From Arthonia radiata (Eukaryota > Ascomycota > Arthoniomycetes > Arthoniales > Arthoniaceae), in NCBI GenBank assembly GCA_002989075.1, contig PSQN01000002.1, positions 124,001 through 188,000 of the forward strand: DNA of 64,000 bases, read 5' to 3'. The notes below the pieces were generated by a model that was not told the origin of the DNA, did no database searches, and was given only the letters and a program-made list of their open reading frames with translations. Positions 1 to 64,000 of this stretch are shown here, in pieces. How positions within the stretch are numbered: position 1 is the stretch's first letter; every line of letters begins with the position of its first letter. Made by a program: the position numbers and the translations under genes.

Positions 1-89
1 TCCAACAACAGCTCTCCATCGTCGTTCCTATTACGGCTGGTACTCCAAAAGCTGTGTGAACAGTCGAAAGACATACTTCCCAGCCCAGC

Positions 90-2870
90 ATGGATATAGA
101 ATACGGCCAGCGCGTGTCGGATCGTATTACGAACACTACTTACGGGAACTCAGGTAATTCTGGGAGTATCCAGACGCTCTATTGTGTTGCTTCAAACCCA
201 CCACCGGGCAGCTAGTGCGCCGGCGTTAACTTCAGATGCTTTGTTTGACACCCGAATCAATTTCAGAGGAGGCTGTACTGACAAATCGTTTTTAGGTAAA
301 TCAAAGAGCATCCACACATTCTATGCTGTAGCTTCGGGGATACTGTTAGGCAGCTAGCGCGCTGGCGTTGTTTCCAAATGTCTGGTTTGGACTAGAACTT
401 CAGAAGGCTCTGTGCTGACGTCTTGTTTCTAGGGGACGACGACATGAGCTCCTTCTACTCAGAACCTAGAGCAATGTTTGAGAGCCTGGGAGCTGACCAG
501 TCGGGAGGAATGCCCATTACCTCTTTCCTCACCGCTGAAGAGGTCCGCTCCACTTCGAACTCTAGGTCAACAAAGATCTTCGAATCCTGGGAGCGCCTAC
601 GTGCCATCGTCGAGAGACATGAGGCGACTATCAGAAAGCGCTGGTTGAAGCGCTCCAGAGATCAGCGGAGAAGGATGCTTCTTGACGCCTGGCCAGGAAT
701 GGTCAGCTCCCATCGCCCTGACTTCTAGGCACTCAAGCAGTCTGGACGGCCGCAGCCCAGCAGCAGAGAGGCCTACATGTGGCCTTACATCAATACGGAC
801 GACCTTTTGCAGCCGAACAGCTTCTTGATATTTGTCAACTCCAGGGCTCGCAACCAGCCGTACGAGTTTGCTCGGGCTGATATCAACGCTTGTCATTTCA
901 GCATTACCTCAAGAGCAATCGCTCCAGGCTTCCTTGATGAACATGTTATCATGTTCACTGGCAGAACAGCCCCAGATACCTATGGTCAGCTCATCGCTTG
1001 GGAGGATCATCGAGATGCCTTCGACTGGACGCACACACAGCGCGGTGCACATCCAGGTGAGGGCCTTCTCATTCTTGAAATCCAGGAACGCTTGTACGAC
1101 TTTCTGGTGAAGTGCTGCGAAGATCTCTTGTGCGACATGAGCGCAGACCTTCAGCATGGACTGGACGTCCCAGTCAAACCCGAGCCACCCTCACTCGCTA
1201 GCGGAGAGACGGGCCTGAGATTATTGGCCACAGCTGCTGCTGAAGCATCATACCGATTACCTGCTAGTTTGGACCTGCGGCGTCTGGAGTCCATCGTGAG
1301 AGCGAAAGCGCTCGCTGCTGAAGATCACGTTTGGTCGCTTCGGGAAGACCCGGGTTACTTCGCAGCCACACTGCTGGAGATGAAGGAGCATAGACAGGAG
1401 ATGATCCTTGACACGAGAAAGAAGCAACACCCTGTCGTTGCTAATCCAGCTCAAAATCAGATACTGTGGGAACGCGTCATCAAAAACAGTATCATAGGCG
1501 CATTGGCTCAAGTCGACATGTGGAATGCACTCTGCGAGCGCGTGAAGGATCTCCGCCAGCTGCAGAACAAATACGCAGCAAGCATAGCTCCTGAGCGAGA
1601 TTTGCCCGAAGAGTACGCATTCGCATTTTACACCCTGTACCATCACCTTACGCAAATGTCGAAGGGTCCAATTGGCAGTCTCAAGGTCGGACTTTTTGCA
1701 TCTCCACCATTAAGGCCATGTTTCGAGCGATTACCCCAGGAACCACTGGGCACCATGATCCGGGTCCAGAAGCGGCAATCGTTGACTAAGGACAAGTGCA
1801 GAGATGAACTGGTTTGGATTGCCATGACGCTCTTCGACGAAAATCAATTGCATCTTGCAGGGCTCAATACGCTCATGGACGAGCTAGAGAGGCTGCAAGA
1901 GAGTGACCCCAGAGCAAAGGAGCTAATTTCGGCTTGGGTGGCTGAGCAAGTCTCGGACTTGTCCGTGCTGTCGCAGTGTCGACATCAAATAGATCTTTAC
2001 CAACCGTGGGCAGCGAGTTTCGAAACAGAGATGGCTGAAAAGCAAGAGGAGATCAACAAGGATTACCTCCGCACTCAGAAGTCAGTTGAGACTTACTTTC
2101 AGAAGGGCATAAGCCGCGCAATCGCATCTCTCGGAGCTCCCACGGAGGGTCGCTTTCGTTACCCGCTCGACAAACGAAGGACACGCGAGAATGTCGAGGC
2201 GATTCGACGCGCAGAGAGCAACCTAGACGAGTTTTGGCGGGAGCTCGACAGAAGCCTTCAAGACGCATACGCTAAGTCACCTCGCGTACGCGCTCTGCTA
2301 TCCCAGCGGATGTTGCAGAGAACTCCGGAGTGGCGCGAGCCAGCCAAACCTCGCACTGCGACGTCAACGATCCAAGACGCGGATGAGTTGAACAAACAGC
2401 TTTCGGAGCTCCTCTTTGATCTCGAACAGCAAACCAAGCGCACTGTCGATCGCAGTGTGCCTGCACAGCCGGCACCAAAACTAAAAACACAAAGTGCAAC
2501 CCTAAAAACGAATGTACCAGAAGCAGCGCCTGAGCCGATCGAGGCAGATCCGCAGCCTACCTTTCATGTCGACAAGCGTGCTCTAAAGGCCTTCAAGACC
2601 CTTTTCTTCGTGCCATCTGCCAGCTCGCAGCCTGGCGAAGTCGCATGGCCTGACTTTCTCCACGCAATGCTCTGCACGGGCTTCGCTGCTGAGAAGCTGT
2701 ACGGCTCAGTCTGGCAATTTACGCCAACTGAACTTGATGTGGAACGTAGTATCCAAATTCACGAGCCACATCTCAGCGGCAAGCTCCCATTTATGAGGGC
2801 GAGACGGTTCGGTCGACGTTTGAACAGGGCGTATGGATGGCGCGGCGAAATGTTTGCGCTTGCAACATGA
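90..2870 (+). CDS. Ascomycete-specific protein of unknown function, split by an introner pair and by one in-frame TAG
   Basis: The protein resembles a large, function-unknown Pezizomycotina family: an N-terminal segment around ESWERLRAIVERHEATI, then RPDF, MWPYIN, and a C-terminal block near YGSVWQFTPTELDVERSI and RRFGRRLNRAYGW. I recognise the family from memory only and no function is known to me. An ATG at 90 opens a 64-base exon (MDIEYGQRVSDRITNTTYG...) that joins in phase to 433 when 154-432 is removed. The frame then runs to 2870 but meets TAG at 726-728 right after HRPDF and stays open beyond it, so a single nonsense change is the simplest reading. Alternatively a 54-base in-frame intron (702-755, GTCAGC...CTGAC...CAG) could remove the stop together with the conserved RPDF motif. 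Residues 400-600 are charged and helical; the region before the C-terminal block is low complexity. Confidence 0.65.
154..295 (+). mobile_element. Introner-like element, copy 1 (first of a tandem pair)
   Basis: A 142-base intron-shaped unit. It begins GTAATTC after TCAG, has a 5' block GAGTATCCA, a central block GGCAGCTAGTGCGCCGGCG, then GGCTGTACTGAC (branch-site-like CTGAC) and ends TTTTTAG. The same ordered blocks occur at 296-432, 15063-15202 and, on the other strand, 33954-34099. Retention would put a TAG in frame at the central block. It abuts copy 2 with no base between them. Confidence 0.8.
296..432 (+). mobile_element. Introner-like element, copy 2 (second of a tandem pair)
   Basis: A 137-base unit that starts GTAAATC directly after the AG that ends copy 1 and ends TTTCTAG at 432. 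It carries the family blocks GAGCATCCACAC, GGCAGCTAGCGCGCTGGCG and TTCAGAAGGCTCTGTGCTGAC. By eye it matches copy 1 at well over half of positions, including all splice signals. Removing both copies fuses codon parts G and GG and keeps the protein in frame. Confidence 0.8.
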
Positions 2871-3295
2871 TTTGTGTGGAGTGCAGTGGCTCAGTCAGGG
2901 TCTCTTTTCTTCTGTTCGATCTGTTCGATCTGTTCGATATTGGCAAAGCTCACCGCAAAAGCTTTGCATTCTACCACTGCGACTCACGAACACGAATCCT
3001 GGCCGCGTTCGGGTTATATGCGATCGAATTGCCCATCTCTGCCAGACTAAGAGCCGAACAGCCAGACCCCTTCTCCGGATCTTTATTGGTTGATGCAGGT
3101 TGATGAAATATCGCTACGGGAAGGTGTCTCGACTCTGACCCATCTTTGCGACGCATTCGTCAAGCGTCTGCCTTGTCAAAAGCTGCATGTCCTGGCTTGG
3201 TCTCTGCGGCGTGGTTCTCTCAAAAGTTGAAAGCTTCAGAGCGTAGTGTTGCGGGAGCGTGATCACAGGCACCACGGCTGTTCATAAAGGCATAC
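2871..3295. other. Intergenic region between convergent genes
   Basis: 3' flanks of two convergent genes. The only structure seen is a 9-base unit, CTGTTCGAT, repeated three times in tandem at 2912-2938. No coding support. Confidence 0.6.
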
Positions 3296-5933
3296 TTAAC
3301 GTTCTCTGGTCCGCCTGCTCGCTCGCTCTCGATAGAAGGGCGGATGATCGGACGATGGGCCCTGCCTCTGCTCGATGCTAGACTTATGTCTCCGCTGCTT
3401 ACGAAGCTTTTTCGTGTGTTCGAACAGACTGTGCGTGTCTTCGGTCGTCAACTCTTCAAGTAAGACGATGTAGTCGAGATCTTCTGGAGATCTCTCCCAA
3501 GCTATATCGTAGTGTCTTAGCGTTTCGGTGTCGATGTCGTCGCGATGGATTTTAGGAAAGACTGGAGCATCGTTCAGACTTTCTGAGGAGACTTCGCGTT
3601 TCTTGCCTTTGTCACTAGGCCCCTCAAGGGTGGGCTTCTTATTGATTTTGTCGTATTCGATCTTGTCCCCCACGGGTTTCCAAGTTATGATGCCTGGCTT
3701 TGCCATATCTGATTCAACGCGCTCAAAATATTTTTGCCTCTCTTCATCTGTCATTTTAGCTATGTCTCTTCGAACTCGCTCAAGGTACTCCTGGTCCTCC
3801 TTGTCCTTCTTCTCCTTTGCTAGCAACTTCTCTTTCTCCTTCAGCTCCCATATACCAAAGTCTTCTCCTTCTTTGCGTCTCTCTTCTTTAGCTTCTTCCT
3901 TGCGTCTCTGCTCTTTAGCTTCTTCCTCAGCCTCATGGATGATGCGCTCCTCTTTCTTCTTACGCTTTCCCTCTTTAGCGTCTTCTTCCGCCTCCTTTAT
4001 CATACGCTCGCGATCCGTCTTCTTTGCTTGTTCTCCTTCCTCGGCATCTCTGATCATGCGCTTGCGATCCTCTTGCTCAGCCTCACGGACGATGCGCTTG
4101 CGATCTTCTCTAGCCTCTCTCCTAGCCTCACGGATGATGCGCTCGCGCTCTTCATTCTTCCTGCGCTTTTCCACTTTGGCGTCCTCTGGCGCCTCCGTGA
4201 TGAACAGCTCGCGGTCCTTCTTCTTTTGCTGTTTCTCCTCCTCGGCGTCCCTAATCATGCGCTTGCGATCCTCCTCGTCCTTCTCCTTCCTCTCCTTCTC
4301 TTTTCGTTTCACCTCCTCGACGATCTCCTTCCTCACCCTGCTGAGAAGTGTAGGGTTATCTCCGACTTCAGATTCTGATGAGCTTGGTGATGGCGAACTG
4401 TCCACGTTTGACGCATCTTCTCCCTCTTCGTAATTTTTGGGGATCGCAAACAATGACAGCTGTTCCATATGCTGGCCTACGTGCCGGGCGAACGCTTTTT
4501 CGGTCACAATAGGCGATCGATCATGGAATCTGCTGCCGCTGTCTGGTAGAGCTCGCACAGACCGGCTCTGAGTCTCGTTCCATTGGTCGCAAAATGGGCA
4601 CATCGATGCCGTGAGCACCGGTCTTGAGGCACTCGTGCTTGAAAGCAGTGCTTCTTGTTCTGACTCTGCGAAATGGCCAGAATGCGCCCGACTCAGGTGG
4701 AAGCTAAGGTCCTTCTTGCCATTATGCATTTCTGAACATAGCGGACAAGCGTATGAGGCACGATGCTCGTAGATATCATGCGCTTGCCGGTCACGCCGGC
4801 GGTCAAAGACTTGGAAGCCGCAGTCGTTGAAGAGACACACGTAAGGTCGAAGATCCCGATAGACATGCTTCCTATGGACGATTGCATTAGTAAGCAGGAC
4901 TTTCAGACTTGCGGACCGGAACTCTTACTTCCAAGCATGCCGGCGTATGAAGATGATGTTGTGGCATAGTGTGCACTCCGCTCCTTTGGTACCCAGCTCT
5001 GGAGGTGGTGGAGGGATGCTCATCTTTGTTGCATAGTCCGTCCCAAATTCCGTTGCGAAGTCCGTGTCCGAGGGGGCGACATCCGAGCCAGTGTCTTGAA
5101 CAACCCCGAACTTCGCTTTTTGATTCCCATGGTACGTTGTCGGAGCAGTCTCCTCTTCTAGCTGCCCTTGATCCTTTAGTGGTTGGCCAAGCTTCGCGAC
5201 ATGTTCCTCTCGAGTCCGGAAATATTGCCTTCGCCGCGAATTGGCAAGCCCCAGCCGATCGGCCAGCCATGGTGAAGACTCAAGCTTGGGAAATTTCATC
5301 GTTGCATTGTCGACGTCAGGACGCGTGTACCACTGCGGCAAGGCCAGGACTCGTTTCCAAGGATCTCGATCTGGGTTGTGTCTGATCAAAGCAGTTATCT
5401 TCAGCAGGTTTGTGATTGTCATGGCGATTGTATCGAAGAGATCGGCATAGTCCTCATTATCTAGATCGTCCTCATTTTGAGTGTTCTCGTTATCAAACGG
5501 TTCAACCAGATATTGCAGAGACTCCTCGAGCTCATCAAGTAGATGGAGGACCTCGTCTGTGATGTCCGACTGGCCAAGCCGAGCATCTAGTGAGCTTTTA
5601 CCTGATCATGCATGTCAGTATCAGCAGCACGCTTCTGATGGGTACTGAAGACATTGAGCCTCGTTGAAGGCGCGAGTGAGCTGCTGTAGTACGCTGCAGC
5701 ATCAGACGACGATTAACAACACGACTGTGAGTTGATCAAGCAGGGAACAACGTCTTCGACTTACCTTTATGAAGCGCGCCGATGTTTCCTGCCCAGAGCT
5801 TGAACCGTCCCAGGCTATCCTCAAGCGCTACGCGCCTGGTCGTATCCTGAACATCGATAGCTTTTCTGAACAGAAGCATACTGGCTTCAGCGCTACAAGC
5901 GATAGTGTTACCGGAAGTGGAGGCCGTAGCCAT
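3296..5933 (-). CDS. Fungal C2H2 zinc-finger protein with long charged helical region
   Basis: Three exons: 5933-5765, 5601-4929 and 4871-3296. The joins restore HKGKSSLDARLG and KKHVYRDLRPYVCLF. The N-terminal part resembles fungal proteins that begin with a helical LGRFKLWAGNIGALHKG region. Cys/His pairs follow (CTLCHNI, CLFNDCGF...H...H, CPLC...HLSRAH, CPFC) and then the hallmark FARHVGQHMEQLSLFAIP. The C-terminal half is almost entirely Glu/Lys/Arg, built of imperfect repeats of RKRMIRDAEEE type, and probably forms a long single helix or coiled coil. Such proteins are common in Pezizomycotina; a nuclear or signalling role is guessed, not known. The first intron is 163 bases, long for this window, and may be a decayed introner. 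Confidence 0.8.
5602..5764 (-). repeat. Long first intron of the zinc-finger gene, possible decayed introner
   Basis: 163 bases, GTAAGTCG to GATCAG on the minus strand. Its 3' part holds CAGAAGCGTGCTGCTGATACTGAC, loosely like the AGAAGCGGCTGTACTGAC of the copy at 15063-15202, and its middle holds GCAGCTCACTCGCGCC. The 5' block is not convincing. Family membership is tentative. Confidence 0.3.
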
Positions 5934-6425
5934 GACGTAAAGACTGTGAAGTCGAAATCAAGAGGTTTCTTATTCGGTATTGGAGGAACATGGAATCAGT
6001 ATGAGGGGTGGAGTATGCGGACATAATACTTCTTGTGAACCTGTCGAGTAGAATTCGAAGCTGAGCAAAGGCCTACTCTGTGCTATACAGAACCTGGACA
6101 GTATATTGATGGCAAACACGGTCAACCCAATACTGGTCAGAAGGGACCCGTCAGCTCTCTAGGCGTTGGATCAACCGAGCAAGACGTGGAACCGCGGCCC
6201 GCGTGCACTGATATGATGGCGCAGATAAATCGAGAGCTGAAATCAGATTTATGAGCATCCAGAAATAAAGGTACATGATGGCTGTACCTGTACGAGCATG
6301 GTGGGGCAAGGCAACCAGCTGGCAACGATCGTACGCTCTGTTAGACCAACTTCATGAGCCCGGACGCGCATTGCACATCTTCCACTATGCAATCTTGTGA
6401 AGATTCTAGGCGGTTGTGATGATCA
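5934..6425. other. Divergent intergenic region
   Basis: Shared upstream region of the zinc-finger gene (minus) and the DUF7580 gene (plus). No distinct element recognised. Confidence 0.5.
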
Positions 6426-8461
6426 ATGTCAGGCATAGAGATCGCTGGGCTTGCACTAGCTGCATTCCCATTTCTTGTGAGCCTTTTCGAAGGCTACAAA
6501 GAGGGCTGCAAACCGAGGCGAGCATGGCTTCGTTTCCGCAAGACATACTCAACCCTGGAACAAGGCATCCGACGCGAATCAGTCATACTGCGCAACAGCG
6601 TGCGCATTTTACTCTTGCCGTTGGTCGAAGACGATGACCAGCTCGCCCGCCTCTTGGAGTGCCCAGGAGGTGCCGCCTGGAAAGATGTTGATCTTGAAGA
6701 AGCTCTTGAGCGCCGACTTGCGAATCTGCAGACTTATCAAATGTGTGTTCTTGACACATTGGTGAAAAGGGCGTTACTTACTGTCTCTAGATATTGTGAG
6801 ACCCTTGACAGCCTGCAAGAGAAGCTTCACGACTTTCGAAGACAGCTTGGCATTTCCAAGGAGGTGGAGAACAAGATCTTGCAACGTTTAGCCAGCGACC
6901 TTGCCTACGATGACAAAATGTCCAAGTTGTCCCGAGAAGTCGACTGAAAGTACGAATGGGGAAGAGTACGAGTGAGCTGGGCCAGCAAAGAGCTTCAGCA
7001 AATAATCGATGAGATAGGCCGACTCAACAAGAAGCTTCGCCTTCTGCTCAAAGATGGTGAAGAGCTGGGTGCCTTGGAGGAAAAGCGCCAAACGAAGAAC
7101 TCATCGTCCATCGTCCATATTCGCGAACAGGCTACGGCGCTGTACAACTTCTTGGCAAAGCAATGGCCATGCGCATGCTCACACAACTCTCCTGCACACT
7201 GCGCGCGGCTTTTTCTGAGGCACAAATCTGCTGCCCATGAAGAGCCACAGGTTATCAAGCCATTGGCGCATGTCGCTCCTTTTGAAATCTCAATGGCTGT
7301 GGAAAGCGCCACAGGGAAGATCTTGCATTGGCAAGGACCGCTTGTTTGCTCGTTAGAAAAGCAAGGCCCGTCTACAGCGCAGCTCCATTCTACTGATGTC
7401 GACGCGAGAAAACTTGTCCCTACGCCAGCGATTGTGAAAGTCAGTAGCAGACCTACCTGGCAGAAACGCGTCAACTTTGTGGAACAAAGGGCACTCTCGC
7501 CTCCTGCACGAGACACATGCTCGAGTCTTGATTCTCACAACAATATCAGTGCCACCGCTCAGCCGATGCGTTGCTTCTGCATGATGTTGTCAGAGACTCC
7601 GCGTAGTCCTGCGTCCAGAAACCTTGGGCCATTCGATGAAGGTAGGTGACTGCAGAAACGCTTGGTAAAAAAGCTTGGGCAGAATTGACTGGCAAGCACG
7701 TATGCTAACTCCATCAACAGGGCAGACTCGACTTCAATGGTCATCCCTGCCGAGTCCGGGCCCAACCCTGGACAAGGGTCCGGCTTTGGTAACATCATCG
7801 ACAATGTTGTCCGTCAAAACAACAGCCTCCATATCGGGTCGAGACTACACGAAGCTATCCTTGACAGATAGAGTGAGATTAGCTGTGGATGTTGCGTCCT
7901 CGTTCTTCTATTTGTATGGGACTCCTTGGGTACGTAACCATGGAAGTTCTCTGTTACATCCATAGGGTTTGTTACTGACATCGTCCATCAGTACCAGAAA
8001 GAATTCGACAAGCACCACATCCAACTCGCTCTACACGACGACCACACTCGACGGGAGCGTACTGCGCTCTTGGAGCGGAGGTTTCCCGACCATGATCAAT
8101 CACAGACCGCGAACGATCAGGACCCTCAAGACGTATTCCTGCGATTGACCGTTTGTTTAGAGGAGCTTTGTCTTGGTGAGCCGCTTGATAGCTCTGCCGC
8201 CTACGTGCGACTCTGCGGGCGGGACACAACTTCGCCTTCTGGACCACCCAAGGCAGCTGTATACGAGCTCTTGGACGATCTTGACGGCGCTCTGAGCTCG
8301 AACTATGCGGATGCCGTGCGACACTGCTTCACAAAGACTTTACTTGTGGATAGGATCAAGTGTTCCAAGCCGGAGTTTTGGCAGGGCGCTTACGATGAGA
8401 TTGTGCGGCCGCTCCAGGCTGTATTGCAAGGACTCACGTCCCCCATTCATCGTCTGAGTTG
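6426..8461 (+). CDS. DUF7580-type fungal protein interrupted by an in-frame TGA
   Basis: Starts MSGIEIAGLALAAFPFLVSLFEGYKEG, the usual beginning of a fungal family with a C-terminal DUF7580 domain. Introns at 7642-7720 (79 bases, branch GCTAACT) and 7930-7991 are supported by frame joins DEG|QTRLQW and GTPW|YQKEFD. The C-terminal part has LTDRVRLAVDVASSFFYLYGTPW and LRLTVCLEELCLGEPLD, typical of the domain. The frame is continuous across TGA at 6945-6947 (REVD*KYEWGRV); CGA to TGA is the simplest origin. No plausible intron removes it, because the nearest GT-AG pair shifts the frame. It is either a recent pseudogene, a truncated protein of 173 residues, or a sequencing error. Function of the family is unknown to me. 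Confidence 0.7.
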
Positions 8462-8865
8462 AGAATGATCTCAGTATTGTTGTGTTGGGCAACTGAGGCT
8501 CCGAATGCACCGCATCGAGCGCGACACGGAAGCTAACGAATTGCAAGCCTCAGGACAATGCGATCCATGGGTACGCCATTGTCAGTGATCTGTGGATCAG
8601 TGAAAGAGCAAGCGCCATTTTTGATCTCGAAGATTCACCTACGTCCGCAAAAGGTCGAGAAATTGCTGAATTGAATGGAGGTAGATTTCGTCCGACATGC
8701 GCGTGAAACGACTGACCGGTTGCTTTCTTGGCACTTCTTGGCGCCAAGTTTCAGTGTGTTCTACCTCCGCTCTGACCTCCCTAAACTTCAACGCGCATTT
8801 TAATGCAGTAGAGGTACTTCCGAAGTCTACCGCAGTCCGATTTCTACGAGACACAGTCGCCGGCA
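8462..8865. other. Intergenic region
   Basis: Upstream region of the small-subunit gene. No supported gene or motif seen. Confidence 0.5.
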
Positions 8866-9452
8866 ATGTTCGTACCGCCGACATGGCAGATCGTGCTTGC
8901 AACCATTCTATTGGCTGTTGCGCTGCCCTTCATCTTCTATCCTCAGAAGACGCTGGAAACGCTCCGCAGAAAGCGCTACCAGTATGAAGTCACGTTCGGG
9001 CTCTACATGTTGACGCCTACTGAGCAGTTCATTCTGAGTATGATTCAACCTTCTAAATTCAACTATATTGGCTAACCTGTACCCCAGATTCCATTTTCTT
9101 CCTCACCGTTTCCATGATCACCCTCGCGACCGTCATCTACCTGCCCGCCCAAGTCCGCTACGTTTCCAAGCGCCTCTTCTACTACCTGTCCGGTCGCTTT
9201 CAGTATCCATCGTACGCGGCGATCAGCGAAGGCGTCAGCTCCATCCAAAGCCGATTGCAAAATTCCATCAGCAATGCGTCCACGGACCAGTTATACCAAG
9301 TCTCCCAAAGCATGGCAGATGGCGCCTCGGACATGGCGAAAGGTATCGTAGCAGCAGCTGCTGGTCAAATCAGTAGCAGTACGGACCAGAGCGCGGCGCC
9401 GGATGCTTCTGCTGTTCCTGAGCCACAATTAGGTGTGAGACCCGAGCTCTAG
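8866..9452 (+). CDS. Serine palmitoyltransferase small-subunit-like membrane protein
   Basis: Two exons, 8866-9037 and 9088-9452, with a 50-base intron (branch GGCTAACC); the join gives EQFILNSIFFLTV. The core YQYEVTFGLYMLTPTEQFILN followed by a hydrophobic stretch and VIYLPAQV matches the short ssSPT proteins that bind and activate serine palmitoyltransferase in the ER, the first step of sphingolipid synthesis. Before the core lies an extra hydrophobic helix (WQIVLATILLAVALPFIFY), and after it a Ser/Ala-rich tail ending at 178 residues, so it is more than twice the length of animal ssSPT (about 70). The fold assignment rests on motif resemblance; the tail function is unknown. Confidence 0.7.
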
Positions 9453-9579
9453 GTTCATATCCGAGTGCGAGGCTTTCAGAGGCAGAATTTTCAGCCATCG
9501 CCGACTGGGTGTGCAGATCCTCGCACAGTTCTAGGACAGCCAATGCGCTCTTCAATGGCACAAATTCGGAGAGCCGCGC

Positions 9580-11034
9580 TCATCTCAAATTGACTACCAT
9601 CTCAGCTGGCTGCTCCAAGTAGCGCTTGACGACTTCGGCCGCTCTAGCAACAGTAGCGCCATCGACGAAGCGATGATCAGCGCTCCAACTCAGAACACAC
9701 TCTTCGCGCCGTACGACACTGCCCGCCTCGTTAAACGCCGGCACTGCCTTTACTCTACCGACACCGATGATCGCACTTTGGCTCTCGACAATCACAGGGC
9801 TCACGACACCACCGCCAATACTACCAACATTGCTAACTGTGATTGTGCCCCCACTCAGGTTGGCGCTGGTGAGTTTGCCTTCTCGACCCGCGGAACCCAG
9901 ACCGGCAATCTCAGCGGCAATCTCGGAGATCGATAGCGAATGCACGCCTTTGACGACCGGCACGAGGAGTCCAGAAGGCGTATCGACTGCAATGCCAATG
10001 TTATGACTGCCACGATACTCCAATTGCAACTTGTCGTTTAAAGAGTCCAGCCGCGAGTTGAGTATTGGGTAATGTGTGATAGCTAGTGATACAGCTTTGA
10101 CGACAAAAGCGAGTGCGGATATCTTCCGGGTGGTCTGAACTGAGTTCAGAGACTTACGCAGGTTGTTGAGGTTTGTGAAATCCAACGAGTCCGAGTACAG
10201 GAAGTGTGGAATCTGAAGGGACTTTGTCATGGCTTTGAACATCTGAGATTGAACGGAAGAAAGTGGTACAGTCTCGTCCCTCAGCGTCTGGTGTGATGGT
10301 TTTGCCGCAGGTGCCTCAGTCCCACTCGCTTGACCTTTCTGATGATTCAATACGTCTTCTCTCAGCACGCGCCCTTCCTTACCAGTGCCCTGCACATCCT
10401 CGATGCTGATCCCCAACTCCTTCGTCAAATGCCTCACCGCTGGCGTTGCAAGGCTTCTATGCTTTCCCCCTTCACTCTCCTTCCCAGCCTTACTCATCGT
10501 CTCCACCTTCGCCTCCAGCACCCTTGCTTGCCTCCCCCCCTGCGCCGCCGAATCACCCTCCGCAACCGCACCCTCACGGCCACCCTCTCTCCTATCCTCC
10601 CTCTCCCGCCCCTCCTTCACCACCCCCTCACTCTCCACACCCCCCAACACCTTCCCATCCTCTGGGCCAACCTCACTCTGTATATCAATATCACACAGCG
10701 GGCTTCCCACCTTGGCCATCTCATCCGCCTCGTGATACAGCTTCTTCACGATGCCATCGAAGCGGGACGTGATCTCCACAGTGGCTTTGTCCGAGGAGAC
10801 TTCGCAGAGCGGGGAGAACTGCTCGACGCGCGCGCCGGGCTTGACGAACCATTGGATTATCTGGACTTCGCGGATGCCTTCGCCGATGTCGGCAAGGATG
10901 TAGGGTTTGACGACCTGGAGCGGGTGGGTGGTGTGGAAGAGCCGCTTTGGGCGGAGGATGGACGAGGGTGTTGTAGCATAGGTGTGGTGGGCTGGTTGAA
11001 AGGATAGGCGGTAATGGGTTAGTATACGTTTCAT
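9580..11034 (-). CDS. DBT: Branched-chain 2-oxoacid dehydrogenase E2 (dihydrolipoyl transacylase)
   Basis: Single exon, 484 residues, the usual length. A Ser/Arg/His-rich N-terminus suggests mitochondrial import. The lipoyl domain (about 45-120) has the lipoylated Lys in SSDKATVEI; a Glu/Lys/Gly-rich linker follows; the peripheral subunit-binding domain is LATPAVRHLTKELGI...GRVLREDV; the catalytic domain ends with DHRFVDGATVAR, containing the His and Asp-Gly of the acyltransferase active site. The GIREVQIIQWFVKPG and SVQSQMFKAM stretches are closer to BCKDH E2 than to pyruvate or oxoglutarate E2. The enzyme moves acyl groups from lipoate to CoA in leucine, isoleucine and valine breakdown. It converges with the ssSPT-like gene, only 127 bases apart. 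Confidence 0.92.
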   Translation of the reverse strand: MKRILTHYRLSFQPAHHTYATTPSSILRPKRLFHTTHPLQVVKPYILADIGEGIREVQIIQWFVKPGARVEQFSPLCEVSSDKATVEITSRFDGIVKKLYHEADEMAKVGSPLCDIDIQSEVGPEDGKVLGGVESEGVVKEGREREDRREGGREGAVAEGDSAAQGGRQARVLEAKVETMSKAGKESEGGKHRSLATPAVRHLTKELGISIEDVQGTGKEGRVLREDVLNHQKGQASGTEAPAAKPSHQTLRDETVPLSSVQSQMFKAMTKSLQIPHFLYSDSLDFTNLNNLRKSLNSVQTTRKISALAFVVKAVSLAITHYPILNSRLDSLNDKLQLEYRGSHNIGIAVDTPSGLLVPVVKGVHSLSISEIAAEIAGLGSAGREGKLTSANLSGGTITVSNVGSIGGGVVSPVIVESQSAIIGVGRVKAVPAFNEAGSVVRREECVLSWSADHRFVDGATVARAAEVVKRYLEQPAEMVVNLR

Positions 11035-11731
11035 GGCTGTATAGATTATGCCTCGATGCTTTTCAAACAGTTTTGCAAACGCTTTTCGTATTAGAATATT
11101 TTATTCTTCCCTTACGGTAGCTCAAACAAAGAGTAGGGCTAAGAGTTTCTTCATCTCGGAGTTGGAGCGCTGAGGGGACTACGAAGTCAAACCACCGTCG
11201 GTGAGCTCGATAGCCATATGTTCGGCTGAACAGCCTATCTCACATGAGCAACAACTGTGTCTACCGTGCAATGAAACCCACGCCATTGCTAGTTGGCGTG
11301 TTGAGTTGAGACGCGGAAAGAGACGAAAACGCGGAACGGTTCCGGATCCGAGTTCCATTGCTACGTCAGGCGAGACTCTGAGCTATACTTATGCTATTCC
11401 TGCTGCTACTGCAAGGATGATGGTCGTCTTGTCAGATGAAAGAAGTGACATGAAAGCGCACGCAATCTAAGTGCGAAACGAATCGGTTTGCCTGTCAATC
11501 CAAATGCCTACTTCCGAAGACCAGACAAGGCAGTTGACTGATCGCATCTTCAAAGACCCACCTTTCGGATCGGAAAGCCCAAGTGGGGCACAGTCGAACT
11601 AGGCTATCAGAAGAATGAAGCGGATGTAGCATACAGGAGTCGTCGTGGCCGTCGAAGCAGAATCAACCCCATCTTTTTCGTCGTAACATCCCTACCGCCA
11701 ACTTCGACAGACCCATTCCGGCACTGACAAC
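11035..11731. other. Intergenic region
   Basis: About 700 bases upstream of the E2 gene and downstream of the next minus-strand gene. A short open frame at 11201-11470 begins with GTG and has no coding support. Nothing else seen. Confidence 0.5.
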
Positions 11732-12844
11732 TTACCAAACCCGCGCATCCTTCGCCCTCTCCCCACCATCGACCGCCCACTCCTCCCTTTCCCCATCCGA
11801 ACACCGCCGATCCCCTGGCATCATCGGAAAGCGACTGTGCACGCATCGCTCTCTCGGCACTTCGAACTGTCCGGGCGTCGCTGTGACCTCCACACCGGCC
11901 GAGATGTTACCGCGATAGATGTAGAAGCCGATCCTGCCCGCAGGAATCTGCTGCAACGAGCTCATACTCGGAACGTGGGACTCGTTCCACAGAGCGGTGT
12001 AGCCTTCTGAAGCGTTGTTGTCGTTGTAAGGATACCAGACACGCAGTAAGTACTCTGGTGCCGGTTGAGCGCGTAGGCTGGGTATGGTCTTGCGGCGCTT
12101 GTAGTAGATCTCGCCGCATACGATGCTGGTGAGTCTTTTCAGTGTTGAGACTTGTGTCCGTATCGACAGCTCCTGATCCATTCTTCGTAGCCACCGCGGT
12201 TTCGTAGCAGCCCTGTCCACGTTCTCCAGCTCCGCATTCGATTTGTTCATGTGCTGTCGTTTGCCGAGATTGAACACCCCATACACGCTTACTTTCCTCG
12301 CGCCAGATACCAACCAAGGCCATCCCTGCAGTGCTGCGCAAACTCCGCCAGGATAGCTAAGGTGAAGCTCGAGTCCATCACCCAACGTGGTCCATGGTGG
12401 AGCTGCGAGATCGTCGCGGAATGTTCTACATACGCGACTCAACGTCTCGAAAGTGTGAGGATAGGCAAATTGCGTATCTGAAATGTCCTGGGCGCTGCAA
12501 GGCCATGACGAGCCGTATTGCGTCCCTCTGAGGTCTGTGAGAAGAGCTTCACGTGCGAAGTCGGATTTGAGGATGGGAACGTGAGATTCGGGTATGCCTA
12601 GAATCGGAGGACTCGAGATGTAAGGTGAGAGATTGGTAGTCGTTGTGATTGTGAGCGGTCCAGTAGTAACGGACAAGAGAAGGATCTGCAATCGAATTTC
12701 GTGTGGTAGACGGAGTATAGGTGGGAGCGTAGAGGTCGGAGTGGTGTCCGACGTAGCTTGCAACATCGCGCAGCGAGTCCAAGCTGAGCTGTATGAATGG
12801 CTGATATGAGGGGATGAAGAATAGACAGGAACAACAGAAGTCAC
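11732..12844 (-). CDS. 2EXR/F-box-like fungal protein of unknown function
   Basis: One exon of 370 residues. After a Ser/Thr-rich lead, LPPILRLPHEIRLQILLLSV resembles the N-terminal helix of fungal 2EXR or F-box-like proteins. Further on TFETLSRVCRTFRDDLA fits the usual second helix of such domains. The rest (GWPWLVSGARKVSVYG, YLLRVWYPYNDNN) is orphan-like. A second start at Met27 (MLQATSDTT) is just as likely. Substrate-recognition adaptor is a guess from the family; nothing here proves it. Confidence 0.6.
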   Translation of the reverse strand: MTSVVPVYSSSPHISHSYSSAWTRCAMLQATSDTTPTSTLPPILRLPHEIRLQILLLSVTTGPLTITTTTNLSPYISSPPILGIPESHVPILKSDFAREALLTDLRGTQYGSSWPCSAQDISDTQFAYPHTFETLSRVCRTFRDDLAAPPWTTLGDGLELHLSYPGGVCAALQGWPWLVSGARKVSVYGVFNLGKRQHMNKSNAELENVDRAATKPRWLRRMDQELSIRTQVSTLKRLTSIVCGEIYYKRRKTIPSLRAQPAPEYLLRVWYPYNDNNASEGYTALWNESHVPSMSSLQQIPAGRIGFYIYRGNISAGVEVTATPGQFEVPRERCVHSRFPMMPGDRRCSDGEREEWAVDGGERAKDARVW

Positions 12845-13918
12845 TGGAAAGCGAGTCCGTCACTGTGAGGAGCGCGTCAAGGTCAAGCCTCGGATCCCCG
12901 CCGTGTTTTGGTGGCTCGGGTTTAGGATATTATGTCCGAGTCCAGCCTCGCTTCTCTTAGCTCACCACTTTAAGCGCTGCTCCTGACTCCCTTCGCCTTT
13001 CGTCTTGTCTCGCATGGAGTTCCATCCGCTTGGCCAGTCTGCTCGTGAAGGGTGTCTCATTCGAAGCTGTCGATATAATTTCACGATGGAAAGCCTGTCG
13101 CAATGGCATTGGTCGATCATCAAACCCGTTCCCGGGTACGGTTACCCCAATGGACAAAGTGATGGCGGACGCTCTTCTGTGAGACAAGAATCAAAATCGA
13201 AACGGACAATGAGCTCGCCTGTGTGTGATCATTGGCAAATCTTGAAACCGCAAGCAATCTCATTCTGGCAACATTGCCGCGTCCATAATTTTGGTATACT
13301 TCACCATCAGCAGCGCTAACGAAGCTCGATGTCTCAAGCACATCTTGATATGGCAGCTTTTCTCCTCCAGGGGCAGTTTCTTTGGCAACATTAGCCTGCT
13401 TTATTGCGGCGGCGCTTCTGCTCGCCTATCAGAGGCTCACCTATCGTATTCGTAAGCTTGGGTTCCGTGGCAGCCTAGGTGCATCCGAGAGCTTGGTGTT
13501 AGTTTTGGACATTGCTGTGGCTGAGATCCTACAGGAGGAACCGTGGGCTGCACTGGTCTCGCACTCAACAAACCTGTCCTGCTTGCAGAACCTACAATCG
13601 CAGAGTCGTTCAGGATCTTCGAAGCTCTCTATGTGGAATGCTGTGTTGATGATTTTAGAGTGCTAGAGGATCTTCGGCTTGATTGGGCCGGTCACAGCTC
13701 GGACAGCTCGAGTATTCCCACAAAGTTTGTGGGTTTCATCTCGTAAGGCTTGGCAGGCGGAGTATTGTAAATTGACAGTGGATCCAACGCACTAGCCACC
13801 TTCGTCTCTACAGCAACCACTTGTGCCTTCCAAATCTGACTAATGATATCGTCCCCTCATAGAAAGCACCTACAGAGTTCCCGACACATTCCCAACACAC
13901 GGCTACAGCCACGCAGCA
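12845..13918. other. Intergenic region without a supported gene
   Basis: About 1.07 kb. Short open stretches at 13005-13319 and 13382-13746 have no ATG-led, intron-consistent or recognisable product. Nothing else seen. Confidence 0.5.
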
Positions 13919-14308
13919 ATGGGTGCAATCTCCTCCAAACCAGTCGCTTGCTCGCCGTCAGCCAAGCTTGATGTGGGCGTTTATTGCGAAATCTTGGAAT
14001 ACCTCGAGGAATTGCTATCATGCAAATGTATTGACAATCTGCATCGGAAGAGCGTCAGGGAATACAGAGATATCCTGATTCGTCAATATTCCGGAGGCTC
14101 GACATTCGAACGCTGTTGGATGGACGTACAACAACTGTGGTGCCTAGACCCGTTGAGTGGATTGAGCGGCTTGGGCCCTCGAGAACTTCAAGCGCAACAA
14201 GATACTGCCAGACTCGTCTGGAAGATGTGCAATGAAGCACTGTGTGAGCTTCGCGCGGCGCGACAGTGTGTAAGTGGATTGCAGCGCCTTTTCGTGCGTG
14301 GTCTTTAA
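13919..14308 (+). CDS. Small orphan protein with N-myristoylation-like start
   Basis: 129 residues in one exon, starting MGAISSKP: Gly2 and Ser6 followed by Lys fit the N-myristoyltransferase consensus. The sequence context before the ATG (CAGCA) is acceptable. The remainder is mainly helical and cysteine-containing (LEYLEELLSCKCIDNL, LVWKMCNEALCELRAARQC). I do not recognise the family. If real it would be tethered to a membrane face. Support is a clean frame, an ATG and a plausible lipidation motif; there is no homology evidence. Confidence 0.45.
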   Translation: MGAISSKPVACSPSAKLDVGVYCEILEYLEELLSCKCIDNLHRKSVREYRDILIRQYSGGSTFERCWMDVQQLWCLDPLSGLSGLGPRELQAQQDTARLVWKMCNEALCELRAARQCVSGLQRLFVRGL

Positions 14309-14853
14309 CAAACACTAGCAGGGTGATCGAGTTCGCATGCTAATATCAAGTTCCGATATTTGCGCACTGAGGCGATGCTGCGTTGGCTGCATGCCAAAGT
14401 GACAAAGGGGAAGCGAAAGTATGCGGCTTTCAAGTGGAAGATACGGCGCTGGGTATGAGGGTAGCCGCGGATTTCAGAATGCCTCAGAAGGTAATGGATC
14501 CATAAGTAGAGGATCCTTCACCGGCCGAAGTGGCTTTGAGAGGTTGTGCAGCGTGCTCAGACTATCAACTGACATGGCGGCCTTGTCAGCCACCCATCTC
14601 TGGATCAGCAAGATCTTAATTCGGGAACTGTCCAGCCATTGCTCCTCAGAGCTTCAAACTGCACTTCAAGCATCACGTGTACAAGTATCACGTGTACAAG
14701 ATTCGGCTCTCCTTCACTTTCACTTTCACTTCCACCTGCACCTCGGTAACTTTTGTCCTTGACCAGAGTCACAATCATCGTGACCTCTTCAACTTCCCCT
14801 ATTGTAAGACACTCTTCAGACCCTGTCAAGTATCCGCCCTCAACGCCCTCGAT
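14309..14853. other. Intergenic region upstream of an introner-bearing orphan
   Basis: Holds a duplicated E-box element (14672-14700) and a short TCACTTTCACTTTCACTT microsatellite at about 14713-14735. A 113-residue open frame at 14421-14762 is Ser/Gly/Arg-rich and unconvincing. Confidence 0.5.
14672..14700. promoter_or_regulatory. Two tandem CACGTG boxes
   Basis: A 15-base unit, ATCACGTGTACAAGT, occurs twice in direct tandem. Each holds the palindrome CACGTG, the core site for bHLH factors in fungi. It lies about 155 bases before the ATG at 14854. A role in that promoter is inferred from position. Confidence 0.45.
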
Positions 14854-15608
14854 ATGCGGTCAATCAATTACATAGATTTTCAAGATTCAATCGAGCGAGT
14901 CCGGAGCTCTCTCACACCAATGAATCAAACAATCATCGATCGAATCTCTCAGCATGTACGACATCCAAACATATGGCCGCTTTCATTACGACCCAACAAT
15001 GGTGTTCGCGCCGCAATCATTGATCCTACGCCACCGCTTCCATCAGCCGTGTTCACTTTCAGGTAAGCCAGAGTGTCCACGTATCTTGCTGCTTTTTCTT
15101 GAAAGCGGCCATTCGCGACTGGCGCGTCGGCGTCGTCTTACAGCCCTTTTTTGAAACAGAAATGAACTTTAGAAGCGGCTGTACTGACACTGTGTTTCCA
15201 AGGCCTGTCAACGCGCCACAGTACCCGCACCCTCGCAAAGAAGCCACCGGCGCTAGAAGCAAAGCTCCGCCTTCCAAGCTCAAATTCGGGATGGAAGCCG
15301 TTTCGAATAGACCAGTGGCCCCCGTACCCACCGCGCCCAATGATGCTCTGCCCAAATGCGGTGATCTCGAACTCTATATACCAACGCTCAAACTGCCGGC
15401 GCCAAAGTTCCCGACCTTCACCACTTTCTCTAGTCACACCTGGGTATCGAAAGACGCTACGTTCGTTCCTTCCGGAACACCAGGAATCGCGAAACGTACG
15501 AGAACCTCCGAATCTCCGGCGTCTCTTGAGCGAGCTCTCAAAGCGATCCGTCTTGACCCCGACGCCCGCTCACAGCAACAGCGACGTCGACATCAAGGCT
15601 GTTCATGA
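14854..15608 (+). CDS. Orphan protein carrying a single introner-like intron
   Basis: Exons 14854-15062 and 15203-15608 encode 204 residues (MRSINYIDFQDSIERV...QQQRRRHQGCS). The splice joins AG|G to an Arg codon and continues PVNAPQYPHP, so the frame is kept; retention gives TAA immediately. The protein is Pro/Lys-rich, with a helical N-terminus (SIERVRSSLTPMNQTIIDRI) and a basic C-terminus. No known domain is recognised. The intron is 140 bases and belongs to the introner-like family, which is the strongest feature of the gene. Confidence 0.5.
15063..15202 (+). mobile_element. Introner-like element, copy 3 (single)
   Basis: 140 bases from GTAAGCC to TTTCCAAG. It shares with copies 1 and 2 the 5' block GAGTGTCCAC...TGCTGCTT, the central CTGGCGCGTCGGCGTCGT and the 3' block TTTAGAAGCGGCTGTACTGAC. 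It sits in an unrelated gene 14.6 kb away, which makes it a dispersed intron family, not a local duplication. Confidence 0.78.
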
Positions 15609-16346
15609 TCTCCCCGGCGCTTGTCCGCGGTACTGCATCTCCAGATGGGCACATAACATGATAGGATATCGGCTCCATCCGTCTATCATTTGGTTCGAAT
15701 AGTCTGCGGGTCACTGTGGATAGACGACAGCTTGTGCTTTGAAGGATGTCGTGGTAACATGACTAGACGCAGAGACGATCTAGAATCGAGCCATTGAATC
15801 ACCTTTCCAATCACGCGGCGAGCACGCTTACTTGATGGCTCAACTTGGTGTCCTGACCAAGGTAGCTCATAACAGAATATCAATTTTGCCAAGTCTTTGA
15901 TTCTCTAAGTCCTCTGAAAAGACCACAAAGCGCAAGTGGCCGACAGAGATGGGAAGCTTTGCTCGCGGACGATGAACCCGGACCCGCGGGACACTTTTGC
16001 AGATCACGAGACATCCGTAGCCTGACATTACGTGAGACTGTGTCAGATTCATGCAAGCTCGTGCACGATCCTTGAGAGTCATACTGCAGGAGGCAGCTTA
16101 CCCGGTACCGCCTGTTGGCCTAAGACCTTGCCTTGCGAGCTGAAAACCATCCTAATGAAGGTGCACCTTCATCTGACAAGACTGGGAATCTCCAATTGCT
16201 TGCAGTACCCAGGAACTATGAGATCCCACGCATCGATCACGCAACGAGTCAGACAATTTTTCAGCTGGCTACAAGTAGAACCCAGCGTCTGCATTTCTTT
16301 TAGAGACTAAGATTTCCGACCCATCCTTTTAGACTCAAGCGTCGAG
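15609..16346. other. Intergenic region
   Basis: 738 bases upstream of the SET-like gene. Only short open frames; nothing supported. Confidence 0.5.
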
Positions 16347-16976
16347 ATGTCATCACCTCTTGTGGCGAAGATAAGTTCCCTGTCTTCCCAACCGCTTGTC
16401 ATCGGTCAAGAAGCGCTTCAGCACCCAAGTGTCGCCAATGTCCATGGCCCGGTCTTTCCCCTTTCACAAAACAGTTTACGAGACCTTATGGAGTATCACA
16501 CAGCGTTCGGAAACCAGACGACAGTAAAGTCAAAAGTCAGTCTTCCTGCGGGCTCGCACTTCTGTTATGTCACCATGCAGATCCCCACTTCCGCCAAAAC
16601 ATGGTCGTCTGTCCAGAGTAGCAAAACGACGCACTTTGAATTCAACAGCGCTCTGGTCTACGCCAACCATTCCTGTATGCCTACGCTCGACCTGGAGGTG
16701 TTTGAGCCCGACACCTACGGCAATTACCCGCGTGGCATCGCCGCCGAATACCGCGTAGCACGTGGCAGAGACCTGAAAACTGGCGACGAGCTCACTTGGT
16801 TCTATCCAAGCACTGAATGGCACTTTCAGGAACGATTCAGCTGCTTGTGTGGTGCTCCGAGTGCCGTCTGTATTGGAGAGCAGAGAGGAAGTGAATTTAT
16901 ACAGAAGCAGGTGTTGGAGAAGTACTTTCTGAACCGGCATATCAAGAAGCTGATGAAGGAGCGTGACCAGTCTTAG
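16347..16976 (+). CDS. SET-domain-like protein with post-SET Cys motif
   Basis: 209 residues, one exon. FEFNSALVYANHSCMPTLD holds the NHSC motif of SET methyltransferases (the usual NHSCxPN has a Thr in place of Asn). RGRDLKTGDELTWFYPS matches the C-terminal SET core with the tyrosine, and FSCLCGAPSAVCIG resembles the post-SET CxC zinc site. The protein is short, lacking most of the N-terminal SET-N half, like a set of small fungal SET-like proteins often found in accessory regions. Its target (protein lysine or other) is unknown; catalytic competence is uncertain. Confidence 0.7.
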   Translation: MSSPLVAKISSLSSQPLVIGQEALQHPSVANVHGPVFPLSQNSLRDLMEYHTAFGNQTTVKSKVSLPAGSHFCYVTMQIPTSAKTWSSVQSSKTTHFEFNSALVYANHSCMPTLDLEVFEPDTYGNYPRGIAAEYRVARGRDLKTGDELTWFYPSTEWHFQERFSCLCGAPSAVCIGEQRGSEFIQKQVLEKYFLNRHIKKLMKERDQS

Positions 16977-19428
16977 AGAGCAATGCTGGGAGGAAAGGGG
17001 CAGATGAGATTATGCATGTTAGACAGAGCTAGCTTCTGAAAGCCATGTGAAATTCGCTCTTTTCGTTTTGGTCAATCTACTTTCTGTTGCGACCTCCATC
17101 AGCGGGAGAATGAGCCTCCCACGGATCACGAAGTATTTGAGGTATCAGAAGCCCAGCAGCGTGGCAGAGCAGCCTTCAGGTATTCCTCACGGCCACCGGC
17201 TGCTGGCCAAGGTAGATTGCGGAGTAATGCTCGGTCGCAACAACTTCAGAGAGGCAGGAAGATGCCTACATGCGCTCGTTATTCCAAGTCACTGTACAGT
17301 ATACCGTGTTAAATTAAGTCTTCTGCAAGCGCATGGCTTCGGCTAATGGCGGTTTGCCTGGAAAAAGCATGAGTCTGACAGCCGTCATTACGCTGATCAT
17401 TGGCATTGTCGTGCATTCCAAGGGATATTCAGCTTTTCGATGCCGATTGCATTGCGGCCGTTTGTGGAGCATCGATGTGACTCTGAGAAGGCGGTCTTCC
17501 AATGATGGTGTCATATGTGCTGTTGCTGACAACATGGAGGTCCACATATTTTGTTTGCAATGATATCTCTTCGCGAAGACTACGTTTAGCTGTATTCGTG
17601 CAATTTTCCCGCTCTGACGTTGTGTGCGGGCCAACATCCTCGCGGGATGACGTTGATCTCACACCGCTCGCAGACAACAAAGTGGTATAGGAATAGGTCA
17701 ACAGTAAAGTGATGTATCGGATGGTGAGATGTGACGAGCCTTTCGAACAGTGAACCGGCAAGCGGACGGCAATTACTACTCTACTCTGCGCTCGAAATGC
17801 TGAGCTCCACCTTTTTCCCGTTTCCGAGATGTACCTACACCTTTTTCCGTTTAGAAAATGTACCTAGGAAGTACGAGCATGCAGCGTCGACAGATTCCGT
17901 GGCAATTACGCGTGAAGTCCATGGACTGTTTCGCTACATTTGGCGTTGTTACTTCTGTAGCATATGCTGTGCGTCAGAGAATCCAGAGGACTTCTATGCG
18001 AGTATCGATCGACATTTTAACATTCTCGGCGATATCCAGCTCGGCGATACTCAGCTCGGCGATCGACTGTGAGGATTCTATGAATACTGCGTATCCACGG
18101 GCTACGTCTGACAGTGATTAGGTAAGAACCGCAGGCGATTTTCTTGACATGAATTCTCACAGAAAGGGCAACAATTGCGAGACGGCAGTGTCACTCTTCG
18201 TGCACGAGCTTTGGCGCGTCTCGACGTGCCTGACACGCCAGAATTTGCCACAGAGATACCGGTCTCCACGCGCGCATCAATCTGGTCTCAGCTTTCAGCG
18301 GTCGTGCTGCATGGATACGCGAGATCCTTGGGATCCTCACAGTAAATAAGATGGAATGAATAGGAGATGTCTGCATGCAGCTAGCTTAGGCAAACGGCAG
18401 CGGTCCGAACCCGCCGCGCGATCCGGGGGCTGGGGAGACGTGTCCCCGGTCAACCCACGTGTCCGAACGTGCTGAATCCGATTGGCGTTGCAAGCAGTCT
18501 CCTGTGGCTACCAGTCCCTGCCAAGAAGATCTATATTGTCCAATGTTATTTCCCGCAAGAAAATTTCATCTTCTGCACAGCTGGCGTCAATTCGAAAGGG
18601 CTTGCGATGGAGGTGCAAGTACTCTGACGCATGAGCTGACACCGATCGATAATCAGTCGAACCGGATCGGCAGCATATCCATGTTTGCCTACACGGTCGT
18701 GCATGAGAACATCTCAACCTGCGTCTTCCTTCTGCCTCCGAAGGCCGATGCTATATTGCCCAATCCAATACGAGTATAGGCCTTACTAAGGTCGCGTCAT
18801 CTTCAGCCCCAAACGTTTGGAGCTCGGGAAACGGATTCTTCGCGTAGGGTTTGGCTTGTTACAGCAGGTCATACCTTGCCGCCGCATGATGCGCTCATGG
18901 TGGCTCCCTATTTCGCCCGTCAAACACACAGCAGTGGCAGATGGACATGACTGGAGTGAGAACTCCCCATTTCGCACCGCAGTCCTTGGGAGACAAGTCA
19001 TTGGCGGCTTAGCATGTAGTTACTCACTTGCTCGGCTGTGAGAACCCACTTTGCCCGCTCGGTCAGACAGCAATGATCATCAGTCCGCCTAATACTCGCG
19101 CGCGACCCAGAGCCCAGACGCGGCTCACCTCTAATCGCTGCTTTGTTCTGGCCAAATTTGGAAAACGGGGTTTGAGCGTGCGTTGTTAGTCAAATAGTGT
19201 CGAGTCAAGGTGGTGTGAGCACTCTGCGATGGCTACTATCAGCTCAATACCGGAATTTCAAGCCTCCGCACGAGGTTTCCCTGTAAAAGCCGCGCGCAAG
19301 ATTTTAATGAAATCGCGGTGGATCTCTATTTTTACGACATAATTATTGATTGATCTCAACCGAGAGTCATGCCCGCTTACAAACACTGTTGCCCAGAGCA
19401 GGACAAAGACAGCCGTCACCAGAGCAAT
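16977..19428. other. Gene-poor region of about 2.45 kb
   Basis: No ATG-led frame above about 110 residues shows recognisable content. A GTG-led frame at 17047 begins like a signal peptide but lacks an ATG. Small local repeats: two CCTTTTTCCG-type stretches near 17808 and 17842, and CAGCTCGGCGATA repeated near 18038. No transposon or RNA gene recognised. Confidence 0.5.
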
Positions 19429-20505
19429 CTACTGATTAGCAGCCTTGTTCTTGAACTGAGTCGCCGAACTCGCCACCTGCCGCATCATGTCCATGACTCC
19501 GGTTGAACAGACAGTCTTCTCCCGGAACGCCTCACTTTCTTGCATCAACACTGCATGCGCTCGAGGCAAGTTCGAGAACGGCACCTGCGCATGCAAGTGA
19601 TGCACGGCGTGATACCCGTCATTGTGTGGGTACAGATACCACCGATGCCAGAAGCCGAGATTGTTGCGCGAGTTGCCAAACGGTCCGGTCATGTCCAGAC
19701 CCGCATGTTCGGCCAGCTCCGCCCAGTATCGCGTTACCGGCAGGACGGTCAGCAGAGGACACAGATAGTACGTCGCCCATAGGCGAGTAAGTCCGAAGTA
19801 CCAAACGCCGCTCACCACGAGCGTCCAGTACAAGGCCTTGGCGGGGCGCGCATTGACGCTCGTCCAGAAGTCCAGGAACGAGTTCGTGAGCCATTCGTAG
19901 GTGAGGTAGCCAGTGGCCGGCAAGCCAAAGAGGAAGTATCCCGGCGAGGAGGGCAGGGCGTCAAGGCCGAGTTCAATGAGGCGTTGAACGTCAGGGTCAT
20001 GCGCGGGATCGCCGAGATGCTTGTGATGCACGAGATGATCGCGACGGTAGTCGACGACGTCGCGGAAGACAGGGTACGAGTAGAGAAACTGTGTTGTGTA
20101 GTGTCGCTTGACTGAGGGAAAAAGATTGTGGTGGGAAGCTTCATGAACGAGGACTTCGAAGGCTCGCAGGCGGGAGGAGATGATGAGGATGGCGCAGATG
20201 AGTGCAAGCGCGCCGAGGGCGGTGGCTATGTACGACGTTGTCACGTCGGGTTTGTGTATGTTGGCACAGCCGGGTCGATGAAGAGACCGAGTGAATATCT
20301 CGGTGGCAATGATGCTTGTGAATATGATGATGTAGTTGTTGATTATAGCAACGAGTGTTTGAGTAGTGCTTCGAGACCGGTGTAAATTGGCAAGTTTGAC
20401 TGCATGTGTATGCAAGTTGAACGTGGAATATGATGAGACTGGGACTTGAAGAGCTTCCGCAGCAACGGGCCCATTGCGTGTCCGAACCTCCGTACTTGTC
20501 GACAT
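19429..20505 (-). CDS. Membrane fatty-acid desaturase-family protein
   Basis: 358 residues in one exon. Three histidine boxes of the membrane di-iron desaturase family are present in order: HEASHH, HLVHHKHLGDPAHD and YHAVHH. Hydrophobic segments lie before the first box (TLVAIINNYIIIFTSI, YIATALGALALICAILII) and between boxes two and three. There is no cytochrome b5 domain, and the length fits bacterial-like desaturases or hydroxylases, so the acceptor could be a fatty acyl lipid or a sphingoid or terpenoid substrate. It stands alone, flanked by 2.4 kb and 1.1 kb without genes, which hints at an accessory, perhaps transferred, gene. Substrate cannot be read from sequence. Confidence 0.82.
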   Translation of the reverse strand: MSTSTEVRTRNGPVAAEALQVPVSSYSTFNLHTHAVKLANLHRSRSTTQTLVAIINNYIIIFTSIIATEIFTRSLHRPGCANIHKPDVTTSYIATALGALALICAILIISSRLRAFEVLVHEASHHNLFPSVKRHYTTQFLYSYPVFRDVVDYRRDHLVHHKHLGDPAHDPDVQRLIELGLDALPSSPGYFLFGLPATGYLTYEWLTNSFLDFWTSVNARPAKALYWTLVVSGVWYFGLTRLWATYYLCPLLTVLPVTRYWAELAEHAGLDMTGPFGNSRNNLGFWHRWYLYPHNDGYHAVHHLHAQVPFSNLPRAHAVLMQESEAFREKTVCSTGVMDMMRQVASSATQFKNKAANQ

Positions 20506-21658
20506 TGTGGAAGACGCTGACTGTAGTTGAAGCTGTCGGATTGATCAACAAAAAGTCTCTGAGGAATTCAGCACGAAATGCGTACGAAGAAAAAGAAAGA
20601 GATGGTCTCAGGTCGCCGCAGAGATATTTGTAGTGCACGTTACTTGATCCTGAACATGGCCGAGAGCTGCTTCATCGACTTCTCTGGCTCAGGAAGCTGG
20701 GCCGGCCAGAACGTGCTGTTGACGAAGGCGTCTAGCTGCGCCGCACAAGTATATGTGGGTACAATAAGATGCGTGACGGCTTTGCATTGATAGACTACGT
20801 GCATTAGAATCCGGCACCATACTGATACAGAGCTGATCGGTCAACATCTTCCACCGCCAAGGGATCTCGCATCTCCGTGATGACAGGTCAGAGCTGACAA
20901 CTTTGCAAGCACGACTTCGGCGTTCAATCGAGGTTACATTCGGCATATCGTCAGTAAAAGATCGCTCGCCACCTGGGTGACGAGAAACACTACCGGCCGT
21001 CAACTTGGTACAACGCACGGCACGATGCCGACGCATTGAGTCGAGAGGCAGGATTCTTGCGCTCAAGCGTGCCGCACCACGCACATGGCGTTGGGTCCGA
21101 TTGTGGGAAGATGCGGCCTGTGGGGGTGTGAATATCCTGTCCGGATGCTGATTTGCTCGGCGTGCTGCACCTGTCACATCAAACCTTGACGTCCTATGGA
21201 TCTAAAACTCACGTGGATACCACGGGCGAGAAAGCGACGATGATCGAGGATGCGGCACTTTCCAGTTGGCCAATGAAGTCCTGGAGGAGCGCCTCTGAGG
21301 GATGCGGAGCACGTTTGATGGGCGGCGTCATTGCCCCTTCTGTCAAGTGATGCCGATTGCTGAACTGTCCATTATCACGCCCTTCCAGGTCCAGGGCAAG
21401 AGAGGAAAGGTCTAACCAGGCGCCTAGAAGTCAATGGCTCACTCTATCAGCATGAAGTCGGCTATTTCTGTGACGGTCGGCTGATATTGTACCTTACAGA
21501 AGATCTTCTTGGCGTTCAATCGGTTCTTTTTCCTAGGTCAATGACCAATTCACTCTGCCTTTCTCTTTTCACCCTTCGAAGAAAGACTTCTGGTGATCCG
21601 TAAAGAATACTGGAAGACGCTGACGAATCCTTCAAGCGCCCTGCCTTCAGAGCTTGAG
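20506..21658. other. Intergenic region
   Basis: About 1.15 kb between divergent genes. A 162-residue minus-strand frame at 20689-21177 begins with GTG, is Arg/Ser-rich and shows no domain. Nothing else supported; an upstream exon of the SulP gene could lie here unseen. Confidence 0.45.
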
Positions 21659-24600
21659 ATGACGCGCGCCGGTATCTCTCGAAGCCTTCAGAAAGCTCGA
21701 GAGGTTGTCTTCAATGTGGATCGACGCCGAATGCAACACGCTCTAGCTCCTGTGTTACTCGGTACAGTATTCAATGTCCTTGACGCTGGTGAGCAAGCTC
21801 CAAGATAATGATCCCGAACTCGTGCTGAGAAGAATAGTCTCCACTGGTCTACTCATCTTCCCTAGTGATGATGGATCTAACACCTTCCACGCCGTTCAAG
21901 TCCAAGGCATGTCGATGTTCATCATGAGGTAAGTGCTCGCTTGATTTTCTGGTAACCGTGGCTACAACGCAAGCTCACAACTGTGCAGTTCAATCGTTTC
22001 GCAGGTCGTTATGACTCTAGGCGGCTCGCGCTTTCCGGGAGGCCTGGGCGCGATGTTGATCGAGATTCTGCCATTCCTGCGAGGAATCGCGTCCGACATT
22101 CGAGACGAGCTGGGCGAGAGCAACCCCAAGCTAGTTCCTACAGTTATGGTCGTCTATGCAATGACCAGCTTCCTTGTTGGCATCACCTTTGTGGTCTTGG
22201 GTATCTTGAGAGCTGGAAGATTGGTGAGCGCGCAAACACAGTATTCCACAGGAAGACTAAGGCTGACGCGTTGCAGGTGTCGTACTTCCCGTCAACAGTC
22301 CTCATAGGCGCAATCGGTGGGATCGGCGTATCACTCTTTGTCCTAGGATTGGGTCTACCACGTTCTTCGGCAGAAGAAGAGCTGACACTGTCGAACGCTG
22401 GTTCTCTCTTGTTCAGCGCTGAACACTTGCCACTTCTAATTGCATCAGCGGGCCCAGCATTCTGGCTCTCCATTACAATGAGATCGGCAATCCTGAACCG
22501 CTGGAGCCGAAAGGCAACTCAAAGTGCCTACTACGTTCCTGTTTGCCTCTTACTTGTGCCCGTCATCTTTTGGATAGTCGTTGGCTCGAGTCGTCTCGCA
22601 AATCACAACGGAATGAAGCAGTTGGCTGCAAAAGGCTGGCTATTCCAAGTTGACGAACAGACTCGCCATGATACTGGGCTTGGTTCGGCGTGGATATACT
22701 GGAAGCTCTTCGACTTTCACATGGTAGAAATCAGAGCAGCAAAGAGAGCTGTCACTAACATTGTCTTGCTTGTCGTCATCGGGGTGCTCAATCTTCCAAT
22801 CTATGTTCCCGCCCTCGGAATCGCGCTCAATACGCCTATTAACATGAATTATGAGCTTCTTGGCCAAGGATCAGCAAACATCTTAGCTGGATTGACGGGC
22901 ACAGTACCGAACATTCTGGTGAGCTCTTAACCTCTTTGGACTATTGGACGGATTCACTGACGACATGAGCCAGCAACTGTCGTATTCCGTTTTCTTCACA
23001 CGAGCCGAGGGAGGTAGATTCGAAGCCGGCATTGTCACCGTACTGACATTTGTCTTGTTCCTAATAGCGTCGAAACTTTTGCCATACGTGCCGACGATCC
23101 TGGCAGCCGCTTTGGTATTATTCTTGGGTATTGAGCTGACGCTTGAGGCGGTCTGGGAGCCGCTAAAATCGATGACTGCGACTGAATTCTCCGTCGTTCT
23201 AGCGACGCTACTAAGTTGCACGTTTGTTGGATTTGCGCCAGGCTTCGGCATAGGGATTGCAGCGGCACTGCTCGCATACCTCGTCTGGAGATTAGTCGAC
23301 TGGGTTTGTGTTGGTGGATGTTGCTTACCTCGTCTAGTCTGCTGACGACCAAGTAGAGCACCTCGACCAAGAAGAAAGAGTTGCAGCTTCCACACGAGAA
23401 GAGCGCGAAATGGCGCAGGCTGGCTCAGATACCCCGGCTTGAATGTGGAGACATCGTCTCGCTGGCAATACACAACCGTAGTGCGGACGAGGAGCTAAGC
23501 CTTGGTCATTTTGATCCTGATCGCAAGAACGAAAAGCTTGATGTCCATGTCTTGGTCCTCCATGGCTATGTTTGTAAGTGTTGATAATCTTCAAGTACGA
23601 AACCTCCAGATTCTCTTGATGCTGACAATGGCAGGTTTCGCGACGATCCCATCCTTGGAACGCCTGCTGGACCAAGCGCAGCAGCGAGCTCTTCTTTCCA
23701 GAACTGTCATCATAGACATGACATATGTACAGCGCGTCGAGACTTGCGCTGCTCAAACGATCACCAGACGGATCCAAGATACGCGAGACACCACGATAGT
23801 GCTTGCTGGTGTCCAGCCACGATCCAAAATTCACGCAGACTTGGAGCGATGCGGAGTGCCGCTAGCCTTGGGTCCCCGAAGTGCGCTGTGCTGTGGAGAG
23901 GAGAAAAGCGAGATTCTATGCTTCGAGACTCGTATGGACGCTCTTGAATGGTCGACAGTGGCGGCAAAAACAGCCTCCGAGCCCACAGGTCTCTGTGTAG
24001 ATCAAAGCGTGATTCTTAAAGGTATATTAGATCTCCGTCTCCTTGTAGTGCGCGCTAATCTGGCTCTAGAAGAAGGAAGCCTTCAGCTTTACGTGTTTGC
24101 GACAGATTTGGAGACGACAGGCACCGCTCCGAGGAGACTGTCGTCGGCTCGTGTCGTAGACTTGCTGGAAATGAACACAGTGAATGGCGCATGCGACGAG
24201 GATGGGTCTCGAGCTCAGCAATTGAAAACCTTGGGCGCCACTGAGTTGCGATTGGATCCCGGCCAAGAGCTCGTCAAGAAATGTGAAACATCTGTAATTT
24301 CTATCAGTGTACGCTCGCTGACGGTACGCAGGCAATCGAAGAGCTTACACATGGCTTGTTCTTTGCGGGTCGTTGGAGCTCCTTGTACACGACGACGGTC
24401 ATTTGCCACTGTCGCGATTGTCTGTCCGCCGTCTCATCAGCCATACCGCCCGCGCCGCTACTCGACGATTCGGCTGCGGTCGCACCGAAAGCATGCTGGA
24501 CTCAAAGCGACTCGAAATGGGCGACGTACTCGGAGGCAGTGGCAAAGGTGACATGGACGTTGACAGTCCCAACGCTATGTGTTACGGCTGCATGCGCAAC

Positions 24601-24702
24601 GTTGGAAATGATGCATGCCGTATACTGCAGATTGCGCAAGGAAGTGAAGCGGAGAAGGAACTGGCAGAGATCAAAGAGAAAGCATTGGCGCGGATACGAT
24701 AG
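21659..24702 (+). CDS. SulP-family transporter with STAS domain (Vsb1/YGR125W-like)
   Basis: Several exons with frame-consistent joins: 21659-21788, 21838-21928, then blocks beginning at about 21987, 22278, 22977, 23355 and 23636. Spliced, they read LLGTVFNVLDAVSTGLLIFP, MSMFIMSSIVSQVVMTLGGS, GRLVSYFPSTVLIGAIGGIG and PNILQLSYSVFFTRAEGG, the order of the SulP transmembrane core. A STAS-like stretch (FATIPSLERLLDQ...TVIIDMTYVQRVETCAAQTI) follows. The closest relatives I recall are yeast YGR125W/Vsb1, a vacuolar basic amino-acid transport protein that ends in a cyclic-nucleotide-binding-like domain. Here the segment after 24000 is poorly resolved, and the stop could be 24551, 24702 or 24751. The N-terminus is shorter than in Vsb1, so an upstream exon may be missing. 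Confidence 0.75.
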
Positions 24703-24940
24703 ATACGAGGTAGGACCAGGAGGTAGGGGTGGTGGGTCACGTGCCGGGTAATTATCGGCGCATTCTTGCAGATCGCAGACATATAATTACAGTAATCAAA
24801 CCATCCAACCTCCCAACATGTCAAAGGCAGCAGTCTTGACCTTGAGCGATATCATAAAAGGCATGCTAGTGATCTATTCCATATGGTTGACCTATCGTGA
24901 CCCAGGCCGCGAAGCAGGCGCAGACACCGCAGACATCCCT

Positions 24941-25783
24941 TCAGAAGTCCATCGTAAGTGATTCAGCGCCTGCTCCCAGGATGGCACTCTTGCTTGTCAC
25001 ACCAAAGTATTGCTGAAGCCCATCTGCCAGCTCGGCACGCACCTGCTCAGCTAACTCTGTGGGCGCGGCCTGCCCTTGCTTGTCTTCATCCAGCACTTCG
25101 CTCATGAAGAATACCGCCTGTGAAGCCTCGCTGACCAGTCCCTGCTTGGACTGTCTCCACGCCAGTTGCCTCGTCAATATCACATTGCCAGCACTGTATC
25201 CAAGCTCCCCAGCTGGGACACTGACTGCGTCCGCACCTGCCGCCGCGTCGAAGGCGAGGAAGGTATCCCCTTCTCGCGAGAATCTCAGCTCGACCGCGTT
25301 GTTCTGCAGCGCCTGTAGGTCTTGCACGTCAAACGCCCCGGCCGTGACGCCGTATTTGATCGACACGGCGTTGTAGAAATCAACCACGGGGTTGATAGCG
25401 CGCAATGGCTCGCCGCTCTTCAGCACCCGCTTGTAGAGGGACTCATTTGACTGTGGGAACTTCTTGGACGCCATGTTGCACGTTTTCTTCAAGGTGTCGC
25501 GGTAGTAGGCAATTCGTGGGTGCGACTGCGCGTTGGGGAGTGGCTTGAGTTCCTCGATTGCTTTCGACGTTGCGCTCTCCGTAAACATCAGCACGGGTCT
25601 TTGCGGGGAGATCCATGTTATGATCAGAGCATGCCGCTCAGATTTAGCTCTAGTACGTACCTCACCGAACTCCTTCACGCCGGTGTTGGGCGTCACATTG
25701 TTGATTCCTGTTGCGTACACCGCAACAATCAGCATGTTTGGTAAAGTTTTTGCGACATCGCTCGAGATGGCGAAACGGTCCAT
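24941..25783 (-). CDS. Stand-alone B3/B4 tRNA-binding-domain protein
   Basis: Resembles the free-standing B3/4 domain of phenylalanyl-tRNA synthetase beta found in many fungi and bacteria: HPRIAYYRDTLKK, then PVVDFYNAVSIKYGVTAGAFDVQDL and the C-terminal LTRQLAWRQSKQGLVSEAS...VFFMSEVL. The domain edits or binds mischarged amino-acyl species in the synthetase; the role of the stand-alone form is not established. Start chosen at Met (25783, MDRFAISSDVAKTLP). A potential intron with GTACGT donor (near 25660) lies inside the open frame, so the exact exon structure is uncertain. The 300 bases upstream are also open but rich in repeated TEVPKVPEVP-like codons and are probably not translated. Confidence 0.72.
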   Translation of the reverse strand: MDRFAISSDVAKTLPNMLIVAVYATGINNVTPNTGVKEFGEVRTRAKSERHALIITWISPQRPVLMFTESATSKAIEELKPLPNAQSHPRIAYYRDTLKKTCNMASKKFPQSNESLYKRVLKSGEPLRAINPVVDFYNAVSIKYGVTAGAFDVQDLQALQNNAVELRFSREGDTFLAFDAAAGADAVSVPAGELGYSAGNVILTRQLAWRQSKQGLVSEASQAVFFMSEVLDEDKQGQAAPTELAEQVRAELADGLQQYFGVTSKSAILGAGAESLTMDF

Positions 25784-26180
25784 GACGATGAGAATTCCCC
25801 CGTACTGCCACACGGCACAATTCGCTGCAGGAATCAAGCAAATGAGCGAGCAAATAGCTCGGCTTGAAACACAACGGGAAGGGATCGTGTGACTGGCCTT
25901 GCAAGCGCTCAAATGTTTGTACCAAGGTACCTCAGGTACTTTAGGTACTTCAGTCATTTCAGGTACTTCAGCCGACTCAACGCAATCTTCAGGCAAACGC
26001 TTTCCCCTCTGACTGCAGCGATCGACGACGATTAGCCTCATCGCTTGCGCTCGGCATCGCTCATCCCTGAGCTCCACATCTCATCAGTCGCATGACACGT
26101 ACAGCACTATCACTTCGCTTTTTCGCCTTCAAGACACCCTCAACCTAATCTACGACATCGACCTCAGCGACTCGCCGATC
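25784..26180. other. Intergenic region
   Basis: Short direct repeats of CAGGTACTT type at 25926-25968. Nothing else seen. Confidence 0.5.
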
Positions 26181-28110
26181 ATGAATAAACACTCAAACTG
26201 GCAGGACGCTACGGCACAGGCTCAGCAACATCGCGATTATACACTGACCAGAGCTTCCGGCGATGCCTTCCACAACCACAGTCATTTTCCTCTGAGCGTG
26301 GTCAACGTGCCACCGTAGCTCCTGCCCAGCGTCAATACAGACACCACGAACCTAATATAGAATATTTGTCATCCTTGCTGGCTTCCCGGCCATCCACCAG
26401 TGTTGCCGTCACCAGCGCATTTCTTCGAAGAGCAGCCCTGGCTATAGCATGATTGAGTGTTGCCCGCTTCATCATAGACGTAATGTATCGCACTCTTCAG
26501 TGAGCTCTGACCATACCAAGGTCAACTGCATCACGGAACTTCTTCCTGGGCGGTCGCTTCAACGAGCTCGAGAGTTGAAAACTACATGAAGCAACATGGC
26601 GACCCGGTCGAGCCTCTCCACGGCCTGCCTATCAGCGTGAAGGAACACAATGGAATGAAAAGCTCTTACACTATACGTAAACTTCTACAGCCAGGTCGAT
26701 AAAGTCGCCGAAAACAACGCCACACTTTTACGACTTCTCGCGCAAGTCGACGCGGTATCTCATGCGAGGACGACCGAGTCTCAGTCAATAGTCAGAGTTT
26801 CTCGTCCCGCATGTATATTACCCGACTGGCTGGCTTAGGTGCATTTGGAGACTTCCAGCAACCTCTACGGCATCACTGTACACCCCTACAACACCCAGTT
26901 GACGGCAGGTGGCTCCTCAGGAGTGAATGCGCCCTACTTGCGTTGTGGGACAGTTTCTTGGGCACTGGAAGTGACATCGGTGGCAGTACGTATACTTGTA
27001 TTGGCTCGGCGGTCTGATCAGTCCGCTGACCTCTGCAGGCATTCGATCGCCAGCCGCGAACAACGGCGTGTACGGCTTGAAACCGAGCACCAATCTTATG
27101 CTCAAGGCCGGCACAAGTTTTGTAATGAAAGGTAACGAGCAGATCTCTGGCACTTACGGACCCATGGGCACCTCATTAGAGAGCATCAAAATGCTCATGC
27201 GAAGCATGATCGCTCAGCAGCCCTGCATTATCGAGCATGGGCTGATCCTATTCCGTGGCGAGACTTTCAGGCCTCTTTCGGGCCGACGAATAGACTAAGA
27301 GTGGGCACCATGTGGGACGATGGAGTCGTGCGGCCGCATGCGGTGAAGAAGTTGGAGCAGGATCCAAACACAGAGACATCCGAATGGAAGCCTTGGCGGC
27401 ATGGTTACACTTGGATTCATGGAGTAAGCAAGCCTCACGTCAACCACTGGCACAGTTGCAAAGCTGACAAGACCAGAGTCGCGACTGTATTTCCCGGATG
27501 GTGGCAAAGCCCAACGCAAACTCTTGGAGGCATTCGGAAAGCCCGTGCGGCCGTTGACTAGATTCATACTCAACGAAAGATCCGGCACAGGGAATCTTAC
27601 TACTAGCGAGGTCTGGGCCCTCACAAGCGAGAGAGAGTTGTACCGCGCGGAATACAACAAGATATGGAACGAAGCTGCGACAGTCAACGACCATTTTCGC
27701 AACCCAACAGGCATGACGGACGTCATACTGCGCGCGATATTGGGGCTACACATCGCAATAGAACCTCCTGGACTACTCCGCCATAGTCTTCCCAGTGGGT
27801 ACATTTGTGATGCAACGCGGGCATTGGGCAATAGCTGACTGCACCAATGCTAGGTCTCAAAGGTCGACCCTGCGCTCGATCAGGCCGATGATTCGTACGT
27901 GCCCAGGAATGAAGCGGATGCGTACAACCACTCGCTGTATAGGTCGCTGCTGGCATCTTCGTGCAGCCTGTTCACTAACCTTGGCAGACGACCCGAACAG
28001 ATACACAGGCGCGCCGGTATTTCTGCAGCTCCTAGCGCGCCGGAATTAGGAGGAGAAGCTGATCGTGATCCTGGAGTATCTGCAAAGACTCTTGTGAACG
28101 TCACATAGTG
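26181..28110 (+). pseudogene. Decayed amidase-signature gene
   Basis: Pieces of a fungal acetamidase-type amidase appear in order but in changing frames: WQDATAQAQQHRDYTL, PLHGLPISVKEHNGMK (catalytic Lys), HLETSSNLYGITVHPYNTQ, TAGGSSG (catalytic Ser), GTGSDIGGS, then after a 53-base intron RSPAANNGVYGLKPS, later MWDDGVVRPHAVKKL and finally YTGAPVFLQLLARRN. Stops and frame changes separate most blocks (at least six), including one after LSGRRID at 27296-27298 and one within the final LARRN*EEKL. No single frame covers more than about a fifth of a normal 540-residue enzyme. Active amidases of this family hydrolyse amides to acids and ammonia. Confidence 0.75.
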
Positions 28111-28159
28111 GCCCAACCGTGAAGATCTCTTTGTTCCGCCAAAGCGTCTCAATTCGAAC

Positions 28160-29260
28160 CCCACCATCCCCCACCGACGCCAACGTGTCGCATAGTCGTA
28201 CCTTGTTTCCATTCTCGTTCCAAGCGCAACGCAAAGATTCTCAGGGTCGACTCTCCTCACAGTATCTCCCTAGGAGCCTTCTGCGTCATCATCCGAACCA
28301 ACAATCTTCCCTTCTTTGCCCACCTCGAACGGGCAAGCATTGAGCTTCAGCTTCCGACCGACAGAGGCGCCTACATTTCCACGATGCACACTCACCGCAA
28401 CTACCTGCTCAAAGCCAATCGTCTGCGAGTACATGATGCGCGACTTCGCCGACCAAAACATCGATTGGCCTCAGAACCCCACCGTCGCGCCGCTGGTCAC
28501 ATCTCCAACGCCTCCAACATCGACCTTCGACTTTACAGTACAAAACGCTCCATTGATGCCACCCCGTCGTCCCAAAGAGTCAATCGACACTCACATTGCG
28601 CACATTGAGGAGATCCACGACTACCTTCAGACCGTAATCTACCATTTTCACCCTGCGAACTTCCATGATGGCGGTCTGGGCATCCACGCTAATAAAGCTG
28701 TCCCGAACCCGTGGCCTTCCTTCGAGGTTACAAAGCCTGAGGAAATTGCTTGGGGTGGGCAAGAGTATGTGACAGCAATAGACTAGCGCGTGGGCGCTAT
28801 CTTTGAACAGCTCTATGCAAGCCAGCAGATCGCAGCGATTATCAAGGGTCTTATGGAGGTGGCACTCAGCAAGATCAAAAGCTCGGACAATGCAGTAGGC
28901 TCTTCACCTCAATGCCAATCGCTTGCGTCTACTAATGCAGGATACAGCACCAATACTGCGGCATCTCCATGAAGCTCAACAAGCTCAAGGCTGATGCGGG
29001 AGTGAGATATGGTGAGACTGCAGACCGACGTATTCGGGGTCTCGTTCGGATGTTTGGGAACACGCAACTGTGGTGATCGAGTCAGGTAAGGATATCAGTA
29101 TTGAAGCAGCAGCATCAGCGATGTACGGCAATATCCTTGAAAAAAGCACGTCAAGAGCTGATTTACCCGCGATGCTGATACTGAGGCCTGGTCATACCTA
29201 TTCAGAACGGTGTGCACGCTCTAGCAGTGCATATATACTCCATCCCGCAGCTACGATGTA
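28160..29260 (+). pseudogene. Decayed gene of unknown function
   Basis: Codon-like stretches follow one another in more than one frame: FFAHLERASIELQLPTDRG, then in another frame DFADQNIDWPQNPTVAPLV, RRPKESIDTHIAHIEEIHDYLQT, HFHPANFHDGG and EIAWGGQEYVTAID. After a TAG at 28784-28786 the same frame goes on RVGAIFEQLYASQQIAAIIKG. Further on RRIRGLVRMFG and ISIEAAASAMYGNILEK look coding. I do not recognise the family. The layout fits one gene broken by a nonsense change and one or more frame changes. It directly follows the amidase pseudogene on the same strand. Confidence 0.5.
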
Positions 29261-29559
29261 ATATACAATTGTTGGAGAGAATTTCAGTAGGTGATCCGCC
29301 GGCGGTGCTCTTCAATATCTTCTGGGAATCAATTCAAACTGGTGTGCATGCTGATGCAGCACATTATCACTTTACAGCAGCACATAGGTGTGCCGGCGAG
29401 GGTTTACTACACACCCACCCATCACGCCTACTCCTTCCAATTTCGAACAGTGCAGCCTGGGCCCCACCATTCAGCTCACCCACTCTCTCGCCAATAAAGA
29501 GCACTCCCTCCCCCTTCTCTTCTTCTTCTCTTCAAACATCCCACCCACCACACCCAACC

Positions 29560-30232
29560 ATGGCAGCCTCCGACACAGTCATGCAACCGCTAACATCGCT
29601 CTCCCCAGCTCTTGCCCTCGAACAGCCCACCGCCGCTGCCTCCATGCCTTCCGAGCCCGCACCCACCACGAGCGCCATCACCGCCGCCAACCCCACAACC
29701 TCCAACAAACCCTTCGCAGACATTCAAGACCCCACCCGCCGCATCGCAGCCTACAACAGCCTCTACAACACTCTCGCCGGCAGCGTCGCACTCGTCACGA
29801 CCTACGACTACGACGATAGGCGCTTCGCCTACCGTGAATTCCTTGGGTACGTCTTCGCTTTCCTCCAGCCACCACACTCACACGTAACAATTGCTAACAA
29901 ACAAACACAGCACCACAGACTCCAACGGATCCCTCGATGCCGACGACGCCGTCCGCGAGCGCGACTGGCTGTCCACAGAGATGAGGGCACATCGCGCCAC
30001 GGACCCAGATGCGTGCGCGCAAGGCAATCAGTTCCTGAAGGACACCGGCATCTTGCTGTTGGTGCACTCGGCCGTCGATCAGCTGCTGGATGATCTGAAT
30101 ACGACACGCGAGGATTGGGATTCGGGCGTGCGCGGGGCTGTGGTTGAGAAGTTCCGCAAGCTGTTGATGGAGACGAAGGTGCTGATGGACAAGGTGGAGA
30201 ATGGGAAGGACGCTATGAGTGTGGCTGAGTGA
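29560..30232 (+). CDS. Conserved-looking fungal protein of unknown function
   Basis: Two exons, 29560-29846 and 29911-30232, joined through a 64-base intron (GTACGT...TTGCTAAC...ACACAG) that keeps the frame at FLG|TTDSNGS. About 202 residues: an Ala/Thr/Pro-rich lead, then RIAAYNSLYNTLAGSVALVTTYDYDDRRFAYREFLG and a helical C-terminus (LLLVHSAVDQLLDDLN, VVEKFRKLLMETKVLMDKV). No named domain recognised. A 40-base CT-rich tract precedes the ATG, a common feature of fungal promoters. Confidence 0.65.
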
Positions 30233-30281
30233 GGTGGAGCAGAGTCTCGGAGTCGATGGGGTTCTAAGAAACCTGCAGGTT

Positions 30282-31152
30282 GGGCAACGTGGGAGTGCTG
30301 ACCGAAATATGGAGGCTCTAAAGTCCGAAAAGAACCAGTGGGTTAGTTGATAGATCCGCTGTGAACGATTGCAATATAACATCTTGCTGAAACCGAGATG
30401 AGAACTTGTTTGCACAGCGCGTAGCCTCGTGAGCTTCTGGTGTTGCTCTGCTGGAAATTGAGCCGCGCCGGAGTGCCGGCACAATTCTGAGGGTTCTGAA
30501 GCCGGAACAAGACATGTGTGGTGGCTGATAGGTTGCGCCTACACGATTGCAATGAAATGTCTTGCGGAAATTGAGATGCCAATTGACTTGAAGCAGAACC
30601 ACAATGCCGCTGAGGGTCTGAGAATGCTTTAGATAATGCCGCGCCGGAGTGCTAGCTGAGTTCTGGAGAGTTTGGAGCCCGAACATGACCTGTGGGACAG
30701 CTGACAGATTCTGCCCGGACAATCACAATGAGACTCTGTACTAAAAGCAAAATGACATCGACTTAGAGCAAAGCCAAGGCCCTGATGAAGGTCTGAGAAA
30801 ACCGTAAGCTGGGCTGCGCCAGAGTGCTGGCTGATTTCTGAGGGTTTTGAAGCCGGAACAGAATATGTGTGGTAGCTGATAGATTGCACCTACACGATTG
30901 CAATGAGAACTCTTGCTCAATCCCAAATGACATCGACTTACAGCAGAACCACAGCCCTGGTGAAGGTCTGAGAAAGCCATAGTTTGAGCCGCGCCAGAGT
31001 GCCGGCCGGGTTTTTCAGGGTCGGGAACCAACGACCAACCTGAACGTCAGCTGATACATCTCGTCTAGACACGTACAATGAGATATCTCGCTGAATGTGA
31101 GACAAAGACTTGATACATTCTGCACAGCGCGTAGCCTTGTGAGCTTCTGGTG
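30282..31152. repeat. Tandem array of five 175-bp units
   Basis: Units begin near 30282, 30462, 30638, 30813 and 30988, so the period is 175-180 bases. Diagnostic blocks recur in each: GCCGCGCCGGAGTGC, GAGGGTTTTGAAGCCGGAAC, GGTAGCTGATAG and CTACACGATTGCAATGA. Middle units end with GACATCGACTTA...GCCCTG.TGAAGGTCTGAGAAA. The first and last instead share a 31-base end (30412-30442 and 31122-31152) with GCACAGCGCGTAGCC. The period is not a multiple of three, so the minus-strand open frames across it change frame and are not genes. Confidence 0.85.
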
Positions 31153-31836
31153 CAAGAAGGACGACTACGCGGCGACGCCGGTTTACTGATGCTTTGCCCG
31201 CGGAAGATCGAGAGGTGTAGCAGATCTGGCTGGACTATTCGCTGCGTCTCTCGTTAAATCGGGACAGTTTCACTCGAGTGAACACGCGGGACGGATTGCG
31301 TTAATGTGCTAGAGCCTCTTGACCAAATAAAAATTGTCATCATGACCCATATTGAAGAGCGTGCCTACCTGCACCATCTGAACTCCGGACAACGCGGCGT
31401 CAAGGTGACACCAGCATATCAGCTGCCAGTGCTCTTTATTTCAGACAGCGATTTGAAATGTGCGGATGCTGTTACGCTGATCCTGTTTTCACAATTAAGC
31501 CCGCAAAATCGCTAATGTGGAACAGGATAAGAGTGGCTCAAGTGTCTGCAGTGAAAGCATCCCAACATGATGCCATGTCATTGCCCCGAACGATTTAATT
31601 AGACAGCAGCTTCCAGAGCAAACGAAACGAATCATCAGAGACACTCGAAGCCCTTGCCGATCGTGCCATCCGTCATTTCATGCCGTGATCATGTCCATTG
31701 TTGCGCCGTCATGACGGTACCGCGCCTTCAGTCTCACATCCAGCGTCACTCTATGCCCCAGGCAACGCCCTAGTCAACAATTCAGCCGCTCTGCCTCGAA
31801 GACCGTATCCAGACTTCACCACATACTGTTCAACGA
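31153..31836. other. Intergenic region between repeat array and MOB1
   Basis: No supported gene. A GTG-led 69-residue frame at 31306-31515 is not convincing. It contains the 3' flank of MOB1. Confidence 0.5.
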
Positions 31837-33226
31837 TCAGTCCACCTTCAACATAGCCTCCACAAACTCGCCCAGCGGCCCCCAAAAGTCCTCGCGTCCC
31901 CCCTTCGCCAACCCAAACTCCTCCACAAACAAGCAATAATGCTTGAAGCTCGTGTTCAAATGCGCCTCCAAACCCAATTGCACCACTACCGCGTAATGAT
32001 GGCAGTATATGTGCGCATAGACGCGATACAAGCGCTTGAACATGTTGGTGACGGTGGGCTTGAATGTCTTGGGGAAGGCAACGCCGAGCTTGGCAGGGAA
32101 GATGTCCGTGTTGTCGATGTTGGCTTGGCACCAGGACATGAGGTGCTCGATGTACTCTGGGGCGGGCATCTTGGTGGGGCGTTTGTACTGCGGGTTTGAG
32201 GAGTCTTGCCAAAGATACTCGTACTCGTCTGAGGCTTTCATTTCAGGGCAGGAGGTAGGGGAGCAGAATTCAGTGATGGAGCCATAGAGGAGGTTGATTT
32301 GGTTGTAGAAGTCGACCACTGTGATATTGTATTAGCCACTGATGCCGGCGGGTTCGGCTGGAGGGATGAATAGGACAGACGCCCGAGCTTATCTCACGGA
32401 ATTGCAGAGGAGCGCACTCACCATTCACAGCCAGCCATTCATTCTCGTCTTCGCCCTCAGGCAGCTTGACCGCTTTCCGTAAACTGCCACTACCGAGCGT
32501 TGCCTCCGCAAACTGCCGTAATTGCCAGCTCGGTGTGCCTTTGCCAGATGAGCGCGTGGTGGGACGAAAGGGACCTCGGGCGCGATTGTGACTATCAAAG
32601 AGCTCGGTTAGTTTCTGCTGTCTATTGACCTGAGTACCATGTTGACGACGAGGTGACCGTGGCGGAAGAGGTGGCGGATGCCGATGTCCAGGGTCAGGCG
32701 AGTGCGATCGAAAGGACGGTGAGGCAAGGAATTGGTCGTGATCAAGCGGCGCCTTCTCATCCGGATATTGCGCGCGCCGAGCTTCAGGCGAATGCGATTC
32801 TCTCAGCGGCGACGAGTGCAGCGGACCAGCCCCGCCCCTTTTTGGCGTTCTCCCGCTGGGTACGCGAGACTTCTTTGACGACTTGTCTGTTTTGCGCACG
32901 TCTTTGCTCTTTCTGATCCACGCTCTTGGGCTGATGGTAGAACTGGAGCCATGGCCGGAAGGGGAGAAGCTTGCAAGGGCATCCCAAAGCGGCGCAAGTA
33001 TGCTGCTCTCGCGCTCATGTGGTATTGCGCTCTTGCTCTGCTCCAGTATCGCCGTGATATCTTCGTCTAGATCCAGCGACATGAAGCTGCTACTATGCGC
33101 AAGGCTCTCGACAGGTGAAAGGGGTCTTGGTGGGAGGATCCAAGGCGAGCTCGGCAGTGCTACCAGCGGAGAGGACGTAGGTAGGTCCATGGTTTGTGCG
33201 ACAAGAAAATGAGAGATCATACGCAC
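31837..33226 (-). CDS. MOB1: MOB1-type kinase activator with long N-terminal extension
   Basis: The two exons 33226-32422 and 32318-31837 join at [23 protein letters not shown] through an intron 32319-32421. The Mob domain is complete: [33 protein letters not shown], the zinc ligands CSPTSCPEM and HIYCHHY, and [18 protein letters not shown]1 binds and activates NDR/LATS kinases (Dbf2/Sid2) in mitotic exit and septation. Ordinary fungal MOB1 has about 220 residues; here the frame stays open about 200 residues upstream with Pro/Ser/Arg-rich sequence. An ATG at 33249 (MTSFFNTM), just like the usual fungal MOB1 start, is followed by GTGCGT or GTATGA donors. The extension may therefore be an intron that happens to be open, or an alternative isoform. 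Confidence 0.88.
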
Positions 33227-33249
33227 ATTGTGTTGAAGAAGGACGTCAT

Positions 33250-33775
33250 GTTTGTGTTATGCGGCTGAACGCCGTATCGGCCGCCCACACCTGTTGTCGC
33301 GTCTCGCAGATTGCGGGGTCGAGTGTTAGATCTCTGAGCATTCCTCAGTCAGCAAACAATTGGTTTCAGATTCGGCTCTGGCAACCTCAGGAATCTCATC
33401 GTACCAGATTGGCAATACTTGATCGCTGGCTTGTGCAATTTGCGAGAGGAAATGAATGAAATTGTAGGATTCGGGTCAAGTTGCGTGGAGGACGAGAGGA
33501 GATGAGATCCGGTTGTGGTTGCTACGTAAACAACCATCCTATGTCCGGTGAAAGTCCGAGCGGCAGGGGGCCCACGATTTCCCCTTTTTAGAACGCTTGC
33601 TAGTTTTCCACCACATTTCGCTACATAATGAAAGGATCAAAGACCGGTCTAGGTCACAGTACCCGCACCCTTCGTTCTCTCTTGCGACTATTGCAGTCTC
33701 GGACGGCTAGCGTGAGGTCGAGGCCACCCTAGATAAGTTGTAAGACTAGTCAGCAGTCCACGTAGACGCTATGCG
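33250..33775. other. Intergenic region
   Basis: Upstream of MOB1. Nothing recognised. Confidence 0.5.
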
Positions 33776-34331
33776 CTATGCCTTTTGCTGGGCTCGCACA
33801 TTCGAGTGTCCTTGCAACGTCATGGACTGGGTATCTTCACTTGTGGATCGGTGTCTAGCAAGTGATACTCCGACGTGCTCTAACATGCTCGGGCAATGTC
33901 TAGCGATAGCAAGGGGGCGTTGCGGCTCAGAATGTTGTGTGCTGACATGTATCCTGAGAAGGTAGAGGATGTCAGCAGAGCCGCCTGTGAAGTCTGTTCA
34001 ATTTTCAAACAAAGTCCTTTGGTACGACGCCAGCAATCTGGCTGCCTGGGTAAAATTTCGCGGGAATAAAACGTAATGTATGGATGATCTGAGACTTACC
34101 TGAGCAGAAAGGGTCGACACAGTCTCTCATAGAGCTTCTTCAGGTCTGAAACAGAGCAGTTTTGGACAGCGCTAGCGCGTCAACTAAGAGAGCGTGGATC
34201 TCGAGGTGCGGAACAAGACATGTGGGTGCTCTAAGACTTGCTGTTCGCTTGATAACGTGGATGTGGGATAAGTCAATTTCAAGTCAAACGCCTCATTGAG
34301 CACATCTAGGTCTAGTCCGCGTATCTGTACA
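33776..34331 (-). CDS. Orphan gene fragment split by a tandem introner pair
   Basis: On the minus strand an open stretch (34331-34242) reading LDLDVLNEAFDLKLTYPTSTLSSEQ can be joined to 33953-33776 (IHVSTQHSEPQRPLAIARHC...NVRAQQKA) by removing two adjacent introner-like units; CA|G forms one Gln codon and the frame runs to TAG at 33776-33778. No ATG lies in the first stretch, so a further 5' exon must exist or the gene is partial. If only the second unit were spliced, the tail of the first would be read in frame as SDLKKLYERLCRPFLL. Function unknown. The gene model is tentative; the intron signals are better supported than the protein. Confidence 0.35.
33954..34099 (-). mobile_element. Introner-like element, copy 5 (second of a tandem pair)
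   Basis: 146 bases, minus strand, GTAAGTC to CCTTCTCAG. It carries ATCATCCATACATT, GGCAGCCAGATTGCTGGCGTC, TTTGTTTGA and ACTTCACAGGCGGCTCTGCTGAC, in the same order as copies 1 and 2. It starts directly after the AG that ends copy 4. Confidence 0.75.
34100..34241 (-). mobile_element. Introner-like element, copy 4 (divergent, first of a tandem pair)
   Basis: 142 bases on the minus strand, from GCAAGTC (a GC donor of GC-AG type) to TTTCTGCTCAG. The 5' block GAGCACCCACATGTCTTG matches GAGCATCCACACATTCT of copy 2; the centre has GACGCGCTAGCGCTG. The branch region is changed (CTGTGTCGAC). It is the most diverged copy and is assigned partly on its 142-base length and its exact abutment to copy 5. 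Confidence 0.55.
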
Positions 34332-34475
34332 GTCTATCGTTATGTCGTAGGTATTGCCTTTAGCCAGGCTCGTCGTAACGTCGTTCGTCACCTCTCCCCT
34401 CCCATGGTTCGATCTCATGACCATCGCTCACGCATCCTCAGACACCATCTTTTCGAGCGGCACGAACGGAATCTC

Positions 34476-37400
34476 CTAGGTCCCATCAAGCTGAGCCTCG
34501 AACTCGTCATGCACCTTCGAGGCCGGCTCATTCGTCTTCAGTCGCTCCAGTTGGCTGCTGACATGGTTGGCCAAATGGCTGTCAGCATCCTTCATTCGCT
34601 TCATTGCCTCTTCGTCCACGTATCCGACAGAAGTCCCACGCACGTGAGCGTCAGTGCCGTTCTTTTTGTGGCCGTTGAGAGCATCACCCGCTTTGCCAAA
34701 TGCATCTCGATCCGTGTCGTCAACAGCAACGCCATCCTGCGGAGTCTTGATGGACGATCTTCGAAGCAATTTCGGAGTCTGTGGTCTGCTGTCGATCGAT
34801 TTGCGTCTAGCAAATACATCATCAAAGTAATGAGCAGCGGCCGTAGCGGGTGTGCGTGGGGTTTGCGGCATGCGACAGCTGACGCCGGTGTCGTGGATCA
34901 ATTTCGCAATTAATCCGGTCCAGCCGCATTGGTGGCTTGCTCCTAGGCCTCGCCCGGTATCACCATCGAAATATTCGTAGAACCAGATATTGTCTCGCCA
35001 GTGAGGATCCTGGAAAGATGTCAGCACAATGCGTTCTGGGTTCTGCTATCAGAACGGGCGTGTTTAGACAGCGCCTCCTATTCAGCAACGGAGAGCCGGG
35101 CAAGAAACAATAGAAGAAACAAGGTGAAGGCTGTGAACTTACCTGGTCTAGCAGTGCATGATCATTGTGCACAGCGCGCTTGCCATCAACGTTGCGTGCA
35201 TAGAGATGCTGCAGTCGATGCTGGATCTCTTCCGCAACGTGACCTAAGTGCATCTCATCACCAGACCCAGTTGGGCACTCGACCTTGAAGTTCTCGCCGT
35301 AGAAGGTGTAGAACCGCTGAAGAGATTCTATCAGGAGCATGTTGACAGCAAACCAGATTGGACCTCTCCAATTGCTGTTGCCACCGAAGAGGCCACTGTC
35401 CGATTCGCCAGGTAGGTAGGCGACTTCGAATTTCTGTCCATTGACATCCATCGAGTAGGGGTGGTCTTTGTGATAGCGGGAGAGAGATCGGATGCCGTAT
35501 TCGCCCAAAAACTCCTTCTCATCGAGAAGTCTGTGCAGGATGCGACGAAGACGCTCTTCCGTGACAAAAGACAACAGCAAGCGCGAGTCCTTACCCCTGC
35601 GTGTCAAGCTGGCAATGTTTCGCTTCGCAACAGCGCTGTTGTTTTCAATAAACCATTCGAGACGGCGCTTGAAATTGGGGAACTGATCAATGACCTCAGG
35701 CTCCAGCGTCAACGTGGCGAACATCGGCACCAAGCCAACTAGAGATCGAACTGGCAACTGCTTAGAGTAAGGGCCTCCCCAAGTGATTGCATCGTAGTAG
35801 AAGCCATCTTCTTCGCTCCAGAGTGATTGTTCATCCTTGCCAATGCGGTACTGCATGGCATCGCTGATGTGAATGAAGTGCTCAAAGAACTTTGATGCAA
35901 TGTCTTCGTAGATGCGGCGGTGCTTGGCTAGCTCAAGCGCGATATTCAGCATGCCCAAAGAGTAAAATCCCATCCAGCCCGTGCTGTCAGCTTGCTCGAG
36001 AGAGCCACCGGTTGGTAGCGGGTCAGAGCGGTTGAAGATACCGATGTTGTCCATCCCCAAGAACCCACCCTCAAAGACGTTCTTGTTATTGGAGTCTTTG
36101 CGGTTGACCCACCAGGTGAAATTAAGTAACAATTTGTGGAAGACGCGCTCGAGGAAGTCAATGTCCTCGCGCCCATACATCTTGCGCTCCATCTTGAACG
36201 TCCTGAAAGTTGACCAGGCATGAACAGGTGGGTTCACGTCCCCAAAGTTCCACTCATATGCTGGCAGCTGACCATTGGGATGCAGATACCACTCGCGAGT
36301 GAAGAGATCAAGCTGCTTCTTCGCGAAGTCAGGGTCGATCATTGTCAGTGGTAGGCAATGGAAGGCTGAGTCCCATGCAGCGAAGAAAGGGTACTCCCAG
36401 GAGTCTGGCATGGACAAGATGTCATCAAGATACATGTGTTTCCAGTGTTCGTTGCGGATGTGTCTGCGGCTCTCTGGCGGTGGAGGTTGGTTCGGGTCGC
36501 CGTTCGCCCACTGATCGTAAACGAAGTGGTAATGCTGCTTACACCACAGCATACCGGATAAAGCTTGTCGTTGCACGTTGCGAAGATCCTGATCCATAGG
36601 CAATGGGCTGACCCGGAAGTAGAAGTCGTCAGCTTCTCCTCGGCGCTGCTCGATGATGTCGTCGAAGAGCTCCTCATCCATGTAGCCATCTGGCTTGATC
36701 TTTGTCAATCGCAGACGTACGACAGCACACTCGCCGGGTGCAACACCGCCGTCTTCGTTGAAAGAGTACCACGCAGCGGACTTCGTGCCCGAGTGAGCAG
36801 GGTTGATAGCAGATCTGTCATGCTTGACCACATAGTTATGGAAAGCATCTTTTGTGTAGTCGACTTTGTTCTTGCCCCAACCGAGCGCTGTGTAGTTGGT
36901 GTCGTTGTCTGTGAACAGCAGCTCAGGCTGGACATCTCGACTGCTATTGCCTACACCCGGCGACGGCGACAATTCGAAGTATCTTGTGCCTAGCTTCTCC
37001 TGCGATGTTTCGATCGCAAGTGGCCCAATAGAATGTGCAGATGGCTTCTTGATGTCATCATAGCCCCAAGCCCATGTGTTGCGAAACCATGTGTGCGGCA
37101 GGATGTGCAGTGGTGCTCGCTCGGGACCACGATTGTAGGCGGTGACCCGGAACAGGAGCTCTTCCTCATCGCCTGACTCCTTCGCCGTCTCGATGAAGAT
37201 GTCCCAGTATCGGTCGTCGTCGAAGAGGCCGGTGTCGAGGATGTTGTACTCGCGCTCTTTTCGTGTCCGCTTGGCGTTGGTGTCGACGAGGTCCTTGTAT
37301 GGAAACTTCCGCTGAGGGTACTTGTAGTTGTACTTCATGTAGGAGTGCTACACACATCAGCATCAATATATACTGTTGGGTTCGCACGACCTACTGAGGG

Positions 37401-37977
37401 GACATTGTCGAGATGGAAGTGAGCTTCCTTGATACTCTCGCCATGGTTGCCCTGAGGGTTGGAGAGACCGAAAAGGCGCTCCTTGAGGAAGTCGCTGAAC
37501 TAGTCAGCAGGAGTTCCAACACCTGAGAGCTTGCTATACTCACTCCTTCTCGTTCCAAAACGTAAAAGCGACATGCTGCAAGCCATGCGTATCGCAGACG
37601 CCTGCAATGCCGTCCTCACCCCATCGGTAGGCTCTTGACCGTGCCATGTCATGGTTGAAGTCTGCATCGAATTGTCAGTGATATTGAAAAAGTCATGGCT
37701 AGTGCAGACCCACGGCTCCAGGCATCTCCATCAGGTCTGGGTGTGGTTAGCAGACTTCAATCGCAAACAGAGTGAGGTCTTCTTACGAGTAATCTTCTCT
37801 CACTACACATGATGGTCAGCAAGAGCGTCGAGAATAAAGCCGAGGATACGTACCAGTCGCCCACTGTCGCTCGGCGGTGTAGGGTCCCCATTTCTTCCAG
37901 TACTTGGTCCTCTCTCTGTCCTCCTTGAGCCGCTGCTCCTCAGTGCAGAGGTACGCGTGGTTGTCGTGAACGACCAT
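34476..37977 (-). CDS. Glycoside hydrolase family 63 glucosidase, fungal type
   Basis: Seven exons give 1039 residues: 37977-37854, 37802-37787, 37736-37714, 37661-37544, 37494-37395, 37347-35143 and 35009-34476. Joins give [44 protein letters not shown] and [11 protein letters not shown], all consistent with the family. The (alpha/alpha)6 catalytic core is seen around [36 protein letters not shown] and [14 protein letters not shown]. No signal peptide is present ([17 protein letters not shown]), so it is not the ER processing glucosidase I but the cytosolic GH63 group common in fungi and bacteria, whose substrate is not certain. The C-terminal 120 residues are a Ser/Lys-rich tail outside the fold. 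Exons two and three are only 16 and 23 bases long. Confidence 0.88.
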
Positions 37978-38883
37978 GTTGGCTGATTTGGTGCCGAGGG
38001 GCTTTAGTAATTGAGCAACCGATCGGTGGAATGCACGCTTGACTGAAGTTCGGAGCTTCCAATTACAAAAGGTGGTCTGTATAGGTCAAGCTCAAGGTGC
38101 TGGGCCGGATGCTGGGCCGGATGCTCAGGGGATAAAGCTCCAGCCAGGGGTTATCAAGAGAAAGAAGGACTTCGGCTCAGGCGAGCATGAGCTAGACGTT
38201 TTGTAGAGCTGTAGAGACAGTAGTTTTGCTGCAAAGTAGAGAAGCAGTCCAACCAAGGTCAGGAAAGGAATGGATGCTCAGTAGCGAGATGCTGGAAAAA
38301 AGGGAGGATGAAGGAAAACCAGACGGCGAGAGGATGTTGAGACGAGAGAAGGGACGAGGACCAGCGACAACAATAACAACGACGACGCGAGAATGAAGCA
38401 AGAATGATGAAGGTGGTGCACCTTCTTCGCGCCGGCAGTTGAGTCCCTACAATCGATAACCAAATTTTTGGCCCCAACAAAGCGTTGAATGTCCGAGAGA
38501 GGAAAGGCGGCATACGAAGTACAAGACATTTGAATAACATGAGATCGTCGATGTTGAATGGTTGAAACGTGTACGCAAACTGTTCATGTCACTTCAGGTT
38601 AAACTACCGGACATGTTTACAAAGGCAATAATCGAGGGTCAGAGCATTTGTCAGGAGCAAGTACTGTCTGTATCTTCACGTAGTACTTATTACGCCAGCT
38701 CTTCGCTGTCTATCGGCTTTTCTGAGATCAGAACTATTCCTCCGTATGCGCTCTACATCTGAGCGATGTTCAGAGATCGATTCTACCGTGATAGTAGTAC
38801 TCCGCTATACGGGCGCGCCCTCACGGCCCGACAAATTGTTCTGACACCTGCAATATGTTCATTACCAGCGACTAGAATATCCA
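37978..38883. other. Intergenic region, GH63 promoter and NFU1 3' flank
   Basis: Contains a 12-base tandem duplication GCTGGGCCGGAT at 38099-38122, about 120 bases before the GH63 ATG. No supported gene. Confidence 0.5.
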
Positions 38884-39843
38884 CTATGCTTCCGCCGCAT
38901 CCAACGTTCCTTTCCCACCTGTACTCGCCACAGCCTGCGGCCCTTTCTGCTGCTTCAGCTTCTCTTCAAACTTCGCGAACTCCCTCATCGCGACCTGCTC
39001 CTCCTCGTCCATCACTTGTTCCACGCCCTTCACCTCTTCCACATAATGCATCAGCATGCTCTCAATCCCGTTCCGCAGCGTCACCGTGCTACTATCGCAC
39101 GTTCTGCACGCGCCCCTCAGCTTCAGCTTCACCCAGCCGTCGTTGAAGCCTCGGAAATCAATATCTCCGCCGTCCTCTTGAATCGCTGGCCTTATTCGTG
39201 TCTCAAGCAGCTCTTTGATCATGGCCACGACTTCGCTATCGTCATCCGAGGCCGCTAGTGTGTCGGATTCAACGCCTTGACCTTCTGAGCCTTTTGCACC
39301 CTCAACTGTGTGCACCATCGGAGATCCATTGGAAACTGCTTCTGTGATTAAGCTGAATACCTCAGGCTTTACGTGACCCCAATTTGCGCTGGAGTCTTTC
39401 GTGATTGTGATATAGTCTGCGCCGTAGAAAACCGACGTCACGCCATCTACCGATAACAATTGGCCTGCTAACGGTGATGTATGCGGTGGTTTGATTGTGT
39501 CGCGAGGTGACATATACTCAAGGAAGGATGATGGGAAGTTTTCAGGCAATATGCGCGAGTTCGGCTTGAATTTCAGGGCATCGGAGTTTGGGGTAGGCTC
39601 GGTTTGAATGAATAGAGTGCGACGTTGCACAGGCTGTTGATATGATCGCGGAAGGGTGGAGCTAGTTGTCGGTCTTGGAGTCGTCGTGGACAGTGGTGAG
39701 CATGACTTCCGTCGGGATGTGTGAATGCATCTCTGCGCTTGTGCTGTTGATGCTTTGAAAGCATGCGGTATGGCGAAGGTGTTCTTTCTCGTCGCGCGTA
39801 CAGCGGCTCGCTGCAGCTGTCTCGCGACGATCTCAGTAGACAT
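38884..39843 (-). CDS. NFU1: NFU1-type mitochondrial iron-sulfur scaffold
   Basis: About 319 residues from Met at 39843 (MSTEIVARQLQRAAVRATRK), an Arg/Ser-rich presequence; an in-frame Met at 39906 is less likely. The Nfu N-terminal domain is FIQTEPTPNSDALKFKPN...SPLAGQLLSVDGVTSVFYGADYITITK, and the C-terminal domain IRPAIQEDGGDIDFRGFNDG...LRGACRTCDSSTVTLRNGIESML holds the CxxC cluster site. NFU1 passes 4Fe-4S clusters to lipoyl synthase and respiratory targets. A poorly conserved C-terminal tail follows. Single exon. Confidence 0.93.
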   Translation of the reverse strand: MSTEIVARQLQRAAVRATRKNTFAIPHAFKASTAQAQRCIHTSRRKSCSPLSTTTPRPTTSSTLPRSYQQPVQRRTLFIQTEPTPNSDALKFKPNSRILPENFPSSFLEYMSPRDTIKPPHTSPLAGQLLSVDGVTSVFYGADYITITKDSSANWGHVKPEVFSLITEAVSNGSPMVHTVEGAKGSEGQGVESDTLAASDDDSEVVAMIKELLETRIRPAIQEDGGDIDFRGFNDGWVKLKLRGACRTCDSSTVTLRNGIESMLMHYVEEVKGVEQVMDEEEQVAMREFAKFEEKLKQQKGPQAVASTGGKGTLDAAEA

Positions 39844-40170
39844 AGTGACTAGCAGTTCTTGATTTGATCTCTGGAATGTGCTCTTCGGATGTTGTGAAAT
39901 GCCCAAGCGCTGAGATCATGAATAAGAAGCGCCCAGTCCCATCTCGCCATTCGGACGAAACGCCAAGCCTGACATCATTCTCTCGGCCGATGACATTTCC
40001 TTCGGACATAATCTTCTCGTGCTTCCAATCGTGCCAATGCTCGCAACAGCAACGCTCTACTGAATCAGCGATCCCGTAAGGATCTTCTGAAAACCCTTTG
40101 ATTTGATTGAATTTGCGCACGGTCGACGCAAAAAACTCATTGTCCAGATCCCCGAACTTACCTCACGACA
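39844..40170. other. Divergent promoter region, NFU1 and HIT1
   Basis: 326 bases between divergent starts. No distinct motif recognised. Confidence 0.5.
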
Positions 40171-40896
40171 ATGGTCCAACCCCCCCTCTGCGCAATCTGC
40201 ACCACCCAACCCAAACGCTACAAATGCCCAACCTGCTCAACACCCTATTGCTCGATCGCGTGCTTCCAATCCCATAAAAGCACCGCACATCCACCCACCG
40301 ACTCTTCGAAACCACCCTCTCAACAGGCCGCTCCACCACCCTCGCAACCACCGTCCGCGCTCCCTCTACAACCTCAGATACAACCTAATACCCACACCAA
40401 CGCACCACAGCCCCCGCAAAGTCTAAAGGAAGAACACGAACCCCGTCCCTTAAATCCCCTAGCGAACCTGCTCGACCCCTCTTCTCCCACGCCAGCGCCA
40501 TCACAAGCTCTACACAGCCTGTTTCAGGCCCACCCGGAGCTCAAAAGAAGATTGCGATACTACTACCTCGAAGCGCGCCGCACCCGCCCGCCACCCTCAT
40601 CATTCCAACACTCCACAAAACCGCCCATCAAGTTCCACAACAAACGCGGCGGCAGGCGCAACCAAAAGCAACCGGCCGACAAGCCCGAGCCCAACGAGCC
40701 GTGGGGTGAAAAAGCGGTCTTGGAGATGTTGATGGAGGCTGAGCAGCGGAGGGAGGTGCGGGAGAATCCGGTTACGAGGAGAGAGGTGAGAGAGGAGGTG
40801 GGACGCATGGATGTGTTGGAAGTGGGGGAGGGGGTAAGGGCTTTTGGGGAATTGGTGGTGGGGAGGTGTGGGACGGTAGAGGCGATTGAGGGGTGA
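40171..40896 (+). CDS. HIT1: HIT-type zinc-finger protein (HIT1/ZNHIT3-like)
   Basis: 241 residues, one exon. The N-terminal zf-HIT is CAICTTQPKRYKCPTCSTPYCSIAC...HKSTAH, with eight zinc ligands in the right spacing. A Pro/Gln-rich linker follows, then a helical region (ALHSLFQAHPELKRRLRYYYLEA) like the C-terminal segment that in yeast Hit1 and human ZNHIT3 binds Rsa1/NUFIP. Such proteins assist box C/D snoRNP assembly. A Glu/Arg-rich C-terminus (REVREEVGRMDVLEVGEGV) ends the protein. Confidence 0.82.
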   Translation: MVQPPLCAICTTQPKRYKCPTCSTPYCSIACFQSHKSTAHPPTDSSKPPSQQAAPPPSQPPSALPLQPQIQPNTHTNAPQPPQSLKEEHEPRPLNPLANLLDPSSPTPAPSQALHSLFQAHPELKRRLRYYYLEARRTRPPPSSFQHSTKPPIKFHNKRGGRRNQKQPADKPEPNEPWGEKAVLEMLMEAEQRREVRENPVTRREVREEVGRMDVLEVGEGVRAFGELVVGRCGTVEAIEG

Positions 40897-41281
40897 AGAG
40901 AAATGATAGGATCGCCAACGATGAGTGGGATACTTGCTTGCTTGGGCAGAGCGCGAAGAGGAACGAGAGATGTAAGTGAATGATACCCAGCACGGAGTGG
41001 TCAATTAAGAGCATGATAGCGTCCAAAAAAAGGGAGAGGCGAGGTGGAAGCATAGGGGATGATGAATGGTCTCGCTTCAATCGGAAGCAATACAACTGCC
41101 ATCGAACGTCATCTCGGCCCACAGTTATCAATCGACCTCATCAACATCCATTTCGTCTTCATATCGCGTTCCCGAAAGCAATGCCATCCCAGCGCCTTGC
41201 TCAAAAACAAGTGACAAAACCAGTGATCCTCGCTACCACGAGTCTTTTTCTCACGACCATTGGACGCTTGCAGAGCAGGTG
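40897..41281. other. Intergenic region between convergent genes
   Basis: 385 bases of 3' flanks. Nothing recognised. Confidence 0.5.
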
Positions 41282-42367
41282 TCATCGGAGCTTATCCCCA
41301 CTCAACCACCCCACCCACCACACCCGCAACTTCCTCGCCAACCGCTGCCCCTCATCAAATCCGCCGTACCCCTCCCTTTTCGTCTTCCGCCCCTCCAAGC
41401 CGTCCGCGACCTCGTCCGCCGTGATGGCGCTCATGATCCACCACAGCGCCACCACAACCGCCGCAAACGCCATCGGAACCGCCAGTAGCGGACTCAGCAG
41501 CAACACCACCAGTATCAGCGCCACGCTCGGGGAGTCTGCCGTATGCACTGGCGTCCCAAGCTCCGCGTCTGAGATATCCGTATGGACGGAACCGGGCCAG
41601 GAGCGGTAAACGTTGGCTTTTGTGGCGCGCGCGGAGGACCAGGCGCATTTGTAGTGAAGGTTTTGGGCGGGGAGGAGCACGTGGCGGAGTTGTGTGGAGA
41701 TGGTGGGACGGGTGGAGATGCAGAGGTTGAAGGGTGAGATGATGATGATAGCGAGAGTCGCGAGAAAGGCGTGGAGCGCAATAAGGATGGATGCGAAGGG
41801 CGTGAGGGTCATGAAGTTGACCTGTTGGGTGCATGTCAGTGAAGAGCTTCTGGCGCTGTTGGCAACATCCAGGCGTAAATGAAAGGGATCGACAATGTGA
41901 AGACATACCAAGGCTCCCAAGTCCTTTTTCAATAAACGCATGGTCTTCGTTCTCCCCTCTTCCGCAGCAACAGCCTCCCGCGAGGTCACACTGTCCAACC
42001 TTGAATGATGCCTCATCGAACCGCCAAAGTATTTTTCGTTGTCATACAGTCCTTTCCCAGAGCTCCTTCTTGTCCTGGCGCTCGGCGGTCGCTGATGATT
42101 TGCCATACTCAGTGACCGAGCCTGCGTGTGCGGATCCGTGACTTCACTCTGTCGTCGTTCTTGCATATCGACGAGGGTGGATCGCACTTGGCATTTCTCA
42201 TGCAGCGGGGTCGTGTCGTCTTCGTTGGTGTGATGAAACGCAGTCTCTTGTACTGCAGTCCGTGGGGAGATGAACCCTGTGAACCCTGTAGACCCTGAGA
42301 AGGAACGATCGTAGTCGTCGTCAATGGCAGACGGGGAATTAGGGGGACCATGGCGCATTAGAGGCAT
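41282..42367 (-). CDS. Fungal multi-pass membrane protein of unknown function
   Basis: Exons 42367-41909 and 41821-41282. The 87-base intron (GTATGT...CTGAC...CAACAG) is a multiple of three and has no stop, so the frame appears continuous even unspliced. The spliced join is KKDLGAL|VNFMTLTPFASIL. The N-terminal 145 residues are polar and Ser/Arg-rich; then TM-like stretches FASILIALHAFLATLAIIII and VALILVVLLLSPLLAVPMAF, with a third around VVVALWWIMSAI. The end is basic (RKLRVWWVGWLSGDKLR). No family recognised. Confidence 0.65.
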   Translation of the reverse strand: MPLMRHGPPNSPSAIDDDYDRSFSGSTGFTGFISPRTAVQETAFHHTNEDDTTPLHEKCQVRSTLVDMQERRQSEVTDPHTQARSLSMANHQRPPSARTRRSSGKGLYDNEKYFGGSMRHHSRLDSVTSREAVAAEEGRTKTMRLLKKDLGALVCLHIVDPFHLRLDVANSARSSSLTCTQQVNFMTLTPFASILIALHAFLATLAIIIISPFNLCISTRPTISTQLRHVLLPAQNLHYKCAWSSARATKANVYRSWPGSVHTDISDAELGTPVHTADSPSVALILVVLLLSPLLAVPMAFAAVVVALWWIMSAITADEVADGLEGRKTKREGYGGFDEGQRLARKLRVWWVGWLSGDKLR

Positions 42368-43340
42368 CCAGAGGCTTTATGGCTAAAGAGGCAAATACCC
42401 AAGAAGCCCCAAGGAAAGCCCAGAAGGTCTTAAAACGTGAGCACACGATCTTGGCCTTGGCTCGGCAGAAGCGTACGCGGCGCCCAGGGATATGGTGGTG
42501 AGTTGAGGTTCACATCATCGTGGTGTTATGCAGCTCCCCCCGCAGGATGAGCGACGGTGATGGACGCAGAAGTGTAGGAAATGACCAGACTGCAAACACA
42601 GCCGGCCTCGAGAGGAGATGCTTCCTTCATCGACCACGCTCATTCATGATGGTACCACAAGCCAAGGTCGCCAAGCAGCCAAGCGGACCAGGCCCTCTCG
42701 GCAAGGGAGTGTTTGCCCGAGTTGGTGCAGCCGCATCTTGAGTCTGTGATCCGAGTGAAGCCGTCGGCTTTGTGTTGATCTTGCAGATACAGCTCATTGA
42801 CTTTATTCATTGCGGACGCCTATGCATGGCGAAAGTATCCCTGAGGATAGGGTTGAGAGGAAGTGGAGGGAGCTCGATTTGGCGGCGCAAGGCTATCGCG
42901 CGAGTCAAGGGCACGAAATGTGCACATCCATGTGGTAGTCTCAGCCTGCTCAGACCCTCCTCGGGCACGTGCGCGTGCACGCTAAACCCCGCGCGGGCGG
43001 ATGATCTTAACTACCGTTTACGGCATGTTCGTATAACCGCTGCTTGACTGAGACTACACATGTGGTCCAAGCTTGTGGATGATCGTCGCGCAAAAGAGCA
43101 TGAAACGGAGTTGTCGTGCTCGCGTATTCGCCGAATTTGGCCAGTATGTACGTATCGGCAAGTTCTTTTACCATGCAGACACCCGCATTCGACATAGTAA
43201 CTAGCTCAACGGCCTTGGTATCAAATCGCTGTAGGCTTCTATTTCCCTTAATTATGTCGTGATTTCATCAGAACCCCGGCCGTTTTCGCAAAATACTGTC
43301 CGTGGTCGTTGCTCGACAAGAGTCGCTAGAGAACGTATCC
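42368..43340. other. Intergenic region of about 970 bases
   Basis: Upstream flank of the membrane-protein gene and downstream flank of transketolase. Short open frames only, none supported. Confidence 0.5.
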
Positions 43341-45733
43341 CTAGATAAGTTGCTGGAAAGCACGGTTGAGCGGTGAACGCAGAGGCTTGACATCCTTGTA
43401 AAAGTCCACCGTCGCCACAGCACGCTTGGCGATGCCCTCTGGTGTGAACTCAAACTTCTTGTACACGTCCTTGTACGCGCCCGACGCACCAAAGCGGTTG
43501 AGACCAAACTGCTCGTGCGAGTATTTCTCCCAGCCGAGTGTTGACATGACCTCCACTGACAGTGCTGGGACACCGTCGGGAATGACTGAGAGCTTGTACT
43601 CCTTGGGTTGTGCGTCGAAGATCTCGACACAGGGCATTGACACCACACGAGCGGCAATGCTGTGCTTCTCCTTCAGAAGCTTCACGGTCTCAAGACACAG
43701 AGCCACCTCGGAGCCCGTGCTGACGAGCGTGATGGCAGCGCTCTTGTCCTCAAGAACCGGGTAGCCACCCTTCGTGGCATGCTCGATGGTCGAGCCCTCG
43801 AGTTGCGGCAGATTTTGGCGAGTTAGGGCAAGGATCGAGGGTGTGGTCTTGGTGGTAAGAGCGACGTAGTAGGCGGCACTCGTCTCATTGCCGTCAGCTG
43901 GTCGCCAGACCATCATGTTTGGCAAAGCACGGAAGTGCGCCAGGGTTTCGATAGGCTGATGAGTGGGACCGTCCTCACCAAGACCGATTGAGTCGTGAGT
44001 GGCGATGTAGATGACACGCTTGTGAGAGAGCGCCGACAGACGCACGGAGCCAGAAGCGTATGAAACGAAGTTCAAGAAGGTTCCACCGGCTGGGATGATG
44101 GTCCCGTAAGCTGCCATACCATTCATCATTCCGGCCATAGCATGCTCACGCACGCCATAGCGGATGTATCGACCAGCGTAATCACCTAGGCCCGTGCTTG
44201 GTGGCTGAAAGTCTGTTGCGCCCTGTAGATGCGTTAGCCACAACATTTTCTTTGTGAAAACAACGTCGAGTTATACCTTCCAAATGGTGTTGTTGCTTCC
44301 AGTCAAGTCAGCCGAACCGGACATAAGTTCTGGCACTTTGTCATGAATGGCGTTGAGAATGGCCTCAGAAAGCTTTCGCGAAGCCATGGCAGAGTCTGTA
44401 GGCTTATACGTGGGTAGCGCCTTCTGCCAGCCCTCGGGTAGCTCGCCAGTGAGTCTCCGCGCAAGGTCCTTGTGCAGCTCTGGATGCTCCTTGCCGTACT
44501 TCGAGAACAGATCGTTCCACTGCTGCTCCAGGGCGGCACCCTCAGCAGCCTTCTTGTGGTACATGTCGTAGACCTCCTGAGGTACGACGAAAGACTCATC
44601 AGGGTTGAAGCCGAACTTCTGTTTGACCTGATAGATGTCGTCCTTCTTCAGCGCGTTGCCGTGCACACCGTGGGTGCCCTGGTCTTTCGAGCCGAAGCCA
44701 ATGGTGGTCGTGAGCTTAATGACCGAAGGCTTGTCCTTGACCTCCTGCGCTTTCTTGATGGCGGCCTCCATCGCTGCGAGGTCATCGTCACCCTTCTGCA
44801 CCCACTGCGTGTGCCAGCCATATGCCTCGAAACGCTTCAATACGTCTTCCGTGAAAGCAACGTTCGTGTCACCATCTGTGGCGAGTCAGTATCCCAAATG
44901 GGCAGGGCTTTCCAAGCAGCACTTACCGATGGAGATGTGGTTGTCGTCGTAGATCGCGATAAGTCTGCCGAGTTGCAAATGGCCCGCGACACTGGCGGCC
45001 TCAGATGAGATGCCCTCCATAGCGCAGCCGTCACCGAAGAACATGTATGTGTAGTTGTCGACGATGTCGAATCCTGGCTTGTTGAAAGTGGCAGCTGTGT
45101 GCTCCTGTGCAAGAGCGAGGCCGACGGCATTGCTGAAACCCTGACCCAATGGCCCAGTCGTGACCTCGATGCCGTCTGTGTCGTGAGATTCAGGGTGACC
45201 TGGAGTGATGCTGTCGACTCGCTAATTTCAATGTTAGAGAAGTCTTCTCTGGAAACTCTCAAGCTGAGATCGACTTACGCGAAAGTTCTTGATGTCGTCC
45301 AAGCTGATCTTGTAACCGAAGAGGTGGAGCAAAGCATACTGAAGCATGCAGCCATGACCGTTAGAGAGGATGAAACGATCTCGATTTAGCCTCGAGGTCT
45401 GTTAGTGTTGGCTGAGCATGTCACAGGCTATGGGCATACCAGCTCGAGTTCTTGGGGTTGAACTTCATGAACTTGTTGAAGAGCACATGAGAGATGGGTG
45501 CCCTAAGGTATGGGGTCAGCAACAACGTCCGTAAGGCACTGGTGACAACTTCTGGACTTACATGCCCATAGGGGCGCCGGGGTGGCCGCTGTTGGCATTG
45601 GCGGTGGCATCGACCTGTCAAGTCAAGTTAGATGAGACGGAGAGTTCGGAGAACCAATAGTGGGGTTGAGACGAACGGCGAGAAGACGGATGGTGTTGAT
45701 GGCTTTCCAGTCGCTGTCGTTGTAGGAAGACAT
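43341..45733 (-). CDS. TKL1: Transketolase
   Basis: Several exons; the first is 45733-45677 and the next start at 45614. Spliced, they read [27 protein letters not shown] and [16 protein letters not shown], exactly as in transketolases. The thiamine diphosphate motif runs from [18 protein letters not shown] to DDNHIS; the catalytic region includes [17 protein letters not shown] and [16 protein letters not shown]. It moves two-carbon ketol units in the non-oxidative pentose phosphate pathway, in the cytosol. The first intron appears to use an unusual GTTCGT donor. Full length by comparison with the usual about 685 residues. Confidence 0.95.
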
Positions 45734-46201
45734 ATTGACTGACGGTGCACGGTGCGTGGGTGAGAAGATAGTGAAGAGGAAGTTGTGTTTCGAAAGAGGC
45801 AGGAAATGTGTGAACACGTTGAGCTATCAAGAAAGAGCACTCCGCGGAAAAATTGTGCACGGACGGTGGGGCCAAAGATGACGTTTGAGGCAGGTCCGCC
45901 TCAGTTTCCTAGGGGATGACTCTCCTTCGTTGCCAAAGACTCGAGTTCGTCTTGTGCACCAGATCTAGGGTATGAAAGTCGTCAGGATAACCTATCGCGG
46001 GAATTACAGGTTGTGATGATGATCCACAAGTCGAAGAAACGATCAGACGCTCGACGAGCGAAGCACCCTGCGGGTATTGCGGGGTGCTTGAATGAGTTGG
46101 GTATCATTCTGTGAATGTTATACACTCCTCTGCATGTAAGCATGCAGTGCAGGCAAAGCTCTCAATCCCATCGGCTTCGAGCCTCTCCGACCCATTGAAC
46201 C
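45734..46201. other. Intergenic region
   Basis: Transketolase promoter and spermidine synthase 3' flank. Nothing recognised. Confidence 0.5.
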
Positions 46202-47352
<1,151 letters not shown>

Positions 47353-47776
47353 GTTGTGCGAACACTGAGGTCTGCTCAATCAGCAAACCTTGCTATCTTA
47401 GAGAGGTTCAGAAGGGCGAAAGTCACGAGAGAAAGTTGACAGAGCTGTCAGAAGTGACAGAGACGAGTGGGGCACGAATCAGAATTGCGTTCCTGGATCG
47501 GCCTGGCCCGTTTGGGAAGTAACGTTCAGGAACGAGCGCCGCCAGTGGATAAGTGGTGGCCTTCAACATCGGGCGTGACAGGACGCTTGCTGGCGCCGCT
47601 GGTGAACGCAAGTCTATTCCACGGCACTCGATCAATGCACACGCGCTGTCTGTCAATTCATACAACCTGGCCTGTACTTGTTGTAGTTATGCGCCGACAA
47701 CACCGACCTCGCCAATTTGCGTTAAGCCTGAACGTCGGTCGCCCACTGGTGCCGCTTGCCTTCCTGTCAATAACGC
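47353..47776. other. Intergenic region
   Basis: Spermidine synthase promoter and YHM2 3' flank; nothing recognised. Confidence 0.5.
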
Positions 47777-48953
47777 CTAATGCTTCGCTGTGACTGCCTC
47801 GCCTGTGAGCTTCTCGACAGCCTCTTTGGCAAGATCACCAAGGGCCACCATGCAGATGGTCTGCCAGACACCAAGCGCGATACGAGGCGTCACACCTCGG
47901 TACAGACCCTTCATCCCGTTGTTTGAGTAGATATACCTCGCGGCGCTCGCCACGTTCATCTTCTTCGGCCGGTTGGGATCCTCCGCCTTGCTCTGAAGCT
48001 CTACTCGGATGACCTCGATGGGCTGATTCCAAGCACTCAGGCCACCACCGAGCCCACTCGCCAGGATCTTCTCACCCGCGCCCATCTTCTCACCGTGGTC
48101 CTTACCCGTGACCTTGCGAATACCGTTCTCAGCGACTCGCGACAGACCAAATCGGCTGCCCCAATTGGTGACCTGTCGGACGGCGACCGCATTGACGCCC
48201 TTGTTGATACCACGGATACCCTCAGCGCGGTAGATGTTCATGAATGTCTCTATTGTGCCTGGCGGCTTGCCTCCTGCTGCGACGACCTTGTGCTTTGTAA
48301 TCTCCACCGTCTTCATGCACGTGCAGAATCCCATGGTCGCGTATGCTTGAGCGAGACCGCCCGTCATGCCACCACCAATACCAGCGACGAAGTTCGAGGC
48401 GCCAAAGGATTTCGCGTAGAATTCGGCTTCAGAAGCAACGAACAGCAGCACTGCTCCCTTTGTTGAGGCCTCGATCCAAGCCCAGGGTATCAGTCCTTGG
48501 TAGACTTGTCGTTCGTCAGCATGCGCGCCCCAATGAATGACTACCTTTACTACGCACAGCCTTTCCAGCCTCCTCTGCCCCATACTCTTCCAACGGCTCC
48601 CGCCATTCCGTCTTTCCGGTGTGCAGCCATTGTTGTCTTTGTGACTTCGAGAGGCTGCGCGTAACGTCAGCCGACTGGCAGAAGGTCAACATCTATATGT
48701 CCGACGCGTACTTGACCAAGTGTGGTGACCCTGCATGATACCGTTAACAAGACGATCTTGCGAAGTGCAATTCTTGGTACTTACTCAAACATGTTCAGAC
48801 CTGCACCCACTGTGATCGACAAATCAGCTTCGGAACTTCTAGATCAGTTGCTCGACACGTACGCAGTAGGTTGCTGAACTTGACTGGCTTCTTCTCAAGC
48901 TTCGCCGGCGCCGAAGGCTGGCTGACGCCCATGGTGTCTGCTGGTGATGACAT
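47777..48953 (-). CDS. YHM2: Mitochondrial carrier YHM2 (citrate-oxoglutarate carrier)
   Basis: Five exons from ATG 48953 (MSSPADTMGVSQPSAPAKL) joined as [63 protein letters not shown] and onward. The carrier signatures are the degenerate YHM2 forms (QPLEVTK, QPIEVIRVELQ) with the family-specific GFCTCMKTVEITK. YHM2 exchanges citrate for oxoglutarate across the inner membrane and can also bind mitochondrial DNA. The exon carrying VTTLGQ is only 19 bases long. Confidence 0.93.
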
Positions 48954-49757
48954 TGCCTGGACTGGCTGATTGATGGGGCCCTGACCAAGGGCAAGAAAGA
49001 TTTGTAGGCCGTGCTAGACTCTGTTGGACACTCAAAGGCTCTGCACCTGGACGACTGTCGGACTTTATGGTCTTCGGCGAATTAGATAGACTTTCCGCTC
49101 TCAGGAGATTTCTCCGAGCAAGCTGAAAACAAAGGGTTGAGAAAGGAGTTCAAGGCCCGGCCACAAGAAGATCGATGTCTTGCGACGTGTAGCTCCTTAC
49201 GTCCTAGACAAAACGCTGATAGCACATTTACGACAAGTCGGAAGGTGGGATCTAGATGACAGTTGATCCCATAAATTCGGGTCGGGTGATGAGCGCGCCA
49301 TCTGCGGGTAGGGTAGCCTCGGATCTACCCAAAAATGAAAATGAGTCCAATACTCAACATTTACGCCCGAAGCATCTGATCATGCTTGGAAGACGCAAGT
49401 GACACAAACTTCAATACAATACGCACATATCATAGAGCTGCCCAAGTAGCACATACGGGTTGAAATGGAATGAGTTGATACACTATTACACTGCTACGAG
49501 GGACACCCAGGAGATATAGATACACGTCCGAACCCATCGGCGAATAGCTAGCCTTTTACTAATAGTAGGCCAGAAGAAAGTGAAGGGTATCTCATGCTAG
49601 CCCGGCATCCCCGGAATAATGCAGAGAGTTTGATGACTCTCCAAGACCCAGTACCTGCTCCGAGACTCCTGATAGTCACTACACGGTGACGAATTGCATC
49701 ATCTTCGGTCGCTCAGCAGATGATAAATTGTCTCCAATTTGAAGGGTCTCGGCAGGG
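48954..49757. other. Intergenic region of about 800 bases
   Basis: YHM2 promoter and SEB1 3' flank. Nothing recognised; no open frame of interest. Confidence 0.5.
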
Positions 49758-51863
49758 CTACTGCATAGGAAAGTGTGGCATTCCCGGAGGAGGGTAGCCG
49801 CTGAATCCTCCTGCGTTAAATCCAGCCTGTGGTGGGAACTGGAACGGCATCTGCGGTGGATAGCCCATCATTGGAGGCTCATGCATTGGTGGAGGCATCA
49901 TGGGCTGCTCTGGCTGATAAGGTGGGAAGGGGTTGGGGTTAGGATTGTATCCTGGAGGAGGGCCTCTGTTGAAGTTGCCTTGATGACTGCGGTCGCGGCG
50001 GTCCGGGCCTCGATTATTGGAGTTGTTGTTCTGACGGCGGTCTTGATGTTGTTGCCTACCCCGGGGCTGTGGTTGCTGCTGCTGTCCTACTTTCAAGCTG
50101 ATGGCCTTGGAAGATACACCAGCACCGATCTCGATGTCGGGCTCTTCGATGACTTGACCGCCGGCAATGTCTATGCCACCATTGCCACCATACTCTGCGG
50201 TCAAGATCCATCTCCTGTCGGCATCTGTCAGACGGTCGACCGGGATGATGCTGGTGCCCTGTTCATAGTTGCAGCATTCGCGTGGCCCAAAACCAACACC
50301 CCACTTGGTGGAACGGGCTCGTGAGAGCAAGTTCTGATCTTGTGTTCGGTCCATCTCAGTCTTGGCTCGAACAGATTCGTCTCGAGTGTACATCTTCACG
50401 AAGGCGTGGCGTTTCTGAGGTTGGCAGATGATGGATTGCACAGCCCCAAAACGACTGAAGACATCACGCAATTCACGCTCTGGACAGGTTGTTCCTCCTA
50501 CAAACAAGGTGCGGCTGAGCACCTTGATATGATTAGGAGGCAATGTGGGGTCATGTTCCATCCACTTGGGGCGATTACTGGCAGGAGCCTCGCTTGTAAC
50601 CTGCGCGGGAGAACTAAAGGTACGAGGCGGGCTGCGTTGTCGGTAGCTGCCGTAGTCAGGACTGCCTCTGCGCACAGGAGAGCGGCTGCGACCTCGTGGC
50701 GGAGACGATGGATTCTGCTGTTGCGGTGGGGGTTGAGTCTGTCCAACAGCTGGTATCTGTTGCGCGCCAGGTTGGGTCCCAGAGCTCTGTTGTTGATCCA
50801 GAGCCTTGATCACTTCACTCCACTGCTCGGACGGCACGCCCATCGACACAAGCTGTTGGAGAACTTGCAGGTAATGCGCCGTCTTTTGAGGGTCACTCAG
50901 AGCATGGGGTGGGAGCACGTTCGTCAAAGCAGCCAGCCCATCCTGCGCTCCATTGGCCGTGGGCGCTGGTGCAGGTTGAGTTGGTTGGGGTAGAGGCTGT
51001 TGACTGGGTGTCTGTCCGTTGGTCTGTGGAGCTGCAGCGGGCTGCGGCTGAGGCTGGGCCTGAGCCTGAGGTTGGATGTGGCCGCCAGTACCATTTATCG
51101 TGGCATGGGCAATAGCTTGTGTTGGAGGAGTTGTCTCGACGGGCTTCTCGAGTTCGGGGGATGGTTCTATAGAAAAGCCACGTCAGCGGAAGAAAGAAAA
51201 ACGGAGTCAAATGAATACGTACGTTTCGCGGGACGATTGACGACTTTCGATTTGAATTCAGCGACCATAGCTGCTGGAAATGTGTTGCCGCGCTCCCAGA
51301 TATCGACGAGCTTGTTGACTTTCTCCTGGGTGATGTAAGCACAAAGCGTACAGAGCTCTTCAAGAAAAGATTGGAGACAAGTCTGCCGACAATTTACGAC
51401 ACTGTGAACTTACCAATTGATCATCGGGCGCTTGAGTGATGAGATCACTCATCATAGTTGGTAGCAGCTCGGTTATCCTATTGACGCCTGCAGCGTATGT
51501 ACCATCTGGGCTCTCACCACTCTTGAGGTTCTGACCAGCGGCGCCAGCCTTCTCGATCCATTGACGGGCCACAGAATCTACAGCATACAGCACACCGAGC
51601 TTATGAGTGGCAGGAGTACGCTTGAAATGGGTGAAGATTTTTTGAATGATAACGGATTCAGACTAGACAACCGGAAGATGATTAGTTACGGCGTCTACGA
51701 TATAGCGACGGATATGCGGAAGTGAGCCTTGTGTTGTGTTTACCTTGATGTTCTCAACGGCCAGTTGAGTAATAGATTGAATCCTTCCTTTTGTGACACC
51801 GGGCGGCTTCAATGTCAGCAGCGCCTGCAATGAAGCGTCTAACTCAGCGACAGCTGCCATCAC
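49758..51863 (-). CDS. SEB1: SEB1/NRD1-type RNA-binding protein
   Basis: Four main exons. The N-terminal CID that reads the RNA polymerase II C-terminal repeat: MAAVAELDASLQALLTL, HKLGVLYAVDSVARQWIEKAG, ELLPTMMSDLITQAPDDQ, EKVNKLVDIWERGNTF. A Pro/Gln-rich linker follows, with SR-like stretch RGRSRSPVRRGSPDYG. The RNA-recognition part is HIKVLSRTLFVGG...FGAVQSIICQPQKRHAFVKMY, then KWGVGFGPRECCNYEQG, typical of Seb1/Nrd1. A Pro/Met/Gly-rich tail ends the protein. It couples polymerase II termination and 3'-end processing in the nucleus. Confidence 0.92.
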
Positions 51864-52697
51864 GGAACGCCTTGCTCTACTGGCTTCTCTAAAGTGCTCT
51901 CAAGGGCAATTACCAAGCAGTACTTGCGACTTTAAGATCTCAATGGAGTTGTTATGGTCAGAAAGGTGAATGCAAGCCACTAGGCTGGCGATGCGAGTTT
52001 ATGTTACGACCGAGCAAGAGCAAGGCGACACAAAGCCTAGTGAGATGGAGAAAGGTGAAGGTTGTTGACGGTTGTGTATGGCAGGCGCGAAGTGTCGGCA
52101 GCCTTCCTGGTGTTGAGTCGAAGACAATTACTTGCTATGCCGTCACAAACTTGATTGCGATTATGTATCTGGCTAAAGAGGGCGCGCGCGAGTGCTGGGT
52201 ATGGTGCGTGAAGGAAGGGGAAGGAAGTGTGAAGGATGGCAAAGGAGGTACGTTGCAGAGGACAAACTCGACGCGCGCAAATTGCGACTCAGCCCTACGG
52301 AGGTGTCCCTCGGAGTAGCCGTGGCAGCGCAAGGATGTCTTTGCCGGATAGTTCCGAAGAGCTGGACAATACCGAGCTTAATTCCAAGCTCAGCGTTTGC
52401 TATTGAAGGTCACATAGGTCAGCAATCGGTCCGGGAAATGCGCTGATAGCTGATGTAAGACACTTCACAAAGAACGCCGTACGGTCGCCGAAGATAGTGT
52501 GGGTGGGCCCCCAAAGCCGGCGAGTTGTCAGGTTGTTGAGCGACAACACGAATTTTGCCGGTCCAAGCGTCTCGGTCTCCGTGCTATCATCACCTTTGCC
52601 CATAGCTTCAGCAATTACACTTCTCAATTCACTGTCTTCATACAGTACTCTCTGCTTTGCTTTGCAATACCTTTGGACTCCTATTAATTGCACACAA
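51864..52697. other. Divergent intergenic region
   Basis: About 830 bases between SEB1 (minus) and citrate synthase (plus). Nothing recognised beyond the likely promoters. Confidence 0.5.
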
Positions 52698-54287
52698 ATG
52701 TCCACCTCGTTGCGACTGGGCGGTAGCTTGCTGCGCTCCGGGCTCCGCAGCTCAACGACTACTACCTTTAGAGCTGCCAGCTATAACTCATTACGATGCT
52801 ACTCTGCCGGCAAGAGCCAGGTGCGTATGCTTCTACTACACTCAAGCTCATGGTCTAACTTATACTGCAGTCCCTCAAAGACACATTCGCCGAAAAGTTG
52901 CCCGGTGAAATCGAGAAGATTAAGAAGCTGAGGAAGTCAGTCACACCCGATTCCACCAGCACGCACCGATATACTCATAAAAACTCGCAGGGATCATGGA
53001 AACGATGTCATCGGTCAGGTCACGCTTGATCAGGTCTATGGTGGTGCTCGCGGCATCAAATCGTTAGTTTGGGAGGTGCGATTCCATATTGATTGCTGCG
53101 CATGAAGGGGAATGCTGATCCTACATGCACAGGGCTCGGTCCTCGACTCGGAAGAGGGCATACGCTTCCGCGGCAAGACAATCCCAGAGTGTCAGCAGCT
53201 ACTTCCTAAAGCACCCGGCGGCGAGGAGCCTCTTCCCGAAGGCCTCTTCTGGCTGCTCCTCACTGGCGAGGTGCCCTCCGAGCAGCAAGTTCGCGACCTT
53301 TCCGCAGAATGGGCTGCCCGCTCCGACATTCCCAAGTTCCTCGAAGAGCTCATCGACCGCTGCCCGAGCGATCTTCACCCAATGGCGCAGTTCTCTCTCG
53401 CCGTCACTGCGCTTGAGCACGAATCTGCGTTCTCTAAAGCTTACGCCAAGGGCATGAAGAAGTCCGAGTACTGGCAACACACTTTTGAGGATTCTATGGA
53501 TCTTATTGCGAAGCTGCCAACTATTGCCGCAAAGATCTACCGCAATGTGTACAAGGATGGGAAGGTCGCGGCCGTGCAGAAGGACAAGGATTACGGATAC
53601 AACTTGGCGAATCAGCTCGGCTTCGCCAGCAATAGCGACTTCGTCGAGCTAATGCGCCTGTATCTCACCATCCACTCTGACCACGAGGGTGGCAACGTCT
53701 CGGCGCACACTACACATCTTGTCGGTAGTGCTCTCAGCTCGCCGATGCTGTCGCTTTCTGCTGGCCTGAACGGTTTGGCGGGCCCACTGCACGGTCTTGC
53801 AAACCAGGAAGTCCTGAATTGGCTTCAGAAGATGAAGTCCAGTGTTGGCAGTGACCTGAGCGACAATAACATCAAGGATTACCTGTGGTCGACACTCAAG
53901 TCTGGCCAAGTCGTCCCCGGATATGGCCATGCTGTCCTACGAAAGACTGATCCGCGCTATGTCTCGCAGCGCGAATTCGCACAGAAGCACCTTCCACAGG
54001 ACCCTATGTTCCAGCTCGTTTCCCAGGTTTACAAGATTGCGCCTGGTGTCCTTACAGAACACGGCAAGACCAAGAACCCCTTCCCTAACGTAGACGCGCA
54101 CTCTGGCGTTCTCCTCCAGTACTACGGTCTCACCGAGCAGAACTTCTACACTGTGCTCTTCGGCGTCTCTCGCGCAATCGGCGTGCTGCCTCAGCTTATC
54201 ATCGACCGCGCTGTGGGCGCACCGATCGAGCGACCCAAATCCTTCAGCACCGACATGTGGGCCAAGCAGGTTGGCGCGACGTTGTAG
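52698..54287 (+). CDS. CIT1: Mitochondrial citrate synthase
   Basis: Four exons with joins [30 protein letters not shown] and [15 protein letters not shown]. An Arg/Ser-rich presequence ([24 protein letters not shown]) targets mitochondria. Active-site residues appear in [11 protein letters not shown] and [14 protein letters not shown] (both catalytic His) and NVDAHSG (catalytic Asp). It condenses oxaloacetate and acetyl-CoA in the first TCA-cycle step. The C-terminus ([11 protein letters not shown]) lacks a clear peroxisomal SKL, so this is the mitochondrial isoform. The gene lies about 3.8 kb from the citrate carrier YHM2, with SEB1 between. Confidence 0.96.
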
Positions 54288-54745
54288 GCGGTCACCTCAC
54301 TCACGCATTGGCAAAAATCATGACGGAGTTCCTCGCATATTTGGGACCTTGTAGTGTATCCTTGTATTCTGTTTGATTAGGATGGGATCGGCATGTGTCC
54401 GCGCTAATTGCAGCCTCGCTGCGTACAGGAATCCAAGGAGTGATATATCAACTTTCTCTCGATATGTTTGAACGCTTGAAGAAGAGTCCTTTGAAACATG
54501 ACGGCTTCATCATGCCCGCTGATTGAACTGTTCATTGCTGCTCAACCGGGCGATTACTAGTTTTGTTCGGGAACAGTTCCAGGTAATGTGGTTCAAGGTC
54601 CGACTTATCTTCGAGGTATCACTTGCCATAAATTTTCTATGCTACACCCTCGTCTCAAAGCCAAGCTCCCTCAAGCTCGAACTTCACCCTTCTGTTGTGC
54701 AGCCCTCGCTTTCTGCTCGTCAAAGTCTCTCCGCTCTTCACCAGG
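54288..54745. other. Intergenic region
   Basis: Citrate synthase 3' flank and ATP5 promoter. Nothing recognised. Confidence 0.5.
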
Positions 54746-55570
54746 ATGTCAAGCAAAATATTCGCGCAGAGCTTGCGGGCTTCAGTGCCACGCGCCGCTA
54801 TAGTGCCACGTACAGCATTCCGGACCTATGCTACGCCAGTCGATTCGAAGCCCCCAGTTGCTCTCTTCGGCATTGACGGCACCTATGCCAGCGCTCTTGT
54901 ATGGCCACCACGCATATTCAAATACATTCAAGGATACCATGAAACTGACCGATATGCCGCAGTACACCGCCGCAGCCAAGAACTCTACCCTCGATCCCGT
55001 TGCATCTGGTCTTACCTCACTGCACACCACTTTCCAACGCGATACCAAGCTCCCTCAAATTCTAATGGCACCCTCGCTGTCCGACGGCGACAAAAATTCC
55101 CTGATCAATGAGCTTGTCAAAGTTGCTGGCGTGTCCGGAGAAGGTCAGAAAACGATGCAAAACTTCCTCCAGACGATGAGCGCGAACAACCGCTTGGGCG
55201 CGTTGCCAGGTGTGGCCGAGAAGTTTGGACAATTGATGAGTGCTGCGAGGGGTGAGCTTGAGATGACAGTGACGAGTGCTGCGCCGCTTGATACGAAAGT
55301 TGTAAAGCAGCTTGAGAACACTGTGAGCAAGAGCCGATTTGTTGGGCCAGGGAAGAGATTGAAGGTTGTGACGAAGGTGAGTGGTATTTTCCGAAGTCAA
55401 ACGAGGGTTTGAGGCATACGGGTGTCAGGAAAACACCAGTGCTGATACAACAACAGGTACAACCCGACATCCGAGGCGGTCTTGTCGTCGAGATTGGCGA
55501 CCGAACGATTGACCTGAGCGTGTCCGCGAGGATGGCACGCATGAACAAGGTTCTTCAAGACACTCTGTAG
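54746..55570 (+). CDS. ATP5: ATP synthase subunit 5 (OSCP)
   Basis: Three exons. ATG 54746 opens a presequence (MSSKIFAQSLRASVPRAAIVPR), then FGIDGTYASAL joins YTAAAKNSTLDPV; the OSCP core follows (AKNSTLDPVASGLTSL, NFLQTMSANNRLGALPGVAEKF, RGELEMTVTSAAPLD) and the last exon reads VQPDIRGGLVVEIGDRTIDLSVSARMARMNKVL, the conserved OSCP end. OSCP ties the F1 head to the peripheral stalk of mitochondrial ATP synthase. Introns at about 54898-54961 and 55378-55456. Confidence 0.94.
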
Positions 55571-56911
55571 ATTACTGGTAGTACTGAGATACACGGATAG
55601 CACATCACCAAGCCAAATGCGTTTTCCTTCATGAGAGACCCTTCTGTTGCACCTTGTCACCAAGTCCCGGCCACCGCACTAACTTGGCGCGTTGCGGTAC
55701 TTGAAAAGGCCATTGACGGTCAATCCATTGCAACTCACAGAGGTGTGAACACACCAGCACGGGCGCAACTTCTATTCTGCGGTGAGACGATCGAAGTACG
55801 ACTCTTTAATTGTTTCGCCTTTCATATTCAACATCTTCGCTGTCGACCGCAGATGTAGGCTGGCTGGACATGTAGCGAGTGCGGCGTTGGAATTATTGAA
55901 GCGCTCGAGCGAGAGGCGAGAAAAACCATGTTCTTCTGCTCACGCTCGGCAGCAAAGGGGTGCTGGACACCGCTTCTTCGATTCTGCCACCAGATCACGT
56001 CCACCCCTCATCCAAACCTACACCCTCCGTCCACACCGCCCTCTTCTCTTCCCCTCCATTCCTCACAGCTCACCACACCTCCAGTCTGAGCTTACTATCA
56101 TATTCTAAACATCCACGCTGCCCCTCAGTCGTCGTAGCTCAACCGTTTCACGCCATCTTATCAGCAACGCAGCTGCTTACTCATCTAGTGCCACCTCCCA
56201 CTCCTGCATCCCGGCACGCCTGCTAGTTCGATTCCGGCATCACATTCTCACCTGCATCACCGTCGCGGCGGCTTCGGCCCTCAGATCTCAGCTTCGAAAT
56301 TTCACCCGCTCCGCCACGCCCCCAGCGCCTTCCGACGGCCGCTTTCGAACATGCTCATCCCCACAATACCACCAAGCTCGCCTCCCCAGCCTGCCGGCTC
56401 TCAAACTCCTCGACCCTTGAATCTTCTCCAACCCCGCTCACGACACCGACGACCCCCCCCTCCATCTTCCCCCTCTTCTCCGGCCAGGCAGCAATCGACC
56501 TCCCAAATGGCAGCTATACGCCTCCCAACGCTTCTCCTCTCTTCCTCTCCTCTGTGGCGGCTGAAGAAGTTGCCTGTAAAAGGTACGTCCTTTCCTGTGA
56601 AGCGGTTGAGTTACGACGACATATTTCTTTCCCTCTGTCGTCGTACTGGGTCTTGTGCATGTAACGGATGACAATGAGTTTTGCCGTTGTTTTTTTATAT
56701 GTGGAGTACTGATGCTCTTTATCACTGTTGGGTGTGGTTGCAACAAATGCTCGTGGCTTTCATTATCGTACATTCTATCATGACCGGTGACGGTGGCGTC
56801 GATCATTAATCGACCGCTGCACTCACGAATGCTCGGCACACAGGGTCTGGTCGTCCACTGCCTTGGACCCTTCTTGCTGGCCACATTACATTCGGAGAAC
56901 GGCTTTCTAAT
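55571..56911. other. Intergenic region of about 1.3 kb, CT-rich
   Basis: Strongly pyrimidine-rich between 55980 and 56560 on the plus strand. A short ATG frame at 56351-56671 is Pro/Ser-rich (MLIPTIPPSSPPQP) and could be a first exon, but no downstream exon is seen on the plus strand. Not called as a gene. Confidence 0.45.
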
Positions 56912-58225
56912 TCAAGCTCGTCCAACCTTGAATGACAGCACATCATTCTTCCCCATCTCTACCAGGTCTTCCTCGCTTACCCTCACTCCACCTACTCCTT
57001 CCACAAATGCCACAGGCGCATCTCCCATCACCTTTCTTCCAACATCACCCACGGTAGACCCCTTCTTTACCAACACGCAGTCCCGGAATACACCCGTGTT
57101 AGCACCTACCCCACTGCCAGACTGGAACGTATTGACGTTCCTGACGTGGAAGACAGGCACGAGGCCAAGAAGCTCCGCCGCTCGCGACAGCACCTGCACA
57201 ACGCCCGTCGATCCGAATCTATATAGTACCATGTCTTTAAGGTTCTCCAGCCGCGTCGCCAGCTTGTCGTCCAGCTCCTTTAGCCCGCCGCCTGTCTCAT
57301 CGCCGTCATCAATGAGGTCTTGTCTCGTGTCTAGATATTCTGCGCCTTCCGTGTAGCGAATGTATCCCTGCTTTGCCAGTCTCCTCAAGAAAACCTCACT
57401 TATCGCACTACACAGTACGAGCCGTTCCGGCGGCAGCGCCTTTGCGATCTTCGCAATATTATGATCCGCATCTGGATGATCAATCTTATTCAGCGCCAGC
57501 ACCGTCGGGAATTTCTCATCAATAAACGCATTTACCACCCTCATCACCGTATCATCGTCCCAATCCTGTAGCGGACTCTTCAGCGCTAGCTTGTCGAGTG
57601 TCCTTGCTACAATTTCACGGTTCGCGCCATACCCGGAGAACTGGTTCTGCAGCGACTCGACAGCGGTGCATTTGACGGCGACGTGCCGCCGCTTTACGCC
57701 GCCCCATTTCTGTATTAGGTTGCCATACACCCATTGGACAATCTCTTGGCGTAGCCATTCAACGTCACGAGAGGGATCATAGCCTCGCGTGGCTTTGCCT
57801 TCTGCGTCGGTGGTGCCAGAGACGTCGACGACGTGGACGAGCGCGTCAGCTTGGCGAAGATCGTCGAGGAACTTATTGCCCAGACCAGCACCTTGATGCG
57901 CGCCTGGCACTAGACCTGCGACATCGAGGAGTTCTATGGGTATGCTCCTCCGGCCGTCAACGCAGGAGCCGTGATTGGGCGCGCATCGCGACTGGAGGGA
58001 GAAGCGGGCGCAGGCGCATGGGAGTTGGAGGTAGCCTATCGCTCGTTGTGGATCGATAGTGGTGAAGGGGAAATTTCCTGTACAACATCTATTGTTAGTG
58101 GATGGGGTTTTGGTGGTGGACGAGGACTTGCCCACTTTTGAGCTTGCGTCGGTCAAGCTGTTCAGCGTGGTGGATTTGCCGGAGGAGGGCTTGCCTACGA
58201 GCGCGATGAGAGGGTCGCGGCCCAT
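56912..58225 (-). CDS. YchF-related GTPase with TGS domain
   Basis: ATG at 58225 ([19 protein letters not shown]); the frame also reaches 58327 upstream. G1 is [10 protein letters not shown]3 DVAGLVPG, G4 NKID; the C-terminal TGS domain includes [18 protein letters not shown]. The stretch between DASSK and [12 protein letters not shown] includes 18 residues absent from the family; removing 58078-58131 (GCAAGT donor, CACTAACAA branch, TACAG) restores SKVGNFPFTT. This is a GC-AG intron that stays open in frame. Archaeal and fungal homologues of this cytosolic GTPase are poorly studied; ribosome association is suspected from YchF relatives. Confidence 0.85.
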
Positions 58226-58483
58226 AGCTGCTGTTGTCAGAAACGCAAGATTCGCCGGGCAGATAGACCGAAAGAGTCGCAAGAGTTGATTGGAATTGAG
58301 CTGCGTGAATTCGTCGAGGTTTCTCACCGCGCAGGCGCTAAAAACTAGCGCTTTTGTATAGATAGCATCACATGAAATTTCGCAAAAACATTTACATAGG
58401 TACCTACTACCTTACGTCCACAGGGACTACAGCTTCTCCAAGCATCACGAAGTCTTATACTCTCCCTCATACCCACAGTAGTC

Positions 58484-59431
58484 ATGATCGTAAGTCACCC
58501 TCCACCCCCTCCTTCCCACCACTAACATACCCAGCGCAAACAAGCCCGCCAACGCCGCGACTACCTCTACCGCCGCGCCCTCACGCTCCGCTCCGCCGAG
58601 ACCGCGCAAAAGCGCGCGGCCCTCAAGTCCTCCCTCGCCTCCGGCAAGCCACTCGATCCCGCCATCGCCAACGACACCGCGCTGCGCCAGTCCTACAAAT
58701 ACGACGAAACCGTCGTCGACCGCACCGTCCAAGATGAATTGGATCTCGATGACGAGTACGCTGCTCTGTCTGGGACAAGAGATCCAAGGGTGTTGGTGAT
58801 GACGGCGCGCGATCCGAGCAGTCGGCTAAGGACATTTCAGAAGGAGGTGCGCTTGATGCTGCCGACGGCCGTGGCGCCGAACCGGGGGAACTTGGTGTTG
58901 GAGGAGTTGGTGCGGAGTGCGGAGGCGAGTGGGTTTAGTGACGTGGTGATGCTGCATGAACACCGGGGCACGCCGACTGCGCTCACGGTGTCGCATCTCC
59001 CGCACGGGCCGACCGCGAGCTTTTCCCTGCACAACGTGTTGCTACGCAAAGAGGTGGCCGCGAACAACGGCACGGAGATGGGCACGGTGAACGAGGTGTA
59101 CCCGCATCTGGTGTTCGAGGGGTTCAGCACGAGACTGGGGGAGAGGGTGGTGAAGATCCTGAAGCATGTGTTCCCGCCGCGGGAGGGCAGCGGGCGGCCG
59201 GTGAGGGAGGGGAGAGTGGTGACGTTCAAGAATCAGGAGGACGCGGTGGAGGTAAGACAGCATGCTTTTGTGCGGAACGGAAGGGAGGAGGTGGTGCTGC
59301 GGGAGATTGGGCCGAGGATGACGATAAAGCTGTTTGAGGTGCGGAGTGGGACGTTGGCGGAGAAGGAGGGAGAGAGAGAGTGGCATTTGAGTCAGTATAC
59401 GAGGACGGGGAAGAAGAAGGATTATTTGTGA
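58484..59431 (+). CDS. IMP4: U3 snoRNP protein IMP4 (Brix domain)
   Basis: Exon 1 is only six bases (ATGATC, 58484-58489), followed by a 45-base intron (58490-58534, branch CACTAACAT) and exon 2 from 58535. Together they give MIRKQARQRRDYLYRRALTLR, the normal IMP4 N-terminus. The Brix domain follows: PRVLVMTARDPSSRLRTF, LVRSAEASGFSDVVMLHEHRG, PTASFSLHNVLLR and the C-terminal EVVLREIGPRMTIKLFEVR...YTRTGKKKDYL. IMP4 binds U3 snoRNA and positions it on pre-rRNA in the small-subunit processome, nucleolus. Confidence 0.93.
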
Positions 59432-59792
59432 GATGCAGGGGATATCTAATGGTTAACATGTGGCTATTCTGTAATGGTGCGTTGAGCGCGGCGTTGGGGT
59501 CAAGGCAATATTTGTTTGAGCATATTCTCAGCTGGAACATGCGGGCAGCGTGTGGGAAAGTAATAGATGATGCTCACTCTGGGACACCATTGTCATGTTT
59601 GCAGAAATCTAGTGGTTTCATGATTGGTAGGCCTATCTGGCGCGAATAGACGCATGCGCACTGCTTAGTCCATTCGTTCTCGTGTGCTAATGCCATTCAG
59701 ACGTCCTCCTCAGCTCGTTGCGGAGACCTCATTTCATACCTTGTCAGTCATGTTTGCTGCCGTCTTGTTCAGTCCACGAGAGAGGGTACTGC

Positions 59793-61343
59793 TCACTTCC
59801 CCTGATTGTCATCCCTCTCAATGACGGCGGGTGCATGTATCGTCTTCTGGCTCAAGAACTCCAGGCCCTCGCCTTCGTAGCTGATCAAAGGGCTCACTTC
59901 CACGCCTGAGTCCTCCTTCGATTCGCTCACCACACTCGCGCCGGTCTTCTCCAGCCACCGTCTTCCCTGCGTTAGAATATCGTTCCTTGAAGTCTCAGGG
60001 TCGTCCTCGCCTGTCCCGCTCGCGTTCTTCAGCGGACTAAACTCATCCTCACGCTTCACCTCCAGACACGCGAATTTATCCATCGACAGCAACGGAAAGC
60101 AATCGAATACGAACTGCTCAAGCTTGACACCATTTGGCTTCTCCGGCTTCACGTTCTTGTCCGTGCTGAGGTCAATGTACGGGATTTTCTTGCGCGCGAC
60201 ATGATGTGGCAGCTTATGCGCCCACTGCGGGATGCTCTCCAGGAAGCTGAAGCTGTAGCAATGGTTAACGATATTCGCCGCACGGAACTTGAGCACATCG
60301 CCGCCGTGCTTCGTGTCCTTCGCCTCGGCCAGCTCGTTTGAGATCTCGCTGTACTCGACAACCCCGGGCTTGCCGTCCTTCTCCATAATTAAGCCAACAG
60401 ACTCCTTGGCGTCGCGCTTCCGCACGACCTTCGTTGCGATGTCGACGCCCTTGGAGGCTGCGAAGCCGATGAACAGTGGGTCTGCCATCTTGACAAGGCA
60501 GTTGTCGACGCAGTATGCGTGCACGTGCTGGATGCCACGCTTTTGCATGTCTGAGATGACACCGCCGGTCACCATAGCGTTGTAGAGGCCGCCGTTGCCG
60601 TCAGGCGCGACGGCGACTTTGGCCTTGTCTTCCATGAGGATCTTCCCGTCATTGCTGATACAGGGGAGAGTGCCCTGCTCGAAGATATGGACGTTGTTGT
60701 GATCGAGGCCGAAGTAGTCGTGTTGCGCGAAGTACTCTTGCGTAGGGCCCCGCGTGGGCCCGCTGGTCATGACGTACCAGGGGATTGTGACGGATTCTTT
60801 CTGGTGTTGGGTCGCGGCGAGGTGCTGGAGCTTGAGGATCCGCTCGCCTTGGAGCTGGAAAAGGGACTTCTTGGAGGGTAGACCGATGTTGTAGCAGCCT
60901 TTTGGTGCGGAGGAGCCGAGGCGTGTGCCCTGACCGCCAGCCATGAGGACGACGGCGACCTTGTTCTGAGAGACGAGCTCGAGGCCGTGGTGGTGCCAGG
61001 CGTCGAGGTCGGATTGGGCGCTGTCCATGACGGACGCGGATGCGCTCTCCGGGAGAGGCTCAAGCTTGGGCGGTTGTTCATTCTCCTCTTTCTTTGGCTT
61101 CAATGCTGTGTCTGCCAGCTCGTTGACGTGATCTGGATCAATCTTTTGGATTTGAGGGTAGAGTGAGGCACGGCCAGCGGTGTCGAGAGAGTCCCAGTAG
61201 TGGAAGACGTGATCTTGCTCAGCCCTCTCGAACTTTTCCCGCAGGCTCTTGACGTCGTCCTCATTGGGTTCTTTGGGTGGCTCTGTCTTGTCTGGGGAGG
61301 AGAGGTGGAGCTTCTCCATGACGGTGTTGAGCATGCCTGCCAT
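59793..61343 (-). CDS. UAP1: UDP-N-acetylglucosamine pyrophosphorylase
   Basis: 516 residues, one exon, near the usual length. The nucleotide-binding signature [16 protein letters not shown] and [16 protein letters not shown] are intact, followed by [26 protein letters not shown] (uridine site) and [17 protein letters not shown]. The enzyme makes UDP-GlcNAc from GlcNAc-1-phosphate and UTP, the precursor for chitin, N-glycans and GPI anchors. Cytosolic. The N-terminal helices ([26 protein letters not shown]) match other fungal UAP1. It converges with IMP4. Confidence 0.95.
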
Positions 61344-61683
61344 CTTGAATGCCGAGTGTGATCTATGGAATTGGATGTGGGGTCAGTCTGGGAATCCTGT
61401 TCGAGCTCTTCTGGAAGTCGAAGAAAGCTGACATGAGAAAGTGCTTTGTCTGAAACATCAGCTGTTTCCGCCCCACTCATCCCACCTTCAAACTAGCCGC
61501 TTTCGGGCTGTGGTCATGACGGTGGCGAACGTGGAAAGTAAGGACCGGAACGCCTTTTGCTCACAATCATAGACTTCGGAATGCTCGATGCCTTCCATCA
61601 TTTCATGCAGCAGAAAGATGTTAGCGAGAGCGGATGGCAAAGACAGTTCTCATTCTCCAGTAATCTACGAAAACCCCCGCACC
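61344..61683. other. UAP1 promoter region
   Basis: 340 bases upstream of UAP1. No distinct motif recognised. Confidence 0.5.
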
Positions 61684-62100
61684 CCAAATCATCACCACGA
61701 CCAAGAATCACCTATACTGAAAATTGCTTCCGACGTCTTGTAAATAACACAGTATATACAGAATCCTGCGCTCTTCCTGTTGGTGCTATTTTTGTCTCAA
61801 TCGGACGTCGTTGAAAAATCGGTGCTCTCGTTGTGAAACCCGAGAATCCTCGACCAATCACCAGGAATCACTATTCGTAAAATTTGCTCGTGAGGTCTCA
61901 TAAACAACACAACATGTATAAAATCGCGCGCTCTTTCCAACGATACCTTTTTAATTTTGAGTAAGGCACGTTAAAAAATCAGTCTGATTGATTTGAGAAT
62001 TAAAACTCCTCAAACTCTTCGCCCCAACCCCAAACCATCACCACCTCTAAGTTTCACCTAAAATGAAATTTGCTTCAATCTTTTCAAATTTATGTTCATT
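61684..62100. repeat. Degenerate AT-rich tandem repeat, about 170-bp period
   Basis: Two and a half diverged units start near 61684, 61852 and 62030. Shared blocks include CAATCACCA/CAAATCATCACCA, AGAATCACCTA/GGAATCACTA, ATTGCTTC/ATTTGCTCG, AAATAACACA/AAACAACACA and GCGCTCTT. It is more AT-rich than its surroundings. Older than the 175-bp array, judged by divergence. Confidence 0.6.
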
Positions 62101-62229
62101 CGATTCAGAAAGTGCGTGCTATACGCGTGTGGAGAGGTGAGTCTGTTTGGAGTGCGATTGAAGATTGACACTGCGCTGTGCGCGGCCCCCTTCCATGCTG
62201 GCAACCGGCGCACATGAACCCGGTATCCA

Positions 62230-62845
62230 TCATTTGCAATCAGTACCCCCAGGGATGAATTGTCCATTCGAGTTTTCACATCCGCATTCGCCGGTGTTCG
62301 GATCTTTGATGCAGCCCGCCCCTTCACCACTCTCCTCCCCAGCGTCGCTCCAGAAGAAGGTCCAACAGTCTTCATTCGCCGTAAGCGTGGTTGGTGGTGC
62401 GCACGTGTAGGCGGAGCAGGTCCCGTATGGGGCGCCGGGCCTAGCAGACTAGGTATTAGTATTGACTGAACGTTCAAGGGTGGTCGTTCGGGTACTGACC
62501 CATCCTACCGGGACGTTAGCATGCTTTCTTGTGGCTGCTAGCGTAGAGATGTCTTTGTCACCGCCAGATTGCCCTCGGACATTGAGGGTGATGTGCAATA
62601 ATAACAGAAGGTTGTCTCGGGGTTCAGCTTACCGTCTTCGTCACCGTGAACGTGGCATACGTCTGCTTGGTGTGCGTCCGAGTATTGTGGCTGCATTCCG
62701 CGGCCTGTATATTCTTGGACGTCTTCTCCGCATTGCAGTTCGCTGTGGTAGGGCACTGGCCCTTCGTGTTGGACAGCGCTGGCTGCAGTGTCGCCATGGC
62801 CGGCATGGCGACGAGTGCTGAAACAAGGAACGCTGAAAGTTGCAT
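62230..62845 (-). CDS. Small secreted cysteine-rich protein
   Basis: Starts MQLSAFLVSALVAMPAMA, a good signal peptide. Exon 1 (62845 to about 62630) ends TFTVTKT. The final exon (62452-62230) reads PGAPYGTCSAYTCAPP...DCWTFFWSDAGE...CGCENSNGQFIPGGTDCK. The frame is kept if a five-base exon (GATGG) lies between two introns with clear branch sites (GCTAACG and ACTAATA); another arrangement is possible. The mature protein would carry about ten cysteines. The size, signal and Cys content fit secreted effector-like or cell-wall proteins; no specific family recognised. Confidence 0.6.
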
Positions 62846-63138
62846 ACTGAGTGTTGTGAGAAGGCGCGCGTTGAAGAAGCCAAGGATCAGAGCCGCTAAC
62901 GAAGAGACGCAATGAGTGGAAAATGATCAACTTTGAAGAAAGGAGAGAAGAGCGAACGCGCTGTTGAAGCTTTTGAGGTCTTCGGAGATTTTGTCCATGT
63001 TTCAGAGATCCTGGCTGCGAAACGCTTGCTCCCCGGCCTCAAATTTTAAGCATACAATTCGCCCCTTTTATACCGTTACTTTCACTCAGCCCCATATGGA
63101 AGTTCTCGCTTGCATTGACTTTCGACTTCGTCCTTGTC
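62846..63138. other. Intergenic region
   Basis: Promoter of the secreted-protein gene. Nothing recognised. Confidence 0.5.
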
Positions 63139-63949
63139 TTACCGGACCTGACCCTCGGAGCCCTGCTGCTGACATTCCCTGGTTTGATGCCGTACATCGG
63201 CTTCTGACCACTGGCGAAGCGACCTGGTGATCCCAAATGGGATAAAACATAGTTCTTTGTCCTCGCGTGTGATGCTGTAAGCGTAATGCATTGAACTGTC
63301 TGTGATCGTCCAGTATCTTTGTGTCCCTAAAAACTCATGCATCTTCGCGGACTGATCCCGCGCGCTGGAATACACGGCAAAAATATGCACGGTATGAGGT
63401 ACGATGAAATACTCGTTGCCCTTTGGGGTCCGCCAGGAGTCCCATGACCTTACCGAGAGACATACGCCACCGCTGCTATAGCTTTGTACTCCAGCAAGTC
63501 TTCGCCCACCACAACATACGACTCATTATCCTCTTCCGTGAGTACAACCACGTCGCCGATATATTCAGGTGCATCTTGAAATCCTGACAGGATACCAACG
63601 AGCTCGCCAACTGTCCGCGCGCCAGGTCTGCATTGTCTGAGAGACTGACGAGCCGTCTGGTCCTTGCGGGGATCCAAGCATAGGAACCAATGCATTGGTA
63701 GAGTGATCTTCGCAGTAAGTTTGCGATGCCTTCAGGACATTCAGAGTAAAGATAGCCCGTCAAGGGAGGCTCCGGGTCCATCACGCGGCAATAATTGCAC
63801 ACCCGGTGATAAATGAAGCGTGGCACCGCTCTGCTCATGAGGCTCTTCGGCCGCCAGGTAGTGGTGTTGGCTGCTCTCAGATAATCGGCAACAAGCCAAA
63901 AGAAGGCTTTTTGGAGGACGAAGCGGACGAAAGCGCCGTTTCCGAGCAT
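63139..63949 (-). pseudogene. Decayed gene at the right edge
   Basis: Codon-like blocks follow each other in shifting frames on the minus strand: PRFIYHRVCNYCRVMDPEPP, then in another frame ITLPMHWFLCLDPRKDQTARQ and VGELVGILSGFQDAPEYIGDVVVLTEED, then in a third NEYFIVPHTVHIFAVYSS and TQRYWTITDSSMHYAYS. No normal intron borders sit at the frame changes near 63715 and 63445, so small indels are the simplest reading. The protein family is not recognised; the 5' end may lie outside the window. Confidence 0.5.
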
Positions 63950-64000
63950 CGAGTTGCATGGGTCTCATGAAGCAGATGACTTAGTGACGCTCACATCAAC

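Follow-up and report, generated by a model that had tools for sequence, protein, structure and literature searches.

Introner-like elements stacked exactly end to end, and composite elements that recur as units, in a genome of Arthoniomycetes affinity

The origin of new spliceosomal introns has been debated for a long time, and introners of fungi have been reported without the transposon marks that are found elsewhere. Other fungal introner-like elements have been reported to form a stable RNA fold, and recursive, or ratchet, splice points are a feature of long animal introns. In the Dothideomycetes, introner-like elements are described as many alike introns in unrelated genes (PMC4457414). 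The sister stwintrons [D1,2] of Hypoxylaceae and Xylariaceae are complexes of two U2 introns, and in them the inner intron splits the donor of the outer one between bases 1 and 2 (PMC8469720, PMC9024468, PMC12403724). DNA-transposon introners are characterised by terminal inverted repeats and target duplications (PMC9860276; also PMC12403724); PMC12403724 reports ascomycete introner families to be outliers in lacking such duplications.

The elements described here were found in a window, the whole 64,000-nucleotide stretch of DNA that was analysed, and share features with each of these systems. As at ratchet points, an AG|GT contact with a zero-length exon regenerates a donor; unlike ratchet points, the introns involved are ~140 nt long, the points arise where mobile introns abut, and they are known from sequence alone. 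In common with the Dothideomycetes elements, as PMC4457414 presents them, the splice signals are normal and the flanks are not duplicated, whereas exact end-to-end stacking, re-used composites, the lack of a stable RNA fold, a likeness of ~65% between members and an Arthoniomycetes-like host set the present family apart from that account. Two-intron complexes are multiplied as units, as they are in the sister stwintrons according to PMC8469720, PMC9024468 and PMC12403724, but no donor is split here: the window junction and the other 20 intact junctions all read AG|GT. The multiplication of introns is shared with the DNA-transposon introners (PMC9860276); unlike those, the present family has no 2-6-nt flank duplication at 30 edge pairs. 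Introner-like elements are known already, as are stwintrons and ratchet points, and what is apparently new is the exact stacking together with the re-use of fused stacks. This is a limited claim: in the titles, abstract openings and passages of the open-access literature, no description of abutting introner arrays or re-used fused stacks was found, nor was any open-access paper found with both ‘introner’ and ‘Arthoni-’.

Near the start of the window, two units lie head to tail on the forward strand. Unit 1 (154..295, +) is 142 nt long, belongs to the 142-nt class and runs GTAATT...TTTTTAG, with CTGAC at 278-282; unit 2 (296..432, +) is 137 nt long, belongs to the 137-nt class (B) and runs GTAAAT...TTTCTAG, with CTGAC at 415-419. 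Both have GT...AG ends and a CTGAC that begins 18 nt from the 3′ end. Their exact contact, TTTTTAG|GTAAATC, is a zero-length-exon AG|GT junction at 295..296 (+), read directly from the letters and also matched by the junction pattern used for the genome. Unit 1 as a query recovers unit 2 over its length (E=5.8e-10); when the halves are scored separately, unit 1 is A-like in both and unit 2 is B-like in both. The first-pass annotation had proposed two introner-like elements fused head to tail with a zero-length exon, and the exact AG|GT contact, the homology of the units and the recurrence of the arrangement across the genome bear this out. Its claim that removal of unit 1 regenerates a donor also stands, the junction TAG|GTAAAT carrying the second donor whole.

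A further proposal, that joining 153 to 433 links an ATG exon to a conserved protein, is upheld in its alignment and qualified by a stop codon. Exon 1 of the host gene (90..153, +) supplies an ATG and 21 codons plus one base and is placed by homolog alignment; the second exon (433..2870, +) is open to a TGA at 2868-2870, except for a TAG at 726-728. The joined product reads MDIEYGQRV...GNS|GDDD and has 294 fungal homologs at E<=0.001, with 120 listed, and the 153|433 join is gap-free in alignment with 11 of these 120. A start of the form MDLxxG(R/Q) is common to seven of the 11 aligned homologs, and the other four start later. Among the matches listed, the named relatives are mixed and the protein is without assigned function, ‘Ipa protein’ being the source's label for one homolog. 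The in-frame TAG (726-728, +) is codon 120 of the joined protein and falls on a position that varies among homologs; either the gene is disrupted in this assembly or the sequence is in error there. Excision of unit 2 alone also leaves an open stretch, so the open frame by itself is not decisive for the 153|433 join. Since all donors and acceptors of the doublet are intact, the same mRNA would result whether the units were removed one at a time, in either order, or together by a direct 153|433 splice.

The five copies that the first-pass annotation had counted in the window are confirmed as the doublet at 154-432, a single unit at 15063-15202 and a minus-strand doublet at 34241-33954. The single unit (15063..15202, +) runs GTAAGCC...CCAAG, matches the family profile at E=4.9e-17 and, once excised, is flanked by open frame of 443 and 403 nt; it ends in AAG, not TAG or CAG. 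The first unit of the second doublet (34100..34241, -) matches the family profile and has GC instead of GT at its start at 34241, a possible GC-AG intron. Its partner (33954..34099, -) directly abuts it as CTCAG|GTAAGT. The open frame here measures 92/175 nt with both units out and 80/178 nt with the second alone out. A weak family fragment lies nearby at 35014-35075 (-; E=8.7e-5).

Across the genome searched (33.5 Mb, 16 contigs), the doublet and the two single units as queries gave at least 41, at least 45 and at least 42 matches. A pattern built on the first 23 bases of the unit finds 147 unit starts at up to two mismatches (64 with none or one, 83 with two) and none in a reversed control, so the further copies anticipated at the outset do exist. 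There are two main length classes, A of ~142 nt and B of ~137 nt with the typical start GTAAGCCGAA, and further subfamilies. Identity between units at different loci averages 0.655 (53 units, from loci L001-L030 and the window), which marks the family as ageing. Copies sit in unrelated places as introns, with donor, branch-like CTGAC and acceptor, and reading frames close on their removal in several genes; as many alike copies in unrelated genes with intron signals, the family appears to fall within the broad definition of introners, which covers introns that resemble one another over their full width. In ~258 kb of contig C16 (1-188000 and 190001-260000), chosen without regard to the family, matches at E<1e-3 comprise two doublets, one single unit, one 105-nt partial copy and two weak fragments. 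Doublets therefore make up two of the four substantial-match loci in that stretch, one of the two being the window finding itself. Two single units, L024:1491-1627 and L011:1498-1628, combine a B-like 3′ half with a 5′ half that is not B-like, and such part-A/part-B units indicate that recombination between copies or subfamilies does occur.

How often units are stacked was assessed in two ways. A table of L001-L030, L051-L054 and the window, compiled by eye with no script, contains 20 arrays, each of 2-4 units, with 28 junctions between units in all; this sample is biased, because L001-L030 came from the doublet query and L051-L054 were picked as probable arrays. Of these junctions, 21 are intact zero-gap AG|GT contacts: the two in the window (295|296 and 34100|34099), two each in L003 and L009, three in L013 and one each in L004, L005, L010, L012, L016, L018, L029, L030, L051, L052, L053 and L054. 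The seven decayed junctions are those of L002 (CG|GT), L005 (GA|TT), L020 (AT|GC), L027 and L053 (AA|GT), and the contact between the elements X and Y, described below, in both L004 and L009. Weak members of the table are the second units of L012 (19.1 bits) and L029 (18.6 bits) and a remnant ahead of the first full unit of L053 (E=5.5e-4). Arrays are present in 15 of the 30 loci L001-L030. The pattern scan, which was not selected for tandem units, places 14 of the 64 near-consensus starts directly behind an acceptor and branch-like motif, a lower bound because one fixed spacing was tested. The junction pattern itself occurs at 63 places versus two for the reversed control, and a stricter version at 16 versus none; 40 of the 63 pass a filter for branch-like motif and AG, at least two of them judged to be chance or exonic (C14:308376, which is the single unit L026, and C15:255734). 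The statements on stacking made here are based on the 14 of 64 and on the letters read, not on the 40 filtered places. If 147 copies were placed at random, 0.0003 contacts would be expected, or 0.09 if only AGGT sites were available; exact end-to-end contacts exceed random insertion, for which the expectation is far below 1.

Many combinations of neighbours occur: A|A, A|B, A|308, 308|B, A|P, P|Q, unit|X, Y|A, Y|B and those of L013. The B unit is downstream in five of the six B-containing junctions (L001, L002, L004, L010, L020) and upstream in L013. Some of these junctions may be inherited from a single old A|B composite and not stem from independent insertions, and the bias in order makes the number of independent stacking events uncertain. 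Among the genome hits in L001-L030, inspected by eye, no unit is split by another unit.

Some stacks behave as larger elements, and three of these composites, XY (~319 nt), PQ (~285 nt) and a third element of ~308 nt, recur as units at unrelated loci. X and Y are joined in both L004 and L009 (80% and 86% alike), separated at both loci by the same additional, decayed stretch; XY was therefore seemingly copied after its inner junction had died. In L004 the 3′ edge of XY adjoins a B unit; in L009 it adjoins an A unit, and there the 5′ edge adjoins another unit as well. The homology of the two loci fades at the array edges, and a three-unit composite common to both was considered and rejected: only X-Y is common to them, with third units that match at 65%. 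L005 and L016 both carry P fused to Q (87% and 85% alike), and here too the likeness fades at the array edges. Directly 5′ of PQ in L005 is a unit 91% alike to the single unit of L015; matches to one half of PQ alone occur at C2:1480333 (87%) and C1:3343653 (86%). The ~308-nt element has 12 genome hits, nine of which, query included, cover at least 283 nt. In L010 and L009 the unit profile matches both of its halves, while the second half matches partially in L003 and hardly in L051 (E=0.029); the element is probably a fossil doublet. It comes after a unit end in L003, L051, C8:218786 and C16:967656, and sits ahead of a B unit in L010.

The reading frames of host genes bear on how arrays are removed. 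In six of 17 arrays (L003, L005, L009, L010, L013, L016), removal of the whole array leaves the frame open for at least 200 nt to either side, a mark that removal of a single unit never reaches in these six; in the other 11, for some of which little flank was covered, the test does not single out full removal. L005 encodes a glutathione transferase whose join is gap-free against 3ppu and a Coniocarpon protein, and L010 a DUF1776 protein whose join is gap-free against Coniocarpon. In L013, a PNP_UDP_1 match over residues 29-146 spans the join at residue 126. Two of these proteins point to the host group. The nearest named relatives of the L005 protein are from Coniocarpon (78%) and Chrysothrix (72%), and those of the L010 protein from Chrysothrix, Coniocarpon (68% over part) and Alyxoria; all of these are Arthoniomycetes, and the Dothideomycetes, which the first-pass annotation had named as carriers of introner-like elements, are not supported as the host group. 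Frames close on full excision even in L005, with its GA|TT inner junction, and in L009, with its dead X-Y junction. The inner sites would therefore be dispensable at these two loci, where part of the array is apparently handled as one longer intron. A splicing step at the dead inner junctions of L005, L004 and L009 cannot be obligatory, to judge from the lost sites. Removal of the array whole from the mRNA is the best reading of these frames, and recursive splicing of arrays is possible.

Marks of insertion were sought at the outer edges of the elements. The survey used 30 edge pairs, that is, 35 rows minus L018, L020, L023, L029 and L053, whose ends are unclear, and with the ends of L028 and L030 corrected. 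None of the 30 has a duplication of 2-6 nt directly beside the element, and the outer edges favour G|G (18 of 30). Fourteen of the 18 single-element rows are flanked on either side by an open frame of at least 100 nt, so these 14 singles do not adjoin an ordinary intron; the contacts surveyed are those at introner edges. A stable RNA fold was not found in 34 units (mean z 0.17, none below -2), the consensus fold reaches just -2.15 kcal/mol with six pairs, and Rfam gave no match at gathering scores. In alignment A2, columns 57-60 and 126-129 hold a nearly invariant core CAGC and the complementary GCTG just 5′ of the branch site; such near-invariance would neither support nor exclude pairing.

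These observations can be accommodated by an account that we consider somewhat likelier to be right than wrong: an ageing introner family inserts new copies at the edges of resident introners, its arrays are spliced out whole and its composites multiply again. New copies would land precisely on the splice-site edge, 5′ or 3′, of a resident introner and duplicate no target sequence, so that 2-4 introns come to form a seamless array with exons of zero length. The spliceosome would clear an array either (i) stepwise via the AG|GT points, in either order, or (ii) from outermost donor to outermost acceptor. As all of these routes give the same mRNA, the inner sites would be redundant and would decay, leaving longer composite introns. 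Some of these (XY, PQ and the ~308-nt element) have multiplied as units and are stacked with further units. At the insertion step, an excised introner would reverse-splice at an existing splice junction, and reverse transcription and recombination would follow; this combination is the simplest known chemistry for such an insertion. The sequence itself shows the family, its exact stacking, neighbours that are not sisters, composites used again, inner junctions in decay and, in several genes, a frame that closes once the array is fully excised. We infer the aim at edges, the reverse splicing and the splicing route, and the absence of flank duplications, the absence of split units and the singles without contact to an ordinary intron together favour an aim at resident introner edges. 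More doubtful, and put forward tentatively, is the specific proposal that splice-site-directed reverse splicing makes introns grow by seamless stacking, with fused stacks as new, longer mobile introns.

Exact stacking at edges without duplication requires an insertion step that reads splice sites, or the edges of introners, with single-base precision, unless survival bias is responsible, and it offers a way of studying the spread of introns. Mobile modules can be assembled into a longer intron that afterwards recurs as a whole, and the arrays offer natural material for testing recursive splicing between introns this short. If the reverse-splicing reading is true, it shows a path by which short introners become long introns, and it is a signature of spliceosomal, rather than DNA-transposon, intron gain.

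Survival bias is the basis of the alternative that deserves most attention, although we judge it unlikely: insertion would be unaimed, copies beside an existing intron would be harmless and survive, and exonic copies would mostly be purged. The outer G|G preference would fit insertion at any splice-like site, as would an AG|GT edge. Copies in the interior of introns should then survive too, yet no split unit was seen and all counted junctions lie at unit ends; restriction to AGGT sites still yields just 0.09 expected contacts, and none of the 14 singles with long open flanks lies beside an ordinary intron, though that would be an equally safe neighbour. The zero-gap AG|GT contacts, the missing flank duplication and the restriction of contacts to introners would also be explained if excised introners formed circles and cDNA of these entered a resident introner through a single crossover within the unit. 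Integration of this kind predicts reciprocal mosaics. Half-by-half scoring, with a split at one column only, covered 10 pairs, five of them A/B mixed; L001, L004 and L020 contradict both single-crossover predictions, and L002 and L013 contradict one each. In L005, moreover, unit one matches the L015 single and unit two matches P of L016, each as a whole unit, and circle integration seems to us improbable.

Head-to-tail order with exact junctions is equally what local tandem duplication, by slippage or unequal exchange, would produce. Its prediction of related neighbours fails in 19 adjacent pairs (38 tests; 53 units from L001-L030 and the window, with L051-L054 left out): in none of the 38 is a unit's closest relative the one beside it. 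Adjacent units are 0.629 identical compared with 0.655 between loci (permutation 0.976), no more alike than random pairs, and the two units of the window doublet differ in length class. As adjacent units are never nearest relatives, duplication in place is rejected, and we give it very little credence. Least credible of all is the reading of the units as a non-spliced, satellite-like DNA repeat that happens to resemble introns. In its favour, the copies in L027 are without GT...AG edges, and the minus strand of a ~175-nt tandem array in the window gives a weak match to the introner profile (best E=3.6e-7, 960-base search). Against it, arrays and singles interrupt coding frames that close on removal, and the units carry donor, branch-like and acceptor motifs. 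The tandem array, at 30228-31152 with five copies, may itself be a satellite grown from an introner. Elsewhere in the window, short direct repeats of ~38 nt occur at 3912-4273, in apparent coding sequence.
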